The notes under the pieces were generated by a model. The model had not been told where the DNA came from. It searched no databases and saw nothing but the letters and a program-made list of their open reading frames with translations. A stretch of 64,000 bases of DNA from Paraeggerthella hongkongensis (lineage in GTDB: Bacteria > Actinomycetota > Coriobacteriia > Coriobacteriales > Eggerthellaceae): assembly GCF_003340345.1 (NCBI RefSeq), contig NZ_PPTQ01000006.1:1-64000 (forward strand). The letters run 5' to 3'. Positions 1 through 64,000 of this stretch are shown in pieces. A program made the position numbers and the translations under genes. The stretch's first letter is position 1. The number at the start of each line of letters is the position of its first letter.

Positions 1-80
1 GGGCGCGGCGGCCCGGCCGTCCGCCTGTGCGGGCGTGCCCGGCCAAACCGCCGCCCCAAGCGGCAAGACAAGCCGACGGG

Positions 81-872
81 CTAGGCAGCAGGAATGCGAA
101 AGCCCAGATACGGGATTCCTCCGAACCGGCCATGGTAATCCGACCCGCCCGTGCATATCAATCCGTAGCGCTCGGCCACATTCGCACAGCGCGCATGATC
201 GATGGGCGTGTGGTCGGGGTGGAACCGCTCGATTCCTCCCAAACCGCATTCCGCAAGCGCCGGAACCATATCGTAGCTATCCAGCTGACCGGGGTGCGCC
301 AAAACAGCCAGCCCCCCGTCCTCCACGATAGCCGTCACGGCATCGCGCGCGTCCACGTACGCGATATCGCGATCGCAGATGCCGCCGTTCTTGAACAAGC
401 TTCGGTACAGCGCGCGATAGGCTGCGGATACGTACGGCTCATCGGTGAGCGCCGCCATGATGTGCTGCTTGTACAACGCCGTGGAAGCGCAGCCCAGCGC
501 AAGGGCCTTCGCCACATCGACACGATAGCCGGCCGATGCCAACCGATCAAGCTGCCAAAGCGAATTCGCGTTGCGGCGCTCGAGCGTGGGAGCGCACAGG
601 GCTTCCACCGCAGACGCCCCCTCGTGCAGTCCCAAGCCCAGCACGTGCACCTTGCGCATGCGCTCGAAATCGTACGCGCTTATCTCCACGCCGCCCACCA
701 CGCGAACATCCAGTCGCTCTCCCAGCTTGGATGCCTGGTCAAGACCTCGCGTCGTGTCGTGGTTCGTGAACGCCACGCGCCCGATGCCGCGCTGGCGCGC
801 CTGCTCGAGCACTTCCTCGAACGTGTCCGAGCCGTCCGAAACGGTGGTATGCACATGGAGATCTTCGATCAC
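81..872 (-). CDS. phnPP: PHP-domain cyclic phosphate phosphodiesterase PhnPP
   Basis: Last gene of the phn operon. The protein of about 263 residues is a PHP-family metallohydrolase: HxH near residues 6-8 (LHVH), NHD near 38, a conserved Glu near 62, AHPGQ near 191 and a GSDYHG metal motif near 243. From established knowledge, a PHP protein of this type from Eggerthella lenta hydrolyses 5-phosphoribosyl 1,2-cyclic phosphate, the C-P lyase product, in two steps to ribose 5-phosphate and phosphate, replacing PhnP and PhnN. I infer the same role here from the position directly after phnL, whose stop overlaps this start by 4 nt. Neither a PhnP-type metallo-beta-lactamase nor PhnN is encoded in the visible operon. 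No clear U-tailed terminator is seen in the 80 bases downstream before the window edge. Confidence 0.9.
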   Translation of the reverse strand: MIEDLHVHTTVSDGSDTFEEVLEQARQRGIGRVAFTNHDTTRGLDQASKLGERLDVRVVGGVEISAYDFERMRKVHVLGLGLHEGASAVEALCAPTLERRNANSLWQLDRLASAGYRVDVAKALALGCASTALYKQHIMAALTDEPYVSAAYRALYRSLFKNGGICDRDIAYVDARDAVTAIVEDGGLAVLAHPGQLDSYDMVPALAECGLGGIERFHPDHTPIDHARCANVAERYGLICTGGSDYHGRFGGIPYLGFRIPAA

Positions 873-1627
873 GCCATCATCCCTTCCTGCATGTTGAACT
901 CATGATCGCACAACCCCTCCATGAATTCGAGGTCGTGGAAAATGCCGAGCATGGTGGTTCCCTCGGCTTTGAGCTGCTGGATCAGATCGCGCACCTTCAG
1001 CTTCGACGCATTGTCGAGCGATGCCGTGGGCTCGTCGAGCAGCAGCAGCCGAGGGCGCTTGATCATGGCCGCCGCAATGTTGAGCCGCAGCTTCTCGCCT
1101 CCCGAAAACGTGCGCGGATACAGTTCCCACAGCTCTTCGTCCAGGTCGAAGTGGCGAAGCATCCGCTCGGTCTCCGCCTCCGCCCGCTCGCGCTCGGTCG
1201 CGCCGTAGGCTTCCAATGCGCTTCTCAACACGATGTCGCGCGCGGTTTGGCGCGGCAGGGCATTCAAGAACTGGGACACGTAGCCCAGTTCGTAGGAGCG
1301 CAGGTACAGCATCTGGCGCTGCGTGGCCTGGGCGATGTCCACCAGGCCGAAGCGCGCGGAGTCGTACAGGATGCGCCCGTGCTCAGGCAGGTTCGTGCGC
1401 CAGATGCAGCGCAGGATGGTGGACTTCCCGCTGCCGCTGCGACCGGTGATGCCCACGAACTGACCGGGGGCGATGGAGAACGAGATGTCGTGGCACCCCT
1501 GGATCCTCCGGTCCACCCGATGGAGCAAAAACGACTTCGACAGGCCCTCGATCTGAAGCAAGGGAGCTGCGGGAGCTCCCTGGACGGCCGCGCATGGCTC
1601 CAGGCCGTCGGAACGCTCGACGGTCAT
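869..1627 (-). CDS. phnL: C-P lyase ABC protein PhnL
   Basis: ABC-type ATPase of 252 residues with Walker A GRSGSGKST near 62-70, signature FSGGEKLRLN near 174-183 and Walker B LLLLDEPTASLD near 194-205. PhnL is one of two ABC-like subunits of C-P lyase. With PhnG, PhnH and PhnI it is needed to form 5-triphosphoribosyl 1-phosphonate from ATP and phosphonate. It is not a transporter ATPase: it sits after phnM with a 1-nt gap and its stop overlaps phnPP. It carries an N-terminal extension of about 20 residues before the first conserved strand. Assignment to PhnL rather than a generic ABC protein rests on the operon and the PhnL-like QFLNALPR region. Confidence 0.93.
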   Translation of the reverse strand: MTVERSDGLEPCAAVQGAPAAPLLQIEGLSKSFLLHRVDRRIQGCHDISFSIAPGQFVGITGRSGSGKSTILRCIWRTNLPEHGRILYDSARFGLVDIAQATQRQMLYLRSYELGYVSQFLNALPRQTARDIVLRSALEAYGATERERAEAETERMLRHFDLDEELWELYPRTFSGGEKLRLNIAAAMIKRPRLLLLDEPTASLDNASKLKVRDLIQQLKAEGTTMLGIFHDLEFMEGLCDHEFNMQEGMMA

Positions 1628-1628
1628 G

Positions 1629-2984
1629 CTACATCACCTCGACGCACGCGGCGCGGGGTGCGCGAACAGCCTTGCCGCACTCGGCAAGGTCGCGCCCGTA
1701 CCCGCACGGCTGATCGGGATAGTGCGAGCGAAACACGGAATGGCCGCCCACGAACGCGCGCGTGACCACCGGCATGGTGCGCTTGCCCGCACCTTGCGCC
1801 AAGCCGGTCGAGGTGCCGCCAGCGCTTTCTCCGCAGGAGATCTCGCGCACCAGCAAGATGTCCCCGCGCTTGCCCACGGCAAGGGAGCCCACCTCGTCCG
1901 CAATGCCCGCAGCTTTCGCGGGATTGATGCTGACCAGGGAAAACGCTCGCGCGATATCCAACCCGCACCGATCGCGCAACGTGAACACGGCATCGAGCAG
2001 CGCCGCCGGATAGTAATCGCTGCACAGCACGTCGATCGCGCCGGCCTGCACGGCCTCGCGTGCGCTCAGATTGCCCGAATGGCTATGGCCCAGCATGACG
2101 TTGGGCGCCCCGGCAATCGTGTGCATGCCGCGCGCCCGCGCCTCGCGGGCGATGTCGAGCGAAATGGGAAACTCGGAAATGGTGGCCTCCAAGCCGTCCA
2201 TGAAAGCAAGCTTCTCCACGCTGTCGTCGTCGTGCGAGGCAATGGAAACGCCGCGCTCGCGCGCGATGGAAGCCAAGGCGGTGATCTGGGCGTACGTCAT
2301 TTTCTGGCTTTCCTGCTGCTGACGGACGATGTCGCGCACCTCGTCGTCGGAAACGTCGCGGTAGCCTTTGAGCGTGTCGCCGAACACCAGCAGGTCACGG
2401 TACTGGCCCTGGCCGGGGGTGTGATCCATGAACGACACCAGATCCACTTTGCCCGAACGCAAGAACTCCTCGATGTCGTCGTACAGATCCACCGAATCCA
2501 ATTCCACGCGCATGTGCAGGCGGTGGCGAATGAGGTGGTCGCGCTCTTCGCCGCCGCGCAGCGCCGCCACGCGGTCGATGAGCGCGCTCACGTTTCCAAA
2601 ATCGCGAATGGGCTTGTGGTCGAAGATGTGCGCTCCGTACACCGAAAGCGAGTGGAAGATGGTGGTCACGCCGTGCGACACCAGCTCGCGGTCGGCCTTG
2701 TACAGCGACGTGCTCAGGTCCATGACCACGCTCGGGCGCGGCGAGGCCACGTTTTCCACGTAGTCGGAGTGGATGTCGATCAGCCCGGGAGCCACGTACG
2801 CGCCGCGCGCATCGACTACGGGAAGCACGCCGACGACGGAATCGGGCTGCGCGTCGAAATCCGACACGCTGGAAGGCTCGATGGAGGCGATGCGCCCATC
2901 GATCACGACAACGTCGTGATCGGGCAATACGCGATCGGCGCACACCACCGTGCCGCCGCGGATGATGCAAGAGCTGTTGTCCAT
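1629..2984 (-). CDS. phnM: alpha-D-ribose 1-methylphosphonate 5-triphosphate diphosphatase PhnM
   Basis: Amidohydrolase-superfamily enzyme of 451 residues that removes pyrophosphate from the triphosphoribosyl phosphonate intermediate before C-P cleavage. Visible motifs are the metal-binding GLIDIHSDYVEN segment, SFMDHTPGQGQY typical of PhnM, IASHDDDS, and LCSDYYP near the C-terminal third. The open frame continues 98 codons further upstream, but that part is repeat-derived. The ATG at 2984 is preceded by GAAAGGA at proper spacing and starts the conserved MDNSSCIIRGG sequence, so I use it. The gene lies between phnK (257 nt upstream) and phnL (1 nt downstream). The last residues before the stop (AVRAPRAACVEVM) are poorly conserved. 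Confidence 0.95.
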   Translation of the reverse strand: MDNSSCIIRGGTVVCADRVLPDHDVVVIDGRIASIEPSSVSDFDAQPDSVVGVLPVVDARGAYVAPGLIDIHSDYVENVASPRPSVVMDLSTSLYKADRELVSHGVTTIFHSLSVYGAHIFDHKPIRDFGNVSALIDRVAALRGGEERDHLIRHRLHMRVELDSVDLYDDIEEFLRSGKVDLVSFMDHTPGQGQYRDLLVFGDTLKGYRDVSDDEVRDIVRQQQESQKMTYAQITALASIARERGVSIASHDDDSVEKLAFMDGLEATISEFPISLDIAREARARGMHTIAGAPNVMLGHSHSGNLSAREAVQAGAIDVLCSDYYPAALLDAVFTLRDRCGLDIARAFSLVSINPAKAAGIADEVGSLAVGKRGDILLVREISCGESAGGTSTGLAQGAGKRTMPVVTRAFVGGHSVFRSHYPDQPCGYGRDLAECGKAVRAPRAACVEVM

Positions 2985-3080
2985 GGAAGAATTCCTTTCG
3001 GGAGTTGGTCGGGCAGGAGCGAAGCGACCTGCCCATGCCGCCGCCAGGCGGCATGCGGGGCGTGCTGGTTGGCGTAGTAC

Positions 3081-3230
3081 GTCAGCGAGGGGGCTTCCCG
3101 GTGCCCGAGATTGGCGCGAAGGCTCGAGGAAGCGTGCTTTTGCACGCGACGAGGGCCTGGAGCGCCAAGATTGGGTGCCGGAAGCTCCCGCAGCGTCGGG
3201 CGGTTCCGGCGGTCGGCAGACCGCCGGAAC
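3081..3230. repeat. Phn-operon hairpin repeat, copy A
   Basis: A stretch of about 150 bp between phnK and phnM is homologous, in the same orientation, to 4140-4289 inside the phnJ frame. Both begin GTCAGCGAGGGGGCTTCC and share GCAGCGTCGGGCGGTT near the far end. The core forms a long imperfect hairpin: GGGGGCTTCC at 3089 pairs with GGAAGCTCCC at 3180, with a nested GCGTGC/GCACGC stem in the middle. No gene is carried. This is the untranslated copy. Confidence 0.75.
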
Positions 3231-3240
3231 CCGCTGCTCG

Positions 3241-4101
3241 TCAGAGCAGCGAATAGACGAGCTGCTGGGTGTAGGCATGCTGGGGATCCTCGAGGATCTG
3301 GTCGGTCAGGCCGCTTTCGATGACGCGGCCGTCCAGCATGACCAGGGTGCGATCGGCCAGCATGCGGATAACGCCCAGGTCGTGGCTTACCACCAACATG
3401 CTCACGTTGAAGTCGCGCCTGATCTGCTGGATAAGATCGAGCACGGCGGCCTGCACGGACAGGTCGAGCCCCGTGGTCACCTCGTCGAGCAGCAGGATGG
3501 GCGGGTTGTTGGACAGGGCCTTCGCAATCTGAACGCGCTGCTGCATGCCGCCGGAAAAGTTGCGCGGCGGCTCCACCGCGCGCGCCTGCGGTATGTTCAC
3601 ACGCCCTAGCAAGTCCTCGCCTCGTGCGCGCATGGCGCCCACGTTGCGGCTGCCTGCAGCTATCATCTGCTCGGCAATGTTGGACAAGCTGGAAAAATCC
3701 ATCCGCAAGCCCAGATACGGGTTCTGATACACCATGCCGAACACCGTGTTCCGAATAGCCCGACGCTGCTGCGACGACAAATCGAACAGGTTGGCGGCGC
3801 CACCGTCGTACGGCAGTGCGCGAACGTCGCCCGACGTTGCCTCCTCGTCGAAGAACAGGCACTTCATGAACGTGGACTTTCCGCTGCCGGACTCGCCCAC
3901 CACGCCCACGATCTCGGCGGGGAACACGTCCAAGCTCACGTCGCGCACCGCATGCACCGTACCGCAGCGCGGGCACACGTTGCGCTCGAGCTGCGCCGAG
4001 GAATCCAGGCAATACGCGCAACCGGAGCCGAACCGCTTCGACAGGTGGCGCACCGACAAGCTGGGCGTTTCATCTGCGCCGAAGTGCTGCGCATCAAGCA
4101 T
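3241..4101 (-). CDS. phnK: C-P lyase ABC protein PhnK with a four-cysteine insertion
   Basis: ABC-type ATPase of 286 residues that docks on PhnJ in the C-P lyase complex. Walker A GESGSGKST is near 69-77, signature FSGGMQQRVQIA lies mid-protein, Walker B ILLLDEVTTGLD follows, and the end QHAYTQQLVYSLL resembles PhnK and oligopeptide-type ATPases. Ahead of Walker A, residues 28-46 carry CAYC and CPRC (CX2C-X11-CX2C), a zinc-ribbon-like insertion that I do not recall in the E. coli protein. The ATG at 4101 is chosen because AAGGAG lies 7-8 nt upstream; an in-frame start at 4125 lacks this. The start overlaps the end of phnJ by 8 nt, so translation is probably coupled. Walker B has E-V rather than E-P. 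Confidence 0.93.
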   Translation of the reverse strand: MLDAQHFGADETPSLSVRHLSKRFGSGCAYCLDSSAQLERNVCPRCGTVHAVRDVSLDVFPAEIVGVVGESGSGKSTFMKCLFFDEEATSGDVRALPYDGGAANLFDLSSQQRRAIRNTVFGMVYQNPYLGLRMDFSSLSNIAEQMIAAGSRNVGAMRARGEDLLGRVNIPQARAVEPPRNFSGGMQQRVQIAKALSNNPPILLLDEVTTGLDLSVQAAVLDLIQQIRRDFNVSMLVVSHDLGVIRMLADRTLVMLDGRVIESGLTDQILEDPQHAYTQQLVYSLL

Positions 4102-5101
4102 GGGGCGCTCCTTCCAAAGAATCACTGGTCGTTCGCAGAGTCAGCGAGGGGGCTTCCGGTGCCGAAGATTGCGGGGAGAGCCCGACGAAGCGTGCTTCTG
4201 CACGTGAGGAGGGTTCGGAGCCGCAAGGTTCGGTGCCGGAAGGCGCCGCAGCGTCGGGCGGTTTCGGCGGCTGGCAAGCCGACGAAACGCAGAACGCGGT
4301 GTCGTTGCACTGGTAGAACACGGCGCCGGTTTCCTCGTCCACCAACTCGTCCAGGTACACGTTCCGAGCGCCGCACAAGCGGCACTGCTTGCCGTCGAAG
4401 CGCTCCACCGCGAAGGGATAGTCCTCGAAATCCAAGGGAGCGACGTTCGTGTAAGGAGGCACCGCGTATATCTTCTTCTCGCGGCCTGCACCCAGCAGGG
4501 TCAGGTGATCGGCCTGGTGAAGCTTCATGTTGTCGAAACGGGGAATGGGAGACGGGGCCATGACGTAGCGATTGTGCACGAGCACGGGGTGATCGGCGCC
4601 CGTCGTGGTCATGTTGAATCGCACGATCTGGTCGAACAGCTCCAGCCACGCGCCCGTGTAGTCGGCTTCCGCATGCAGGCGCCGCGTGACGGCCTCGCTC
4701 GGCTCGAAGCTGCGCAACGGCTCGGGCGTGGGCACCTGAAGCACCAGCACCTGGTCTGCGCGCAGCGGCTGCTCGGGAATGCGATGGCGCGACTGCACCA
4801 GCGTGGCCTCTTCGGTAACGTCGGTGACCTCGACATCGGTGGTGTCGGCCACCAGCTTCTTGATGTTGACGGCGTTCACGCTGTCGTCCGACCCCTGGTC
4901 GATCACCTTGAGCACGTCATCGCGCCCGATCAGGCTGAGCGTGATCTGCAACCCGCCCGTGCCCCACCCGCGTCCGATGGGCATTTCGCGCGACGCGAAG
5001 GGCACCTGATAACCCGGGATGGACACGCCTTTGATGATCGCGCGGCGGATCTCGCGCTTCGACGCCTCGTCGAAAAACGCGTAATTATAGCGCTGCTGCA
5101 T
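4094..5101 (-). CDS. phnJ: C-P lyase core subunit PhnJ with repeat-encoded C-terminal tail
   Basis: Radical SAM-type C-P lyase of 335 residues that cleaves the carbon-phosphorus bond. Cys240, Cys243, Cys265 and Cys271 (CRLC, then QCNDTAFC) match the spacing of E. coli Cys241/244/266 (cluster) and Cys272 (thiyl radical). The ATG at 5101 begins MQQRYNYAFFDE, typical of PhnJ; the longer open frame upstream is phnI in another frame. It overlaps phnI by 17 nt and phnK by 8 nt. The family usually ends about 10 residues after the radical Cys (281 residues in E. coli). Here about 64 more residues follow, rich in Pro, Ser and Ala, and most are encoded by the dispersed repeat at 4140-4289. Whether the tail is retained or cleaved cannot be seen from sequence. 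Confidence 0.95.
   Translation of the reverse strand: MQQRYNYAFFDEASKREIRRAIIKGVSIPGYQVPFASREMPIGRGWGTGGLQITLSLIGRDDVLKVIDQGSDDSVNAVNIKKLVADTTDVEVTDVTEEATLVQSRHRIPEQPLRADQVLVLQVPTPEPLRSFEPSEAVTRRLHAEADYTGAWLELFDQIVRFNMTTTGADHPVLVHNRYVMAPSPIPRFDNMKLHQADHLTLLGAGREKKIYAVPPYTNVAPLDFEDYPFAVERFDGKQCRLCGARNVYLDELVDEETGAVFYQCNDTAFCVSSACQPPKPPDAAAPSGTEPCGSEPSSRAEARFVGLSPQSSAPEAPSLTLRTTSDSLEGAPHA
4140..4289. repeat. Phn-operon hairpin repeat, copy B, inside the phnJ frame
   Basis: Second copy of the 150-bp repeat at 3081-3230, same orientation. GGGGGCTTCCGGTGCC at 4149 pairs with the GGTGCCGGAAGGCGCC region around 4233-4248 in an imperfect hairpin. It is open in the phnJ frame and supplies most of PhnJ residues 272-320, so an insertion appears to have replaced or displaced the original phnJ stop while keeping the coupling to phnK. 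Confidence 0.75.
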
Positions 5102-6233
5102 CGGCAGACCCCTTCCCTTCCTCGCGCGTGCCGCGCACGCTGGACAGCTTCGATTGGAACGTGACGTAGTGCGGCAGCTTGAGGTGCGAGATGAACCCCG
5201 TAGCCTCCACGCCGTCCACGTGGTACAAAACGAACTCCTCGTCTTCAGTGGGATAGCGCGCATCGCCCAGCTCCAAGCAGCGATCGAGCACGCTCATAGC
5301 GATGGCCTTGGTCTCGGCGCGGCCGAACACGCAGCCGTAACCCACGGCCAAAGACAAGCTGGCCGACAGGTTCGCCACCTCGTCCTCATGGGACATGAAC
5401 ACGCTTTCGACTTCGGTAAGGGGAACCGACCCCAGGTAGTACGCGTCTTCGGCGCCGCCCGCCTCCAGCGGGTGATCGACCGACACCGCAACCATGCCGC
5501 TGCGCAGCTCGCCCACCGTGGGATGCGCGGGCCCGAAGCCGCGAATGGCCGCGTACCCCAACGCCTCGACGGCCTGCGTCATGCCGCGCGCAAGCGTTTG
5601 CAAGCGCACGGAACGCGGCGCGGGAAACGTGAGCGGGACCATGGTGGCGTCAACCGGCGGGGTATCATCGCATCGCACGGGTTCGACCAGTCCTTCGCCG
5701 CGCAGGTAATCCAAAACGCGCGGAAGCGCAGCGGGGAGCGCGCCGTCTGCAGCGGCAGTTGCGGCGCAGGCGTCCTCGTCAAAGTGACGCAGCAGCTCCG
5801 CGCGCTTTTCCGCAAGGACTTCCTCGTCTTCGGTCTCCAGGTCGAACGCGAGCAGACGATGGCCGTAATCGCGCGTAGCGCCAAGAACCTGACCTCCCGG
5901 AACGTCCTTGAATGCCGCCGACACCCGGCGATTCGCGCGCATGCTCCCCGTATCGATGGGCCGCGAAACGTACGGCCGCTCCAGCGTCGAGCGAAACGCG
6001 CGCAGAAGAAACACCGCTTCATCGGGCGATCCTTGCGCCTGCTTGAGCGCAAGCGCCGCCAAGCGCGGGGCGTACAGCGACGCCTCGCCCATCACCTGGT
6101 CGATCAGGTCAGGAAACGTGCCCTCGATCTGGTCGGTTCCCCACGCTGCCGAAGAGCTGACGCGTTCGAGCTCAAGCAGCTTGAGGCTTTCCTCGATGGC
6201 CTTGCCGCCGCCGCGAACCGCAACGTATCCCAT
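5085..6233 (-). CDS. phnI: C-P lyase subunit PhnI
   Basis: Protein of 382 residues matching PhnI from its MGYVAVRGGGKAI start, including the EGTFPDLIDQVMGEASLYAPRL-like region (split here: EGTFPDLIDQVMGE and SLYAPRLAALALKQAQG) and YVTFQSKL near the end. PhnI is the nucleosidase-like catalytic subunit that, with PhnG, PhnH and PhnL, swaps the adenine of ATP for phosphonate to give ribose 1-phosphonate 5-triphosphate. The gene follows phnH without a gap and overlaps phnJ by 17 nt. Length and ends are normal for the family. Confidence 0.95.
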   Translation of the reverse strand: MGYVAVRGGGKAIEESLKLLELERVSSSAAWGTDQIEGTFPDLIDQVMGEASLYAPRLAALALKQAQGSPDEAVFLLRAFRSTLERPYVSRPIDTGSMRANRRVSAAFKDVPGGQVLGATRDYGHRLLAFDLETEDEEVLAEKRAELLRHFDEDACAATAAADGALPAALPRVLDYLRGEGLVEPVRCDDTPPVDATMVPLTFPAPRSVRLQTLARGMTQAVEALGYAAIRGFGPAHPTVGELRSGMVAVSVDHPLEAGGAEDAYYLGSVPLTEVESVFMSHEDEVANLSASLSLAVGYGCVFGRAETKAIAMSVLDRCLELGDARYPTEDEEFVLYHVDGVEATGFISHLKLPHYVTFQSKLSSVRGTREEGKGSADAAAL

Positions 6234-6887
6234 TTAGAGCACCCCCTTGGCGTCGAGCTCGCCAACACACGTCACGCGCGAGCTGCGGGGAACGGCCACC
6301 ACGTTGCCCGAAGGATCGACCAGCACCATTTCCACGCCGCACGGAAACTCGTCCTCGCGCGCCGCACGGGCTTCGGCCCAACCGATGCGGTCGATGGCAA
6401 AGCGGTTCGCATCCCGCACGCCCGGCCCGCGCACCTCGACAGCAAACATCGCCGGCTCAGTGCGCTCGGTCGCAGCGGAAGCCTCCGCGATACGCGTGCA
6501 GCCCATGAGCAGGGTGGCTCCTTTCTCCGGGGCCATCAGCGTTCCGCGGCACGACTCCAACACGGCCTCGGCTGCCATGCGCGCATCCGCACGTGCCGGC
6601 ACGATGACGAAACCGGCGTCGCAAACGGAAGCGCGAGACGCATGCGATTCGCTGGTCACGTACGCGGCCAGAGCATCCGGCTCCACATCGGCCACGGCGA
6701 ACGTCACCGCCTGATCGACGAACAGCCGTACGATCGACTCAAGCGCCGGATCCAGAGCCGTCGGGCGCGCAGGATTGTCGGGCGCGGCCTCGACGCGATG
6801 AACGGTACCCGGGTACGCAAACGCGTCCAACACGCTGCGAAACGTCCGCTGCATACGATGCAGATCCGCATCCTCCCTGATCATCAT
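6234..6887 (-). CDS. phnH: C-P lyase subunit PhnH
   Basis: Protein of 217 residues, normal for PhnH. It starts MMIREDADLHRMQRTFR and contains RSVLDAFAYPGTVHR, the usual N-terminal PhnH segment, then a PLP-transferase-like fold without a PLP lysine, which is known for this family. It is part of the PhnGHIJ core complex. Its start overlaps the end of phnG by 4 nt (ATGA) and it is followed at once by phnI. Confidence 0.93.
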   Translation of the reverse strand: MMIREDADLHRMQRTFRSVLDAFAYPGTVHRVEAAPDNPARPTALDPALESIVRLFVDQAVTFAVADVEPDALAAYVTSESHASRASVCDAGFVIVPARADARMAAEAVLESCRGTLMAPEKGATLLMGCTRIAEASAATERTEPAMFAVEVRGPGVRDANRFAIDRIGWAEARAAREDEFPCGVEMVLVDPSGNVVAVPRSSRVTCVGELDAKGVL

Positions 6888-7333
6888 GCTTCTACCTCCA
6901 TGGTTGAGAAATCCACGCGCGTGGCGTCGACGCGGCGCGCATCGGCTGCGTCTCGCTCGGCAATGCGAGCAAGCTCATCGGCAAGCCGAGGCTCCCAGCG
7001 CTGCGCGCGAGCCGCGCCCGCCTCCCCGGAAAACGCCGCATCCACCACGGCCAGCTCGTAGGCGCGGCAGCGATCGCTTCCCAAGACCAGCCCCAAGCCA
7101 ACAGCATCCCCCATGCGCACGCGGCACGACGTTGCCAGCGCTTCGCCCAGGTAGAACAGGGTTCCTTGCGCCGTCTCGCGCACCTGCATCATCACCAGCT
7201 CTTCGCGAGGGTCATCGAGCACGACGATGGCGCCCGGCGCCGCATCGCGCTCGATTTCGCACACGATAGCCCGCGCCAGCGCAGGGTCGCCCTCCACGAG
7301 AGCGCGCGTGCGTTCGTATCGCTTCAAAGTCAC
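6884..7333 (-). CDS. phnG: C-P lyase subunit PhnG
   Basis: Protein of 149 residues with the PhnG pattern RETAQGTLFYLGEALATSC and MGDAVGLGLVLGSD, followed by an ALA/ARG-rich C-terminus (AERDAADARRVDATRVDF). PhnG belongs to the C-P lyase core complex with PhnH, PhnI and PhnJ. The start is a GTG at 7333, preceded by GAAAGGA at good spacing. It lies 58 nt after the second permease gene. The short gap holds a small GTTGA/TCAAC hairpin and no promoter that I can recognise, so it is probably read through from phnD. Confidence 0.93.
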   Translation of the reverse strand: MTLKRYERTRALVEGDPALARAIVCEIERDAAPGAIVVLDDPREELVMMQVRETAQGTLFYLGEALATSCRVRMGDAVGLGLVLGSDRCRAYELAVVDAAFSGEAGAARAQRWEPRLADELARIAERDAADARRVDATRVDFSTMEVEA

Positions 7334-7391
7334 AGCATTCCTTTCATTACAAGTTGAATCTCAACCACCACGAACCCAGCGCAGGCGAAGT

Positions 7392-8384
7392 TCACCGCTG
7401 CACGATATAGCGCTTCCGCAGCTTCGTAGCCACCACTTCCAGCACCACCGCAACCGCCAAGCACAGGTACACGATCAGCCCCACCTCATGGATGTTGTAG
7501 TAGAAGCTTCCCGCCAAGAACAGCTGGTAGCCAATGCCGCCCGCGCCCGCCACGGCCCCCACGGCCACAGCGTTCACAAAGTTGATCTCGAAACGGATGA
7601 ACGTCCACGAGAGCATTTCGTTCACTTTTTCGGGCACCACGCCCCGAAACACCACCTGCCACCATGAAGCCCCGCTCGCGCGCAGCGCCTCCAGCACGCC
7701 GGCGTCCACCTCTTCGAAGCTTTCCGAATACGCTTTCACCAAATACGCCACGCTATGAAACAGCAAGCCGGTGACCGCCGCCTCAGGGCCCAGCCCGATA
7801 GCCACCGAGAACACGAGCACCCATAAGATGGTGGGAACGGCGCGGGCCACGCTCATGAACACCTTGATGGCGTTGCTTACGGCTCTGCTTGACAGGTTCG
7901 ACGCAGCCAGAAGGCCCAGCACGAACGCGATCACCGCGCCGATGAACGTCGTAAGCAGCGCCAAGGCCAACGACACGAACAGCCCCTCCATCACGTCAGG
8001 CAGCGTGAAGTGCCCGCCAAGCCCCGGCTGCAGCATCATCATGAAGAAATCCTCGACAGCGGCAGCCATTGCAGCGAAGAACGAGACCTTGCCGTAGTCC
8101 ATGGTTACCAGGGCGTACACGGTCACGACGGCCAGAACGCCCAGAACCGTGTACAGGGCTTTGTTCGAAGCGCTGGCCACATGGGTCTTGATCTTGCCCG
8201 AACGCGTAACGCGCGCACCGGCCACCGCAGGCGAAGCCCCGCCTCCGAAGCTCCCGTCAACCGAGGCGGCGGCCCCGGCTCCAACGCCCCGCATGTCGGC
8301 AGAAGCCCCGTGCACGTAGCCTGCGTCCTCCGCAATGGACGAGGCCATCGCCTCCGCAGCCACCTTGTCGGCGTTGCGCATCAT
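7392..8384 (-). CDS. phnE: phosphonate ABC transporter permease PhnE (second copy)
   Basis: Inner-membrane permease of 330 residues with about six hydrophobic segments and the EAA loop EALRASGASWWQVVFRGVVP typical of binding-protein-dependent permeases. It differs from its upstream partner in having about 90 extra N-terminal residues rich in Ala, Gly and Ser before the first membrane span. The ATG at 8384 has TGAGGAGG eight bases upstream; it overlaps the stop of the first permease (ATGA). With PhnD, PhnC and the other PhnE it forms the phosphonate importer; two PhnE-like subunits suggest a heterodimeric channel. Confidence 0.9.
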   Translation of the reverse strand: MMRNADKVAAEAMASSIAEDAGYVHGASADMRGVGAGAAASVDGSFGGGASPAVAGARVTRSGKIKTHVASASNKALYTVLGVLAVVTVYALVTMDYGKVSFFAAMAAAVEDFFMMMLQPGLGGHFTLPDVMEGLFVSLALALLTTFIGAVIAFVLGLLAASNLSSRAVSNAIKVFMSVARAVPTILWVLVFSVAIGLGPEAAVTGLLFHSVAYLVKAYSESFEEVDAGVLEALRASGASWWQVVFRGVVPEKVNEMLSWTFIRFEINFVNAVAVGAVAGAGGIGYQLFLAGSFYYNIHEVGLIVYLCLAVAVVLEVVATKLRKRYIVQR

Positions 8385-9250
8385 ATGATCTTCCTCCTCA
8401 CGTAGTTCGACGTGAGCTCGCACGCCACAACCGCCAGAATGATCGCCAGGATCACCAACCCGGCAACGTCGTAGCGAAAGCTCTTGTAGTACACGTCGAA
8501 CACGAAGCCGATGCCCGTTCCCGTCAAAAGGCCGATGAGCGTGGCATCGCGAATGTTCGTCTCGATCATGTACAGCACCCAGCTGACAACCGACGTGATG
8601 CTCATGGGAATGACGGCCTGCGCCACGATCTGCCCGTAGCTGGCCCCCGCGGCGCGCAACGCCTCCACGGGACCAGAGCCCATCTCGTCGATGCTTTCCA
8701 AAAAGCACCTTGTCAAATAGCCGAAACTGGTCAAGAACAGCGCGAAGAAACCCGTGAACTCGCTTTGTTTGAACGAGAACAGCAAGATGAACGCCCAGGC
8801 AACCACCGGAATATTGCGAAACAGCGACGCGATAGCCCTCACCGCAAGGGGAATCGGACCGCCCACCCCCACCGATCGAGAGCCCAAAACCGCGCATACG
8901 TACGCCAGGATCGCCGCCGTGCAACTCGACGCGATCGAAGCCAGCACGGTCGATGCCAAAGCGGGCAGAATGGTGCCCAGCTTCTGAAGGGACGAGACCG
9001 ACGGAACGAACTGCGTGGCCATCCATACGAACCCGCCCGGAACGTCAAGCACCGCCTGGATGAAATCGAATCCGACGTAGGTGCCCGACAGCGCGCCCAA
9101 CGCAAGAAACACTGCGGCGGCCGCAACAAGGGATACGGTGCGTCGCAGGAAGAAGGACCCGTCGTACTGACCCCGCGGAACAGCACGATGACCGCGTAAT
9201 TTTGCGCGCACGGCCGCAACGGGCGCACGTCTGATAGCGCGATCGATCAT
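8381..9250 (-). CDS. phnE: phosphonate ABC transporter permease PhnE (first copy)
   Basis: Membrane permease of 289 residues: a basic N-terminus (MIDRAIRRAP), a first span near 37-57, and the EAA loop EALRAAGASYGQIVAQAVIP. The C-terminal VFDVYYKSFRYD and VACELTSNYVRRKII fit PhnE. The ATG at 9250 overlaps the phnC stop (ATGA), which decides the start over longer in-frame choices. It pairs with the permease gene directly downstream. Confidence 0.92.
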   Translation of the reverse strand: MIDRAIRRAPVAAVRAKLRGHRAVPRGQYDGSFFLRRTVSLVAAAAVFLALGALSGTYVGFDFIQAVLDVPGGFVWMATQFVPSVSSLQKLGTILPALASTVLASIASSCTAAILAYVCAVLGSRSVGVGGPIPLAVRAIASLFRNIPVVAWAFILLFSFKQSEFTGFFALFLTSFGYLTRCFLESIDEMGSGPVEALRAAGASYGQIVAQAVIPMSITSVVSWVLYMIETNIRDATLIGLLTGTGIGFVFDVYYKSFRYDVAGLVILAIILAVVACELTSNYVRRKII

Positions 9251-10158
9251 GCAGCCTCTCCCGTCGACTCGTCGGACAAGGGCTGCGCCTTTCCACCCGC
9301 ACGCGACGCTTCGCCGCGGCCGGATTCGTCGTCTTCGCCCGAATCGTAAATGTCGGCAATGATCTCTTCGGTCAGATCGGCAGGGGAGCCATCGAACACC
9401 AGCTGGCCTTTCTTGAGGGCCACGATGCGATCGGAGAACTCGCACGCGAAATCCACCTGGTGCAGGTTGACCAGGCAGGCAACGCCCAGCTCGTCAGCCG
9501 CCCAACGCAAGTGCTCCATCACGGTGCGAGAAGACTTCGGATCCAGGCTGGCAATGGGCTCGTCGGCCAGCATGAGCAGCGGGTCCTGCACCAGCGCACG
9601 GGCAATGCCCACGCGCTGCTTCTGTCCGCCGGACAGCTGATCGGTGCGCGTATAAGCGAAATCCGCCAAGCCCACCTGGTCGAGAATCTCGAACGCACGG
9701 CGCTTCTCTTCCTCGCTGAACAGGCCCAACATGCCCGCAAGCGTAGACTTGTAGCCCAAACGGCCCTGCAACACGTTCTCGATGGCGGTTGCGCGATACA
9801 CCAAGTTGTAGTGCTGGAACACCATCGCAATACGACGGCGGCACGCGCGAAGTTCGCGACCTCGCACGCCCGTCACGTCCCGACCGTCAAACAGGACCGA
9901 CCCTTGCGTAGGGTCGATCAGCCGGTTCACGCATCGCAGCAGCGTGGACTTGCCCGCGCCCGAGCATCCGATGATGCTGACGAACTCTCCCGGAGCCAGG
10001 GAAAGCGACACCCCGTCGAGCGCCTTCGACCAACCGTCGTAGCTCTTCGTCACGCCGCGCAGATCAAGCAGGTTGTCGGATCGATGCTTCGCCTGCGCAG
10101 GCGAAGCGCCCGCCGATGCGGGCGCCCCCGGCGCAACGGATACGCGCGCGTCAAGCAT
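9247..10158 (-). CDS. phnC: phosphonate ABC transporter ATP-binding protein PhnC
   Basis: ATPase of 303 residues: Walker A GCSGAGKST near 64-72, LSGGQKQRVGIARAL signature, LMLADEPIASLDP Walker B and the downstream VNLHQVDFA switch typical of PhnC. The ATG at 10158 overlaps the phnD stop (TAATG) and follows a purine-rich GGGCGGAG, so I prefer it to the ATG at 10197. The N-terminal 25 residues (Ala/Pro-rich) and the C-terminal 40 residues (acidic, then Gly/Ala-rich) extend beyond the conserved domain. It powers uptake through the two PhnE subunits. Confidence 0.94.
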   Translation of the reverse strand: MLDARVSVAPGAPASAGASPAQAKHRSDNLLDLRGVTKSYDGWSKALDGVSLSLAPGEFVSIIGCSGAGKSTLLRCVNRLIDPTQGSVLFDGRDVTGVRGRELRACRRRIAMVFQHYNLVYRATAIENVLQGRLGYKSTLAGMLGLFSEEEKRRAFEILDQVGLADFAYTRTDQLSGGQKQRVGIARALVQDPLLMLADEPIASLDPKSSRTVMEHLRWAADELGVACLVNLHQVDFACEFSDRIVALKKGQLVFDGSPADLTEEIIADIYDSGEDDESGRGEASRAGGKAQPLSDESTGEAA

Positions 10159-11246
10159 TACTCCGCCCCGCCCAGTTTGCGAATCGGCTCGTACCACGCA
10201 TCGTCGGTCTTGACGAATCGGGTCTTCTCAGATTCCTTCTTGAACAGGCTCTTTGCGTTTTTGTCTTCAGGATCGATGAAGATCTGCTTGTTGCCGGCAA
10301 CCGCATCGGAGCAGAAGTGCTCGACGATCTTCGTGCGATCTTCATCAGAGATCGCCTCTTCGTTGAAGCAGATGGGCGAGTTCAAAACCGGCGTGAGCGC
10401 GATGATGGTGAAGCTTTTCCCGCGCACCGTGTCCATGGGGGCCTCGGCGTTGTCCTTCGCCTTGTATACGGCACCGATGCTGTTGGGCTCGCCGGACACG
10501 AGGTCAAGGTACATGTCCACGTCAACGTCGTCAAACGCCGCCGCCTCGGCGTCGCCCGAAAGCAAGTTCACCACCGAGCCCACGTGCGAGTTGCCGAACA
10601 GCACTTCGCTGAAGAACTTGCCGGCCTCCAACAGCTGGTCGGAGCTGTCCAACCCGAACTCTTTCACGATGCCGCTCGACGGAACCTTGAAGCCCGAAGT
10701 GGACGTGGCCGACACGAACGAGAATGACTTGCCCTTGATGCCCTCGATCGAATAACCGCTTCCCTTCTTGTACTGCTCGGCGTCTTCGGTGCGCACGCAA
10801 ATGCGGCTGTAGTAGCAAGCCCCTTCAAGGCCGCCGTCCTTGTCGCTGTTGGTGAACGCAGCCTGCACCTTGGGGTTCTTCTTGTTGGCCTGCACGTAAC
10901 CTTCGGGACCCAAAAGGGCCATTTGAGCCTTGCCCGAAGCGATGGACTCGATGGCCACGTTGTAATCCGTGGTGGTGAGCAGCTTCGCTTCGCGCCCGCA
11001 CGCTGCCGTGATGGCCGCGCCGATAGCCTCGCGCGAGGAGGTCATGTCGGCCGAAGAGTTGTCAGGAAGCCATACCATCGTGATAGGTTCAGCGGAGGAC
11101 CCGCCGTCGGTCTGCGACTCGGAGGAGCCCGCAGCCGCGCCGCTTCCGCCAGCCGTGCAGCCCGTCATCGCGCCGAACATGCCCGCCATCGCAAGCGCAG
11201 CACCGCCCACTACGAACTGGCGCCTGCTCAGAAACCCTTCTGCCAT
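10158..11246 (-). CDS. phnD: phosphonate-binding lipoprotein PhnD
   Basis: Substrate-binding protein of 362 residues. The N-terminus carries SRRQFVVGG (twin-arginine-like), a hydrophobic stretch and the lipobox MTGC near 26-29, so it is probably a lipoprotein, possibly Tat-exported. The mature part contains LLGPEGYVQANKK, the FVSATSTSGFKVPSS ligand loop and FDDVDVDMYL, all PhnD/PhnT-like. The ATG at 11246 has GAAAGGAAG upstream. It is the first gene of the operon. CCGACAC-ACAC-GTGTCGG forms a small hairpin (11267-11284) about 20 nt before the start. Confidence 0.94.
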   Translation of the reverse strand: MAEGFLSRRQFVVGGAALAMAGMFGAMTGCTAGGSGAAAGSSESQTDGGSSAEPITMVWLPDNSSADMTSSREAIGAAITAACGREAKLLTTTDYNVAIESIASGKAQMALLGPEGYVQANKKNPKVQAAFTNSDKDGGLEGACYYSRICVRTEDAEQYKKGSGYSIEGIKGKSFSFVSATSTSGFKVPSSGIVKEFGLDSSDQLLEAGKFFSEVLFGNSHVGSVVNLLSGDAEAAAFDDVDVDMYLDLVSGEPNSIGAVYKAKDNAEAPMDTVRGKSFTIIALTPVLNSPICFNEEAISDEDRTKIVEHFCSDAVAGNKQIFIDPEDKNAKSLFKKESEKTRFVKTDDAWYEPIRKLGGAE

Positions 11247-11464
11247 GCTTTCTTCCTTTCGCGATTCCGACACACACGTGTCGGATGGTTTCGTTGTTGC
11301 GCGCATCGGGTCTCCGGTGCGCGCAATCAATCGTACGGAAGGCAGGTAAAAGACACTTCAGGCGCAGGTAAAGAAGCTCCCAAGTTCAAGCAAGGAAGCT
11401 GTCAGATCCGGGCAAAGGACCCGTAAAGAAGCCTGCGGAAAAGGCGGACAGCGGCGCTTCTTGT

Positions 11465-11532
11465 GCCGAGCAGGGTCCCGCGCCAAGCAGGGTTCCGAGC
11501 CAAGCAGGGTTCCGAGCCGAGCGGGATCCCCA
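11465..11532. repeat. 17-bp tandem repeat, four units
   Basis: Four consecutive 17-bp units of the form GCCAAGCAGGGTTCCGA, the middle two identical and the outer two with a few changes. Degenerate traces continue to about 11570. No open frame of interest covers it. Confidence 0.7.
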
Positions 11533-11659
11533 TATCAGACAGGCCCCGCGCCAAGCGGCGCTTCCCGCATCAAGCGGGCGTCGCCCTTTTCCCGGATCCC
11601 GGAGGCGACTCTCGCACCAACGCCCAGCCGCCACCGATACGCGCACAGAAAACGAGGGT

Positions 11660-11816
11660 CTTGGCACGAAATCTCGGGTCTGCGTCGTCTCGCCGGACTA
11701 TCGGCTGCGGTTGCTTTGAGCAGTTGCACCAACAGGCCAGCTCAACAAGCCGCAACAGATTCGGCAACGATCGAAGGCGTTTCTCAAGGAGCGCAGACCC
11801 GCGATCCCGTGCCAAG
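11660..11816. repeat. 157-bp dispersed palindrome, family 1, copy 1
   Basis: Ends are inverted repeats: CTTGGCACG at the left and CGTGCCAAG at the right, extending inward to CGGGTCTGCG/GCGCAGACCCG. The interior holds GAGCAGTTGCACCAACAGG and CCAGCTCAA blocks shared with the copies at 12850 and 57414. All three copies have the same orientation and a nearly equal length. No coding capacity is seen. Confidence 0.8.
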
Positions 11817-11848
11817 CCGGACGCCAAACCCAGAAAACATGCGGGGCC

Positions 11849-12805
11849 TTAACGCAGTACGGCCTCGCGCAAGCGGTAATGCACCCGCGTGAACTCGGGA
11901 TCCTTGAACCGCAGTCTCTTGCCCGTCATTTGGGCAATCAGCACAGCGATTTTGAACAAAGCTTCTCCACTGGAAATCTGGCCGTTAGTCACCGTTATCA
12001 CGGTCATCCCCATAGACACCAACGTGTTGCGGCGCTTCGAATCGCGCGAAATATGCTGAGCGCCCGTATGACATTCGTCGGAATCGTATTCGACGCATAC
12101 GTTAACCCGCGGCCAGCACAAATCGCAAACGCAGTACCCCTGAGACGCACTGCGACGAAATCGCGCAGGAACGTCGATACGATAGTTGAGGAAGGGTTTC
12201 TCGATGCCGTAGCCTCCCAAACGATACGGCAAGCACAACAGCAGGTAGAGAGCCGATTCCCGAGGAGACACCGAACCGTCGTTCATGTAAAGCAACGCCT
12301 GGGCGGCTTTTTTCCGGCCCCGCACTCCAGCAGCGCTTTCGACAAACGCCTTCAACTTGGAAACGCAGGTAAGCGGGGGCAGGTTGTATTCCGTGCCGCC
12401 CTCTTTGTGCTGAGCGTAGGTGCCGCACAGCTCCATGCCTTGATACACAAGCTCCTCCAAAGAAAGGTCGCTCGCCATCAGAAGAAATAGAAATTCCGGC
12501 GAAGGGGCCAGCACGCCATTCCCCACCTGCAAAAACGATCCCTTCGGAAGAGGGCCGCTCCACAACCGCCCCGTCAACAGCGAAGAACGCGGACGCGCGG
12601 AAGGGCGGGATACCAGCACCTCGAAAGGCGGATGACATTCGAAAGGCAGTTGAACGCCATCCGGCAAAACCGGTCGCTCGTCTTTTTCCAACGTGCGCTC
12701 GGCGCGCGAAGTCGCATCGCGGCGAGCGGAGGCGTTTCGAAAAAGCAGGCTCCGATCGCTGCGCCAAAACTGCAAGGCAGTTCTATGACTTATTAAGATA
12801 TACAT
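11849..12805 (-). CDS. Hypothetical protein with Vsr/DUF559-like nuclease C-terminus
   Basis: Protein of 318 residues beginning MYILISHRTALQFWRS. I do not know a named function. The C-terminal part reads VEYDSDECH (238-246), then RDSKRRNTLVSMGMTVITVT (254-273), which is the arrangement of acidic and basic residues and Trp/Gly-type strand seen in DUF559/Vsr-like PD-(D/E)XK nucleases. Just before it, CVCDLC (225-230) could bind a metal. The middle part with GVRGRKKAAQAL and PRESALYLLLCLPYRLGGYG resembles the C-terminal region of AbiEi-like proteins as I remember them, which is weaker evidence. It stands alone between two family-1 palindromes, transcribed toward the phn operon. Codon use is slightly less GC-biased than in its neighbours. 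A defence or toxin-antitoxin role is a guess only. Confidence 0.6.
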   Translation of the reverse strand: MYILISHRTALQFWRSDRSLLFRNASARRDATSRAERTLEKDERPVLPDGVQLPFECHPPFEVLVSRPSARPRSSLLTGRLWSGPLPKGSFLQVGNGVLAPSPEFLFLLMASDLSLEELVYQGMELCGTYAQHKEGGTEYNLPPLTCVSKLKAFVESAAGVRGRKKAAQALLYMNDGSVSPRESALYLLLCLPYRLGGYGIEKPFLNYRIDVPARFRRSASQGYCVCDLCWPRVNVCVEYDSDECHTGAQHISRDSKRRNTLVSMGMTVITVTNGQISSGEALFKIAVLIAQMTGKRLRFKDPEFTRVHYRLREAVLR

Positions 12806-12849
12806 GTAGAAAGCATATCATTTTACAAAGCGCTCTGCCGAGCACGTTG

Positions 12850-13006
12850 CCTGGCGCGAAATCGCGGGTCTGCGCTGCTCAACCAGCCCATCGGCCGCAG
12901 CCGTTTTGAGCGCCTGCATCAACAGACCAGCTCATCGAAACGCGATAGATTCGACGGGTATCGAAGACGATCGCCTGAAAGCGCAGACCCGCGATTTCGT
13001 ACCAAG
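12850..13006. repeat. 157-bp dispersed palindrome, family 1, copy 2
   Basis: The most symmetrical copy: CGAAATCGCGGGTCTGCGC at the left (12857-12875) pairs perfectly with GCGCAGACCCGCGATTTCG at the right (12981-12999). The interior matches copy 1 (TTTTGAGCG, TGCATCAACAGACCAGCTCA). Together with copy 1 it brackets the nuclease-like gene. Right of it, 13015-13083 forms a further weak GAGTCT/AGACTC hairpin up to the stop of the aldo/keto reductase gene; no gene lies in 12806-13087. Confidence 0.82.
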
Positions 13007-13087
13007 CGCAGGAGGCGCACGAGTCTCACCCAGCAAAACGCATTCGGGTCCGCCGCGGTCCTGCGGCTGAAAGACTCGGCGCATCCC

Positions 13088-14212
13088 CTACTCGAAGTGG
13101 TCCACGGCAACCTCAAGCTGGCGAACGATGTCGATACCCTGCGGGCACATGGCTTCGCACGCGCCGCAGGCAATGCACTTCGAAGCCGGCCCAGGAGCTG
13201 CCTGCCAGGAATACAAGCCCTTCGCGAAATCGCGATTCTCGGTCATAAGCTCCAGGTTCAAAAGGCTTAAGATCTCGGGGATAACCACGTGCTCCGGGCA
13301 GCCCTTGACGCAGTATCGGCAATTGGTGCAGGGAATGGACGCCAGATTGGACAAAATGTTCCGCGCCGTCTCCAGCGCTGCGCGCTCATCAGGCGAGAAC
13401 GGCTTGTTGCCGCGATGCTCTTCCACGTTTTGCCGAACCTGATCTGGAGAGGACATCCCCGACAGCACCGTCAACACGTTCGGAAGGTTGTAGCAGAATC
13501 GGTACGCCCACGAAGCCAAGCTCAACTCCGGGCGACACGCTAGCAAGGGCTCCGCAACGCGCGGGGGCGGGTCGGCCAGGCGTCCGCCGCGGGCGGGCTC
13601 CATGATCACCACGGGTACGTCGTGCTTTTCGGCAACCTCCATGCATCGGCGCGCTTCCACAACCGGATCGTCCCAATCCAGGTAGTTCACTTGCAGCTGA
13701 ACGAAATCGACATCAGGGTGTGCCCGCAGCAAGGCATCGAGCGCGTCGGGGCCGTCATGCATGGAAAATCCCCAATTCCGAATGCGCCCCGCCGCCTTCT
13801 CGCGCCTGGCAAAATCCCACATGTCATACGCGTCGAAGGTGGCGGTCCGAGCGCCGCCCACGTTATGCAACAGGTAAAAGTCAACGTAATCGACGCCCAA
13901 ACGCTCAAGGGAGGTTCCCAGGTTGCTTTGAGCCGTCTGGGCATCCGGAGCCGCCCAGGCCAAGCACTTCGTGGCGATAGTGAACGAATCGCGAGGATAG
14001 CGCCGCACCAGCGCCTCTCGCAAAGCCGTTTCGGAAGCGCCCTCGTGGTAGACGAACGCGGTGTCGAAGTACGTGCCGCCTCCCGCAATGAACGCGTCCA
14101 CCATTTCTTTGAACTGCTCAAGGTCGATGCTTTTCTGGTCCTGAGGGTCCAGCAAAGGCAGGCGCATGCAGCCGAAACCGAGCTTCGACGTATTCTGGAA
14201 TTCTGGTTTCAC
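13088..14212 (-). CDS. Aldo/keto reductase with C-terminal 2[4Fe-4S] ferredoxin domain
   Basis: Protein of 374 residues. The N-terminal 280 residues are an aldo/keto reductase barrel: LGFGCMRLPL, D50 and Y55 in TYFDTAFVYHEG, K82 in ATKCL, and LLHNVG. The C-terminus has CTNCRYCVKGCP and CIACGACEAMCPQGI, two cluster-binding motifs. This fused architecture is common in anaerobes and suggests electron delivery between ferredoxin-type donors and an NAD(P)-linked carbonyl reduction; the substrate is unknown. The start is a GTG at 14212 with AAGGAG upstream; an ATG at 14248 would add 12 residues. It stands alone, convergent with nothing. Confidence 0.9.
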   Translation of the reverse strand: MKPEFQNTSKLGFGCMRLPLLDPQDQKSIDLEQFKEMVDAFIAGGGTYFDTAFVYHEGASETALREALVRRYPRDSFTIATKCLAWAAPDAQTAQSNLGTSLERLGVDYVDFYLLHNVGGARTATFDAYDMWDFARREKAAGRIRNWGFSMHDGPDALDALLRAHPDVDFVQLQVNYLDWDDPVVEARRCMEVAEKHDVPVVIMEPARGGRLADPPPRVAEPLLACRPELSLASWAYRFCYNLPNVLTVLSGMSSPDQVRQNVEEHRGNKPFSPDERAALETARNILSNLASIPCTNCRYCVKGCPEHVVIPEILSLLNLELMTENRDFAKGLYSWQAAPGPASKCIACGACEAMCPQGIDIVRQLEVAVDHFE

Positions 14213-14338
14213 GAACGCTCCTTCTTGCTTTCCTGTATTCGGTGACAAGAAAAATCATACCTATTGGAGCAGGCTCCAAGTCAAGAAGTTTCCGTACGCG
14301 AAAAAAAGATCGTGCCGAGCCTGCATCCCACAGCAACG

Positions 14339-15235
14339 CTACGTGTGCGAACCGGAACCGGCAAGGCAATCGAACAGGTACTGGAATTCCTGCTCGAAAA
14401 TGCTGTTGCGCAGCCGTATGAAGGCTATGTCATGCTCCACGGAGAAGCCTTCCAGCTCGACGGCGCGCAGCGTTCCTTCGCGCAGCTCCCGCTCAACCGC
14501 AGCCTCGTACAGAAACGCGATCCCCATATCCCGCTGCACGAACACCTTGATAATATCGAGGCTCTCCACCACGCTCACCTGGCTGAAACCGTCGACGGAA
14601 AGGTTGCGGGCAGCCAGCGCATGTTCGAGCACGGCGCGCGTGCCCGAGCCCCGCTCGCGCACCAGCACATGCTCGCCGAACAGGTCCTCCACCCGCCCCG
14701 GATCCTGACTGAAGCGATGATCCGGCGCGCATACGCACACGAACCGCTCGCTTCGGTAGACGTTCCAAGCGTAAGCGCTCTTATCGAAGAACCCCTCCAC
14801 GAACGCGCAATCTATTTTGCCCATTCCCAAAAGCTCAAGCAGTTCCGCCGTGCCGCCGGACCGCACGGTAACCCGGTACCGCGGGTGCTCGACCAAAAAG
14901 TCAGCAAGCGGCGCCGCAACCAAATACTCGCCCGCCGTCAGCGTCATGCCCACAACCAGATCGACGCGCGACCCGGCAACGGCCTCGGCAACGCGATCGC
15001 GCAGCAACGCCTCGTCATGGGCCATGGTGGACAGGGCATCGCGCAGCATACGCCCCGCAGCGGTAAGCGCAAGCTTCTTGTTGCGGTAATCGAACAAAGA
15101 GGCACCGTACGCTTTTTCCAGGTACGCAATATGCTGCGACACCGCCGGCTGCGTTACGTTAAGCTCTTCGGCGGCGCGCGTGTAGTTCATCGTGCGGCAC
15201 ACCGTTAAAAACGTTGCTACGCGAAAGTCCTGCAT
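14339..15235 (-). CDS. LysR-family transcriptional regulator
   Basis: Regulator of 298 residues: an N-terminal winged helix (FLTVCRTMNYTRAAEELNVT, then QPAVSQHIAYLEKAYG) followed by a type-2 periplasmic-binding-like effector domain. The ATG at 15235 is preceded by GGGTGGAGG. It is divergent from the TDT exporter gene, with 220 bp between them, which makes the exporter its likely target. The effector is not deducible. Confidence 0.92.
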   Translation of the reverse strand: MQDFRVATFLTVCRTMNYTRAAEELNVTQPAVSQHIAYLEKAYGASLFDYRNKKLALTAAGRMLRDALSTMAHDEALLRDRVAEAVAGSRVDLVVGMTLTAGEYLVAAPLADFLVEHPRYRVTVRSGGTAELLELLGMGKIDCAFVEGFFDKSAYAWNVYRSERFVCVCAPDHRFSQDPGRVEDLFGEHVLVRERGSGTRAVLEHALAARNLSVDGFSQVSVVESLDIIKVFVQRDMGIAFLYEAAVERELREGTLRAVELEGFSVEHDIAFIRLRNSIFEQEFQYLFDCLAGSGSHT

Positions 15236-15455
15236 ACGAGCCTCCACCCTTCATCGAGCATCGTGCTTTTCGCCAATACCATAACAGTACCTTATTGCTA
15301 CATAAATATATATTAGTTTCCTTTGTTGTTACGGTATGGAAGAATACGCCAAAGGCGCCTTCGGTCAGGAAGCTGCGCGTTTCGCGTGAATCATCGCGAG
15401 ATCACCTACAACAAAATTATTCTCGTTTACGATAAGCTCAACAGAAAGGCGAGCC

Positions 15456-16445
15456 GTGCTCAACGTTATACAAAAAGTGCCCATCCCCACCGCTGGCGTC
15501 GCGCTCGGCCTGGCAGCGCTGGGCAATCTACTGCAACCGTACACCGAAGCGATCCATGTCGTTTGCGGCGCGCTCGCGTTTGCCCTCATTGCTTTGCTCG
15601 CTGCGAAAATCGTCCTGTTCCCCAACATGATTCGCGACGACCTGCATAATTCCATTCTGGCAAGCGTCAGCGCAACGCTGTTCATGACCCTTATGCAGCT
15701 GGCCGTTTACCTGGCGCCCGCCGCCTACGAACTCGCCTTCGCCATCTGGGCCGCCGCCGTCATCTCGCACTTGGCCCTTATGGGATGGTTCACCGCACGG
15801 TTCATCGCTCATTTCAAACTGCACGAGGTGTTCCCCACCTACTTTATCTGCTACGTGGGAATCGTCGTCGCCTCGGTCACATCGCCCACGTTCGCGATGA
15901 CGAGCGCCGGCCACGTGCTGTTCTGGTTCGGATTCGCCTGTTACCTGGTACTGCTTGCGCTGGTGACCTACCGCTACGCCAAGCATGAAATTCCCGAGGC
16001 AGCGCGCCCGCTGTTCTGCATCTACACGGCGCCCATGAGCCTGTCGCTTGTAGGGTACCTGGCAACCGCAGCCGACCCCAACCCCCTGTTCGTAGCCGCG
16101 ATGCTGGTGCTGGCGCAAGCCCTGTTCGTCCTGGTGCTGTCGAAGCTGCCCCGCCTTCTGCGCCTTCGGTTCTACCCAAGCTACGCCGCCATGACGTTTC
16201 CGTTCGTGATCACGGCAACGGCGCTGGGAAAGGCCCTGGTCTTCTTCCGAGCAAGCGGCGTCGCCCTGCCCGAAGCGCTCGACCTGCTGTTCGTTGCGGA
16301 AACGGCCATTGCGATTGTCATGGTGGCGTACGTTTTCAGCCACTACGTTCGCTTCTTCGTGCGCCGCATCGAGCAGCCGCAAAGCGCCGCCGTGCTGCAA
16401 GAGAACCAGCAAATCGCCCGCTTCTCGGAGAACTTCGACAACTAG
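15456..16445 (+). CDS. TDT (TehA/SLAC1-like) family membrane exporter
   Basis: Integral membrane protein of 329 residues with about ten hydrophobic segments. It begins VPIPTAGVALGLAALGNLL, as do voltage-dependent anion channel/TehA proteins, and contains FPTYFICYVGIVV and a Pro/Phe-rich FPFVITATALGKAL segment. The family exports small anions or C4-dicarboxylates, sulfite or tellurite-related compounds; the substrate here is open. It has a GTG start at 15456 with AAAGGCGAG before it. It is divergent from the LysR gene. The C-terminal tail (RRIEQPQSAAVLQENQ) is soluble. Confidence 0.88.
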   Translation: MLNVIQKVPIPTAGVALGLAALGNLLQPYTEAIHVVCGALAFALIALLAAKIVLFPNMIRDDLHNSILASVSATLFMTLMQLAVYLAPAAYELAFAIWAAAVISHLALMGWFTARFIAHFKLHEVFPTYFICYVGIVVASVTSPTFAMTSAGHVLFWFGFACYLVLLALVTYRYAKHEIPEAARPLFCIYTAPMSLSLVGYLATAADPNPLFVAAMLVLAQALFVLVLSKLPRLLRLRFYPSYAAMTFPFVITATALGKALVFFRASGVALPEALDLLFVAETAIAIVMVAYVFSHYVRFFVRRIEQPQSAAVLQENQQIARFSENFDN

Positions 16446-16476
16446 TCGACCTCTGAACTCCGAACTTCGAAGGATC

Positions 16477-16534
16477 GAAGAGGGCCGTATGCATGCTGCG
16501 CGCAAACGCGTCGCAGACGCATACGGCCCTCTTC
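16477..16534. terminator. Bidirectional stem-loop between convergent genes
   Basis: GAAGAGGGCCGTATGC (16477-16492) pairs perfectly with GCATACGGCCCTCTTC (16519-16534). It lies between the exporter and the convergent RelA/SpoT synthetase gene. There is only a weak T-rich stretch on the plus side. Confidence 0.6.
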
Positions 16535-16573
16535 TCTTGCCGTTTGCCGTTTGCCGCTTAACGCGACAAGCAG

Positions 16574-17332
16574 CTACTTGCCCATCTCCAGGCTGCGAGC
16601 GAGCACCTGCATGCGGGCCTCGACATCCTCGATAATCCGGCTGCAATCCTTCAACTCGGCATACGAGTCAAGCCCCTCCACCTCGCGCACCGCCTTGTAC
16701 TTGAGATCATGCTCGAGGCTGGCCCAAAAATCCATGGCGATCGTGCGCAGCTGCACTTCCACGGGAATGAACTCTTTCTTGTCAAGGAAGTACACGGGAA
16801 TTCGCACGATCACGTGCAAACTGCGGTATCCGTTGGGCTTCGGACTTGCAATGTAGTCCTTCACCGTGACGATGGACAGGTCATCTTGTTTCTGAAGCAG
16901 CTCCAGCAGGTTGTATACGTCGTGGATGTACGAGCAGATCACCCGCACGCCCGCGATGTCCATGATGTAGCGTTCCATGTTCTCGAGCGTGGGCTCTTTT
17001 CCGTAACGCTCCAGCTTCTCGAAAATGCTCGCGGGCTTCTTGATGCGCGATTCGATGTGGTGAATGGGATTGCGATTCTTCTTGAGGTTGAGATCCTGGT
17101 CCAAAATCTCGAACCGAACCTGCATTTCACGCATAGCAGCCTGGTACTTCTGAATGATCTCGCGCGTTTTCGCCTCAGCCTCGCGCAGGCGCCACAGGTC
17201 ATCCATGGGCCCGCGCAAATCATCGGTCGAACGAAACGCCGGCTGGATCCCTCCTTCTTCCACGGACCCGTTCTGATCAGCCCGTTCACCCGAAAACAAG
17301 GGTTCGTCTTTCACGCCGAACGCCACCTCCAT
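16574..17332 (-). CDS. Small alarmone synthetase (RelA/SpoT domain, RelQ-like)
   Basis: Protein of 252 residues with a synthetase domain only: RIKKPASIFEKL, MDIAGVRVIC, PKPNGYRSLHVIV and EVQLRTIAMDFWASLEH are the substrate and catalytic motifs of (p)ppGpp synthetases. No HD hydrolase, TGS or ACT domain is present, so it is a small alarmone synthetase, making (p)ppGpp from ATP and GDP/GTP. The N-terminal 45 residues are variable. The start at 17332 has TAAGGAG upstream. mazG ends 45 nt before it on the same strand, so the two are probably co-transcribed. Confidence 0.92.
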   Translation of the reverse strand: MEVAFGVKDEPLFSGERADQNGSVEEGGIQPAFRSTDDLRGPMDDLWRLREAEAKTREIIQKYQAAMREMQVRFEILDQDLNLKKNRNPIHHIESRIKKPASIFEKLERYGKEPTLENMERYIMDIAGVRVICSYIHDVYNLLELLQKQDDLSIVTVKDYIASPKPNGYRSLHVIVRIPVYFLDKKEFIPVEVQLRTIAMDFWASLEHDLKYKAVREVEGLDSYAELKDCSRIIEDVEARMQVLARSLEMGK

Positions 17333-17377
17333 GACAATGCTCCTTACAACAGTACGCGGTAAAGGTCGTATGATAGC

Positions 17378-18310
17378 CTACATCGAAGGGCTCGCACCGG
17401 CTAACGCAGCCTTTGCTTCTTCCCACAGCGCTTCAAGCTCATCGGCGGAAAAGTCCTCGATGCGGCGGCCCTGCGCCCATGCCGCGCCCTCCATGAACGA
17501 CCACCGAGCGCGGAACTTCGCGCAGGTTGCACGCAAGGCCCCTTCGCCGTCCACGCCCATGCGGCGCGCTACGTTCACCAGGCTGAACAGCACGTCGCCG
17601 AACTCGAGCTCGACGGCTGCGGCCAATTGCGCAGCACGGGGGTCGGCCGCACTCGCATCGATCTTCCCGTTCGAAGCCTTGGGGGCTGCCGCGTACGCCT
17701 CGCGAAGCTCGGCCACCTCTTCGTCCACCTTGGCCCACACGTCCTCAAGGGTTTTCCATTCGAATCCAGCCGAAGCCGCTTTGCGCGAAATCTTCTGAGC
17801 CTGCATAAGCGCGGGGAAGCTGGTGGGGACGCCGTCCAGAAGCCCCGAAGGACGAGCGCCGTCGGCTTGCGCGCTTTCGTCCGCCGTTCCTTTTTCGGAA
17901 AGCTTCACCTGATCCCACAAATCCAAGACCTCGCCCGCATTGGCGGCCCGGCTCTCCCCGAACACGTGCGGATGGCGGCGCACCATTTTCGCATTAACGT
18001 CGGAGCACACGTCGTTGATGTCGAACGACCCCGCGTCGGCGGCTATCTGGCTTTGCAGCACCACCTGCAGCAAGACGTCGCCCAGCTCTTCTCGCAGGTG
18101 GGAGTTGTCTCCGGCCTCGATAGCATCGACCGCTTCATAGGCTTCCTCGATCATGTTGTGCGCGATGCTCTGATGAGTTTGCTCGCGATCCCACGGGCAG
18201 CCATCGGGCGCGCGCAAGGCAGCGATAGTGGCAACGAACTGGTCAAACGACGGATGCTCGATCGGATGGGCGGCAATGTCAAGCGCGGATTCGCGACGGG
18301 ATACGGTCAT
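17378..18310 (-). CDS. mazG: Nucleoside triphosphate pyrophosphohydrolase MazG
   Basis: Protein of 310 residues with two MazG domains. The first has DGCPWDREQTHQS and EEAYEAVDAIE with REELGDVLLQVV; the second has EEVAELREA and EFGDVLFSLVNVAR. These are the EExxE and ExxD metal-binding helices. A linker of about 50 residues (ADESAQADGARPSG) and a second Ala-rich insertion are less conserved. It hydrolyses (d)NTPs to monophosphates and, in E. coli, affects ppGpp level, which is notable given the alarmone synthetase downstream. The ATG at 18310 has AAAGGA upstream; the longer open frame is repeat-derived. Confidence 0.93.
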   Translation of the reverse strand: MTVSRRESALDIAAHPIEHPSFDQFVATIAALRAPDGCPWDREQTHQSIAHNMIEEAYEAVDAIEAGDNSHLREELGDVLLQVVLQSQIAADAGSFDINDVCSDVNAKMVRRHPHVFGESRAANAGEVLDLWDQVKLSEKGTADESAQADGARPSGLLDGVPTSFPALMQAQKISRKAASAGFEWKTLEDVWAKVDEEVAELREAYAAAPKASNGKIDASAADPRAAQLAAAVELEFGDVLFSLVNVARRMGVDGEGALRATCAKFRARWSFMEGAAWAQGRRIEDFSADELEALWEEAKAALAGASPSM

Positions 18311-18432
18311 GGGACGGTCCTTTCTGCTGTTCTTCTGCCCAGCAGTATACCCCTCGCCGTCAAAACGAAACCAACGATGCCGCAGGAACCGAAAACGCAC
18401 GAAAATCAACCGCACGCGACGCGCGGCGACAG

Positions 18433-18528
18433 GGCGCGGCAACAGGGCGCACGCCGCACGGCAGGGCGCGGCAACAGGGTGCGCGCCGCATGGCAGGGCG
18501 CGGCAACAGGGCGCGGGAGCACGCTGGA
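18433..18528. repeat. 32-bp tandem repeat, three units
   Basis: Units start at 18433, 18465 and 18497 with GGCGCGGCAACAGGG; a partial unit precedes them. The third unit degrades after 20 bases. The whole 18311-18602 interval is GC-rich, carries no gene, and separates mazG from the hcp terminator region. Confidence 0.7.
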
Positions 18529-18602
18529 CAGCGACGTGCGGCAGGGCGCGGGATTCGCACGACGCGCCGCATGTTGTACGCGACGCGCGCCCCGCAAGCA
18601 AT

Positions 18603-18642
18603 GCGGCCGGGGCTGCGCTCCAACAGCAGCAGCCCCGGCCGC
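18603..18642 (-). terminator. Stem-loop after hcp
   Basis: GCGGCCGGGGCTGC pairs perfectly with GCAGCCCCGGCCGC over a 12-nt loop, 23 bp after the hcp stop. The U-tract is weak (ATTGCTTG), so termination strength is uncertain. Confidence 0.5.
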
Positions 18643-18665
18643 GAAAGCCCTATGCCCTCACCTGC

Positions 18666-20297
18666 CTACGCCTTCAGAATCGCGGCAAGATCGTGCTCCG
18701 GATCACCCACGGGATGCACGTCGAATTCGCGCACCAGCACGTCAAGCACGGCGGGAGAAACGAACGCCGGCAACGTCGGGCCCAGGTAGATGCCCTTGAT
18801 CCCCAGGTGCAGCAGGGTCAACAGGATGCAGACGGCCTTCTGCTCGTACCACGACAAAACCAGCGTCAGCGGCAGATCGTTCACGCCGCACTCGAACGCC
18901 TCGGCCAGCGCCACGGCAACCTTGATCGCGCCGTACGCGTCGTTGCACTGCCCCATGTCCATAAGGCGCGGCAGGCCGCCGATAGATCCCAGGTCCAGAT
19001 CGTTGAAGCGGAACTTCCCGCACGCAAGCGTCAGCACGATGCTGTCCTCGGGGGTCTTCTGCACGAACTCGCGGAAGTAGCTGCGCCCGGGGCGCGCACC
19101 GTCGCATCCGCCCACCAGGAAGAAATGGCTGATAGCGCCCTGCTTCACCGCATCGACCACCGTGTCTGCAACTCCCAGGATGGCGCCGTGGCCAAACCCG
19201 GTCACAAGCGACGCGTCGGCGCCGGCGCTTTCCCCGCGCGAGCCTTCGATAGCTGCGAATACGCGCGGCTCGGCGAACCCGCCCAGTTCGAGCGCGCGCT
19301 CGATGACGGGGCCGAAGTCCTTGCTGCCATCTTCCGCAGCACCGATGTGCGCGGCACCCGGATACGCCACCACGCCGGTCGTGAATACGCGATCGGCATA
19401 GGAGGATGCCGGCGGCATGAGGCAGTTCGTGGTGAACAGGATGGGTGCGGGCAGCTCCGCAAACTCGTCGCGCTGGTTCTGCCAGGCCGTTCCCAGGTTC
19501 CCCTTGAGATGCGGATACTGCTTGAACAGCGGATACGCATGCGCGGGAAGCAGCTCTCCGTGCGTGTAGACGTTCACGCCGCGGCCAGCCGTCTGGTCGA
19601 GCAGCAGCTTCAAATCATGCAGGTCATGACCAGTTGCCACAATAAACGGACCCGCTTCCACCGTGCGCGACACGGTGGTGGGCTCGGGGGTGCCGAACGT
19701 TTGCGTGTTCGCCTGGTCGAGCAGTTCCATGCAGCGCAGATTCACTTCGCCTACCATGAGCGCCAGCGGCAGCAGCTCGTCGGCCTGCGCAACGGCAACC
19801 CCCTCAAGCCCCTCGTGTATGAACGAGGACACGGCTTCGTCCCGATACCCCAAAACCGCAGCATGGTACGCATACGCGGCCATCCCGCGCAAGCCGAACA
19901 GCACAAGCGACCTGAGCGAGCGCACGTCTTCCAGATCATTCCAAACTTCACGCAAGTCCAGGTCGGGAGCCTGATCCATGCCCGCATCCGCAGCTATGAG
20001 CGCCTTCTGCGCGCGAGCGAGCCGTACAAGCGATTTCAGCTCCGCATCGTCGAAGTCCACGTTCGTCAACGTGGCGAACAGCCCTTCCATCACCAGATCG
20101 TCGGCCGCGCGGCGAGCATCGCCCGTCACGCCCGCCGCACGCACCGTGCGCGCCAGGCCCACGAGCGCGCCCGTCAGCTCGTCTTGCACCTGGGCGGTGG
20201 AAGCTTGCTTGCCGCACGCTCCCGCAGCGCCCGTGCAACCGCTGCACCCTATGGTCTGCTCGCACTGGAAGCAAAACATTGCATTCGCATCCGTCAT
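18666..20297 (-). CDS. hcp: Hybrid cluster protein (hydroxylamine reductase)
   Basis: Protein of 543 residues. The N-terminus has CFQCEQTIGCSGC (cysteines 9, 12, 18, 21), the proximal Fe-S cluster motif, and later segments carry the hybrid-cluster ligands: GHDLHDL, TTNCLMPP, LVGGCDGARPGRSYF, LACGKFRFND and LVLSWYEQKAVCIL. Hcp acts on NO or hydroxylamine in nitrosative stress; the exact physiological reaction is debated. The ATG at 20297 has GAGAGGAAG upstream; a longer frame exists but lacks support. It is divergent from a Crp/Fnr regulator gene 151 bp away, a common arrangement for NO-responsive control. Confidence 0.95.
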   Translation of the reverse strand: MTDANAMFCFQCEQTIGCSGCTGAAGACGKQASTAQVQDELTGALVGLARTVRAAGVTGDARRAADDLVMEGLFATLTNVDFDDAELKSLVRLARAQKALIAADAGMDQAPDLDLREVWNDLEDVRSLRSLVLFGLRGMAAYAYHAAVLGYRDEAVSSFIHEGLEGVAVAQADELLPLALMVGEVNLRCMELLDQANTQTFGTPEPTTVSRTVEAGPFIVATGHDLHDLKLLLDQTAGRGVNVYTHGELLPAHAYPLFKQYPHLKGNLGTAWQNQRDEFAELPAPILFTTNCLMPPASSYADRVFTTGVVAYPGAAHIGAAEDGSKDFGPVIERALELGGFAEPRVFAAIEGSRGESAGADASLVTGFGHGAILGVADTVVDAVKQGAISHFFLVGGCDGARPGRSYFREFVQKTPEDSIVLTLACGKFRFNDLDLGSIGGLPRLMDMGQCNDAYGAIKVAVALAEAFECGVNDLPLTLVLSWYEQKAVCILLTLLHLGIKGIYLGPTLPAFVSPAVLDVLVREFDVHPVGDPEHDLAAILKA

Positions 20298-20390
20298 TGC
20301 TCTTCCTCTCTTTCGAGGGTCCGCGCCTCCCTTGGTCCGCAGCATGAGCCGCGAAACCAGAACGCGCTCGCCCGCTCTCGTCTTGCGTAG

Positions 20391-20437
20391 TTGCAACCCT
20401 ACGGCACAACCGCTATGCTTTCCGTTGTAATTCCAAC
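20391..20437 (+). promoter_or_regulatory. Candidate promoter and operator of the Crp/Fnr gene
   Basis: TTGCAA (20391-20396) and TATGCT (20414-20419) are 17 bp apart. Just downstream, GTTG-TAATTC-CAAC (20424-20437) is a short palindrome at the expected transcription start, a possible site for autoregulation or for control of the divergent hcp. The spacing is seen; the binding is inferred. Confidence 0.45.
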
Positions 20438-20448
20438 AAAGGAGCACA

Positions 20449-21123
20449 ATGGACCGCTACGCCCATCTGATCAACCGCTCGCCCCTGTTCCACGGCATCG
20501 ATCCGCAGCACGTCGACTCCATGCTGCAATGCCTGGGCGCGCACCAGCGCAGCTACCCCAAAGGATCGGCCGTCTTTCGCATAGGAGACACCTCGTCGAC
20601 CATGGGCTTGGTGCTGGAAGGGTCGGTTCGGCTCGAAAAAGAAGACTGGTGGGGAAACCGCAGCATCCTTGCATCTTTCGGTCCGGGGCAATCCTTCGGC
20701 GAGGTGTACGCCTGCGAGCAGGATCTTGCCTACGACATCAACGTGATAGCCGCCGAGGAAACAACGATCCTGTTCATGGACGTAGGCCGCGTTACCACCA
20801 TGTGCCCCACCTCCTGCGCGTTCCACGCGCAGCTCATTCGCAACGTGCTGGGCGTGGTGGCGCGGCGAACGCATGCGCTCACCCGCAAGATCGAGCACAC
20901 GTCCAAGCGCACAACGCGGGCGAAACTCTTGTCGTATCTGTCCGACCAGGCCGAGATGGCCGGAGGACATCGGTTCACCATCCCGTTTGACAGGCAAGAG
21001 CTGGCCGATTACCTGTCAATCGACCGCAGCGCCATGTGCGCCGAGCTTTCCCGCATGAAGCGGGAGGGCTTGATCGATTATCATAAAAGCCAATTCGAAA
21101 TCACCCGAGGGAGCGCCCTATGA
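20449..21123 (+). CDS. Crp/Fnr-family transcriptional regulator
   Basis: Regulator of 224 residues: an N-terminal cyclic-nucleotide-type beta barrel (GSAVFRIGDTSSTMGLVLEG) and a C-terminal winged helix (FDRQELADYLSIDRSAMCAE, then LSRMKREGLIDY). It lacks the N-terminal cysteine cluster of FNR, so it probably does not sense oxygen through an FNR-type cluster. Next to hcp it resembles HcpR-like NO-responsive regulators, which is inference from context. AAAGGAG lies five bases before the start. Its stop overlaps the isochorismatase gene (ATGA). Confidence 0.9.
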   Translation: MDRYAHLINRSPLFHGIDPQHVDSMLQCLGAHQRSYPKGSAVFRIGDTSSTMGLVLEGSVRLEKEDWWGNRSILASFGPGQSFGEVYACEQDLAYDINVIAAEETTILFMDVGRVTTMCPTSCAFHAQLIRNVLGVVARRTHALTRKIEHTSKRTTRAKLLSYLSDQAEMAGGHRFTIPFDRQELADYLSIDRSAMCAELSRMKREGLIDYHKSQFEITRGSAL

Positions 21124-21758
21124 TCAACCCCCGCACCGCCGCATTGCTGATCATCGACATGCAGCATGGATTCATCGACGCGTCGTCGTCTTTGTGCGTA
21201 GCGGGCGCGGCCGCCACGGTGCCCGCCTGCGCCCGCGCGCTGGATGCGGCCAGGCGTAGGGGAATGCCCGTGTTTCACGTAGTGCGCTCGTATGCCGAAG
21301 ATGGATCGGACGTGGAAGCCTGCCGACACGAAGCGTGGGCCGAAGGCGGCAAGCCGGTATCGAGCGCATGCGCAAGCCCGCGCTCGCTTGAGGAGCCGGC
21401 GCCGCTCGCGCCGCAACCGGGCGACCGCGTGCTGGTGAAACCGCGCTTCTCGGCCTTCTTCAACACGTCGCTCGACCTGACGCTCAGAAGGCTGGGCGTC
21501 ACCACCGTGGTGCTCATGGGCACCACCACGCCGAACTGCATTCGGACCAGCTGCTACGACGCGTTGTCGCTCGACTACAACGTGGTGGTCGTGGAGGACT
21601 GTACGTCGTCACGCTCCCCCGCCGTGCAAGCGGCCAACATCCAGGACATGGCCCACATCGGGGCGCATATCATGACGTGCGAGGAGTTCTGCGACCGCGG
21701 TTTGGCCGACGTTCGCGACATGGCAGCCAACGCGCGCGCAGCGCAGCGCAACGCTTAA
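21120..21758 (+). CDS. Isochorismatase-like cysteine hydrolase
   Basis: Protein of 212 residues with the catalytic triad of the cysteine hydrolase family: Asp in ALLIIDMQHGF (about 13), Lys in VLVKPRFSAFFNT, and Cys in MGTTTPNCIRTSC. The cis-peptide region TTTPN is preserved. The substrate is unknown; nicotinamidase, ureidoacrylate or N-carbamoyl hydrolase activities are possible. The gene overlaps the upstream regulator by 4 nt and is 14 nt before the methyltransferase gene, so the three form one transcription unit. Confidence 0.88.
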   Translation: MINPRTAALLIIDMQHGFIDASSSLCVAGAAATVPACARALDAARRRGMPVFHVVRSYAEDGSDVEACRHEAWAEGGKPVSSACASPRSLEEPAPLAPQPGDRVLVKPRFSAFFNTSLDLTLRRLGVTTVVLMGTTTPNCIRTSCYDALSLDYNVVVVEDCTSSRSPAVQAANIQDMAHIGAHIMTCEEFCDRGLADVRDMAANARAAQRNA

Positions 21759-21772
21759 GGAAGAAGGTACCC

Positions 21773-22639
21773 ATGCCCCTGCTAGAGATCGACGTGCTCG
21801 AAGACCCCCGGCTCGACGCGTACGCGCGCCTGACCGAAGCGCAGCTGCGCAGCAAGCTCGAACCCGAGAAAGGCATATTCATCGCCGAGTCGGGAAAGGT
21901 CATCGAGCGAGCGCTCGAAGCCGGTTTGGAGCCGCTGTCGATGCTCATGGAGGCGAAATGGGTTCCCGCTTTGCAGCCTGTCATCGATCGCATCGCCCTC
22001 GATCACCCCGAGGTGCCCGTGTTCGTCGCACCGCACGACGAGCTGGCGAAACTCACCGGCTTCGAGCTGACTCGCGGTGCGCTGGCCGCCTTCCGTCGCC
22101 CCAAGCCGCGCAGCGTTGCCGACGCGGTTGCCAACGCTCGGCGCATCGCGGTGCTCGAAGACATTACGAACCACACCAACGTGGGCGCCATCTTCCGCTC
22201 CGCCGCAGCGCTGAACTTAGATGCGGTGCTGGTCACGCCCTCGTGCTACGACCCGCTGTACCGACGCGCCGTGCGCGTTTCCATGGGAACCGTGTTCCAA
22301 GTACCTTGGACCCGCATCGGAGACGATGACGCCGCCCGAGCAACGGGCCACAGCACCTGGGCGGAAGAGGGCGTCCCCCTGCTGCACAGTTTGGGCTTCA
22401 AAACGGCCGCCATGGCTCTTTCCGACGACTCCGTATCGCTTGACGACCCCGCTCTTGCCACCGAGGAAAAGCTGGCCATCGTGCTGGGAACGGAAGGCGA
22501 CGGCCTTTCCCGCAGCACCATCGCACGCTGCGACTACACGGTGCGCATCCCCATGGCCCATGGCGTGGATTCGCTCAACGTAGCTGCGGCGAGCGCGGTA
22601 GCCTTCTGGGAACTGCGCGCACGTCCGTCGGCGCGCTAA
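21773..22639 (+). CDS. SpoU/TrmH-family RNA 2'-O-methyltransferase
   Basis: Protein of 288 residues: motif 1 NHTNVGAIFRSAAAL, motif 2 IVLGTEGDGLS and motif 3 IPMAHGVDSLNVAAASAV, all diagnostic of SPOUT 2'-O-methyltransferases that use S-adenosylmethionine. The N-terminal part (EKGIFIAESGKVIERAL) resembles the substrate-binding domain of rRNA/tRNA methyltransferases. The target nucleotide cannot be deduced. The ATG at 21773 follows AAGGAAGAAGG; the longer frame upstream overlaps the isochorismatase gene and is rejected. The stem-loop at 22664-22690 (ATCCCCAGC/GCTGGGGAT) may end the transcript. Confidence 0.9.
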   Translation: MPLLEIDVLEDPRLDAYARLTEAQLRSKLEPEKGIFIAESGKVIERALEAGLEPLSMLMEAKWVPALQPVIDRIALDHPEVPVFVAPHDELAKLTGFELTRGALAAFRRPKPRSVADAVANARRIAVLEDITNHTNVGAIFRSAAALNLDAVLVTPSCYDPLYRRAVRVSMGTVFQVPWTRIGDDDAARATGHSTWAEEGVPLLHSLGFKTAAMALSDDSVSLDDPALATEEKLAIVLGTEGDGLSRSTIARCDYTVRIPMAHGVDSLNVAAASAVAFWELRARPSAR

Positions 22640-22788
22640 GGCCAACGACGAGCCGCAAGCCGCATCCCCAGCACCGCGCCAGCTGGGGATCGCACGCGCG
22701 ACAACCGCTCAAGCACAGGAATCGCTCGGCCGCCGCAAACGAAAGCATGCGGCACCTATGAATTCCATAGTCATTCGCTATTGTTTTA

Positions 22789-22817
22789 TTGACTCCCCAA
22801 TCTGTACTTGCTAAAGT
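22789..22817 (+). promoter_or_regulatory. Candidate promoter of the rhodanese gene
   Basis: TTGACT (22789-22794) and TAAAGT (22812-22817), 17 bp apart, in a locally AT-rich stretch 50 bp before the GTG start. The leader contains ATAAGGAG as ribosome binding site. Confidence 0.5.
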
Positions 22818-22866
22818 TACAGTTATTGCACGTACATACTGTACCGGCAGATAAGGAGCAAGGACC

Positions 22867-23346
22867 GTGAACCTTCGAACGAAACGCCTCGGCCTGGCAC
22901 TGAGCCTTGCCGTCCTTGCAACAGCAGGGCTGCTGGCGCTTGTCGCCTGCTCGAACCCGTCGTCAACCCAGGAAGGAACAAGCATGGAGCGCACGAGCGA
23001 ATCCGACGCATCATCCAACGCGCATCGAACCATAGATTCCATCGAGGCCCAAGGCTTGATCGAGCAAGGAGGCGTCACCGTAGTCGACGTGCGCACACCA
23101 AAGGAATACGCCGAACGACACATCCCCGGTGCCATCAACATTCCCGTTGAGACCATCGGCGACCAGCAACCCGCCGAACTGACGGACCCGGATGCCGAGC
23201 TGCTGATCTATTGCCGCTCGGGAGTGCGCAGCAGGCAGGCCGCCGAGAAGCTGGTATCGCTGGGGTACAAAAACGTAACCGACATGGGAGGCATCATCGA
23301 CTGGCACGGGGAAACAGTTGCAGGTTCCCAACCGAACGGCAGCTAG
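22867..23346 (+). CDS. Rhodanese-domain lipoprotein
   Basis: Protein of 159 residues. A signal peptide with lipobox LVAC near residues 25-28 anchors it outside the cytoplasmic membrane. After a Ser/Thr-rich linker comes a single rhodanese domain: VVDVRTPKEYAERHIPGAIN and the active-site loop YCRSGVRSRQAAEKL with the catalytic Cys. Such exported rhodaneses handle sulfur transfer or thiol redox chemistry outside the cell; the partner is unknown. It starts with GTG at 22867 behind ATAAGGAG. Confidence 0.92.
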   Translation: MNLRTKRLGLALSLAVLATAGLLALVACSNPSSTQEGTSMERTSESDASSNAHRTIDSIEAQGLIEQGGVTVVDVRTPKEYAERHIPGAINIPVETIGDQQPAELTDPDAELLIYCRSGVRSRQAAEKLVSLGYKNVTDMGGIIDWHGETVAGSQPNGS

Positions 23347-23361
23347 ATTCCAAGGTTACAG

Positions 23362-23471
23362 GTTCGCCTCGCAGGGCCGTGCGCGTCCCGCTCAAGCAGA
23401 CACGTGGACGGGTATGGGCAAACTGTTCCGCACGACCAGCTGCGGGAAGCGCACGGCCCTGCGAGGCGAAC
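23362..23471. repeat. 110-bp perfect-armed hairpin element
   Basis: The arms 23362-23391 and 23442-23471 are complementary over 30 bp with one mismatch (GTTCGCCTCGCAGGGCCGTG at the outer left). The 50-bp centre is unpaired. It lies 15 bp after the rhodanese stop; there is no T-run, so it looks more like a palindromic repeat element than a terminator. No second copy is in this window. Confidence 0.7.
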
Positions 23472-23561
23472 ATAATGCCCGAACCCATGATGCTGAACCA
23501 CAGGATTGCGCCACAACGCCGCCGATGCATGGCGAGTGCCGACCCACCATGCACGAGCCAC

Positions 23562-23597
23562 AAAAAAACGTGCGGACGGGGCAAGCCGTCCGCACGT
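23562..23597 (-). terminator. Rho-independent terminator of the universal stress gene
   Basis: On the minus strand ACGTGCGGACGG pairs with CCGTCCGCACGT over a 6-nt loop and is followed by seven T. It lies 25 bp beyond the stop of the stress protein gene. Confidence 0.9.
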
Positions 23598-23622
23598 TGG
23601 CGAATCCATGCAAGACGTGCGC

Positions 23623-24054
23623 TTACTTTGCAACCAGCACCGGAATCTTGGAGCCGTGCAGTATTTTGTGACTCACGCTGCCCAAGTACTCTTTAAGGCC
23701 GCTCAAACCGCGATTTCCCACAACCACCAGGTCGTACTCGCGCTGATCGACCAGTTTGAGAATTTCGGTGGCAGGGTTCGTGCCCGTCAGCAACAAGGAG
23801 TCGATGCGAGCCGCCACATCCTCGCGCACGTCCGCAACCGCTTCGGCAAGCAAGTCTTCCCCGTCGGAAATCATCATGTCGAGAATCTCTTTGAAGCTGG
23901 CCATCTGGCTCTCGTCCAGCAACGGGATGGGAACGACGTACGCGATGTCGATATGCACCGCGGGATTGACTTCGGCCAAGCTGACGGCCATATCCAGAGC
24001 GCGGCGTCCGCCCTCGGATTCGTCGAACGCAACAAGCAGGTTGTTCACAGCCAT
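23623..24054 (-). CDS. Universal stress protein UspA family
   Basis: Protein of 143 residues beginning MAVNNLLVAFDESEGGRRAL, with the ATP-binding motif VVVGNRGLSGLKEYLGSVSH near the C-terminus (G-2X-G-9X-G-S type). The family binds ATP or acts in stress survival; a direct role is not known. The ATG at 24054 is preceded by GAAAGGGGG. The longer open frame upstream has no homology and is excluded. A monocistronic unit with its own terminator. Confidence 0.92.
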   Translation of the reverse strand: MAVNNLLVAFDESEGGRRALDMAVSLAEVNPAVHIDIAYVVPIPLLDESQMASFKEILDMMISDGEDLLAEAVADVREDVAARIDSLLLTGTNPATEILKLVDQREYDLVVVGNRGLSGLKEYLGSVSHKILHGSKIPVLVAK

Positions 24055-24253
24055 AATCGGCCCCCTTTCGGTCGCGGCAGGCCCTGAGCCCACCGCCTCT
24101 GCTTCCCCTTCAGTATAAGACTTTTTCCCTACTCTGACCACGGAAAACAGGTAACGTGAGCGTAGCGAAAGCAATTCGGGAAATCCGCCCGCTCCCCCAC
24201 CTTGCCGCCCTGCTCCCAACCTTCGTCCCGCTGCCCCGACCGGCCCTGCAACC

Positions 24254-24284
24254 GCGAAGGGCCCGGCAATGCCGGACCCTTCGC
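24254..24284. terminator. Stem-loop after clpB
   Basis: GCGAAGGGCCCGGC and GCCGGACCCTTCGC form a 14-bp stem with one mismatch and a 3-nt loop, 20 bp after the clpB stop. No T-run follows on the minus strand. Confidence 0.5.
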
Positions 24285-24305
24285 TCGTTCGCATGAAAAG
24301 ATACG

Positions 24306-26963
<2,658 letters not shown>

Positions 26964-27007
26964 ATACGTTCCTCCTTCGCTTTCGTCTATGGCAAAAGCA
27001 GGTCTAG

Positions 27008-27400
27008 CTAGGGTAGCTGTCGAAACGAGGGCGGCAGGTCGGAAACGCGCACCAGGGCGCTGACGCTCTCGCGCGTTTCCAGCTCGTGCACGCGGTCGGC
27101 CAAGCGGCGAACGCGTTTGTGCAGGTCGTCAAGTTCGTTGTCGCGCTCGTCAAGGCGCCCCTGCAAATCCAGAATGCGGATGACGCCTGCCAAGTTGATG
27201 CCCTCGCCCGTCAGCTCGTTAATAAGCTCCAGGCGTTCGATGTCCGCTTGCGAATACATGCGGGTGTTGCCGCTGGTGCGCTGCGGAGACACGAGGCCCT
27301 TCTGCTCGTACGCACGCAAGGTCTGGGGATGCACGCCAGCCAGCTGCGCGGCCACGCTGATCATGTACAGCGGGCGGTTGCGGTCGGTACGTTCGCTCAT
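27008..27400 (-). CDS. hspR: MerR-family heat-shock repressor HspR
   Basis: Protein of 130 residues with a MerR-type helix-turn-helix: [40 protein letters not shown], then a coiled-coil C-terminus ([20 protein letters not shown]). HspR represses dnaK operons in actinobacteria by binding HAIR elements, usually with DnaK as co-repressor. Its start overlaps the stop of the J-protein gene by 4 nt. A HAIR-like sequence is present at the dnaK promoter (31299-31319). Confidence 0.95.
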
Positions 27401-28347
27401 TGCGCCCAGCTCCTCACGTCTTCCGTCGTCGCAGCCAGGTAATCTTCCATAGCCTTCTTCTGGCCTTCGTTCATTTCCTTCGGAACCAGCACCTTGACGG
27501 CAATTTTCAGATCGCCCGAGCCCTCGCCCTTCACCTTGGGAGCGCCCTTGCCGCGCACGGTCAGAACGGTGTCGTCCTGCGTGCCGGCGGGAACCTTCAC
27601 TCGCACCTTCGTGCCGTCAGGCGTGGGAACCACCACGCTCGCGCCCAGCGCCGCCTCGGCCACGCTTACCGGCACGTCCATGAGCACGTCAGCGCCCTTG
27701 CGGCTGTAGTAGGGATGCTCGTCGATCTTGGTGGTGATCAGCAAGTCGCCCGATGCGCCGCCGTTTTCGCCCGGACCGCCCTTGCCCTTGAAGCGCAGAC
27801 GACCGCCGTCGACGGCGCCGGCCGGAATCTTCACCGTCAAGGTTTCCGATTCGCCGCGGCCCGGAACGCGCACGGTCACGCGCTTCTCGGCACCCGAAAA
27901 CGCCTCGTCGAACGTCACGTTCAACGTCACGTTCATGTCCTGGCCCTTGCGCGGGCGCGGCTGGCGGGCGCCGCCGAAACCGGAGCCGTTGAAGTCCCAA
28001 TCGGAACCGAAGGCCCCTTCTCCGTGGCGAATGCTCTCCAGAATATCGGCCCAGCTGCCGAAGCCGCCCGCGCCGCCGCCGAAGATGTCTTCGACGTTCA
28101 CGGCACCGCCGCCCCAGCCTTGGGGAATATGGTTCTCGTTTGCCGTGCCGTACTGGTCGTACAGCTTGCGCTTCTTGTCGTCGGAAAGAACCTCGTACGC
28201 CTCGTTGATCTCCTTGAACTTCGCTTCGTCGCCGCCGGCGTCGGGATGGTGCGTTCGTGCCAGCTTGCGGAACGCCTTCTTTATCTCATCGGCCGTCGCC
28301 GTGCGTGGAACGCCCAGCGTCTTGTAATAGTCGGGAGTGGCCGACAT
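27397..28347 (-). CDS. dnaJ: DnaJ-family co-chaperone without zinc finger
   Basis: Protein of 316 residues: a J-domain with HPD in [20 protein letters not shown], a Gly/Phe-rich stretch (about 85-130) and two C-terminal substrate-binding domains ([40 protein letters not shown]). The cysteine-rich zinc-binding domain of classical DnaJ is absent, so it is of the CbpA/DnaJ2 type even though it sits in the dnaK operon. I start it at the ATG 28347 behind GAAAGGAAGG; a GTG at 28356 is also possible. It lies between grpE and hspR. Confidence 0.93.
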
Positions 28348-28425
28348 GCGCTCCACCTTCCTTTCAATGTGAGGAGGCCCACGACATCGCGCCGAAGCCT
28401 CGCTGTTACCTGTTCATCATTAAGC

Positions 28426-28456
28426 AAAAGCGGGCTACCGTATGGTGTCGCCCGCT
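28426..28456 (-). terminator. Intra-operon stem-loop between grpE and dnaJ
   Basis: On the minus strand AGCGGGC pairs with GCCCGCT and is followed by TTTTGC, 10 bp after the grpE stop. The short T-run suggests partial termination that lowers expression of dnaJ-hspR-clpB relative to dnaK-grpE. Confidence 0.55.
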
Positions 28457-28466
28457 TACCGTTGCT

Positions 28467-29219
28467 TTACTTCTTTTCCGCGTCTTCCTGCGGCTTTTCG
28501 CGTTTTGGTCCGCCGGTGGTAACGGTCACCATTGCGGGTCTCAAGACCTTTGATCCCATCTTGTAACCCTTTTGGTACACTTCGCTCACCGTTTCGTCGG
28601 GGACGCTTGCGTCATCGACCGTGGCAACCGCCTGGGCTTCCAGCGCATCAAACGCCTCGCCCGCCGGATCGATAACCTGCACGCCGTCCTTCGTCAGCAC
28701 GCCGACGAACTTCGCATGCACCGCCTTCACGCCGTCGAACAGTCCTGTTTCACCGTTCTTGGCTGCGTAGTCGATAGTGCGTTCGAAGTCGTCGATGACG
28801 GGGATCAGCCCGGAAACAAGCTTCTCCGTAGCGCGCGCTTTCTCGACTTCGCGCTGCTCGGTCGTGCGGCGACGGTACGTATCCCACTCGGCATGCAAGC
28901 GCATGAACTTGTCCTGCCACTCGCGCGCTTCCGCCTGGGCCTGGGCGACCAGCTCGTCGTTGGTCGGCTGGGCTTCCGCAGCAGCCTCGGCGCCTTCGGC
29001 CGAAGCCGCTCCAGGGGCGCCGCCCTCGGCCGATCCTTGCGGATCGACCGGGACAGCATCGGCCACGGCGTCGGAAGAGGAGGGGGCGCCGTCGCCCGCG
29101 TTGGCATCGCGTCCCTGCTGCTGAGACTCCTCGGCAGCAGCGCGAACGTCTTCAATGGGGATCTGCTTGCCTTCGCCTTGCGCCGCGCGCGCCGGCGAGG
29201 GTGTGCTCGGCTGGGCCAT
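28467..29219 (-). CDS. grpE: Nucleotide exchange factor GrpE
   Basis: Protein of 250 residues. The N-terminal 100 residues are a low-complexity, acidic and Ala-rich extension longer than in most GrpEs. The GrpE fold follows: LVAQAQAEAREWQDKFMRLH, AEWDTYRRRTTEQREVEKAR, the long helix, then LIPVIDDFERTIDYA and the C-terminal wing VSEVYQKGYKMGSKVLRPAM. It releases ADP from DnaK. It starts 5 nt after the dnaK stop. Confidence 0.95.
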   Translation of the reverse strand: MAQPSTPSPARAAQGEGKQIPIEDVRAAAEESQQQGRDANAGDGAPSSSDAVADAVPVDPQGSAEGGAPGAASAEGAEAAAEAQPTNDELVAQAQAEAREWQDKFMRLHAEWDTYRRRTTEQREVEKARATEKLVSGLIPVIDDFERTIDYAAKNGETGLFDGVKAVHAKFVGVLTKDGVQVIDPAGEAFDALEAQAVATVDDASVPDETVSEVYQKGYKMGSKVLRPAMVTVTTGGPKREKPQEDAEKK

Positions 29220-29224
29220 GGCGA

Positions 29225-31135
29225 TTACTTCCCTTCCTTCGTGTCGTCGTCTTCGACAACCTCGTAGTCAGCTTCAATGGTGTCGTCAGCGGGAGCCGTT
29301 TCAGCGGCAGCCGCACCGGCACCGGCAGCGGCGCCCTCGGTGGAGTACACAACCTCGGCCAGCTTGTACCCGGCCTGCTGCATCTTCTCGGTCGCAGCCT
29401 TGATGGCATCCATATCGGAGCCCTCCAGAGCCGTCTTCGCCTCGGCGATGGCCTCTTCGGCAGCAGCCTTCACGTCAGCCGGAGCCTTGTCGCCCACTTC
29501 GGCCAGCGTCTGCTCGGTGGCGTTCACCAAAGCGTCGGCGTTGTTGCGGATCTCGACTTCTTCCTTGCGCTTCCTGTCCTCTTCAGCATGCTGCTCGGCA
29601 TCCTTCACCATGCGCTCGACCTCGTCGTCGTTCAGCGCGGTGGAACCGGAGATGGTGATCTGCTGCTGCTTGCCGGTGCCCAGGTCCTTGGCCGACACGT
29701 TCACGATGCCGTTGGCGTCGATGTCGAACGTAACCTCGATCTGAGGCACGCCGCGACGAGCCGCGGGGATGCCGGTCAGCTGGAACTTGCCCAGCGTCTT
29801 GTTGTCGCCCGCCATCTGACGCTCGCCCTGCAGGACGTGGACCTCGACCGACGTCTGGTTATCCGACGCAGTGGAGTAGATCTCGGTCTTGCGGGTCGGG
29901 ATGGTGGTGTTGCGGTCGATCATCTTGGTCATCACGCCGCCCATGGTCTCGACGCCCAGCGAAAGCGGGGTCACGTCCAGCAGCAGGATGCCCTCGACGT
30001 CGCCAGCCAGCACGCCGCCCTGGACGGCAGCACCCATGGCCACGACCTCGTCCGGGTTCACGGACATGTTCGGGTCCTTGCCGGTGAGCTTCTTCACGAT
30101 GTCCTGCACGGCGGGCATACGGGTGGAGCCGCCCACCAGGATGACCTCGTCAAGGTCGCCGGACTTGAGGCCCGCGTCCTTGAGCGCGCGCTCGACAGGG
30201 GTGCGAACGCGATCCAGCAGGTCCTTCGTGATGCGCTCGAACTCAGCGCGGGTCAACGTGTAGTCCAGGTGCTTCGGACCGGACGCGTCAGCCGTGATGA
30301 AGGGCAGGTTGATGTTGGCCTGCGTGGTGGAGGACAGTTCCATCTTCGCTTTCTCGGCGGCTTCCTTCAGACGCTGCAGAGCCATCTTGTCGGCACGCAG
30401 GTCAATGCCGTTTTCAGCCTTGAACTTGTCAGCCATCCAGTCGATGACGCGCTGGTCCCAGTCGTCGCCGCCCAGGTGGTTGTCGCCTGCGGTAGCCGCA
30501 ACCTCGAACACGCCGTCGCCCAGCTCGAGGATGGATACGTCAAACGTGCCGCCGCCCAGATCGAAGACGAGGATCTTCTCGTCCTTGTTGGTCTTGTCAA
30601 GGCCGTAGGCCAGCGCAGCGGCCGTCGGCTCGTTGATGATGCGAAGCACTTCGAGGCCCGCGATCTTGCCGGCATCCTTGGTGGCCTGGCGCTGAGCGTC
30701 GTTGAAGTACGCGGGAACCGTGATGACCGCCTGGGTCACCGGGCCGCCCAGCTGCTTCTCGGCGTCGTTCTTGAGCTTCTGCAGAACCATGGCGGAGATT
30801 TCCTCCGGCGTGTAGTCCTTGCCGTCGATGTCGACGACCGCACGACCGTCCTTGCCCTTCTGGACCTTGTAGCTGACGGTCTTCTGCTCTTCGCCCGTCT
30901 CGTTGAAGGAACGGCCGATGAAGCGCTTCACGGATGCAACCGTGTTCTCGGGATTGGTGACGGCCTGGTTCTTCGCGGCCTTGCCCACCACGCGCTCGCC
31001 GTCCTTGCGGAAGCCTTCGACGGACGGCGTGGTGCGGTCGCCCTCGGCGTTGACGAGGATTTCGGGCTCGGAACCCTCCATCACGGCCATGGCGGAGTTC
31101 GTGGTGCCCAAGTCGATGCCTAGAATCTTACCCAT
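29225..31135 (-). CDS. dnaK: Hsp70 chaperone DnaK
   Basis: Chaperone of 636 residues: [20 protein letters not shown] at the start, [37 protein letters not shown], the linker region [14 protein letters not shown] and a C-terminal acidic [11 protein letters not shown] tail. First gene of the heat-shock operon. I use the ATG at 31135 that opens the conserved MGKILGID sequence, preceded by AGAGGAAG; two earlier in-frame ATGs (31141 and 31177) lack conservation. Confidence 0.98.
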
Positions 31136-31289
31136 TATCATGCTTCCTCTCTGTTGGAGTTTGTAACCAATGTTCACGTGTCAGCAGTTGTTGTATTCGC
31201 ATGCAATGCGCGCTCGGGAGCGCGCGGTCGTCAGCAAGGACCAAGCAAAAGGTGCTGCCTCGACGCTCAATCCGCTTTCGATGTTTTGG

Positions 31290-31319
31290 AATATATAATC
31301 TAAGTCTTTGGTTGTCAAG
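31290..31319 (-). promoter_or_regulatory. dnaK promoter with HAIR-like operator
   Basis: On the minus strand TTGACA (31318-31313) and TATATT (31295-31290) are 17 bp apart, close to consensus. A HAIR-like inverted repeat overlaps: TCTAAGT-N7-TGTCAAG (31299-31319) against the consensus CTTGAGT-N7-ACTCAAG matches 9 of 14 positions. This is where HspR would occlude RNA polymerase. The promoter is seen directly; the operator is inferred. Confidence 0.65.
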
Positions 31320-31608
31320 TTAGTTACCAATTTGTCACACAAGTTATTTCAACACGCCAACTATAGACACCGCAGCAACTCCTTCAGGGGCAATTCGGCA
31401 CTTGTTACGCAGCATGCACGCACCTGTTGCAAGGCCGACGCTTCCGACAAGTTCACAAGACCGCGGACCAGCCCGCGAAGCAACGGCGCAGCCCGCGCAA
31501 GAATGAAAAGCCGGGCGCGAAGCGGCGGCAGCACCGGCGGCCAGAAGCGCCGGGACAACCGGATGAAGGCCCGCCGACCGAAAGCGTTGCGCGGCTAGCT
31601 CCGAACGC

Positions 31609-31645
31609 AAAAAAGCTCCCGCCTCCTGCGAAGGAGACGGGAGCT
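31609..31645 (-). terminator. Rho-independent terminator of the ferredoxin gene
   Basis: On the minus strand AGCTCCCGTCTCCTT and AGGAGGCGGGAGCT form a long stem with a GCG loop, followed by TTTTTT. It lies 37 bp after the ferredoxin stop. Confidence 0.9.
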
Positions 31646-31681
31646 TCAAATTCGCTCAAGCGAGCAGTCCGAGTGAGGAAG

Positions 31682-31870
31682 TTACTCTTCGACAACCTCG
31701 GGAATGGCGCCCATGGGGCACTCTTCAACGCAATCGCCGCATGCGATGCAGGCGTCCTCGTTCACGACCTCAGCGACGCCGCCAACGACTTCGAGCACTT
31801 CCTGCGGGCACGCATCGACGCAGATGCCGCAGCCGATGCACTCATCGGCTTCGATAACCGGGTGAGCCAT
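31682..31870 (-). CDS. 2[4Fe-4S] ferredoxin
   Basis: Protein of 62 residues, complete, with CIGCGICVDACP and CIACGDCVEECP, each followed by the usual Pro. It is an acidic low-potential electron carrier. ATGATAACACTCC upstream holds AAGGAG at 31873-31885 (minus strand). It stands alone with its own terminator, between the dnaK promoter and hypE. Confidence 0.96.
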   Translation of the reverse strand: MAHPVIEADECIGCGICVDACPQEVLEVVGGVAEVVNEDACIACGDCVEECPMGAIPEVVEE

Positions 31871-32080
31871 GATAACACTCCTTCTCGTCTTTAAAGCAAC
31901 CCAGCGCCAAGGCCGGAGGGCTTCCCCAAAACTTCATGCCCGCAAGATACCATTATTCCCGCCGATTGCAAGAAAAAATGGTGAAATTCTCAGGGTGCGG
32001 CGCGAAAAGCGCCGTCGATTTACCATCGACAACCGCGCGGCGCTTTCAAGTCCCGCTTCAACAAGAACGGCTTCGAATAT

Positions 32081-33103
32081 CTAGCAAATTCTGGGCAGTT
32101 GTTCCCCCACCAGCATGTCGAGGATGCGCGTGCCGCCGAAAGCCGTGCGCAAGAACACCTTGGAGCCGCGTTCCGGCTGCGCAGCGGTAACCTCTCCGAT
32201 CATGGCGGCGTCGGCACCGTAGCGGTTCGCGCGCATGGCAGCCAACGCGGCTTCGGCCTGATCGGCGGCTACCACGCACACCATTTTGCCCTCGTTCGCC
32301 ACCTGAAGCACGTCGTAACCCAGCATGTCGCACGCGCCCTGTACGGCAGGCTTTACGGGAACGGCATCCTCTTCGATCGTGATGTCGGTCCCCGACTGCG
32401 CCGCAAGCTCGTTCAGAGTAGACGCCAAACCGCCGCGCGTAGGGTCGCGGAAGCAGCGCGTAGAAGGAGCCGCCGCAAGCACGTCGGCGATCAAATGGTT
32501 GAGGGGCGCGGCGTCGCTTTCCAGGTCGGCCGAGAACGAAAGAGATTCGCGACAGCTCATGATGGTGATGCCGTGATCGCCCAAGGTTCCCGTGACCAGC
32601 ACTTTATCGCCAGGCTGGCACCGCGACCCGCCCAGGTCGATGCCTTCGGGAAGCGTGCCCACGCCCGAGGTGTTGATGTACACCCCATCGCCATGACCGC
32701 GGTTGACCACCTTCGTGTCGCCGGTGACCAGCGCAACGCCCGCTTCGCGAGCGCATTCGGCCATCGATGCACAAATGCGCTTCAAATCCTCGATGGGAAA
32801 TCCCTCTTCCAGCACGAATCCGCAGCTCAGATAGCGTGGCGTTGCGCCGCTTGTAGCCACATCGTTCACCGTGCCGCACACGGCCAAACGACCGATATCG
32901 CCGCCGGGGAAAAAATGCGGAGTAACCACGAAGCTGTCGGTCGAAAACGCCAAGCGCTCGCCCGGAGCAGGGGCGGGCAGCACCGCCGCATCGTCACCGC
33001 GCAACAGCTCGTCTCCGGCGTACGCCGCGAAGAAAACTTCGTCTATGATGCGTTTCATCATGGTACCGCCACTGCCGTGGCCCAACATGACCGTCGTGTC
33101 CAT
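32081..33103 (-). CDS. hypE: Hydrogenase maturation factor HypE
   Basis: Protein of 340 residues of the PurM/AIR synthase type: MLGHGSGGTMMKRIIDEVFF at the start, RGDDAAVLPAP, VTGDTKVVNRGHGDGVYINT, DPTRGGLASTLNELA and the C-terminal PRIC whose Cys carries the thiocarbamate that HypE dehydrates to thiocyanate for the Fe(CN)2CO centre of [NiFe] hydrogenase. It follows nikR by 8 nt. HypF, HypC, HypD, HypA and HypB are not in the window. Confidence 0.95.
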   Translation of the reverse strand: MDTTVMLGHGSGGTMMKRIIDEVFFAAYAGDELLRGDDAAVLPAPAPGERLAFSTDSFVVTPHFFPGGDIGRLAVCGTVNDVATSGATPRYLSCGFVLEEGFPIEDLKRICASMAECAREAGVALVTGDTKVVNRGHGDGVYINTSGVGTLPEGIDLGGSRCQPGDKVLVTGTLGDHGITIMSCRESLSFSADLESDAAPLNHLIADVLAAAPSTRCFRDPTRGGLASTLNELAAQSGTDITIEEDAVPVKPAVQGACDMLGYDVLQVANEGKMVCVVAADQAEAALAAMRANRYGADAAMIGEVTAAQPERGSKVFLRTAFGGTRILDMLVGEQLPRIC

Positions 33104-33111
33104 ACTGCTCC

Positions 33112-33534
33112 CTACATATACTGCCCGGTCGTAGTTACGACCAGACGACCGTTCTGCACGCCCTTCGTGCCCAGAATAAGGTTCGCGATATCCTGCACCA
33201 AGCCTGTTTCACCGCGCACCACGATGACCTCCAGGCAATTGTGCGCATCCAGATGGACGTGCATCGAGGAAACGATTTCCTGAAAATACTCGTGCTGGAT
33301 GGCGTGCAGCTTCTCTTGCAAATCGCTTGCATGGTGATCGAACACGATGGTGATCGTGCCCACCACCTCAACGCCGGGCGTGGAGCATTCGTCTTCCACC
33401 AGCGCATCCCGCACCAAGTCGCGCACGACTTCGCTGCGGTTCTTCGCCAGGCCGCGACGCGCTACCAGCTGGTCGAATCGAACAAGCAAATCCTCGGGCA
33501 TTGCAACCGAGAACCGCATGAGATCATTGCCCAT
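33112..33534 (-). CDS. nikR: Nickel-responsive regulator NikR
   Basis: Protein of 140 residues: an N-terminal ribbon-helix-helix (MRFSVAMPEDLLVRFDQLVA, NRSEVVRDLVRDAL) and a C-terminal ACT-like nickel domain with HHASDLQ and HVHLDAHNCLEVIVV, which supply the three His and Cys nickel ligands. Pairing with hypE suggests nickel control of hydrogenase maturation. I see no clear GTATGA-N16-TCATAC box nearby. It starts 11 nt after the small protein's stop. Confidence 0.95.
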   Translation of the reverse strand: MGNDLMRFSVAMPEDLLVRFDQLVARRGLAKNRSEVVRDLVRDALVEDECSTPGVEVVGTITIVFDHHASDLQEKLHAIQHEYFQEIVSSMHVHLDAHNCLEVIVVRGETGLVQDIANLILGTKGVQNGRLVVTTTGQYM

Positions 33535-33545
33535 GGATGCTCCGC

Positions 33546-33800
33546 TTACACCAGGCTGACGGTAACGCCGCCCGCCGACTCGGCGTCGTCCTCAAGGGCG
33601 TCCTTGGCCTCGTCGAGCAGCGCACGCACATCGTCGAGCAGTGCCTGCGCCGCGTGCAGCTTCTCGCTGACAGTAGCGTAGCCGGCATCGCCCGCCGTAT
33701 GCCCAAGGGAGTGCGCCCAACGGCGCTCCAGCTTGATATGGTCGTCGATCTGGTCGATCATCTGCTCGAACTGACCCGTGTTGATACCGTTCGTGCACAT
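33546..33800 (-). CDS. Small helical protein upstream of nikR
   Basis: Protein of 84 residues that I do not recognise: MCTNGINTGQFEQMIDQIDD, then KLERRWAHSLGHTAGDAGYA, then a predicted amphipathic helix LHAAQALLDDVRALLDEAKD and a short C-terminal strand GGVTVSLV. It is mostly helical, acidic, without cysteine clusters or membrane spans; CAAGGAGGCTCGCT-type SD (AGGAGG) precedes the ATG at 33800. It heads the nikR-hypE unit with an 11-nt gap. The two His (HSLGH) could bind a metal, which would fit a nickel link; this is a guess. Confidence 0.75.
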   Translation of the reverse strand: MCTNGINTGQFEQMIDQIDDHIKLERRWAHSLGHTAGDAGYATVSEKLHAAQALLDDVRALLDEAKDALEDDAESAGGVTVSLV

Positions 33801-33915
33801 AGCGAGCCTCCTTTATCGTACGGCAACCGCCCCTTGCAGGAAGCGCGGCGCAGCTGCCCGTTTCTTGCTATCATGATTGTTATACGGCGAACCAGAATGG
33901 ACCGCAAGGGACAGT

Positions 33916-34401
33916 GTGAAAAAATCTGCAAACGGTAACATGTACGAGGTCGCATTGGATGAAGCGTGGGAGCTGTTCGGAGCCCACCTGAGCGGCGCGC
34001 GCTCGGGGCTCGTGTGCGTGCTGAGCACGCAACAGCTTGACGAGCGCAGTCGCAATGCGCTGAACAGCTCCGCCGCAGCCCTCGGGTACGGGCGCGATGC
34101 CTGCCTGTTCGCAACGTTAGCCCCCGAGGGAACGCCCCTTGACAGCCAAGCGCTGTTTTTGCTGATCGAAGGCGTGGACCCGCTCTGCCTTGTCGCAACC
34201 GACGAGGCCGCTCTTAAGGCGCTTTGCGAGACGTACCGATGCAAAGCCGTTCCGGGAAAAGCGAGCCGCGTTTTCGGACGCACCTGCGTGGCGTTCCGGT
34301 CGTTTTCCCGCATGCTCGACGACGGCCAAGAAAAACAAGTGGCCTGGGCCCTGCTCAAGAAGCTTCCCAAACGGGGCGAGGCAAAAGGGCGGGACCGGTA
34401 A
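33916..34401 (+). CDS. Hypothetical protein
   Basis: Protein of 161 residues, start taken at GTG 33916 because AAGGGA lies 5 nt before it; an ATG at 33940 is possible. No family recognised. The sequence is a mixed alpha/beta domain without signal peptide or membrane span: MYEVALDEAWELFGAHLSGA, LDSQALFLLIEGVDPLCLVA, TYRCKAVPGKASRVFGRTCV, and a basic C-terminus. It is divergent from the nikR unit. Its stop codon TAA (34399-34401) lies inside the left arm of a very large inverted repeat. Confidence 0.7.
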   Translation: MKKSANGNMYEVALDEAWELFGAHLSGARSGLVCVLSTQQLDERSRNALNSSAAALGYGRDACLFATLAPEGTPLDSQALFLLIEGVDPLCLVATDEAALKALCETYRCKAVPGKASRVFGRTCVAFRSFSRMLDDGQEKQVAWALLKKLPKRGEAKGRDR

Positions 34402-34472
34402 AGACGAGATAGGGCGGAGGGGCTACGTCACCGACCTTGCCCCTCCGCCCTATCTCGTCTTACCGGTCCCGC
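34389..34472. terminator. 34-bp inverted repeat overlapping a stop codon
   Basis: The arms 34389-34423 and 34439-34472 are complementary over 34 bp with a single extra A (GCGGGACCGGTAA at the outer left). The loop is 15 nt. It includes the stop of the hypothetical gene and lies 62 bp from the convergent phosphohexomutase stop, so it may end both transcripts, although no T-run follows. It is much longer than a usual terminator. Confidence 0.65.
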
Positions 34473-34534
34473 TTCCCATCGGGAGAGCCGGCCGAAGCCG
34501 GCCCTCCTTGCAACGCGAAACGCGTCCTCGCGAA

Positions 34535-35947
34535 TTAAGCCGTCACCACTTCCGCAGCAGCAGCAAGAAGATCGCGCACCTCGTCCACGGTTTCGGCTTC
34601 GGCGTAAATGCGCACGAGCGGCTCGGTGCCGGAGGGGCGCATCATCACCCATGCATCGCCTTCCAGGTAAAACTTCACGCCGTCGCGACGATCGACGTCG
34701 ACGACCTTTTTCCCGCACACGTTTTCGGGTGCGTAGCTCGGCACGATGTTCGCGCGGAAATTCGCCATCTGCTCGTCGGTGATGGTAAGACCCTGGCGCT
34801 CGAACTCCAGCTTGCCCACCTTCTGGAACATGTCGTCCACCAGCTGACCCAGGCTCATGCCGCGCTGCGCCATGGTTTCACACAGCAGCAACGCCATGAG
34901 CAGGCCGTCGCGCTCCATGACGTGGCCGGGAATGCCGATGCCGCCGGACTCCTCGCCGCCCAGCATGACGTCGCCCTTCTCCATCTCGGCGTAAATCCAC
35001 TTGAAGCCCACGGGCGTGCTGGTCAGCTCCAGGCCCAAGCGCTTGCACTGGCGAGCCAGCATGGCCGACGCCGTGATGGTGGACACAACGCGGCCGGAAA
35101 GGCCCTTGTCCTCGGCCAGATGCGACGTGATCAGCGTGATGATGCGGTGCGGGTTCACAAAATTGCCGCGCTCGTCCACCGCGCCGATACGATCGGCATC
35201 GCCGTCGTTGATAAAGCCGGCATCGTAGCCCAGTTCAGGAACCTTCGCCAAGCAGCGGTCAACCCAGGGCGGAATGGGCTCGGGGTGCAGCCCGTCGAAC
35301 GTGGGATCCTCGGCATTGTTGATCTCGCACACCTCAACGCCCAGATCGCGCAGCAGATTCGCCAGGTACAGGCGACCCGCTCCGTACAGCGGGTCCACCA
35401 CCACGCGCAAGTTGGCGCTGCGGATAGCCTCGACGTCAACGCGCTCTTTCAGCGTAGCCAGGTACGGCGTCATGAGATCCACCGTCTCATACGTTCCGCG
35501 AGCTTCAAGAGGCTCGTCGACGAACGCCGCCTCCACGCGATCGGTGAAGTCCTTGCCCGCCGCGCCGCCGTCGGCCATACGCAACTTGACGCCCAGGTAT
35601 TCAGCCGGGTTGTGACTGCTGGTGAGCATGATGCCGCCCACCGCGTCGGCGTCCTGCGCCACGGACCAGCACAGCGTGGGCGTGGGGCAGTAATCCTGCG
35701 TCAGCTTGACCGCAAAGCCCTGCGTCGCAGCAACCTCGGCCGCCAACTGCGCGTAGGCATGCGCATCCTGACGGCAATCATGACCGACGATCAACGTGCC
35801 CGGCGCGTCAGCCGGTCGGCCGGCCGCCACCGCGTCTTCCTTGAACATACGAGCGGCCGCGTCCACGACGCGCACCAGGTTATCGCTCGTGAAGTCTTCG
35901 CCGATGATAGCGCGCCATCCATCGGTGCCGAAGTGAATGTCTGCCAC
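34535..35947 (-). CDS. Phosphohexomutase (phosphoglucomutase/phosphomannomutase family)
   Basis: Protein of 470 residues: GTDGWRAIIGEDFT at the start, catalytic Ser in GIMLTSSHNPAEYLG, the metal loop NDGDADRIGAVD, the sugar loop GGEESGGIG and the phosphate loop MRPSGTEPLVRI. It interconverts hexose 6- and 1-phosphates, feeding nucleotide sugar synthesis; glucose or mannose preference cannot be read off. Divergent from galE across 560 bp, a functional neighbourhood for UDP-sugar supply. Confidence 0.92.
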   Translation of the reverse strand: MADIHFGTDGWRAIIGEDFTSDNLVRVVDAAARMFKEDAVAAGRPADAPGTLIVGHDCRQDAHAYAQLAAEVAATQGFAVKLTQDYCPTPTLCWSVAQDADAVGGIMLTSSHNPAEYLGVKLRMADGGAAGKDFTDRVEAAFVDEPLEARGTYETVDLMTPYLATLKERVDVEAIRSANLRVVVDPLYGAGRLYLANLLRDLGVEVCEINNAEDPTFDGLHPEPIPPWVDRCLAKVPELGYDAGFINDGDADRIGAVDERGNFVNPHRIITLITSHLAEDKGLSGRVVSTITASAMLARQCKRLGLELTSTPVGFKWIYAEMEKGDVMLGGEESGGIGIPGHVMERDGLLMALLLCETMAQRGMSLGQLVDDMFQKVGKLEFERQGLTITDEQMANFRANIVPSYAPENVCGKKVVDVDRRDGVKFYLEGDAWVMMRPSGTEPLVRIYAEAETVDEVRDLLAAAAEVVTA

Positions 35948-36506
35948 GAAACTTCCTTTCCTTATGGGTGCCGAAGCGCAAAGCGCCCGGCCACGTGCAA
36001 GGCATACTGCTGTTCATTATAGACAAATCGGCATCGATCGGACCAAGCCAACGCAAAAGAGGCGGATGAGAAGGCGCTGCTGCTTCGAGGAACTGCTTCG
36101 CGGCGGCGGGATTTGGCCGGCCAGCCGCCCCGGCCCAAACGCAAGCGCAGACCGCGGGGGAGGCGGTCTGCGCTTGGACGAGTGAAACGAGGAAACCGGA
36201 GAAGTTGGTCGTTTCATCACGTAGTACTTTAACGGCAATATTATCCTTTGTCAAGGATAATATTGCCGAACAAGGACCGTTCTTCATCAAGCAAGGGCAC
36301 GTTTTGCAGGCAAACAAGGGCCCGCACAGCGCCAGCGATGGCCGCCGCCAGCACGGCAGCGGCACAACAAGGGCATGTTGCTTTGGCGGGTTCGAGGAAA
36401 AACACGCCCGCAAGCTGGTATTATGAACATGCGAGAAAGCAACGCCTCGCACGAAAGACGAACTGAACGGATGCGCACGCGCTCATCCACGGGAGAGGAG
36501 ACAGCC
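35948..36506. promoter_or_regulatory. Intergenic region between the mutase and galE with three palindromes
   Basis: No gene is seen. CAAGCGCAGACCGC/GCGGTCTGCGCTTG (36142-36155 and 36163-36176) is a perfect 14-bp stem. CGGCAATATTATCCTT/AAGGATAATATTGCCG (36233-36248 and 36253-36268) is a perfect 16-bp, AT-rich palindrome with a TGTC loop. GTGAAACGA/TCGTTTC (36182-36190 and 36209-36215) is a weaker pair. An extended -10 (TGGTATTAT, 36416-36424) is a possible galE promoter about 85 bp before its start. Confidence 0.55.
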
Positions 36507-37643
36507 ATGGCGAACAGGAACCTTGCCAAGAGCCACGAGGAAACTTGCGTGCTCGTCACGGGAGGCGCCGGGTTCATCGGTAGCCATACGTGCGTGGAGC
36601 TGCTGAATCAAGGATACCGCGTGGTCATCGTCGACGACCTGAGCAATTCGAGCGCCGTCGCGGTCGACCGCGTTCGCAGCATCACCGGACTTGCCGCCGA
36701 CGACGCTCGCTTGGCATTCTACGAAGCAAACATCCTGGACCGCAGCGCTTTAGCCGCCATCTTCGAGGAAAACGAGATAGACGCCATCATCCACTTTGCC
36801 GGATTCAAGGCCGTAGGCGAAAGCGTGCAAAAGCCGCTCGAATACTACTGGAACAACTTCGCGGGCACGCTGGCCCTGTGCGAGGTCGCGCGCGACCATG
36901 GCGTGAAAAACATCGTATTCTCGTCGAGCGCCACCGTGTACGGCGAGCCGGAGTTCATTCCCATCACCGAAGATTGCCCGAAGCACGACGCGACCAACCC
37001 CTACGGCTGGACGAAAAGCATGCTCGAGCAGGTGCTGACCGACCTGTACGTAGGCGACAACGAATGGAACGTCGTGCTGCTTCGCTACTTCAACCCCATC
37101 GGCGCGCACGAGAGCGGCCTGATCGGCGAAGACCCGAAGGGCATCCCGAACAACCTGCTGCCGTACGTTGCGCAAGTTGCCGTCGGCAAGCTGGAATGCG
37201 TCGGCGTGTTCGGCGACGACTACCCCACGCACGACGGCACGGGCGTGCGCGATTACATCCACGTAGTCGACCTGGCGCGCGGGCACGTGGCAGCGCTCGA
37301 TTGGATGGGCGGCAAAGTGGGCACCGGCAAGGCGAGCACCGCGGGAACGCTGGCCGGAACGCCGGCAGAGGACGGAACGCGCCGCGGCGTGGGAATCTTC
37401 AATCTGGGCACCGGCACCGGGTCGAGCGTGCTCGACGTCGTGCATGCATTCGAGCGTGCGTGCGGCAAGAAGCTGCCGTACGAAATCAAGCCGCGCCGTG
37501 CAGGCGACGTAGCGGTGAACTATGCAGCTTGCGACAAGGCGCGCGAAGAGCTGGGATGGGTCGCGCAGTACGACCTGGACCGCATGTGCGCCGACAGCTG
37601 GCGCTGGCAGTCCACGAATCCCGACGGCTACGCCACCGCATAG
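36507..37643 (+). CDS. galE: UDP-glucose 4-epimerase GalE
   Basis: NAD-dependent epimerase of 378 residues, about 40 longer than typical GalE. VLVTGGAGFIGSHTCVELL binds NAD, FSSSATVYG and the YGWTK catalytic Tyr/Lys are present, and LLRYFNPIGAHESGLIGEDP is the usual substrate segment. The extra length lies in an N-terminal lead of 12 residues and an insertion of about 25 residues after AALDWMGGKV (GTGKASTAGTLAGTPAEDGT) before FNLGTGTG. The ATG at 36507 has GAGAGGAG upstream. It makes UDP-galactose for cell-surface glycans. Confidence 0.95.
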   Translation: MANRNLAKSHEETCVLVTGGAGFIGSHTCVELLNQGYRVVIVDDLSNSSAVAVDRVRSITGLAADDARLAFYEANILDRSALAAIFEENEIDAIIHFAGFKAVGESVQKPLEYYWNNFAGTLALCEVARDHGVKNIVFSSSATVYGEPEFIPITEDCPKHDATNPYGWTKSMLEQVLTDLYVGDNEWNVVLLRYFNPIGAHESGLIGEDPKGIPNNLLPYVAQVAVGKLECVGVFGDDYPTHDGTGVRDYIHVVDLARGHVAALDWMGGKVGTGKASTAGTLAGTPAEDGTRRGVGIFNLGTGTGSSVLDVVHAFERACGKKLPYEIKPRRAGDVAVNYAACDKAREELGWVAQYDLDRMCADSWRWQSTNPDGYATA

Positions 37644-37655
37644 CGCACCGCAGCA

Positions 37656-37685
37656 AAGAAGGGGCCTCGGCCCCTTCTTTTTCTT
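37656..37685 (+). terminator. Rho-independent terminator of galE
   Basis: AAGAAGGGG pairs with CCCCTTCTT around a CCTCGG loop and is followed by a T-rich TTTCTTTT run, 13 bp after the galE stop. Confidence 0.9.
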
Positions 37686-37741
37686 TTGACATCGACGGAA
37701 GCAAGGCTTAACCCCTCCCGCCCTGCACCGCCCTCGCTCAT

Positions 37742-39601
37742 CTACAGGGAGTCTTTGTCTCGCTTTTCTTCGTACATTGCGCTGTCGGCAGCATCGAAAA
37801 GCTCTTGGTAGGTTTTGCCGTCCTGCGGGAAAAACGCCGTGCCAACGCTCATTCCCAAGTCGAATCCCATCTCAAGGGAGACCGCCTTCGCTTGCGCGCG
37901 CAAAGTGGCCTGAATTTCCCGAGCATCGGAAAGCCCGTCGTCCGACAAAACGAACGCCGCGAACTCGTCCCCGCCCACTCGACCGACAACCCCGCGCCGA
38001 TCGAAGACCTCGCGAAGCACCCGAGCGATGGTCGCAAGTGCGCGGTCGCCCGCCAAATGACCGTACGAATCATTCACCAGCTTGAAATCGTCCACATCGA
38101 TCACGAACAGGATGCCGGGATCACCTGCGTTGAGCATAGCCTCTATGCGCTCCTGAACGGCAAGTTTGTTTAGCACGCCGGTCAGCCCGTCAAGCCTCAG
38201 CCGATGCTCGAGTCGCTCTTCCTTTTTCCGCTGGTCGTCGACATCGACAATCTTCACGACCGCGCGATACGGCTGCGACCCCTCGTACAAATAGCGGAAC
38301 GTGAAGCTGAACCAGCGATACTCGTCCGAAATCGACCGAACGCGGCACAGCACCACGCGCGTCTCGCTTGGATGCGGGTTTTCAAGCGCTTCAACTAGAG
38401 CGTCGTAGTCATCTTCGCACACGTCGATCAAAGACCGCCCTCGCTCAAGATAGGACTGAGCCGACAGCTCCTCCAACCGAAACACCTCGCGCGCGTTCGG
38501 CGTCAGCTCAAGAACGTCGGTCGCGTACGAATATTCAAGCAGTACGGTATCGGAGAACTCGGCGAGCACCGTATAGCGCTCCGCATCGCGACGCGCTCGA
38601 CGACGAATGCCGCCCACCGCAAAAACCATGATCACGCACGCAGCAACGCCAACGCCAACCAGCGAGGCGCCCGTTGTTACCGTCCCCTCCAGGATATGCT
38701 CGGCATGCCGAGCAAGATCGCTCTCTTCGGTAAAGTTGACGATGTTCCAATCGTTGATCCCCAGCGGCGCTATCGTCATAAACACGGCGGAGCCGCCATC
38801 GGAGCCGATCACGGTGGTTATCACTTCGTTGTCTTTTTGAATGCCTGAGCGCACCCGATCCACGGCCTGCAGCGAGCACCCGCGCTCTTCCAGCAGCTCG
38901 AACAGATTGACCCCGGCCAATCCTTCCGTATTTTGGCGCACGGGAATGATGGATCCGTCTTTTTTAACCAGCAGCGAGGATATCAACGTAACCTGGGTGT
39001 CCTCCTGGCTTGTTTGCAGCAACGTGGAAGCATCGACCACGCTTCTCAGCACGGCAACCACGCGGTCGTCCTTCACCACCGGCTCTGCAACACTATAATA
39101 GTAGCCGTCGTAGCGCTCGGATTTGCGTACCTCGGAAACCACCGACTGGCCTGCTTTCAGCCGAGTAAGAATGTCGATCTGCTCGTCCTTCCAAAGAACG
39201 TTGACTTCCAAGCCTGCTTCCAATTCCTCTATGGAAGAGTAAACAACCCGAAACAGCCCCTTCTCGTTCCACGACTGCAAGTACGTCGCGTACATCTCGC
39301 CCTGAGATTCAAGATCGATAGATTCGGCAAGCGCGCGCATAGACGAAAGAACGCCGCGCGTTTCGTGGATGGAAGATTCAACCTCCACTTTCTGAGCAAG
39401 CGTATAGTCGCTCATGCTCTCGGTTGTCATCACGACGAATTCGGCGTTCAGAAAACGGGAGAACGAGTTGAAAACGCCGAATATGACCACTCCGACTATC
39501 GCTACAGACAAGCCGAGCGCAATAAGCGTACGCGAAAAATACGGCGAATCCCATCCGACGAGTCGCCGCATGACACCCTTATATTTCCACCGCATGTTCA
39601 C
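37742..39601 (-). CDS. Membrane diguanylate cyclase (dCache-PAS-GGDEF)
   Basis: Protein of 619 residues. A membrane span at about 25-48, an extracellular sensor domain of about 240 residues (dCache-like; YYYSVAEPVVKDDRVVAVLR), a second span near 305-328, a PAS-like domain (VLLEYSYATDVLELTPNARE) and a C-terminal GGDEF domain with RVGGDEFAAFVL. The catalytic GGDEF is intact; no RxxD inhibitory site is evident. It makes cyclic di-GMP in response to an external ligand. It is alone on its strand with a short gap to the LCP gene. Confidence 0.9.
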   Translation of the reverse strand: MNMRWKYKGVMRRLVGWDSPYFSRTLIALGLSVAIVGVVIFGVFNSFSRFLNAEFVVMTTESMSDYTLAQKVEVESSIHETRGVLSSMRALAESIDLESQGEMYATYLQSWNEKGLFRVVYSSIEELEAGLEVNVLWKDEQIDILTRLKAGQSVVSEVRKSERYDGYYYSVAEPVVKDDRVVAVLRSVVDASTLLQTSQEDTQVTLISSLLVKKDGSIIPVRQNTEGLAGVNLFELLEERGCSLQAVDRVRSGIQKDNEVITTVIGSDGGSAVFMTIAPLGINDWNIVNFTEESDLARHAEHILEGTVTTGASLVGVGVAACVIMVFAVGGIRRRARRDAERYTVLAEFSDTVLLEYSYATDVLELTPNAREVFRLEELSAQSYLERGRSLIDVCEDDYDALVEALENPHPSETRVVLCRVRSISDEYRWFSFTFRYLYEGSQPYRAVVKIVDVDDQRKKEERLEHRLRLDGLTGVLNKLAVQERIEAMLNAGDPGILFVIDVDDFKLVNDSYGHLAGDRALATIARVLREVFDRRGVVGRVGGDEFAAFVLSDDGLSDAREIQATLRAQAKAVSLEMGFDLGMSVGTAFFPQDGKTYQELFDAADSAMYEEKRDKDSL

Positions 39602-39696
39602 GACACCAACATCTCACGACTGTCCAGAAGGGGCAAGGTTGTAGCGATTATACACCCCATCGGACAAGATGCCCCGCAAACCGCGCACAAGGCACG

Positions 39697-41253
39697 CTAG
39701 GCAGCCAAACCGCCTGCAGAGCCCGAAGCTCCGCCTCCACCAGGAGCGTTCGCATCGCCCGAGCCGGTGCCCGCAGAGCCCCCGGCGCCAACCGCGCCGG
39801 AAGAACCCGCGCCGCCCGTGCCTCCCCCCGATCCGGTGCCGGAGCCCGTCGCGCCCGTGCCTCCCGCAGCCGGCGCTTGATTGCTCGTCGAGCCTGAGGA
39901 GGACCCTCCGTAATATAGGGAGTTATCCACGTATCCCGAACTGCCGCCCGAATTGGACGTGCTCGACGAAACGGAGGGGCCGCCAGCAGACGTAATTCCA
40001 CTGGGGTCGCCGCCTTCGTCGACAACCTTCATCATCTCTTTAGTCTTTTCGGCGTCGTTGATAACGTAAGACACCTCGTTGATGTACTGGGTGTACGAAG
40101 GCAGCATGGCCGAGTAGATGGTCAGCTCGCCATCATCGCGGAACTGCTGCGCCAGCGAAATGATGTCGTTCACGGACAAGTCGGTGGTCACGCTTTGCGC
40201 AGCGCTTTGAATAACGCCCGGAAGCTCTGTAACGGGCAAAGCGAGCACCTTGTTGACGATCGCCATGATCAGCTTGCGCTGGTTGGCCGTACGCGTGAAG
40301 TCGCCGTCGACGTACGCACGGCTGCGCGCGAACACGAGCGCCTGGTTGCCGTCAAGATGCTGCTCGCCCTCTTCGATGATGACGCGCGGCCATTCCGGAT
40401 GCGCGGACGTTCCGTCGGCGTCGGGGTCGTCAACCCGCTCGTCCACCACGATGTCCACGCCGCCCACGGCATCGACCAGGCCTTTCAGCTCTTCGAAGTT
40501 GACCTCGGCATAGTGGGAAATATCCACGTTCAAAAGCTTGCTGGCCTCTTTGATGGCACCAGCCGCGCCGCTGTAGTTGTACGCGGCATTGAACTTGTTC
40601 GTGCCGTATCCGTCGATTTCGATTTTCGTGTCACGAGGAATGGACACCATGGTCGCCTGGTTTTTGGCGGGATCGACGCGCACAACGATGTTGGTATCGG
40701 AACGCGCGCCGGCAGAGGGGTCGTCGTCAAGACGGTCGGAGCCGATGAGCATCATGTAGAACGGCTCGGTAAACGCCGGATTGGAGACCGGCTTCAGCGC
40801 ATCGCTGATGGCGCTCAGCTCGGATTCGGACTTGGTGCCCTGGTTGAGCTGCCTGTTGACGCCGTCCATCCAGAAAGCAAACGCCGTTCCTCCGCCCACA
40901 ACAGCCACCAGCAACGCCGCGAGCACGCCAACCGCAATCTTCTTGCCACGATTCGACTTGCGAGAAGATGCGGTCGAATAAGACGCGTTGTTGCGGGAGT
41001 ACTGGCTTACCGCAGTTTGTCGGCCGTAGGCACCGTTCGCGCCCGATCCTTGGCTGCCCGGCGTGTAAGCCGATCGATAGCCGGCGTACGAAGAGGGCTC
41101 GCCCGCACCGCCCTGGGAAAACGAGCCCGCTTGAGCCCGAGAAGCAATCCGCCCCGATTGCGCAGCCTTCGCCGAACGAACGGCGCGCGCCGATTGGGGA
41201 GCGCGAGACGAACGGGCCGCGGGACGGCTGGTGCGAGAGTTTTTTGGCGCCAT
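39697..41253 (-). CDS. LytR-CpsA-Psr (LCP) family cell-wall ligase
   Basis: Protein of 518 residues. A basic, Ser/Ala-rich cytoplasmic N-terminus of about 100 residues precedes a membrane span (KIAVGVLAALLVAVVGGGTA), then the LCP domain: LIGSDRLDDDPSAGARSDTN, VSIPRDTKIEIDGYG, NYSGAAGAIKEASKLL and FARSRAYVDGDFTRTANQRK. LCP enzymes attach anionic polymers or glycans to peptidoglycan. The last 90 residues are a Gly/Ser/Ala-rich low-complexity tail, probably a wall spacer. The 261 bp upstream hold no other gene. Confidence 0.9.
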   Translation of the reverse strand: MAPKNSRTSRPAARSSRAPQSARAVRSAKAAQSGRIASRAQAGSFSQGGAGEPSSYAGYRSAYTPGSQGSGANGAYGRQTAVSQYSRNNASYSTASSRKSNRGKKIAVGVLAALLVAVVGGGTAFAFWMDGVNRQLNQGTKSESELSAISDALKPVSNPAFTEPFYMMLIGSDRLDDDPSAGARSDTNIVVRVDPAKNQATMVSIPRDTKIEIDGYGTNKFNAAYNYSGAAGAIKEASKLLNVDISHYAEVNFEELKGLVDAVGGVDIVVDERVDDPDADGTSAHPEWPRVIIEEGEQHLDGNQALVFARSRAYVDGDFTRTANQRKLIMAIVNKVLALPVTELPGVIQSAAQSVTTDLSVNDIISLAQQFRDDGELTIYSAMLPSYTQYINEVSYVINDAEKTKEMMKVVDEGGDPSGITSAGGPSVSSSTSNSGGSSGYVDNSLYYGGSSSGSTSNQAPAAGGTGATGSGTGSGGGTGGAGSSGAVGAGGSAGTGSGDANAPGGGGASGSAGGLAA

Positions 41254-41514
41254 ATATTCTCCTCAACGACCCTTCGCGCGAACGGAGCGCGGTACAGAAC
41301 GAGCCATGCACCGTCTCCCCGTCGGCGAAAGGCATCGGCTGCCAGGGCCTCAGTCTTCAAAACCTACCCGAACCCCCCGATGCCCAAACGATTCGCAAAC
41401 CGTCCATATACCGGCATCCGCAGATTCGACGCGTATGGCATATATTGTAGCATCGATCGATTACAACCATAAAATAGGCATGCGCTGGGTACAAAGCGCA
41501 CATTTTCCGAATTA

Positions 41515-41904
41515 GTGCAGAAACGTATTCTGGCGGTTACGCCGTTTCCCTTGGCTGGCAGTAGCCTGTTCTTCATGCATTCAGGCTTGGGACATAATAA
41601 CCCTTCTCACCAGGAGTTTGACGAAGGAAGGCTCTCGTATGTTCTGGCCGAAAACGTCAAGCGCCTGCGCCTTGAAGCCAAGATAAACAAGCACACGTTC
41701 TCCCTCATGCTGGGCATAGGACGCCCGTTTCTCAACAAGATAGAAAGCGGGCTTGCCGATCCTCGGCTCTCCGTCATTGTGAAGATAGCCGACGCGCTCG
41801 AAACAACCCCCGAAGAACTGCTCACCACGCAAAAGCCAGCCGACAGGAAAAAGCGTTCGCCCATCGGTCTGCGCAGCGACGCGGACCACGCGCGCCTTCG
41901 CTAA
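41515..41904 (+). CDS. XRE-family helix-turn-helix regulator
   Basis: Protein of up to 129 residues with an XRE DNA-binding domain: ENVKRLRLEAKINKHTFSLM, LGIGRPFLNKIESGLADPRL and ALETTPEELLT. The start is uncertain: GTG at 41515 or ATG at 41575 (about 109 residues); neither has a strong ribosome binding site. No effector domain is present. A single gene between the LCP ligase and the MacAB-like operon. Confidence 0.8.
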   Translation: MQKRILAVTPFPLAGSSLFFMHSGLGHNNPSHQEFDEGRLSYVLAENVKRLRLEAKINKHTFSLMLGIGRPFLNKIESGLADPRLSVIVKIADALETTPEELLTTQKPADRKKRSPIGLRSDADHARLR

Positions 41905-41948
41905 GCGCCAAGCAAGGCGCCCGGGGGAGGAATCCGGGCGCCCGCTTG

Positions 41949-43109
41949 CTACTCTTGCCGCAAAGCTTCGATAGGCCGCAGCTTCGAAGCCCGGTACGCG
42001 GGGAAAATACCGAAAACCAGGCCGATAAACGTGCTTGCGCCGAACGCGATGCCCACAATGGACGGGGAAACCACGCAGGCCATGCCGACGAACTCGGCCA
42101 GCTTGCAGAAGCCCACGCCGAACACGATGCCGAGCGTACCGCCCAACAAGCTTATGAGCAGGGCTTCCACCAAGAATTGGAACATGATGTCGCCGCAGCG
42201 AGCGCCAAGGGCCTTCTTGATGCCCACCTCGCGGATGCGCTCCGCAACCGAAACCAGCATGACGTTCATAACGCCGATGCCCGCAACCAGCAGCGATATG
42301 CTGGCAACCCCGGCAAGAAGGACCGTCATGGTCTTGTTGATGGAGCCGCCCGCGTTCAGCATTTCGTCTTGAGTGTTCACGACGAAATTGAACGGCGAGA
42401 TGTTCTTGTCGACCCTCAGATAGCTCGACACCGCCTGTTTTACCTGCTGAACGCTGTTTTCGTCCGTTGCGCGAACATACACCGAATCGATCTTGCCGTC
42501 GGCGCCCAAAGCGTACGCGGCGGGAATCGGGACAATCACCACGCTTCCCGTGCTGAGGCCCATGGACGCGCCCTGCTCTTTGAGAACGCCCACCACGGTG
42601 AACTCGTTGCCGCCGATCTTGACCGTACGGCCCACCACGTCGGTGGTGCCGAACAGATCGCGAGCAACCGAACCGCCCAGCACGGTAACGTTCGACTTGT
42701 TGGCGCGATCCACCGAGGAAAGATTGCGGCCCGCGGCCAGTTCCAGGTTCCGGGCAGCCAGATACTGCTCGTCAGACCCCTCCACCGTCGCGCGGCTCGA
42801 ATGCTTCGCGCCAACGCTCACCGAAGCGTTCACGTTTTTTGCAGGAGCCACCTTCGCAACGTTCGAAAGCTCGGATATGGACGACAGGTCGTTGTAATCA
42901 AGGGACGCCTCGAACAAAAGCGCCGAGATGACATCGCCTCCGAGCGCCTTCATCCGCTCGGAAACCTGGCGGTTCGAGCCGTCGCTCATGCCCACGAGAA
43001 CGATCACCGAGGAAATGCCGATGATCAGCCCAAGCATGGTGAGCGCCGTGCGAAGCCTGTTGCGCGCAACGTTGCCCAACGCCTCTTTCGCTATCTGCAC
43101 CCATTTCAT
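41949..43109 (-). CDS. MacB-type ABC transporter permease (FtsX fold)
   Basis: Membrane protein of 386 residues: one N-terminal span (RLRTALTMLGLIIGISSVIV), a large extracellular MacB-PCD domain of about 220 residues, then three spans from about 270 on (ASISLLVAGIGVMNVMLVSV). This is the FtsX/MacB mechanotransmission fold, not a channel-type permease. It follows the ATPase gene with overlap and uses it to drive an extracellular adaptor. Confidence 0.92.
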   Translation of the reverse strand: MKWVQIAKEALGNVARNRLRTALTMLGLIIGISSVIVLVGMSDGSNRQVSERMKALGGDVISALLFEASLDYNDLSSISELSNVAKVAPAKNVNASVSVGAKHSSRATVEGSDEQYLAARNLELAAGRNLSSVDRANKSNVTVLGGSVARDLFGTTDVVGRTVKIGGNEFTVVGVLKEQGASMGLSTGSVVIVPIPAAYALGADGKIDSVYVRATDENSVQQVKQAVSSYLRVDKNISPFNFVVNTQDEMLNAGGSINKTMTVLLAGVASISLLVAGIGVMNVMLVSVAERIREVGIKKALGARCGDIMFQFLVEALLISLLGGTLGIVFGVGFCKLAEFVGMACVVSPSIVGIAFGASTFIGLVFGIFPAYRASKLRPIEALRQE

Positions 43110-43783
43110 ACGGCTTTCACCTCCTCGTACAGCACGCCGTCGGCTATGGTCACAGTGCGGTTCGCCTCCAGGGCAAGCTCGGGGTTGTGCGTGATCAGCA
43201 CCACGGTTTGCCCTTGAGCATTCAGTTCCTTGAGCATGTCCATGATCTCGACGCTCGTGCGCGAATCAAGCGCGCCAGTAGGCTCGTCCGCCAACAAGAT
43301 TTCGGGCGTGCCCGCAAGAGCGCGCGCAATGGCGACGCGCTGCTGCTGGCCGCCGGACAGCTGGGTTGGCCGATGTTTCTCGCGCCCGGCAAGCCCAACC
43401 TTCTCCAGCATGCAATTCGCCAAACGGTCGGCCTCCGCCACGCGCATGCCCCGGTACAGCAACGGCAGACGCACGTTCTCTCGCGCATTCATGTTCCCCA
43501 GCAGGTTGAAGTGCTGGAATACGAAGCCGATCTTTCGGTTCCTCACGCCGGCAAGCCGATCGTCCGACATGCGGGAAACGTCTTCGCCGTCAAGCAAGTA
43601 CGTGCCCGAATCAGGCGAATCCAGAAGCCCGATCATATTCATGAGCGTGGACTTGCCCGAACCCGACGGCCCCACGATGGCAACGAACTCCCCGCGCTTC
43701 ACCTGGAAACTCACGTTGTCGAGCGCGCGCACCTCGTCGTCTCCCATGCGGTAGGTTTTTGTAAGATGGGTCATGGAAATCAT
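43106..43783 (-). CDS. ABC transporter ATP-binding protein (LolD/MacB type)
   Basis: ATPase of 225 residues: Walker [13 protein letters not shown] near 38, the [16 protein letters not shown] signature, and Walker [14 protein letters not shown]. It belongs to the MacB/LolD/Salmonella-type type VII ABC group. Its stop overlaps the start of the permease gene by 4 nt, and it follows the adaptor gene by 8 nt. Confidence 0.94.
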
Positions 43784-43791
43784 GAGAGCGC

Positions 43792-44691
43792 CTAACCCGC
43801 AGCCGGAAGCATCATTGCGCCGGCGCCTTCTTCACCGGGCATTTCACCGCCGCCCGCTCCCGCTTCGTTCAGGACGACCGCGTCCCCTTCGTTAAGGCCG
43901 CTCTTGATCTCGACAATTTTGCCGTCCGACAAGCCGGTCTCAACCTCGACAGGCTCCATCATGCCGCCCTCGCGCTGCACGAGCACCGTGGTCTTTCCGC
44001 CGCCCGCATCCACGATAGCGCTCACCGGCGCCGTCAGGACATCGGCAGCTTCGCCCACGTTGATGCGCACGTTCGCCGTCATGCCAATCAGAATGCTGCC
44101 GTCGTTGGGGATCTCGATGGTCACTTTGTACTTCGATCCGGTGGAGTTGTACGTGCCCACCTGGTTGATGTTCACTACCTTGCCCTCGAACGTCTTGCCT
44201 TCGTTGGAGCCGAGCACAACCTGGGCAGCCTGCCCCTCGGAAAGGGTGGAAAGATCGCTTTCGTGGACGTCGAACTCAACATGCATGGCGTTGACGCGCG
44301 CCACTTCGATGTAATGCTCCTCGGTTACTTCTTCCTTGGCCTTCGGAAGGCTCTTGGACAGAACAACCAAGTCGTACGGAGCCACCAACGGATCCCCGTA
44401 CGTGAAGTTCGCCAGCACGGTGCCCGCCGGAATCACCTTGTTCAGCGGCACCTCGGAGTCTTTGAAGTAGCGCCATTTGGGCATTTTCAGCTTCTCGACC
44501 TGAGCGGCCTTCACTTCGCCCGTGCCCTTCACCTGCTTCACCACCGTGCCCTTGGCAACCGTGCCGGTGGGCATCATTTCGCCTTCGGGGACGGCAGCGG
44601 AATTGGTCTGCTGGTACAGCAGATACCCAAGGCCGCCCAGCGCGGCGCACAGCACCACCACCACGACCACTTTGACGACGTTCCTTACCAT
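43792..44691 (-). CDS. Membrane fusion protein (HlyD/MacA-like adaptor)
   Basis: Protein of 299 residues: an N-terminal membrane anchor (VVKVVVVVVLCAALGGLGYL), then split biotinyl-lipoyl-like and beta-barrel regions (TVAKGTVVKQVKGTGEVKAA, VHESDLSTLSEGQAAQVVLG, VRINVGEAADVLTAPVSAIV). It is shorter than Gram-negative MacA and appears to lack the long alpha-helical hairpin. The C-terminus is Met/Gly-rich. It partners the MacB-like ABC pair in export or in envelope sensing, substrate unknown. Confidence 0.85.
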   Translation of the reverse strand: MVRNVVKVVVVVVLCAALGGLGYLLYQQTNSAAVPEGEMMPTGTVAKGTVVKQVKGTGEVKAAQVEKLKMPKWRYFKDSEVPLNKVIPAGTVLANFTYGDPLVAPYDLVVLSKSLPKAKEEVTEEHYIEVARVNAMHVEFDVHESDLSTLSEGQAAQVVLGSNEGKTFEGKVVNINQVGTYNSTGSKYKVTIEIPNDGSILIGMTANVRINVGEAADVLTAPVSAIVDAGGGKTTVLVQREGGMMEPVEVETGLSDGKIVEIKSGLNEGDAVVLNEAGAGGGEMPGEEGAGAMMLPAAG

Positions 44692-44743
44692 GCTATCTCC
44701 TATCGTTGTTCATCATGCAGGCCCACGCCCGCCAAGCCCGTGG

Positions 44744-44932
44744 TTACGCCTCGTCGGTCGTGAAAGCGTTTTGATCGCCGCCTCCAAGCGAGGCGGAACC
44801 AACGGGGACCGCCGTCATCGACGTGTCCTTGTTCATGGTTTTCGCCAGCAGCAGGCCGCCGGTTACCAGAATCGCCACCGAAAGCATGACGACAAGAATC
44901 TTGTATGCGTTGCTAGTCTTGGAATCGTTCAT
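44744..44932 (-). CDS. Small single-span membrane protein heading the export operon
   Basis: Protein of 62 residues, family unknown: MNDSKTSNAYKILVVMLSVA, ILVTGGLLLAKTMNKDTSMT, and a polar tail. One membrane span near 12-32, outside tail of about 30 residues ending NAFTTDEA. The ATG at 44932 has GAAAGG eight bases upstream. It is 52 bp before the adaptor gene, first gene of the operon, so it may be an accessory subunit, a sensor or a small secreted-signal precursor; nothing in the sequence decides. Confidence 0.65.
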   Translation of the reverse strand: MNDSKTSNAYKILVVMLSVAILVTGGLLLAKTMNKDTSMTAVPVGSASLGGGDQNAFTTDEA

Positions 44933-44989
44933 GGGAATGCCTTTCTTTCGCATCCGTCAACTTCACGCTGCGCATACTATCGAAAGGCC

Positions 44990-45063
44990 CCTTAAAAAAC
45001 CCTTAAAAAGCGTGCTCTCATCTGTGGAGATATCTCCACCTCCCGCTTCAGGATCGTTTAAGG
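44990..45063. promoter_or_regulatory. Candidate OmpR-type operator between the export operon and its two-component system
   Basis: Two adjacent 11-bp direct repeats CCTTAAAAA(A/G)C (44990-45000 and 45001-45011) and an inverted half-site TTTAAGG at 45057-45063. Eleven-base spaced direct repeats are how PhoB/OmpR-type regulators bind. GTGGAGATATCTCCAC (45024-45039) is a separate perfect 16-bp palindrome in the same region. Confidence 0.55.
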
Positions 45064-45103
45064 ATGCGATGATAGAATGGGCGCAACTGAAGGTGGGTGA
45101 ACC

Positions 45104-45787
45104 ATGAAGATTCTTATCGTCGAAGACGATCGCAACCTATCGAACGCCATCAAGCGATGCCTTTCCTCGACCTACGACGTGGATCAGGCATTCGACGGGG
45201 CGGAAGGCTACTTCTTTGCTAAAGAAGGCATTTACGACCTGGTCGTGCTTGACCTCATGCTCCCCGAAATGGACGGCTACTCAGTTTTGGAAAAGCTGCG
45301 CAAGAACGAGGTGTTCACGCCGGTGCTCATCCTTACTGCCAAGGGGACCATTGCCGACAAGGCGCGCGGATTCAGGACGGGAGCTGACGACTACCTGGTG
45401 AAACCGTTCGACAAAGACGAGCTGCTGCTGCGCATCGAGGCCATTCTTCGACGAACCATGGGACTGTACGGATCGGCTGACCTCAGTTTCAAGCAGCTGA
45501 TCATTTCGCCGACGAACCGAACCGCATCAATCGAAGGCTGCCCTATCGAGTTGAAGGGCAAGCAGTTCGACGCCCTTGAGTACCTGGCCAGTCGCCAGGG
45601 GCAGCTCATATCGAAGTCGCAGCTGTTCGACAAGGTATGGGGCTTTCTTTCCGACACATCGTCAAACGTTGTGGAAGTATACGTGAGCGCCATCCGCAAG
45701 CAGCTCAAGCCTTTCGGATACGATGCGTACCTGAAAACCATTCGAGGCGTAGGCTACTTGTTAACGGACGAGGACGACCATGCGTGA
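45104..45787 (+). CDS. OmpR-family response regulator
   Basis: Regulator of 227 residues: receiver domain with D8/D9, the phospho-acceptor D50 (DLVVLDLMLPEMDGY), T in ILTAKG and K in YLVKPFD, followed by a winged-helix DNA-binding domain (QLFDKVWGFLSDTSSNVVEV, YVSAIRKQLK, TIRGVGYLL). Start at the ATG 45104 behind GGTGGGTG. Its stop overlaps the histidine kinase start by 8 nt. Divergent from the MacAB-like operon, which is its likely target. Confidence 0.95.
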   Translation: MKILIVEDDRNLSNAIKRCLSSTYDVDQAFDGAEGYFFAKEGIYDLVVLDLMLPEMDGYSVLEKLRKNEVFTPVLILTAKGTIADKARGFRTGADDYLVKPFDKDELLLRIEAILRRTMGLYGSADLSFKQLIISPTNRTASIEGCPIELKGKQFDALEYLASRQGQLISKSQLFDKVWGFLSDTSSNVVEVYVSAIRKQLKPFGYDAYLKTIRGVGYLLTDEDDHA

Positions 45788-47138
45788 GAGCGCGCGCATG
45801 AAGCGGGTGTCCATTCGCTACGCAGCCCTGTTCTTTGTTGTGTTCGGGTTGATATTCGCCGCGCTAGGCGCATTCGTGTACCAAACGGTCAACGCCAACA
45901 TCTTCAGAGCCGTCGACCAGCAAATACTCATGGTCGGCGTTGGAGAAGACCAATCTTTGGCAACGGGCACCGAAGTGAAAACCGACGCGAACGACGAAAG
46001 CCCGGCGCAAGAAGAGGCCGAGGTTCCGCCGGCGCAAGGCGAAGTTGCCAGCGAGACGCCCCAAAGCCAGATAGTCGAAGAAAGCCTGGAAGGGAATCCT
46101 CAGACCGTCCTACTTGCGCGCGCAAGCGACGGAACCGTGATGGATACGTTCGGCATCTACTCCACGTATCCCAATTTCTTCGAGACCCTGCCGTTCGATC
46201 CCAGCGTTTTGGACACGGCGTACCTCATGGAGAAAAACGGGCATCATTATCGCGCGGCGAACTATCGCGTGGAGCCCGCCGCGGACGGGATTGCGTACCT
46301 GCAAACCATCGTAAACGTGGATTCGGAGATAGCCATCCTGGAGCAATTCAGGTTTACCTTGATCGTCGGCTTATCGATAGCGCTTCTGGTTTGCGCGGGC
46401 GCCAGCTACGCGCTGTCGCGCAAAACGCTGCGGCCCATAGCCGATGCATGGGAAAAGCAAACGGAGTTCGTTCAGAACGCCTCGCACGAGCTGCGCACGC
46501 CCCTCACCGTCATACGTACGACGCAGGAGCTTTTGCTGGAAGAGCCTCACGCTAGGATCATCGACAAGTTCGAAGACATCAGCATCACCATCGAAGAGGC
46601 GGGAAGGCTGTCCCGGCTGACCAAAGACCTCTTGGCGCTGACCACCGCAGACGCGGAGGACAATGCAGCCGACATGACCGAGCTTGACCTTGGCGCTCTG
46701 GCAAGCGGCGTCGCGGCGGCCTATGAGGATCTGGCGCTGGCTGAGGGAAAAACGCTAACCGTGCGCACATCGGACAACGTCTTGGTGCAAGGCGATCGAG
46801 ACAAGCTGCAGCAGCTTCTGGCCATCCTGTTGGACAACGCGCTCAAATACACCGAGGGAGGCGATGCGATTCGAGTATCAGTCGAAGAACGCGGAGCGTC
46901 GGCTCTGCTGCTGGTTTCGGACAACGGCGTGGGAGTGAGCAGCGAGGATCTAAGTCGGGTATTCGATCGATTCTATCGCGCCGACAAGGCGCGCTCTCGA
47001 GAAACGGGCGGGAACGGACTGGGGCTTTCCATTGCGAAAAGCATCATGGACGCGCATGGGGGCGCCATCAAGATGACGCGCAATCCCTCTGGAGGGGTCA
47101 CGGTAACGGCATCGTTCAAGAAGGCTACGGCCAGATAG
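45780..47138 (+). CDS. Sensor histidine kinase
   Basis: Kinase of 452 residues. A span at about 12-35, an extracellular region of about 155 residues with a low-complexity acidic/Pro/Glu/Gln segment, a second span near 195-217, then HisKA (phosphorylated His in VQNASHELRTPLTVIRTTQE) and HATPase domains (LLDNALKYTEGGDAIRV, VSDNGVGVSSEDLSRVFDRF, GGNGLGLSIAKSIMDAHGG). There is no clear HAMP between span 2 and HisKA. Cognate to the response regulator upstream. Confidence 0.94.
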   Translation: MRESARMKRVSIRYAALFFVVFGLIFAALGAFVYQTVNANIFRAVDQQILMVGVGEDQSLATGTEVKTDANDESPAQEEAEVPPAQGEVASETPQSQIVEESLEGNPQTVLLARASDGTVMDTFGIYSTYPNFFETLPFDPSVLDTAYLMEKNGHHYRAANYRVEPAADGIAYLQTIVNVDSEIAILEQFRFTLIVGLSIALLVCAGASYALSRKTLRPIADAWEKQTEFVQNASHELRTPLTVIRTTQELLLEEPHARIIDKFEDISITIEEAGRLSRLTKDLLALTTADAEDNAADMTELDLGALASGVAAAYEDLALAEGKTLTVRTSDNVLVQGDRDKLQQLLAILLDNALKYTEGGDAIRVSVEERGASALLLVSDNGVGVSSEDLSRVFDRFYRADKARSRETGGNGLGLSIAKSIMDAHGGAIKMTRNPSGGVTVTASFKKATAR

Positions 47139-47160
47139 CGGGAACTTGCTTGCAGGCGTG

Positions 47161-47240
47161 GGCGCGGTGGTGCGCGTAGGCGCGGCGGTGCGCGTAGGCG
47201 CGGGCGCGGCGGTGCGGCTCGCGTGGGCGCGGGCGTGGTA
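47161..47240. repeat. GC-rich short tandem repeat
   Basis: Units of 18 bp (GCGCGGTGGTGCGCGTAG, then GCGCGGCGGTGCGCGTAG) followed by degenerate GCGTGGGCGCGG copies to about 47270. No gene. Confidence 0.55.
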
Positions 47241-47280
47241 GCACGCGTGGGCGCGGCGGGGCGGCTCGCGCTCGCCCTGA

Positions 47281-47316
47281 AACAAAACAGGCCACCGGTT
47301 GAAAACCGATGACCTG
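47281..47316 (-). terminator. Terminator after tRNA-Arg
   Basis: On the minus strand CAGGTCATCGGTT and AACCGGTGGCCTG pair around TTC and are followed by TTTTGTTT, 10 bp past the tRNA 3' end. Confidence 0.85.
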
Positions 47317-47326
47317 CAGCATCCAA

Positions 47327-47402
47327 TGGTGCCCCCGGCGCGATTCGAACGCGCGGCACCCGCTTTAGGAGAGCGGTGCTCTGTCCCCTGAGCTACGGAG
47401 GC
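47327..47402 (-). tRNA. tRNA-Arg (anticodon CCU)
   Basis: A 76-nt cloverleaf on the minus strand: acceptor GCCTCCG/CGGGGGC with one G-U pair, D-arm AGCTCAGGGGACAGAGC, anticodon stem-loop CCGCT-CTCCTAA-AGCGG, T-arm GCGCGTTCGAATCGCGC, discriminator A and an encoded CCA end. Followed by a terminator. Confidence 0.95.
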
Positions 47403-47420
47403 GCGGTGGCTATTGTAACA

Positions 47421-48068
47421 TTAAACGAAGTTGAGCAAGTCTCGCGCATCCTCGATCACGATATCCGCGCCCGCTTCTTGAAGATGGGCCGCATCATGAT
47501 ACCCCCATGCAACACCCATGGCGAACGTGCCGGCATTGCGCGACACCTTGATGTCACCCGGGGAATCCCCCACGTAGATAGTGCGGTCGGGCGTCGAGCC
47601 CAGTTCGGAAATGGTTCGGAGCAGGCCCGTGGGGTCGGGCTTGCGAGGAATCTGGTCGCACTCCCCGTACATCACCTCGAACAGATCGGGCATGTGCTGA
47701 TCGATCACGTCATGGACGCCTTGATCGAACTTGTTCGACAAAACGCCCAGACGAACACCGCGATGCTTGAGCTCGGCCAGGGTTTCGATCATGTGCGGAT
47801 ACGGGCTGGTAAGCTTGTTGCCAATCTGAGGGTACAAATCCTTCCAACGCTGCATGACGGCCTCGGCTTGCTCGGGCGACGTGCTGGCGGGAACAGCTTG
47901 GTACATAAGCGCACGTGCCCCATTGCCAACAAAGCTATGGATCTCGTCGGTCGTACGCGGGGGAAAGCCGAATTCCCCGAGTGCGGCGTTCGTTAAAACC
48001 ACCAAATCAGGGAGCGTGTCGAGCAGGGTGCCGTCCAAGTCAAACACCAGCGTGTCGAAGCGAGCCAT
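47421..48068 (-). CDS. HAD-family phosphatase (phosphoglycolate phosphatase-like)
   Basis: Protein of 215 residues: motif I FDLDGTLLDT (D10, D12), motif II LGVLSNK, motif III Lys in PRKPDPTGLL and motif IV YVGDSPGDIKVSRNAG, with a helical cap between motifs I and II (about 15-85). Closest to Gph/PGP-type phosphatases; the substrate is not certain. It lies between two tRNA genes on the same strand. Confidence 0.9.
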   Translation of the reverse strand: MARFDTLVFDLDGTLLDTLPDLVVLTNAALGEFGFPPRTTDEIHSFVGNGARALMYQAVPASTSPEQAEAVMQRWKDLYPQIGNKLTSPYPHMIETLAELKHRGVRLGVLSNKFDQGVHDVIDQHMPDLFEVMYGECDQIPRKPDPTGLLRTISELGSTPDRTIYVGDSPGDIKVSRNAGTFAMGVAWGYHDAAHLQEAGADIVIEDARDLLNFV

Positions 48069-48087
48069 GGCAACCTCCTATCATAAG

Positions 48088-48111
48088 AAAAAATCCAAGC
48101 CGAGGCTTGGA
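48088..48111 (-). terminator. Terminator after tRNA-Gly
   Basis: On the minus strand TCCAAGCC pairs with GGCTTGGA around a TC loop and is followed by TTTTTT, 12 bp past the tRNA end and 19 bp before the phosphatase start. Confidence 0.9.
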
Positions 48112-48122
48112 TCGTAAGTCTA

Positions 48123-48197
48123 TGGAGCGGGTGACGGGACTCGAACCCGCGAATGAAAGCTTGGGAAGCTTTTGCCTTACCACTTGGCCACACCCGC
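48123..48197 (-). tRNA. tRNA-Gly (anticodon CCC)
   Basis: A 75-nt cloverleaf on the minus strand: acceptor GCGGGTG/CACCCGC, anticodon stem-loop AAAGC-TTCCCAA-GCTTT, T-arm GCGGGTTCGAGTCCCGT, discriminator T and an encoded CCA end. Confidence 0.95.
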
Positions 48198-48397
48198 AAT
48201 GTAGGAAATTATAACCTTATATTCCCCATTCGTCTGAAAATATCAGAGAATATTCCATCGATAGGCCACATGACGCCTGTCGCAAGGCGCGCGCCTGGCT
48301 TCAACCCAGGTCGCGCGGGTTCTACAAGGCGGCTGCGCACGGCGTGCAGGGCGGACGTCGACAGTCTGCGCCGCCGCGCAGCGCCGACTTGCCACGC

Positions 48398-48549
48398 CAT
48401 CCTGTCAAAACGATCGAGTTTTGCGGCGATTTTCCGCCCTTGAGGGAGCAGCTTCTGGGACGCGTTTTGCATCGTCCCAGGTCATGAAGGTGCAAGAACC
48501 CCTTATCCTGGTTCGAGGACCAGCAAAACTCGCTCGTTTTGACAGGATG
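48398..48549. repeat. 152-bp dispersed palindrome, family 3, copy A
   Basis: Terminal inverted repeats of 27 bp with one mismatch: CATCCTGTCAAAACGATCGA at the left, ending GACAGGATG at the right. The interior includes TTATCCTGGTTCGAGGACCA. A copy with high identity and the same orientation lies at 49782-49934. The VOC-fold gene is between them. Confidence 0.82.
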
Positions 48550-48719
48550 AACGGAACCGATGCGCATCGGAGGCTCAGAAAGCTCGCTCGGCGCCCGCAA
48601 GGCGCACACCCGACGCTCGCCCGGCGCGCACTCGGCGCCCGCAAGACGCCCGACTCCTCCTCAAAACCCCCGGTTGCCGCTCACTTCATCCTAGCTCGAG
48701 GACCGCCCTTGAAAACACA

Positions 48720-48867
48720 GGCGCGAATCGGGGCCTATGGCAAAAAATCGGGCGCCGAAAGCAGGACGCGAAACAGCGCGTTGGCGAAATGCCTGGTCGC
48801 GCGTTCGGAGGCAGCCATTATGTGGCTTCGCATACGGCGCAAATTGCCATAGGCACCGATTCGCGCC
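48720..48867. repeat. 148-bp palindromic element
   Basis: GGCGCGAATCGGGGCCTATG (48720-48739) pairs, with one mismatch, with CATAGGCACCGATTCGCGCC at 48848-48867, and the pairing extends inward to GGCAA/TTGCC. The interior shows no gene. Single copy in this window. Confidence 0.75.
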
Positions 48868-49063
48868 CAAAGCATTGGAACCGCGACCCTCGTGCATGGA
48901 TGTTCGCACACGATAAGCTACTTGCAATATTCTTTTGTTAGCCTAGTATAACTTACAAAAGACGCACCCGCCCGTCCCTAAAATTATTCCCTAGGCAAAG
49001 CAACCCGCAACACTGCAACACCCCCCAAGAACCAAAAAGCGCATTGGAGAAAGAAAGCTGCCT

Positions 49064-49678
49064 ATGAAACTAAGCCACCTCATACTGAAAGTCGAACAGC
49101 TGGATCAAGCTGTTCGAGAATACCGAAAAGAAGGGTTCGCGGTCGAGTACGGAAGAGCGAAAAGCCCGATCAATGCCCTCATCTACTTTTCGACAGGACC
49201 TTATATCGAGCTGCTGGATGGCTCAAGAATGCCCGACGCCGCAAAAGTCCTCATGCGGCTTCTGGGTAAAGGTGCCCTTGTCGATCGGTTCGAACGCCTT
49301 GACTCTTGCGCCCCGGGGTATCGCGAACTCGCTTTGGAAAGCTACGGGAGCAACCTTGCCGAAGAAAGGGCGGTTCTGCGGAAACACGGAATCAGAAGCT
49401 GCGAAGCTCCCGCCCGTCGAGTGGACGCACATGGCAGAGACCTGCGCTTCCGAATCGCATCTCCAACAGCCCTCGACGTCCCCTTCCTCATGACCTACTT
49501 CTCTACCGATCCAAAACCCAAGAACTTCGTCCACCCAAACGGTATCGAGCAAATCAACCGGGTCGTCTACGGCACAAACCCCGTTCGATTCCCGTTGATA
49601 CGGGCATTGTGCGACGACGAGCGCCTTGAGCTTGCATCAGGCGGCAACATCGAGGTCAGCTTCAAGAAACGCGCCTGA
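49064..49678 (+). CDS. VOC/glyoxalase-like domain protein
   Basis: Protein of 204 residues. The start MKLSHLILKVEQLDQAVREY and the second beta-strand TGPYIELLDG are the N-terminal half of a vicinal-oxygen-chelate fold, with His5 and Glu (IELL) as candidate metal ligands. The second half (RFRIASPTALDVPFLMTYFS, HPNGIEQINRVVYGT) looks like a second VOC repeat. No reaction can be assigned. GGAGAAAG precedes the ATG. The gene is flanked by direct copies of a 152-bp palindrome. Confidence 0.8.
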   Translation: MKLSHLILKVEQLDQAVREYRKEGFAVEYGRAKSPINALIYFSTGPYIELLDGSRMPDAAKVLMRLLGKGALVDRFERLDSCAPGYRELALESYGSNLAEERAVLRKHGIRSCEAPARRVDAHGRDLRFRIASPTALDVPFLMTYFSTDPKPKNFVHPNGIEQINRVVYGTNPVRFPLIRALCDDERLELASGGNIEVSFKKRA

Positions 49679-49781
49679 ACCAGCAAGCAGGAGTCGGTCC
49701 CACAGCTATTCGGCACGCGACGCCCCGCCCCTCCGACGGTCGGCGGCGCGACGCCCGCCCTTCCGCGCGGATCGTCGCGCC

Positions 49782-49934
49782 GTCCTGTCAAAACGAGCGA
49801 GTTTTGCGGCGATTTCCCGTCTTTGGGAGAACCACTCCTCGAACGCGTTTTACATCGCCCCAGGTCACGCAGCCGCCAGTAGCTTTTATCCTGGTTCGAG
49901 GACCAGTAAAACTCGTTCGTTTTGACAGGATCGT
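49782..49934. repeat. 152-bp dispersed palindrome, family 3, copy B
   Basis: Same structure as 48398-48549: CGTCCTGTCAAAACGAGCGA at the left, TTTTGACAGGATCG at the right, interior TTATCCTGGTTCGAGGACCA identical. The arms carry a few more changes than in copy A. Gene-free interval 49679-49981 otherwise. Confidence 0.8.
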
Positions 49935-49981
49935 CTCATCCTTGCCGCGCGCTTCAACCCGAAAGCCAAGCGCACGCGCCA

Positions 49982-50404
49982 TCACGAAACTTCTTCGCCA
50001 TCCGCTTGGCCGAGCACCGCGTCAAGCAACTCGAAAAACCGATGAGCTTCGTCGGCAGTATCAAAGCGCAGCGCTTCGGCGTACAGAACGTGCGCAACCG
50101 CCGTCAACGCCGCCGGAGTGTACTCCTCATGGGCAACCGACCCCATAAGCACGCGCGCCCGGCCCCTCCACGGCTCCACCCCTAAACTTCCAATGGAAGG
50201 GCATTCCGTCTTCTGGGCCAAAAGCGTCAACAGATCCTGAGCAGATCCAGCCGCCCGAGAGCGCGCATGCAACTCCGCGCCAGCCGCATGCGAAAGCTCT
50301 TCCAAATCGCAAACGACACCCTTCTCCACCTGCTCATCGCACGGCAAAGCCTTCGGCTTGCTCGCACTGCACGACCTTCGTCTAAAGATATCGAACATGC
50401 GCAT
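49982..50404 (-). CDS. Hypothetical protein
   Basis: Protein of 140 residues, unknown. The start at 50404 is preceded by AAAGGAG. A basic N-terminus (MRMFDIFRRR) is followed by a mostly helical domain: CDLEELSHAAGAELHARSRA, PAALTAVAHVLYAEALRFDT, HRFFELLDAVLGQADGEEV. No motif stands out. It lies alone between the family-3 palindrome and the MarR gene, which is divergent. Confidence 0.65.
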   Translation of the reverse strand: MRMFDIFRRRSCSASKPKALPCDEQVEKGVVCDLEELSHAAGAELHARSRAAGSAQDLLTLLAQKTECPSIGSLGVEPWRGRARVLMGSVAHEEYTPAALTAVAHVLYAEALRFDTADEAHRFFELLDAVLGQADGEEVS

Positions 50405-50689
50405 CGAAGCTCCTTTGCCGCCCCTTCGCAACCTTCACCCGTCGGAGGAAGGCTCGTGCGCCGCGAAATCCAAGTTCCAGCGCGTGTGAAATGATACCGC
50501 CCGAAACGCCCAGCTGAACCATGCATGGACAAACGATCAATATGCCCAACCATGTGCCCATCAAGGCTTCAGGGCGCGCGGTGAACGAGGCGTGCGAACG
50601 GGTGCTTCGCACGAACTCGCGCAATTCGAAACACGGCGCATAATCGAGCGGAATACCCAGCTTGAGGCACGTCAAAAGTCAAGCAACTA

Positions 50690-50767
50690 GTTTGCATACT
50701 AATTTATCAGTTCAATTAATGATTCGATTCGGTATGTAAACCTTTGGAGCCCTGCGAAACGGTTTCG
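50690..50767. promoter_or_regulatory. Inverted repeats upstream of the tandem MarR gene
   Basis: GTTTGCATAC (50690-50699) and GTATGTAAAC (50732-50741) are near-perfect inverted repeats. CGAAAC-G-GTTTCG (50755-50767) is a perfect short palindrome 63 bp before the ATG. In an otherwise AT-rich, gene-free stretch (50405-50830) these are the best candidates for an autoregulatory operator. Confidence 0.4.
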
Positions 50768-50830
50768 ATAGAAAAATAGTAACATTTTTATCATATCCGT
50801 TACGACGCCTTGGAGAGGGTGTATCGATCC

Positions 50831-51712
50831 ATGACGCTGTGCCTACGACTGAACAACTGGGTCATTGCCACTACCGCCGCGCACAAAGCGCTCGCCAAGA
50901 CCATTGGACTTGCAGGCGGCATATCAGTAAACCAGTACCGAATCCTTGCGCGACTGCAGGCATTCGAGCGATTCGACCAAATGCGAAGCCTTGCCAAAAC
51001 GCTCAGCCTGCATCCATCGACCGTTACCATGACCATCAAAGAGCTTGAAGCGATGAACCTGGTCAAAACCCAGTGGGACAAAGACGACCGACGCAACACC
51101 GTTGTCCTGTGCACCGAACGCTCCGTCCAGCTCATCAAAGACATCGACCGAGAAATTGTGGACCAGGTCAGACAGATTTGGGAGCTTTACACCACCGACG
51201 AACTTCTGCTGACATACTACGATTCCTTGAAAACAGCCGCGAACAACCGCGTGATCAGCAAATACGGGCTAACCCTTGACAACGTGGAACGCTCGTACGC
51301 CGAATGCGTGTTCGTCAATCACGCAACCGAATGCCGCGCCCTGAAAAAGAACGGGGTATCCCTGAACAGCTTCAAGATCCTCGCCTGCCTTACCGACGCG
51401 CCCATCGGGCTGTCCCCTATCGTGATTGCGGGCAAGGTGTTCCTACGACCGCCCGAGGTTTCGGAAGCGTTGAAGAAACTCGAGAAGCAGGGATACGTTG
51501 AGCGGCAGCGGTCAGCCTCGGACCAGCGCTACACGTACGCGCGCATCACCGAGCAGGCGCTTTACGACCTTGACACCTTCATCGTTCCCGATTTGCTTGG
51601 AGCTCTCATCGCCATCATTCCCGAAGAGAGTCGAAGCAAGGCTCACCAATACTTCGACATAGCCGAAAAGATTGTCGCGGCCATGCACAAAACGAAGGAG
51701 CCGCCGTTCTAG
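50831..51712 (+). CDS. Tandem MarR-type (double winged-helix) regulator
   Basis: Protein of 293 residues made of two MarR-like halves. Half 1 (about 1-150): GGISVNQYRILARLQAFERF, SLAKTLSLHPSTVTMTIKEL, DDRRNTVVLCTERSVQLI. Half 2 (about 155-290): GVSLNSFKILACLTDAPIGL, IAGKVFLRPPEVSEALKKLE, SASDQRYTYARITEQAL. Each has a recognition helix and a wing. MarR proteins normally dimerise, so this is probably a single-chain pseudo-dimer. The start is chosen at ATG 50831; GGAGAGG lies 14 nt before it, and GTG 50819 is an alternative. Confidence 0.82.
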   Translation: MTLCLRLNNWVIATTAAHKALAKTIGLAGGISVNQYRILARLQAFERFDQMRSLAKTLSLHPSTVTMTIKELEAMNLVKTQWDKDDRRNTVVLCTERSVQLIKDIDREIVDQVRQIWELYTTDELLLTYYDSLKTAANNRVISKYGLTLDNVERSYAECVFVNHATECRALKKNGVSLNSFKILACLTDAPIGLSPIVIAGKVFLRPPEVSEALKKLEKQGYVERQRSASDQRYTYARITEQALYDLDTFIVPDLLGALIAIIPEESRSKAHQYFDIAEKIVAAMHKTKEPPF

Positions 51713-51743
51713 GCCTGCGGCTCCCGTAGCACGTCAATGAGAA

Positions 51744-51780
51744 GGCGCGACGCGACGGCCGGCAACCGTCGCGTCGCGCC
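51744..51780. terminator. Bidirectional stem-loop
   Basis: GGCGCGACGCGACGG and CCGTCGCGTCGCGCC form a perfect 15-bp stem with a 7-nt loop between the convergent MarR and DUF2871 genes. No T-run. Confidence 0.65.
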
Positions 51781-51789
51781 GCAAAAGCC

Positions 51790-52203
51790 CTACGCTGCGC
51801 TTTTGCGCACCTTCAGCAAGATTGCAACAATGCCAACAGCAAGCAGGATATGGCCGATGCCGGCGATTCCCGCCAACGCCGCATCGGGCGCGCTTGCCAG
51901 CGTTACACCAAGCACCTGCGTGATCCCCCGAATCAAAAAGCCCAAGCACGCAATGTTCAGGCCAATGTTGTACACAACAACAAAGGGCATGGTTTTGCCC
52001 TGGGCCGAAAACGAGAACGACTTCTCAAGCAACGCGAGCAGCAGGAAGAAGACCATGCCCAGCACGAAATAGTGGGTATGGATAAACGAAAGGCTCGTAA
52101 ACCCGTCAAATCCCAAAATCTTGGTGAATTCCCGATAGAACACGCCCATCGCCAACGCGATCACCGCATAAACCAACGCAAAAGTAGTGTATTTCTTGAC
52201 CAT
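51790..52203 (-). CDS. DUF2871 family membrane protein
   Basis: Integral membrane protein of 137 residues with four hydrophobic segments: FALVYAVIALAMGVFYREFT, THYFVLGMVFFLLLALLEKS, VVYNIGLNIACLGFLIRGIT, AGIGHILLAVGIVAILLKVR. This matches the DUF2871 pattern, including HTHYFVLGM. The family has no known function. Its histidines in the second span could bind heme, as in related small membrane families, which is unproven. It starts behind GAGGCGAGC. Confidence 0.8.
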   Translation of the reverse strand: MVKKYTTFALVYAVIALAMGVFYREFTKILGFDGFTSLSFIHTHYFVLGMVFFLLLALLEKSFSFSAQGKTMPFVVVYNIGLNIACLGFLIRGITQVLGVTLASAPDAALAGIAGIGHILLAVGIVAILLKVRKSAA

Positions 52204-52428
52204 GCTCGCCTCTTTCCGATTCCAACAAAGCGTTGCGTCGCTCGTCTTTCGACTGCGATCTTCCCAAAGCCCCGACGAAGCCGTTTGCAGCCTCGCGCAG
52301 AGCCCCCTCTTACATGAACATCGTTCATATTAAATGATATTATAGAGGTAGCACAAACGCAAGAAAAGAACCATAACGCTCACATATCAAGCAAATACGC
52401 TGATCAAACGCATCTTGCACAAGAACGC

Positions 52429-53742
52429 CTACTGATACTCGCGACGAGCTCCGCCTTTGAGCACCAGCTTCACACACGTCCCCGCCCCCAACTCGCTTTC
52501 CACGTCCATGTGCGTGCCGGGGCCAAAGTAGCCGCAAATGCGATCGTGCACGTTCTTCACGGCAATCCCCAGGCCCGTCGACGATTCAGGATGCAGAATG
52601 TTTTGGCGAGACTCCTCCGTCATGCCAACGCCGTCGTCCATCACGCGCACGATCACGTCCTGGCCTATCACCTCGCCCGTAATGGTTATCGTCAGCTTGC
52701 CCTCCGACGGCATAGCGTGGCGAACCGCGTTTTCCACCAGCGGCTGCATCAAAAACGGGGGGACCATCATGTCGTCGATGCGCGAGTCGATCTCCTCCAC
52801 CATGGCAACGCGATCGGCCCCGAAGCGCGCCACCTCGAACGTGAAGTACCGCCGCGTCTGCTCCATTTCGCGACCGAACATGATCAGGTCGGCAGAATCC
52901 TCCAGCGTGCGCCGGTAGAACACGGCGAACTCGCGCAGCAGCTTGCGCGCGGTTTCCGGATCCGTACGGATCAGCGAAGCAATGGTATTGATGGTGTTGA
53001 ACAAGAAGTGGGGATTGATCTGGCTTTGCAGCATTTTTAACTCCATGCTGGTAGCCAGGTTCGTCTGCTCTTCAAGCGCAGCGGCGGCCATCTGCGTAGA
53101 CAAAAGCTGCCCGAAGCCCTCCGCGATAGACTTCTGCGTTTCGCTGATATGGCTGGCCCGACGATAGTAGAACTTGAGCGTGCCCTCCACGTTGCGGCCC
53201 ACCGTGAGCGGCACGATGATGGCAGCCTTGATGGTTGAGCTGTCGTGCGGAAAACCGATGTCCTCGGGCGTGAACAGAACGCGCATTTCGCCGTCGGCGA
53301 TCGTGGCATGCGTGGCGTGCGTGCGGATGATGCTGCCCGACGGATTCTCGGACTCTTCGTACCCCGAATACGCCAAAATCCTGTCTTTGTCGGTAATGGC
53401 CACGGCAATAGCGGCCGTCGAAGGAAGAAGCAGTCCGCATATTTTTTCTGCCGCCGTGCGGTCAAGGCCCTCGTTCATGCAGGCCAGCGTACGGCTTGCC
53501 AGCTTGAGCATGGCGTCAGATTGCCGGGCGCGCACCGAATCAGGGTCCATGAGCAGCCTGATGACCACCACGATGGACAGCGTAAATACGATGCCCGCGC
53601 AAAAGAGCGCGATGATGTTGTTGTTCGGCGCGATCAGGTTCCAAATAAGCACCAGGCCCGAAAGGACCGTGATCGTGAACATGAACATCTCAAGGGTGAA
53701 GAAACGGGGCAACGACGCCCGTTCTTGCGACTCTTTCCTCAT
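52429..53742 (-). CDS. LytS-type sensor histidine kinase
   Basis: Protein of 437 residues: two N-terminal membrane spans (FMFTITVLSGLVLIWNLIAP, ALFCAGIVFTLSIVVVIRLL), a GAF-like sensor domain (about 100-200), then the His-kinase type PF06580 region with the phosphorylated His in LQSQINPHFLFNTINTIASL and a HATPase domain (QPLVENAVRHAMPSEGKL, DDGVGMTEESRQN). The ATG at 53742 has GGGAGG upstream. No LytTR response regulator is next to it, so it is an orphan kinase here. Confidence 0.92.
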   Translation of the reverse strand: MRKESQERASLPRFFTLEMFMFTITVLSGLVLIWNLIAPNNNIIALFCAGIVFTLSIVVVIRLLMDPDSVRARQSDAMLKLASRTLACMNEGLDRTAAEKICGLLLPSTAAIAVAITDKDRILAYSGYEESENPSGSIIRTHATHATIADGEMRVLFTPEDIGFPHDSSTIKAAIIVPLTVGRNVEGTLKFYYRRASHISETQKSIAEGFGQLLSTQMAAAALEEQTNLATSMELKMLQSQINPHFLFNTINTIASLIRTDPETARKLLREFAVFYRRTLEDSADLIMFGREMEQTRRYFTFEVARFGADRVAMVEEIDSRIDDMMVPPFLMQPLVENAVRHAMPSEGKLTITITGEVIGQDVIVRVMDDGVGMTEESRQNILHPESSTGLGIAVKNVHDRICGYFGPGTHMDVESELGAGTCVKLVLKGGARREYQ

Positions 53743-53826
53743 GGTGCCTCCCGCACAACGCGACATCTGCACACCGCGCTCGAAATTGCTTCTACAGACC
53801 GCGCGCGAGTATCGTCACCGGGCGCG

Positions 53827-54735
53827 TCAGCTCAGTATACCGAATTCGTTCAGCACCAACAGGGCAGCCGCCAGCAGAAGGAAGCATCCGAAGATGAAGC
53901 GGAGCATGCGTTCGGGCACCACGCGAACAAGACGAGCGCCTACAACAGCACCGGGAATGGACCCGATGGCTATGGCGATTCCCGCCGCATAGTTGATGTT
54001 TCCCAGCAACGCCTGCTCGATAACGCCCGGAACGGCCAGGATCATGACCGCGATGAGCGAAGTGCCGGAAGCCTGGCGCATCGAAATGCCCACCAACGAC
54101 AACATCATGGGCACCATGATGAAGCCGCCTCCTACGCCCACGTATCCCGATGCCACGCCCGCGACCAGGCCGATTGCCGCTCCCACCAGCAGCTGCTTGC
54201 GCGTCAGCTTGCTCGACGGCGAAGGACCGGCAGGGCCGCTGGACGCGGTCGCGGTCGTGGTCGCAGTCGTGGTCGCGGAATCGACGGATTTATCAGGCGC
54301 CGTTTCGACCTGGATGGCAGCCGCCTGCAACGATTCCGCAGCAACGGGCGACGCATTCTTCATCTTGAACGCCTTGGACAGCATCTTGAACGCAGACCAC
54401 CCGATGATGAGCGCGGCAGCCAACATGATCATCCAAGCGGGAGATATCTGGGCAAGCCACACGCCCAACGGCGACGTGATCGCGCCGCCAAGGCCCGCGG
54501 CAATGCCCAGCGACGGGATGCAGGTTTTATGCCGAATATGGGAGACCGCGCCCGAAACGGATGTGGGAATGATGGTGAACAGGGACGTAGCCGTAGACAT
54601 GACGGGGCTCATATCGAACGCCAACCGAAAAATGGGAACCATGACCGTGCCGCCGCCGATGCCGAGCAGCCCTGACAAAATGCCGATTCCCACGCCGACA
54701 AGAGCCGGCAGAGCATAGAGCATGAAGATATCCAT
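53827..54735 (-). CDS. TauE/SafE-family anion exporter
   Basis: Membrane protein of 302 residues with two four-span halves, each carrying the glycine motif (LLGIGGGTVMVPIFRLAF and YVGVGGGFIMVPMMLSLV). The halves are joined by a Ser/Thr/Ala-rich cytoplasmic linker of about 50 residues. The family moves sulfite, sulfoacetate or related organic anions across the membrane. The start is taken at ATG 54735; longer options lack support. Confidence 0.9.
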   Translation of the reverse strand: MDIFMLYALPALVGVGIGILSGLLGIGGGTVMVPIFRLAFDMSPVMSTATSLFTIIPTSVSGAVSHIRHKTCIPSLGIAAGLGGAITSPLGVWLAQISPAWMIMLAAALIIGWSAFKMLSKAFKMKNASPVAAESLQAAAIQVETAPDKSVDSATTTATTTATASSGPAGPSPSSKLTRKQLLVGAAIGLVAGVASGYVGVGGGFIMVPMMLSLVGISMRQASGTSLIAVMILAVPGVIEQALLGNINYAAGIAIAIGSIPGAVVGARLVRVVPERMLRFIFGCFLLLAAALLVLNEFGILS

Positions 54736-54922
54736 GAACGCTGAGCTTTCCTTTCGCTTGGCGCCCAAGCACGCGCAGCGTCAAGTGTAGCCGAAGTGCA
54801 GATGCCTTTCGCCAAATACGGTACTGCTTTTTACAAAGGTAAGCGTTTGGTTTCCGTTTCCGGCCCCGAACGCAAGGCGGCCGGCGTTTCGCCGGCCAAC
54901 CAGGTGATGCTCATCAAGCGCG

Positions 54923-56227
54923 TTATTCCGCGATGTTCAGGCGAATCTCGCTGGTCACGCCCGGGTCGATAGCCTGTGCGGGAGCGGGTACGGGACGCAT
55001 GGGCGAAGACCCGGCAGCGCTGGCGTTCAGCTGGCGCTGCGCAGACGATTGCAGCAGCGCGGTGCGCAGGATCTGGTCGTTTTCCATGCGCGCCATAAGC
55101 TCCGGCCACACGAACTGGAACTCGAAGTACTTCGCGCAATTGCGCTGAGCGTACGTGGTGGCTTCGCCGGTCGCAGCACGAGCGGCCTTGCGATACGCGC
55201 GCTTGTCGGGCCGAGCAAGGCTGCGCAGAAACGCCGTCAGGCGAATGCGATTCGTGATGCCCGGCTCCAGGAAGGGACCCGGATACGGCTCGAGCGACGA
55301 AGGCTTCACCTGCAGCAGGTCGATCTGCGTGCGGCTGTACTCCATCTTGCGATACTCGTAAAGCCAACGGAAGATGTCCTGGCGAAAACGCGTGCCCTCG
55401 CTTTCGGTCTCAGGGGGAAGGTGACGTAAACTCCACTGGTTGTCGAACCAGATGTCCGACCCGTACATGCGCAGGTTCAGCATGTAATCCAGGTCTTCGC
55501 CGCGCGCGATCCACGGATCGAACGACAAGCGGCGAAACGCCTCTTTATGCAGCGCCAGGCACCCGCCGCACACATGGTTCGAGCGCGACAAGCGAGGACC
55601 GCGCATGGCTTTGGTAATCCACTTGTTGAACGCCTTGCCCTGCTGCCAGAAATGGTTGTACCACTTGTCCTGGCTCTTGGACAGGTACGACCCTTCGGAA
55701 TTGAAGTAGAAACCGGTTTTGGCCAAAATGGGAATGCCCTTTTTCGTAAGCTTGCCCAGGCCGTACATGGCTTTTTGGAGGAAGTCGGCGTCGTCGACCA
55801 CTTCGTCATCATCTAGGAACACAATCGAATCGTAGCCGAGCACGTTGGCCATCACCAAGCCGAGGTTGCGCATAGCACCGTAACCCGCAAGACCAATTTC
55901 CTTTTGCAGCTTGCCCAAACCCAACTGCTCCATGCGCTGCTGGATAAGCGCCAGCTCGGGCGCGCCGATGACCACGATGTTAAGGGACGAGAAGCGCGAA
56001 GCCGTGGCCTGCACTTTTTCGGCAGCTTGGTTTTCGATGGACGGCTCGCTAACAACCAGCAAGACGATCTGCCCAAGACCGCGCACCTTTTGAAGCGAAG
56101 CAAGCAGGCGAGGCAACTCGCCAGGCGCCGAAACCGGCGTCGCGTGATCGTACGTGGTAAGCACGCTGCCGCCGTCTTTTCGGCGGCGGGCTGATATGAA
56201 AACTGGAACGACGATAACGGGATTCAT
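54923..56227 (-). CDS. Family 2 glycosyltransferase
   Basis: Protein of 434 residues of GT-A type: PVFISARRRKDGG near the start, an active-site acidic cluster VFLDDDEVVDDADF at about 140-153, the acceptor loop NHVCGGCLALHKEAFRRLSF and ARGEDLDYMLNLRMYG (ED catalytic pair), with a longer C-terminal helical tail. No membrane span. The sugar and acceptor are unknown. It starts MNPVIVVP at 56227. Confidence 0.87.
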   Translation of the reverse strand: MNPVIVVPVFISARRRKDGGSVLTTYDHATPVSAPGELPRLLASLQKVRGLGQIVLLVVSEPSIENQAAEKVQATASRFSSLNIVVIGAPELALIQQRMEQLGLGKLQKEIGLAGYGAMRNLGLVMANVLGYDSIVFLDDDEVVDDADFLQKAMYGLGKLTKKGIPILAKTGFYFNSEGSYLSKSQDKWYNHFWQQGKAFNKWITKAMRGPRLSRSNHVCGGCLALHKEAFRRLSFDPWIARGEDLDYMLNLRMYGSDIWFDNQWSLRHLPPETESEGTRFRQDIFRWLYEYRKMEYSRTQIDLLQVKPSSLEPYPGPFLEPGITNRIRLTAFLRSLARPDKRAYRKAARAATGEATTYAQRNCAKYFEFQFVWPELMARMENDQILRTALLQSSAQRQLNASAAGSSPMRPVPAPAQAIDPGVTSEIRLNIAE

Positions 56228-56508
56228 GCACGTCCTTCATTCGACCGACACTTTGCAGATTCGCACGCGCACCTCCAAAAGCGTCCGAGGGCACGTTCGT
56301 TGCGAGTCTAACCTCCCTATTGTAGCTATTTTCAACCAACCCGCTGTCCAATTCACCGAAACAGTGAAGCGCCTGGTGAGCACCTATAGAACATACAGAA
56401 AGGACGCCGATAGTCCGACGCCCCCGTGAGCTGAAACATAGTATGCGATGCGAAGATCCGCGCCCGGCACGCCGCAGGCTCGCCGGAGTGCGAACTCGCC
56501 AGATGCGC

Positions 56509-57075
56509 TTACGCGTCGGGCTGCTTCACCACGCCAAAGCGCCTGAGCGCCGTCAACAGAGGAAGACCCAGCACATACATGACCAGCGCCTCGCCCAAAC
56601 CGGTCGCCACCACGCCGAACAGGTACATGGGAAGATACATGCCATCAAGCGCAATGCTGGTGAACGGAATGGTATAGTAACCCAAACCCTGCAGGATCAA
56701 GGGCAGGTACGCCGGCACGATGAGCGCGTTCGCTATCACCGGGCCAAGCAGCGCCAGCTTCGGCTTTTCGCGCATCTTCCAACACCAGAGCGCCCCTACA
56801 AACGTGGCCAAACTGCCGAACACCACGTCAAGCATGCCGAGCGCGCCCGTACCGTTGACGGCCAGCGCAATCAGGTTCGCAATGATGCAGCCGACGGTCA
56901 AACCGGGAACGGCCGCAGGCGTGAGCACCGCCAGCACGCACACCGCTTCCGAGATGCGAAACTGCACCGGGCCCCAAGCTAAGCCTTGCAGCAGCATGAG
57001 GGTCACCAGCGTCGCCGCAGCATACACGGCTGCGATCATGCCCGCTTGGGCGACATACGTCGTCTTCTTGTTCAT
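56509..57075 (-). CDS. queT: QueT-family queuosine precursor transporter
   Basis: Membrane protein of 188 residues with about six spans, matching the QueT/ECF substrate-specific component: MLLQGLAWGPVQFRISEAVC, ALTPAAVPGLTVGCIIAN (AVLTPAAVPGLTVG) and MYLFGVVATGLGEALVMYVL. QueT takes up queuosine precursors. The ATG at 57075 has AAGGAG upstream. I could not recognise a preQ1 riboswitch in the leader (57076-57160). Confidence 0.88.
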   Translation of the reverse strand: MNKKTTYVAQAGMIAAVYAAATLVTLMLLQGLAWGPVQFRISEAVCVLAVLTPAAVPGLTVGCIIANLIALAVNGTGALGMLDVVFGSLATFVGALWCWKMREKPKLALLGPVIANALIVPAYLPLILQGLGYYTIPFTSIALDGMYLPMYLFGVVATGLGEALVMYVLGLPLLTALRRFGVVKQPDA

Positions 57076-57723
57076 GGATATCTCCTTGTCTCCGCACGGC
57101 AAGCGCCGCGGGCTTTGGGCAACTATAGGTCGCAAGTGCAGGGCCCAACGATGCAAATGCGAGACCTTCCGATGCGGGCGTGAAATCCGCAGCGCAAAGC
57201 CAGAAGGCAGTATAGCAGAGAAGCGGGCTTTGAGCGCGCCGCGCGACACGGCGCACAGCAAAGCCGAGGGCGCCAGGGGCGAGGGCGCTGTTCGCTTGGC
57301 GCTCGTTCGCACGCGGGCGTCTGCGCCGTCGTTCTGCGCGCAAGGACGCAGGAGGTTGAACGCGCAGGGGGCCGATGGCCGAACGCGCGGCTCGGTGCCT
57401 TTCCCGCGATTTTTTTGGACACGAAATCGCGGGACTGCGCTCCTTGCGCGGCTTGTCGGGTGCGGTCGTTTTGTGCGCCCGCATCAACGAACCAGCTCAC
57501 CGAGACGCAGCGGATTCGACGGCTGTCGAGAGTCCTCGTCCAGCAGCGCAGACCGGGGATTTTGCGCCACGAACGGATCGAACGATCCCACCAACAGATC
57601 TTCGCCCTGCCGCCAGACCATCGGGCTGGGAGCGCAACGCGCGCAACCCATCCGCAACTCGTCGGGTAGAATACGACAGAAAGAACATCGCGCGTCCGCG
57701 CCCGAAGAGAAAGCCGGAACTGC
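57076..57723. other. Gene-free region between queT and the nitroreductase
   Basis: It holds the queT leader, a GC-rich stretch (57180-57410) without supported gene, and the third family-1 palindrome at 57414-57569. AAAGCCGGAACTGC precedes the nitroreductase start, a weak ribosome binding site. Confidence 0.55.
57414..57569. repeat. About 155-bp dispersed palindrome, family 1, copy 3
   Basis: ACACGAAATCGCGGGACTGC at the left (57419-57438), CAGCGCAGACCGGGGATTTT at the right, and interior blocks TGCGCCCGCATCAACGAACC and GCAGCGGATTCGACGGCTGT match copies at 11660 and 12850. This is the most diverged copy; TTTTTTT precedes it. Confidence 0.75.
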
Positions 57724-58242
57724 ATGGAAACCTTGCAAGCGATACAGCAGCGCAGAAGCGTGCGCGCCTTCACAGACGAGCCGGTGGAAACCAGCGTGCT
57801 TGAAGAACTGGTGGAAGCGGGAGCTTGGGCGCCGTCGGGCAGCAACGTGCAGGCATGGAAATTCGGCATCGTGACCGATCCGCAGCTGGTACGCAAGATC
57901 GACCTGTTCTCGCCGGGCATGAGCGGCAACCCGCCTGCGCTCATCGTCGCGTGCTCCGACCGCGCATACGCGCAAAAGCGGGGCGGGGCGAAAAGCGCGA
58001 ACGAGTTTGCGACGCTTGACTGCGCGTACGCATCGCAGAACATCATGCTGGCGGCAGCCGATCGAGGGCTGGGCACCTGCGCCATCAAGTCCTACAACGA
58101 CACGGCGCTGCGACGCATCCTCAACCTGCCCGACAGCATAGTCATCGAGCTGGTGATCACCGTGGGCCACCCAGCGCACGAGCCGAAAGCGCCCGCGCGC
58201 AAGCCCCTGGCCGAGATCGCCTTCTACAACACCTGGAATTAG
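57724..58242 (+). CDS. Nitroreductase-family oxidoreductase
   Basis: Protein of 172 residues: MSRRSVRAFTDEPV-type start (QQRRSVRAFTDEPVETSVLE), SGSNVQAWKFGIVTD and LDCAYASQNIMLAAADRGLG are FMN-binding regions of the nitroreductase fold. The family reduces nitro compounds or flavins with NAD(P)H; no substrate can be assigned. Next gene starts 9 bp downstream. Confidence 0.88.
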   Translation: METLQAIQQRRSVRAFTDEPVETSVLEELVEAGAWAPSGSNVQAWKFGIVTDPQLVRKIDLFSPGMSGNPPALIVACSDRAYAQKRGGAKSANEFATLDCAYASQNIMLAAADRGLGTCAIKSYNDTALRRILNLPDSIVIELVITVGHPAHEPKAPARKPLAEIAFYNTWN

Positions 58243-58251
58243 GAGCGCAGC

Positions 58252-58524
58252 ATGAACACGAACGACGCAATGGAGCTGCTGGTGTACATGGTTACGTCGG
58301 CTGCAGGATTGCAGGGAGAGCCGGAAGCCTACGGCCCCTTGCGCTTGATCGAGGCGTCCAAGCGCCTTGCCCTCATGCTGGCCGAAGAGGACGCCGATCG
58401 TGCAGCAGCCTTGCAAGAGCTGGCCGAGCTCATCGACGCCCGGAAAAACGATTGCATGACCGACGAAGATTCGTTCTACGCCATGCTCAATGACGCAGCC
58501 GCCAAACTAGTGGAATGCGTGTAA
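58252..58524 (+). CDS. Small helical protein next to the nitroreductase
   Basis: Protein of 90 residues: MNTNDAMELLVYMVTSAAGL, QGEPEAYGPLRLIEASKRLA, LMLAEEDADRAAALQELAEL, DSFYAMLNDAAAKLVECV. The pattern resembles a family of small conserved actinobacterial proteins that I remember as DUF6092; this is from memory and not certain. Start at 58252 with GGAGCGCAGC. Probably one unit with the nitroreductase, 9 bp apart. Confidence 0.7.
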   Translation: MNTNDAMELLVYMVTSAAGLQGEPEAYGPLRLIEASKRLALMLAEEDADRAAALQELAELIDARKNDCMTDEDSFYAMLNDAAAKLVECV

Positions 58525-58659
58525 GGAGAACTCGCCGCGCAATCGGATGCGTGTAGCGAGAACTCGCCGCGCAATCGGATGCGCGGCGGGCGGCAAGCAG
58601 GCGTGCCCTCGGCGACGTGCCAGCGCGCTGCCCGCTTGCCGCCGCCGCAGGGGAAGCAT

Positions 58660-58865
58660 GCGCACGAAAAACCGCCCTGCGTGGCAGTTTCTTGCGGTTT
58701 AAGGTCGTCATGCCGAGCGCTCTCTTCGCCATGGCGCTGCCCGCGTTTAGTTTTGCCTGGTCACAGCTCTGGAGGGTCGCATCGCGCTTTCGAGGGCGCT
58801 CGTCCGGCCAAGCCAAACGACCCCTAAACGTGAAAACCTGCCAGCGAAGGCGGTTTTTCGTGCGC
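58660..58865. repeat. 206-bp palindromic element
   Basis: GCGCACGAAAAACCGCC at the left (58660-58676) pairs with GGCGGTTTTTCGTGCGC at the right (58849-58865). The pairing continues inward through TGGCAG/CTGCCA and CGGTTTAAGGTCGT/ACGACCCCTAAACG. No gene is in 58525-58980; the rest of the interval is GC-rich. Confidence 0.75.
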
Positions 58866-58980
58866 GGATGCGCCAGCGGCGGGCCGCCGGCGCATCCGGC
58901 CCAGGCGCGCCCCCCGTCGACGGCTCGCCACCACAGCCGACCCAGGCACAATCCGCCGGCCCAACCCGGTCGCGCTGCTG

Positions 58981-59649
58981 CTATGCGGCCTTTCGATCGA
59001 TCACCGCGCGTCGAACGCGCAAAAGAGCATAAGCGGCAAACAGCACCGAGTACACCGCCACGCTGACCTGCGCCGCTGCGCCTCCATGCAAGGCGGGCGG
59101 CAGCAACATGAGCATCAGATGCAGGTACACCAAACCGAAAAACGGGTACGCCAGCATCTGCACGCGCTTCCACGTGTCTTTCTTCATGCGCTTCTTGACC
59201 ACGTTGAACGACGTGACCCCTAAGACCAGCAGAAGAGCGAACAGCACCAAGGCAACCACGAACGAGATCATCACGGCTCCCTTGTTCACGCCGCCCAATC
59301 GAGGCAGGTACGAGACAAGGTACACGGCCATGTGCCCCAACGACAGAATCCAGGCGATAATGGACAGCTCCGCGCGAATGGGACGAAGCCAACGGCCTGC
59401 TCGAGAATCGCGCGAGAACACGCCGATGAACATCACCACGGCGAACAAAGCCAAGGCCAGCATGCATTTTTGAACGAGCAGGAACAAAGCGCTCCACACT
59501 GCACGCGGCATTGGGAAAAACTCCGCCGCAATGAACAGCACGCTCACCGCCACGGCCAAAATATAGAAAGCCACCGGTGCCTTCTTTATGGGATTGCGCA
59601 ACGCAAACGCCGCCGCAACGGCGCAAATAAAGACCAGCAGGAAATCCAT
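58981..59649 (-). CDS. Ferric reductase-like heme membrane protein
   Basis: Integral membrane protein of 222 residues with six to seven spans. Candidate heme-binding histidines lie in SLGHMAVYLVSY and LVYLHLMLMLL. It resembles the ferric reductase/MsrQ-YedZ transmembrane family. It is the last gene of the molybdoenzyme operon, 8 nt after torD, so I infer that it passes electrons from the quinone pool to the catalytic subunit in place of a DmsC/NrfD anchor. Confidence 0.75.
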   Translation of the reverse strand: MDFLLVFICAVAAAFALRNPIKKAPVAFYILAVAVSVLFIAAEFFPMPRAVWSALFLLVQKCMLALALFAVVMFIGVFSRDSRAGRWLRPIRAELSIIAWILSLGHMAVYLVSYLPRLGGVNKGAVMISFVVALVLFALLLVLGVTSFNVVKKRMKKDTWKRVQMLAYPFFGLVYLHLMLMLLPPALHGGAAAQVSVAVYSVLFAAYALLRVRRAVIDRKAA

Positions 59650-59657
59650 ACGTTCCC

Positions 59658-60338
59658 CTATTCTTCGTCAGGCAAGGACGTCAAGACGGCGGAAGCGTAC
59701 AAGGCGAGCGCGGCGTACGGCCCGTCGGTCAAGTCGCAGGTTTGCTCCATGAATCGGGGGAGCCAGGCAAGCGCGTGGCTTCGAAGAAACGCTTGAGTTT
59801 GCTCGTTTAGACTGGTCAGCGTTTCTTTATTCTCGGTGCGAACAGCCTCGGCCTGCTGAGCGAACAGGTACGAAAGAAACTCGAACTCCTCCTGAACGCT
59901 GTCGCACGGCTCTTTGCGCCCGTTCTTCGCCATCACTCCGGCTTCGCGCATGCAGCGCTCGACGTCAAGCGTGACGGGCGTGCGGAACAACGAGGGAACA
60001 CCCGGAGCGCCCATGGAAACATGCAGGAAAGCACTTTCGTAAGGGAAAATCGGCGTGTGCCCGCCCGGCGCAAGGTACAAGCGCGAGTACGTTTTCCTCA
60101 TCTCCGACAAAACGTCCGCAACGGACGATTCCGCCCATGCCCGCAGCCCCGTTGCCAAATCATCAGCAACGGAAGCCGACATACCCATGTCCAACAGGCA
60201 AGACCGAGCATCGTCGGCCAGAGCACCTTCGACGAGCGCAGTTGCAAACACGTCGTCAGGATATGAAAACGCGCGCGAAAGAAGCTCGCACGCGTCGGCC
60301 CTCCCCACGGCCCTTTTCAAAGCGTCGTATTGCTCCAT
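59658..60338 (-). CDS. TorD/DmsD-type molybdoenzyme chaperone
   Basis: Protein of 226 residues, all helical, with the TorD-type ELLSRAFSYPDDVFATALVE start, LAPGGHTPIFPYESAFLH and EEFEFLSYLFAQQAEAVRTE. Such proteins bind the Tat signal of the catalytic subunit and hold it for cofactor insertion. ATG 60338 has GGGGAGG upstream; this ribosome binding site lies inside a predicted hairpin (60346-60363). Confidence 0.88.
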   Translation of the reverse strand: MEQYDALKRAVGRADACELLSRAFSYPDDVFATALVEGALADDARSCLLDMGMSASVADDLATGLRAWAESSVADVLSEMRKTYSRLYLAPGGHTPIFPYESAFLHVSMGAPGVPSLFRTPVTLDVERCMREAGVMAKNGRKEPCDSVQEEFEFLSYLFAQQAEAVRTENKETLTSLNEQTQAFLRSHALAWLPRFMEQTCDLTDGPYAALALYASAVLTSLPDEE

Positions 60339-60345
60339 GTTTCCT

Positions 60346-60391
60346 CCCCTTTTTGAAAAGGGGCGGCGGTTGCTGCAAAAACCGCCGCCCC
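60346..60391 (-). promoter_or_regulatory. Alternative hairpins before torD: terminator or SD-sequestering stem
   Basis: On the minus strand GGGGCGGCGGTT (60391-60380) pairs with AACCGCCGCCCC (60371-60360) and is followed by TTTT, a Rho-independent terminator. The next bases CCCCTTTT and AAAAGGGG (60363-60346) can instead pair with each other and would hide the torD ribosome binding site GGGGAGG. The shared bases CCCC at 60360-60363 cannot be in both stems, so the two folds exclude each other. The spacing and pairing are seen; the switch is inferred. Confidence 0.6.
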
Positions 60392-60399
60392 GCGTAAAG

Positions 60400-61062
60400 C
60401 TATTGCAGGTAGTACACGCTCGGCTCAGTGCCGGCATCTTCCTGCAAGAGCAGGACTTCGCGGCCCTCGATAGCCTTGGACACCGCGGACTCGGGGTCGT
60501 CCAGATCGCCCCAGTAGCGCGCACGGCCCGGGCACAGCTGCATGCAAGCGGGCACCTCGTCACGGTCGATGAGGTTCTTGCAGAACGTGCACTTCTCCAC
60601 CGTACCGGCCTTATGAGGCGGCGCGTCATACTCGCCTACCACCACGTCAAGGTAGTACTCGGGACTCTTGATGAGCGTGCGCACGCCCTCGTACGGGCAC
60701 GCCTTGATGCACGACTCGCACCCGATGCACAGCTCGCTGTCCACCGATACGATGCCGGTCTCCTCATCCTTGACGGTAGCGCCCGTCGGGCACACGTCGA
60801 GGCACGCAGGCTTCTTGCAGTGTTGGCACTGCATAGGGAAAAAGGACAGCACCGGGTCATCATGCGTCCCGCCAGCACAGTCATTGGAAACGGCACCGGT
60901 CGCAACTGCCAGACCAAGCGTATCAAGACTCTTATCCGACTTGGTGTACACAATGTTGTAGTTAACATCCTTTGGCATATTGTTCGCGATCTTACACGCA
61001 GCGGCACACGCTTGGCAGCCGAAGCAACGATTCAGGTCGATCGCCATTCCGTAACGGGTCAT
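60400..61062 (-). CDS. Four-cluster [4Fe-4S] ferredoxin subunit (DmsB/NrfC type)
   Basis: Protein of 220 residues with four cysteine groups: CFGCQACAAACK (13-24), CQHCKKPACLDVCP, CIGCESCIKACP and CTFCKN with CMQLCPG. It transfers electrons between the membrane partner and the molybdenum subunit. The insertion DKSLDTLGLAVATGAVSND between the first and second groups is not typical. It starts 14 nt after the catalytic subunit's stop. Confidence 0.93.
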   Translation of the reverse strand: MTRYGMAIDLNRCFGCQACAAACKIANNMPKDVNYNIVYTKSDKSLDTLGLAVATGAVSNDCAGGTHDDPVLSFFPMQCQHCKKPACLDVCPTGATVKDEETGIVSVDSELCIGCESCIKACPYEGVRTLIKSPEYYLDVVVGEYDAPPHKAGTVEKCTFCKNLIDRDEVPACMQLCPGRARYWGDLDDPESAVSKAIEGREVLLLQEDAGTEPSVYYLQ

Positions 61063-61076
61063 TCCTCACCACTCCC

Positions 61077-63551
61077 TTACAGTTTCTCGATCATGACCGC
61101 AACATCATTGAAAGCCTGGTTTGCAATCATGGAGTTGTAGTCCTTCGAAGACAGGTTTGCAAAATGACCATCGATGAAATCGTCTTTCTGCCAGCTGCGT
61201 CCCGACGAGATCATCTTGCGCGGCAAACCAGCGCTGATAGCCGCCTTCATGACCACATACCCGTTATCGTTGGATAAGCGTACGGTATCGCCCTCTGCAA
61301 TGCCCAGCTCAGCCGCGTCATCGGGGTTGATACGCACCACCGGCTCGCGCTCGAACTCGCGCACGTAGCCGCATTCCCACCATTGCGTATGGGTATGAGT
61401 GCGCATGTGCTCGGACAGCAAGCTAAACGGATACGTCTTCCGATACTCGCGGTCCTCGCCAACGTAGACGGGAGTCTCCCAATGCAAACCGCGCTCTTTC
61501 GAGATGTCGAAATCGGTCGTAGCAACGTTGTTGGGAACGGCAACCTCCTGGTACAGCTGAATGCGCCCAGTTTCCGTAGGCAGCGGATCGGCGGAGCCCA
61601 GCTTGTCGCCTTCCGGATAGATGCGAACAGCGCCCTTCGCCTTGATGTTCTCAAGCGTGCAGTCCAAAGACTTCCAATACTCGGAATCCAGAATGGTCTC
61701 GGCATACTCGTCTTCCGTGCACCAGAACTCGCCCAAACCAAGGCGATCCAGAATATCGCCAAAAATTTGGAAGTCAGGCTTCGATTCGCCCTGCGGCTCG
61801 ACGCACTTTTCCTGCCACAAAAGATACGGGTGAGAAGAGAACAGGAAGCCGATGTCCTGCTGCTCGAACCAATGAGCGGCGGGCAGCACGATATCCGCGT
61901 ACTTGCACGTTTCGGTCATGCACATGTCGGCCACCACGACGAACTCGAGAGCATCGATCCAGCGCGACGTATAATCGTTGCTGCACATGGTCACAAGCGG
62001 GTTCGAGCAATGGATGTACGCGCTTTTCACCACGTAGTCCTCGCCCTTGAACTTGCCCGTAGTGAACACCTCTTCGAACACTGTCGTATCCAGATGTCCC
62101 GAAATGCCCGGAGCCGCCTCTCCTGCGGAATTAACCGGATAGCAGGCACCTTTGATGTTGGAGAACAGCATCTGAGGCAGGTATTCCTCGCTCTGGCCGA
62201 TCGCAGCACCAGGCTTGCCAGCATTGCCAGTCAGCAATCCGACCAAATATACCGGCCAACCAGTGTAGTGTGCGTTGCGATAATGGTTCAAGCCTTGCAT
62301 GATTTCGGTCGTCACCGGACCGTCCTCGTGATACACGCGTGCCAGCTCTTGAATGTCCTCTACGGAAACGCCGCACACGGCAGATGCCGCTTCGGGCGTC
62401 CAAGCGGAAATGTAACTCATAGCATTCTCGTACACCGTTTGAACCACAACGCCGTCGATGGGAGCCACGTTCTTGAGCGCCGGCTTCTGAGCCTCGCTGA
62501 ACGCAACGGCCTTGCTCGCAGCTTCGTCCCATACGGCAGGCGGGTTGATAACCTTCGGCTTGCCCGTAAGCGGGTCAACGTCGCCCTCGGTCGGCTCAAC
62601 GCCCAGATCGCTCATGCGTAGGTACATGCCATCTTCCTTGATGAGCAGGCCACAGTTGGTCTTGCTGCGCAGCGTATCCTCATCCACCCAACCGTTCCCG
62701 ATCAGCACGTTCAAAACACCTAACGCGAGCGCACCGTCCGTACCGGGCTTGACGGGTATCCACCAATCGGCCTTGGCCGTGTTCGGGTTGTACACCGGAT
62801 CGATCACGATAAGGCGCGTCCCGTTTTCCTTTGCCTCCATCATGAAGTGCAGGGTATGAGGAAGCGAAATAGCAGGGTTGTTGCCCCAAAGAATCTGCGT
62901 TTTTGCATTCTTACGATCAGTAAGCTCATTGCCCAGATCAGCTCCACCATGAGCACGCGACGCGCCGTATCCCGTTCCTACGTCAACATCTAGGCCGGCG
63001 TCGGTGCATCCAAGAATGTTCTCGAACCGCACAACCGCACCTGCCGCGTTGCAACTACCGCTATACAAAGCATAGTTTCCCGATCCGTAAAAAAACATGA
63101 TGGACTTCGGGCCGAATTGCTCGCGATAGCTCTTCCACTTCTCAGCTATGGTATCGAGCGCCTCGTCCCAGCTAATGCGCTCAAAATCGTTCGAACCACG
63201 CTCTCCCACGCGCTTCATGGGATACAGCACGCGCTCCGAACTGTACATACGACCCACGTGCGTCAAGCCACGAGGACAGATGCGGTTGTACTCCGTGTTC
63301 GGCATATCGCGCGCCGACGTACGCACCACTTGCCCGTCGCGCACGTGCACATTCAAAAAGCAGCCGCCGCCGCAGTTACCACGGCAGACACCCGGGTAAA
63401 GCTGCGTCTCAGGGGCTTCCTGCTTCTTGTCCGTTTCCTCCAGGTTCTTGGCCTGCGGGCTGCAGCCGACCAGCGCGCCCGTTGCAGTGAGCGCCGCCGC
63501 GCCCTTGATGAAGCTTCTGCGGGTGAAACCATGCGTTGCGTTTTCAGCCAT
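61077..63551 (-). CDS. Tat-exported molybdopterin oxidoreductase, DMSO reductase family
   Basis: Catalytic subunit of 824 residues. The signal TRRSFIKGAAALTATGALVG carries a twin-arginine motif and a following Cys, possibly a lipobox. The mature N-terminus has CRGNCGGGC with a later ICPRG Cys, a [4Fe-4S] (FS0) site. Molybdopterin-binding segments include GNNPAISLPHTLHF, IVIDPVYNPNTAKADWWIPV and the C-terminal dinucleotide-binding domain. The substrate is not deducible: dimethyl sulfoxide, catechol-type and other reductions are all possible in this group. The ATG at 63551 heads the operon. The molybdenum-ligating residue could not be fixed by eye. Confidence 0.9.
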   Translation of the reverse strand: MAENATHGFTRRSFIKGAAALTATGALVGCSPQAKNLEETDKKQEAPETQLYPGVCRGNCGGGCFLNVHVRDGQVVRTSARDMPNTEYNRICPRGLTHVGRMYSSERVLYPMKRVGERGSNDFERISWDEALDTIAEKWKSYREQFGPKSIMFFYGSGNYALYSGSCNAAGAVVRFENILGCTDAGLDVDVGTGYGASRAHGGADLGNELTDRKNAKTQILWGNNPAISLPHTLHFMMEAKENGTRLIVIDPVYNPNTAKADWWIPVKPGTDGALALGVLNVLIGNGWVDEDTLRSKTNCGLLIKEDGMYLRMSDLGVEPTEGDVDPLTGKPKVINPPAVWDEAASKAVAFSEAQKPALKNVAPIDGVVVQTVYENAMSYISAWTPEAASAVCGVSVEDIQELARVYHEDGPVTTEIMQGLNHYRNAHYTGWPVYLVGLLTGNAGKPGAAIGQSEEYLPQMLFSNIKGACYPVNSAGEAAPGISGHLDTTVFEEVFTTGKFKGEDYVVKSAYIHCSNPLVTMCSNDYTSRWIDALEFVVVADMCMTETCKYADIVLPAAHWFEQQDIGFLFSSHPYLLWQEKCVEPQGESKPDFQIFGDILDRLGLGEFWCTEDEYAETILDSEYWKSLDCTLENIKAKGAVRIYPEGDKLGSADPLPTETGRIQLYQEVAVPNNVATTDFDISKERGLHWETPVYVGEDREYRKTYPFSLLSEHMRTHTHTQWWECGYVREFEREPVVRINPDDAAELGIAEGDTVRLSNDNGYVVMKAAISAGLPRKMISSGRSWQKDDFIDGHFANLSSKDYNSMIANQAFNDVAVMIEKL

Positions 63552-63837
63552 GCTTGCTCCTCTCGTTCTCTCCCCACGACCTCTCGGTCGCACCGTTCTT
63601 GCGCTGCGAACAGCAGGGAGGGAGGCCGTCCGCAGCGCAAGATGAAAAGTCTCGCTTCCCCCCGACTTTCCCTTGCTATGCACTCTACGGATCATTAAGA
63701 ATTATTGCGATAAACTGAAAATAAGTTTTGCGTTAAGAAGATATTAACCGGATATTAATGACTAAATTAATAAGCTTGAATGGTGCATCGAGGATGCGAA
63801 AAGGTGCCGGACAATCCCGCCAAGCAAGAAAATCCGT
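63552..63837. promoter_or_regulatory. Upstream region of the molybdoenzyme operon
   Basis: Gene-free. An AT-rich part (63690-63775), markedly lower in GC than the rest, contains TTAATAT repeats (GGATATTAATG and AGATATTAACC) on the plus strand and is the likely promoter and operator region. No dyad is strong enough to name a regulator. Confidence 0.45.
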
Positions 63838-64000
63838 CTAAGACCTGGCCAGATCGTACTCATATCCAGCGGGGCGGTAGACTTCGCAGAACTGCTGAGA
63901 GGTCATAGCGGCAACGGGAGATCCGACAAAGTCCCGCACGTTTCGAGTCACAATGAGATCGACTCCATGTCGAAAAGCAGCCCAGGCGACCATTGCATCT
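63838..64000 (-). CDS. C-terminal part of a PIN-domain protein (VapC-like), cut by the window end
   Basis: Reading the minus strand from the edge gives 53 residues to a TAG stop at 63838-63840: DAMVAWAAFRHGVDLIVTRN, then VRDFVGSPVAAMTSQQF and CEVYRPAGYEYDLARS. The D-A near the start and TRN-x-RDF are the C-terminal acidic active-site motifs of PIN-domain nucleases. The start is outside the window. An antitoxin gene would be expected further upstream, beyond the edge. Confidence 0.85.
   Translation of the reverse strand, partial: DAMVAWAAFRHGVDLIVTRNVRDFVGSPVAAMTSQQFCEVYRPAGYEYDLARS

Follow-up and report, generated by a model that had tools for sequence, protein, structure and literature searches.

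The phn operon lies on the minus strand of the window (the whole 64,000-nt stretch of DNA that was analysed). The gene phnJ (4094..5101, stop codon at 4094-4096) encodes the radical subunit of C-P lyase, a protein of 335 residues that matches Pfam family PF06007 between residues 4 and 273 (E = 1.5e-136); in a PhnJ search of the family, its relatives reached 96% identity across the full length. Cys271 of this protein (codon 4289..4291, minus strand) is the radical cysteine. In the alignment to PDB chain 7z15_D, the E. coli PhnJ chain of 281 residues, Cys271 is equivalent to E. coli Cys272, and a further 64 residues follow it in the window protein, nearly all of them beyond the residue at which the Pfam match stops. 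The next gene, an ORF at 3241..4101 (minus strand) with an ABC_tran match, is taken from the operon context to be phnK, and the gene after it (1629..2984, minus strand; amidohydrolase Pfam matches, likely start at 2984) is taken on the same grounds to be phnM. The phnK ATG (4099-4101) lies inside the end of phnJ, such that the two genes overlap.

Two copies of a repeat element occupy this locus, both assigned to the plus strand, which is the better-folding (structural) strand and, for copy 1, antisense to phnJ. Copy 1 covers 164 nt at 4126..4289 (covariance model score 174.4 bits, E = 1.5e-35) and copy 2 lies between phnK and phnM at 3067..3231 (172.1 bits, E = 4.8e-35); both are among the 12 sequences that trained the covariance model scoring them. 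The pair is 77% identical over 141 nt in an ungapped comparison, and each copy folds better on the plus strand (copy 1, 4139-4288: z = −6.7 on plus and −3.1 on minus; copy 2, 3081-3230: z = −9.0 on plus and −5.2 on minus). Copy 1 consists of a terminal 28-nt hairpin (4261..4288, plus strand) adjoining the Cys271 codon, in which 12 of 12 helix pairs show two-sided changes over 105 copies of the element, and of a long hairpin with a linker (approximate limits 4140..4259, plus strand), whose main helix has two-sided changes at 22 of 24 pairs. With its last base, 4289, the element takes up the third position of the Cys271 codon. On the minus strand, 4127..4288 is translated into residues 272-325, so that 54 of the 64 tail residues are derived from the element (among them the peptide FVGLSPQSSAPEAPSLTLR); residues 326-335 (4097..4126, minus strand) are the old end of phnJ together with the phnK ribosome-binding region, and resemble the end of an element-less PhnJ (...EGAPHA in L042). 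The AlphaFold2 model is moderate overall (mean pLDDT 64) and gives pLDDT <50 for residues 277-335, a prediction with which the tail is probably disordered.

Much of this layout had been anticipated by the initial annotation, which described a tail of about 64 residues beyond Cys271, a repeat placed directly after the catalytic codon, a preserved overlap with phnK and a tail that is probably disordered; all four points hold. The palindromic repeat pair that it reported is real as well, with a length of 164 nt in place of the proposed 150 bp, and the other copy does lie between phnK and phnM. Across 2985-3278, however, the phnM frame has no stop and runs upstream over repeat copy 2 as far as an ATG at 3278; judged from the frame alone, copy 2 may form an N-terminal extension of PhnM.

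PhnJ ends were compared at 80 named loci, 76 of which were readable at the C-terminal end. Sixty-five of the 76 proteins end 6-19 residues past the cysteine, in keeping with the earlier expectation that PhnJ usually ends near its thiyl-radical Cys. The search of the family gave PhnJ matches in 28 of 138 genomes, and 27 of these are true PhnJ; G063 was left out because its match arises only via the repeat inside its recQ. Ends were read in 23 of the 27 family loci, and the tree takes all 27. The same in-frame element tail is present in five of the 27 proteins, from four genera: the carriers are the window genome, an assembly named Paraeggerthella hongkongensis, Gordonibacter sp. Marseille-P2775, Gordonibacter sp. 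An230 and G053, presumably Eggerthella lenta DSM 2243. By eye, two Gordonibacter loci (L036 and L038) contain a short remnant of the element plus another repeat at the same place, and G055 and G069 contain a repeat resembling that of L038 with no element remnant. Two Adlercreutzia and a Coriobacteriaceae MAG have PhnJ tails of 54, 49 and 78 residues that lack the element, and the PhnJ end thus accepts tails of several origins. Two other palindromic repeats stand in frame at this PhnJ tail position in L036, L038, L043 and L044.

In the tree of the 27 family proteins, the carriers sit in a clade of 14 rows within which presence is patchy, a distribution that does not separate one gain followed by losses from recombination or repeated gain. 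Pairwise comparison of the five tailed genes gave dN/dS values of 0.30-1.23 for the tail and 0.06-0.20 for the core, the tail being higher in 10 of 10 comparisons, and as a protein the tail looks weakly constrained. Synonymous divergence showed the opposite ranking, tail below core in all ten pairs, which would fit either a constrained nucleotide fold or a segment moved or converted after the lineages split. The claim that a repeat became the translated tail stands, with the correction that this is not an incident of one operon, since the tail recurs in five PhnJ and remnants are found in two more. Repeat-less PhnJ tails, which the initial annotation had regarded as evidence against its reading, do occur to the extent described above, and the repeat origin of the tail in the window is retained.

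The covariance model, built from 12 copies, comprises 164 positions and 51 pairs arranged in two hairpins. What had been presented as a two-copy repeat is represented in the window genome by 12 full copies (E <1e-13) plus weaker partial copies, and about 100 further family genomes have matches as well: at E ≤0.001, 105 of 138 family genomes have a match, with best E values <1e-13 in 97 and >1e-13 in eight. The number of matches per family genome runs from none (33 of 138) to 47 (G053); these copy numbers are lower bounds, as the two surveys scored 21 and 7 candidates per genome under strict filters. A sample spanning the class gave matches at E ≤1e-4 in 157 of 396 genomes, a count in which weak matches from outside the family may be other hairpins, because three of the four matches in G217 were inspected and lack element-like ends, although their E values go down to 3e-12. 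G266, from a different family of the same order, was also inspected and bears the element, extending its range to at least a second family.

The fold is well reflected in 105 distinct copies, in which 95.2% of the pair cells are paired and 46 of the 51 pairs show two-sided changes. Covariation over these copies is very strong, with a score of 0.60; sliding the structure gives no more than 0.12 and shuffling a mean of 0.19, in an alignment that was fitted to the structure and leans towards it. The structural (window-plus) strand gives the better fold in 99 of 101 copies under RNA parameters and in 100 of 101 under DNA parameters, and G-U cells exceed A-C cells (315 versus 86), a large share of them coming from a fixed U-G/G-U step. 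The motif GCGTCG is invariant in the 12 aligned copies and lies several bases before the terminal stem. By eye, inversion at the element ends amounts to no more than GGTT...AACC, in one of the end types, and long terminal inverted repeats were not seen. A longer form, of about 187-194 nt, was seen in G053 at L248, L253, L268, L283, L247, L261, L281 and L265.

Known Rfam RNAs were considered and rejected: window positions 2900-5200 gave no match at E up to 1, and five loci of relatives gave only five matches (E 0.09-0.84), all under the gathering scores, two of which overlap element copies. No description of the element was found among the open-licence papers listed by the literature searches, and the family is apparently new; it may be among the 3161 candidate structured RNAs from human microbiomes, 250 of them palindromic, that are reported in PMC8040213. 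The window contains other repeats besides. A second family (11662-11817, 12852-13007 and 57417-57572) has inverted ends of the form TGGCACGAAATC...GATTTCGTGCCA-like, is MITE-like and lies outside called genes; a third (48395-48548 and 49778-49931, 83% alike) has inverted ends around CCTGTCAAAACGA and is also MITE-like; and the segments 23362-23391 and 23442-23471 form a 30-nt inverted repeat, 97% complementary, with its arms 50 nt apart.

The genomic context of the element was counted for 40 of the 47 matches in G053, after setting aside seven that are short or weak, and for the 12 full copies of the window genome, with genes taken from codon-score calls trained on the window rather than from annotation. 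In 50 of these 52 copies, the abutting or host gene opposes the structural strand. Twenty of the 33 intergenic G053 copies begin between −2 and +4 nt from the upstream stop codon, against an expectation of about 3%, and in eight more the stop is located 16 nt inside the match. The same stop-codon placement is found in G266 for 17 of 21 full-length matches, or 17 of 23 with two short ones included (the context count uses 21 of the 27 matches there, four having not been run and the two short ones left out). At one gene end common to four genera (L249, L157, L159 and L205), where the gene ends in ...VPxA, the stop falls inside the hairpin loop of the element and the stem carries compensating changes. 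In L256 of G053 (2139-4695), copies lie between genes that by translation resemble an amino-acid transporter operon, with one copy after the binding-protein gene and a partial copy after the permease gene.

The element is polar with respect to replication as well as transcription. By GC skew, 45 of 47 G053 copies oppose the leading strand, whereas 217 of 319 called genes (68%) in 20 stretches of this genome lie on it; the difference (p = 3.6e-6) means that gene orientation alone is insufficient to explain the polarity. In G063, 37 of 39 copies conform when the chromosome is divided into halves. A half-genome split gave no polarity in G067 (p = 1.0), where two breakpoints fitted post hoc gave 36 of 40 (1 of 2000 shuffles), and the polarity in G266 is 23 of 27 (29 of 2000 shuffles). 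The combination of exact stop-codon placement and replichore polarity was not found described in those portions of the literature that were searched.

In seven of the 40 G053 copies the element is in frame within a protein: PhnJ, RecQ, RsmA, the fumarase alpha chain, a pyruvate:ferredoxin oxidoreductase chain, isochorismate synthase and CarA. In RecQ, it occupies the variable zinc-domain linker at 10 of 30 loci (six sense and four antisense, all open), a proportion enriched in carriers by a query that contained the element and by the choice of the 30 loci as the best of 93 genomes. RsmA is filled in G053, while its two halves are nearly adjacent in six of seven other genomes (G067 gave no match), three of which share the genus label of G053. 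This comparison indicates a lineage-specific insertion in G053, which replaced about 25-42 nt of linker, and because of it we conclude that the family has moved. In G087, the element lies inside LeuRS, and the LeuRS family match is split into two stretches. A peptide like the PhnJ tail occurs in unrelated proteins: 11 of 13 antisense in-gene copies (five of them in phnJ) use one frame, with RsmA and CarA differing, and all five sense copies (four in recQ, one in leuS) likewise use a single frame. As these antisense and sense frames are open in 41 and 23 of 83 other copies, respectively, an open frame is common enough to arise by chance and then be kept. An intron-like model, in which the element is removed as RNA, was put aside, the copies being found inside ORFs in both orientations and all open.

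P. hongkongensis, which has 17 matches, shares every one of the 12 full-copy sites of the window genome, so nothing shows recent movement in the latter, and some element places are common to several genera. We chose nine sets of shared places from the similarity of their flanks; they yield 133 cells with two-sided changes that keep the pair and 78 that break it (pairwise cells, which are not independent events), the phnJ set contributing 25 and 16. Pair-keeping at shared places exceeds what a decaying fossil should show. No target duplication was seen by eye at two filled/empty comparisons. The Y1 transposase (PF01797) has no match in the window genome, G053, G063 or G066, and two matches each in G076 and G067; beside four Y1 loci of relatives the element model matched weakly, at L061 alone, with a best score of 20 bits. 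With four element-bearing genomes devoid of a match, the Y1 transposase is not supported as a resident mobiliser there. Copies about 850 bp apart were also considered as the flanks of a transposase; the one pair examined, in G053 at 839790/840632, speaks against this, as it flanks what by translation is a putative transporter permease.

The closest parallels are with two kinds of palindromic repeat. Rickettsia palindromic elements (RPE) are described, in passages of PMC10969869 and PMC3733652, as palindromic sequences of about 150 bp that occur in frame in many unrelated genes and encode a conserved peptide. The element shares with them its in-frame presence as a palindromic repeat in phnJ, recQ, rsmA, leuS and other genes, and a recurrent reading register and peptide. 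It differs in belonging to other bacteria and apparently in sequence (RPE being likened by description, with no kinship claimed), in its two separate hairpins, in the position of most copies at stop codons, in its strong gene and replichore polarity, and in the use of both strands as coding. REPs of the GTAG and CGTC types, according to PMC3733652, lie near the 3′ ends of upstream ORFs, with some in repair genes and tRNA synthetases, and have G-T pairing in their stems, the CGTC type having no dedicated transposase. The element resembles them in its position at gene 3′ ends, its several in-gene copies and its G-T stem pairs and, as regards the CGTC type, in the negative Y1 search of four genomes. 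Unlike REPs, which are single palindromes of 20-40 bp, it measures 164 nt with two hairpins; its CGTC stands some bases off the stem; and, in contrast to the GTAG type with its RAYT (Y1), the Y1 search of the window genome, G053, G063 and G066 was negative. It is small, non-autonomous and dispersed like a MITE, but, judged by eye, shows no long terminal inverted repeats and, at two sites, no target duplication. Passages in PMC3733652 note that frequent in-frame translation of palindromic repeats is known in Rickettsia and that intragenic REPs occur in several other bacteria, and a 2024 review (PMC10969869) finds it conceivable that proteins of other prokaryotes evolve in a similar way. By analogy, the element apparently works like Rickettsia palindromic elements, as an apparently new family of a known kind with unusual polarity.

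The analysis establishes the 164-nt element itself: how it folds, how widely it occurs, that it sits at gene ends with a strand polarity, and that it lies in frame within several proteins. Judging from the sequences, the PhnJ tail is probably best explained as the translation of a non-autonomous, strand-specific hairpin repeat that behaves like a REP or a Rickettsia palindromic element. Copies would have entered in folded, single-stranded form, or by way of an RNA copy, in an orientation fixed to transcription and replication, and most survivors would be those at stop codons. A few would have inserted just before a stop or in a flexible linker, to be kept since one frame was open. An ancestor of the Paraeggerthella/Eggerthella/Gordonibacter group would have gained the phnJ copy between the cysteine codon and the phnK ribosome-binding site, leaving the enzyme core untouched with the disordered tail carried along; later, some lineages would have lost or replaced the tail. 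Entry in folded, single-stranded form would explain the fixed orientation. The strand that folds better lies opposite the lagging-strand template, however, an arrangement not known for IS200/IS605-type transposition; both a removal of copies that fold on this template and a maintained function are live alternatives.

A maintained function is at the centre of the strongest competing explanation, which we consider rather unlikely: that the element, rather than being chiefly selfish DNA, does work at gene 3′ ends as a strand-specific nucleic acid, be it an antisense RNA with a structure, a signal that terminates antisense transcription or a DNA site that replication reads, and that the copies inside ORFs, phnJ included, keep their fold through selected function. 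The pair-keeping changes at shared places, among them the phnJ set, would fit this, as would the low synonymous divergence of the tail in each of the ten comparisons, the greater stability of the structural strand in nearly all copies under RNA parameters, a polarity well in excess of that of leading-strand genes, and the presence of the element in the family of G266. Hairpin-templated repair or gene conversion could, however, keep pairs too; the host genes are unrelated; the number of matches swings between none and 47 per genome; and insertion inside RsmA, RecQ and LeuRS is ill-suited to a part that acts at 3′ ends. Only tentatively, and as a possibility that we hold to be well short of even, might the broader picture be that of an undescribed structured element, carried by Eggerthella-like bacteria and by one or more other families of their order, anchored at stop codons, aligned with transcription and replication, and with its fold actively maintained opposite the gene while the other strand is translated in PhnJ, RecQ and RsmA, one sequence serving as both nucleic-acid structure and protein linker.

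That the tail was recruited as a functional segment of PhnJ, for example one that binds PhnK, is much less probable still. The tail is open in five genomes of four genera, as such a role would predict, but its dN/dS is above that of the core in every comparison, it is predicted to be disordered, it is missing from close relatives, some of which have unrelated repeats instead, and a like peptide occurs in unrelated proteins. An artefact, in which a stop was lost through sequencing or assembly error (the other objection that the initial annotation had raised against itself), is scarcely credible, as the identical open frame is present in five assemblies.

On the preferred reading of the tail as a translated hairpin repeat, translation of repeats takes place here among Eggerthella-like gut bacteria, in RsmA, RecQ, LeuRS and PhnJ, and orthologues with and without the insert can be set against each other. 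Two questions become testable: whether the inserts are produced as protein and put up with beside active sites, and how a repeat with no known resident transposase gains a 96% strand bias and placement at stop codons.
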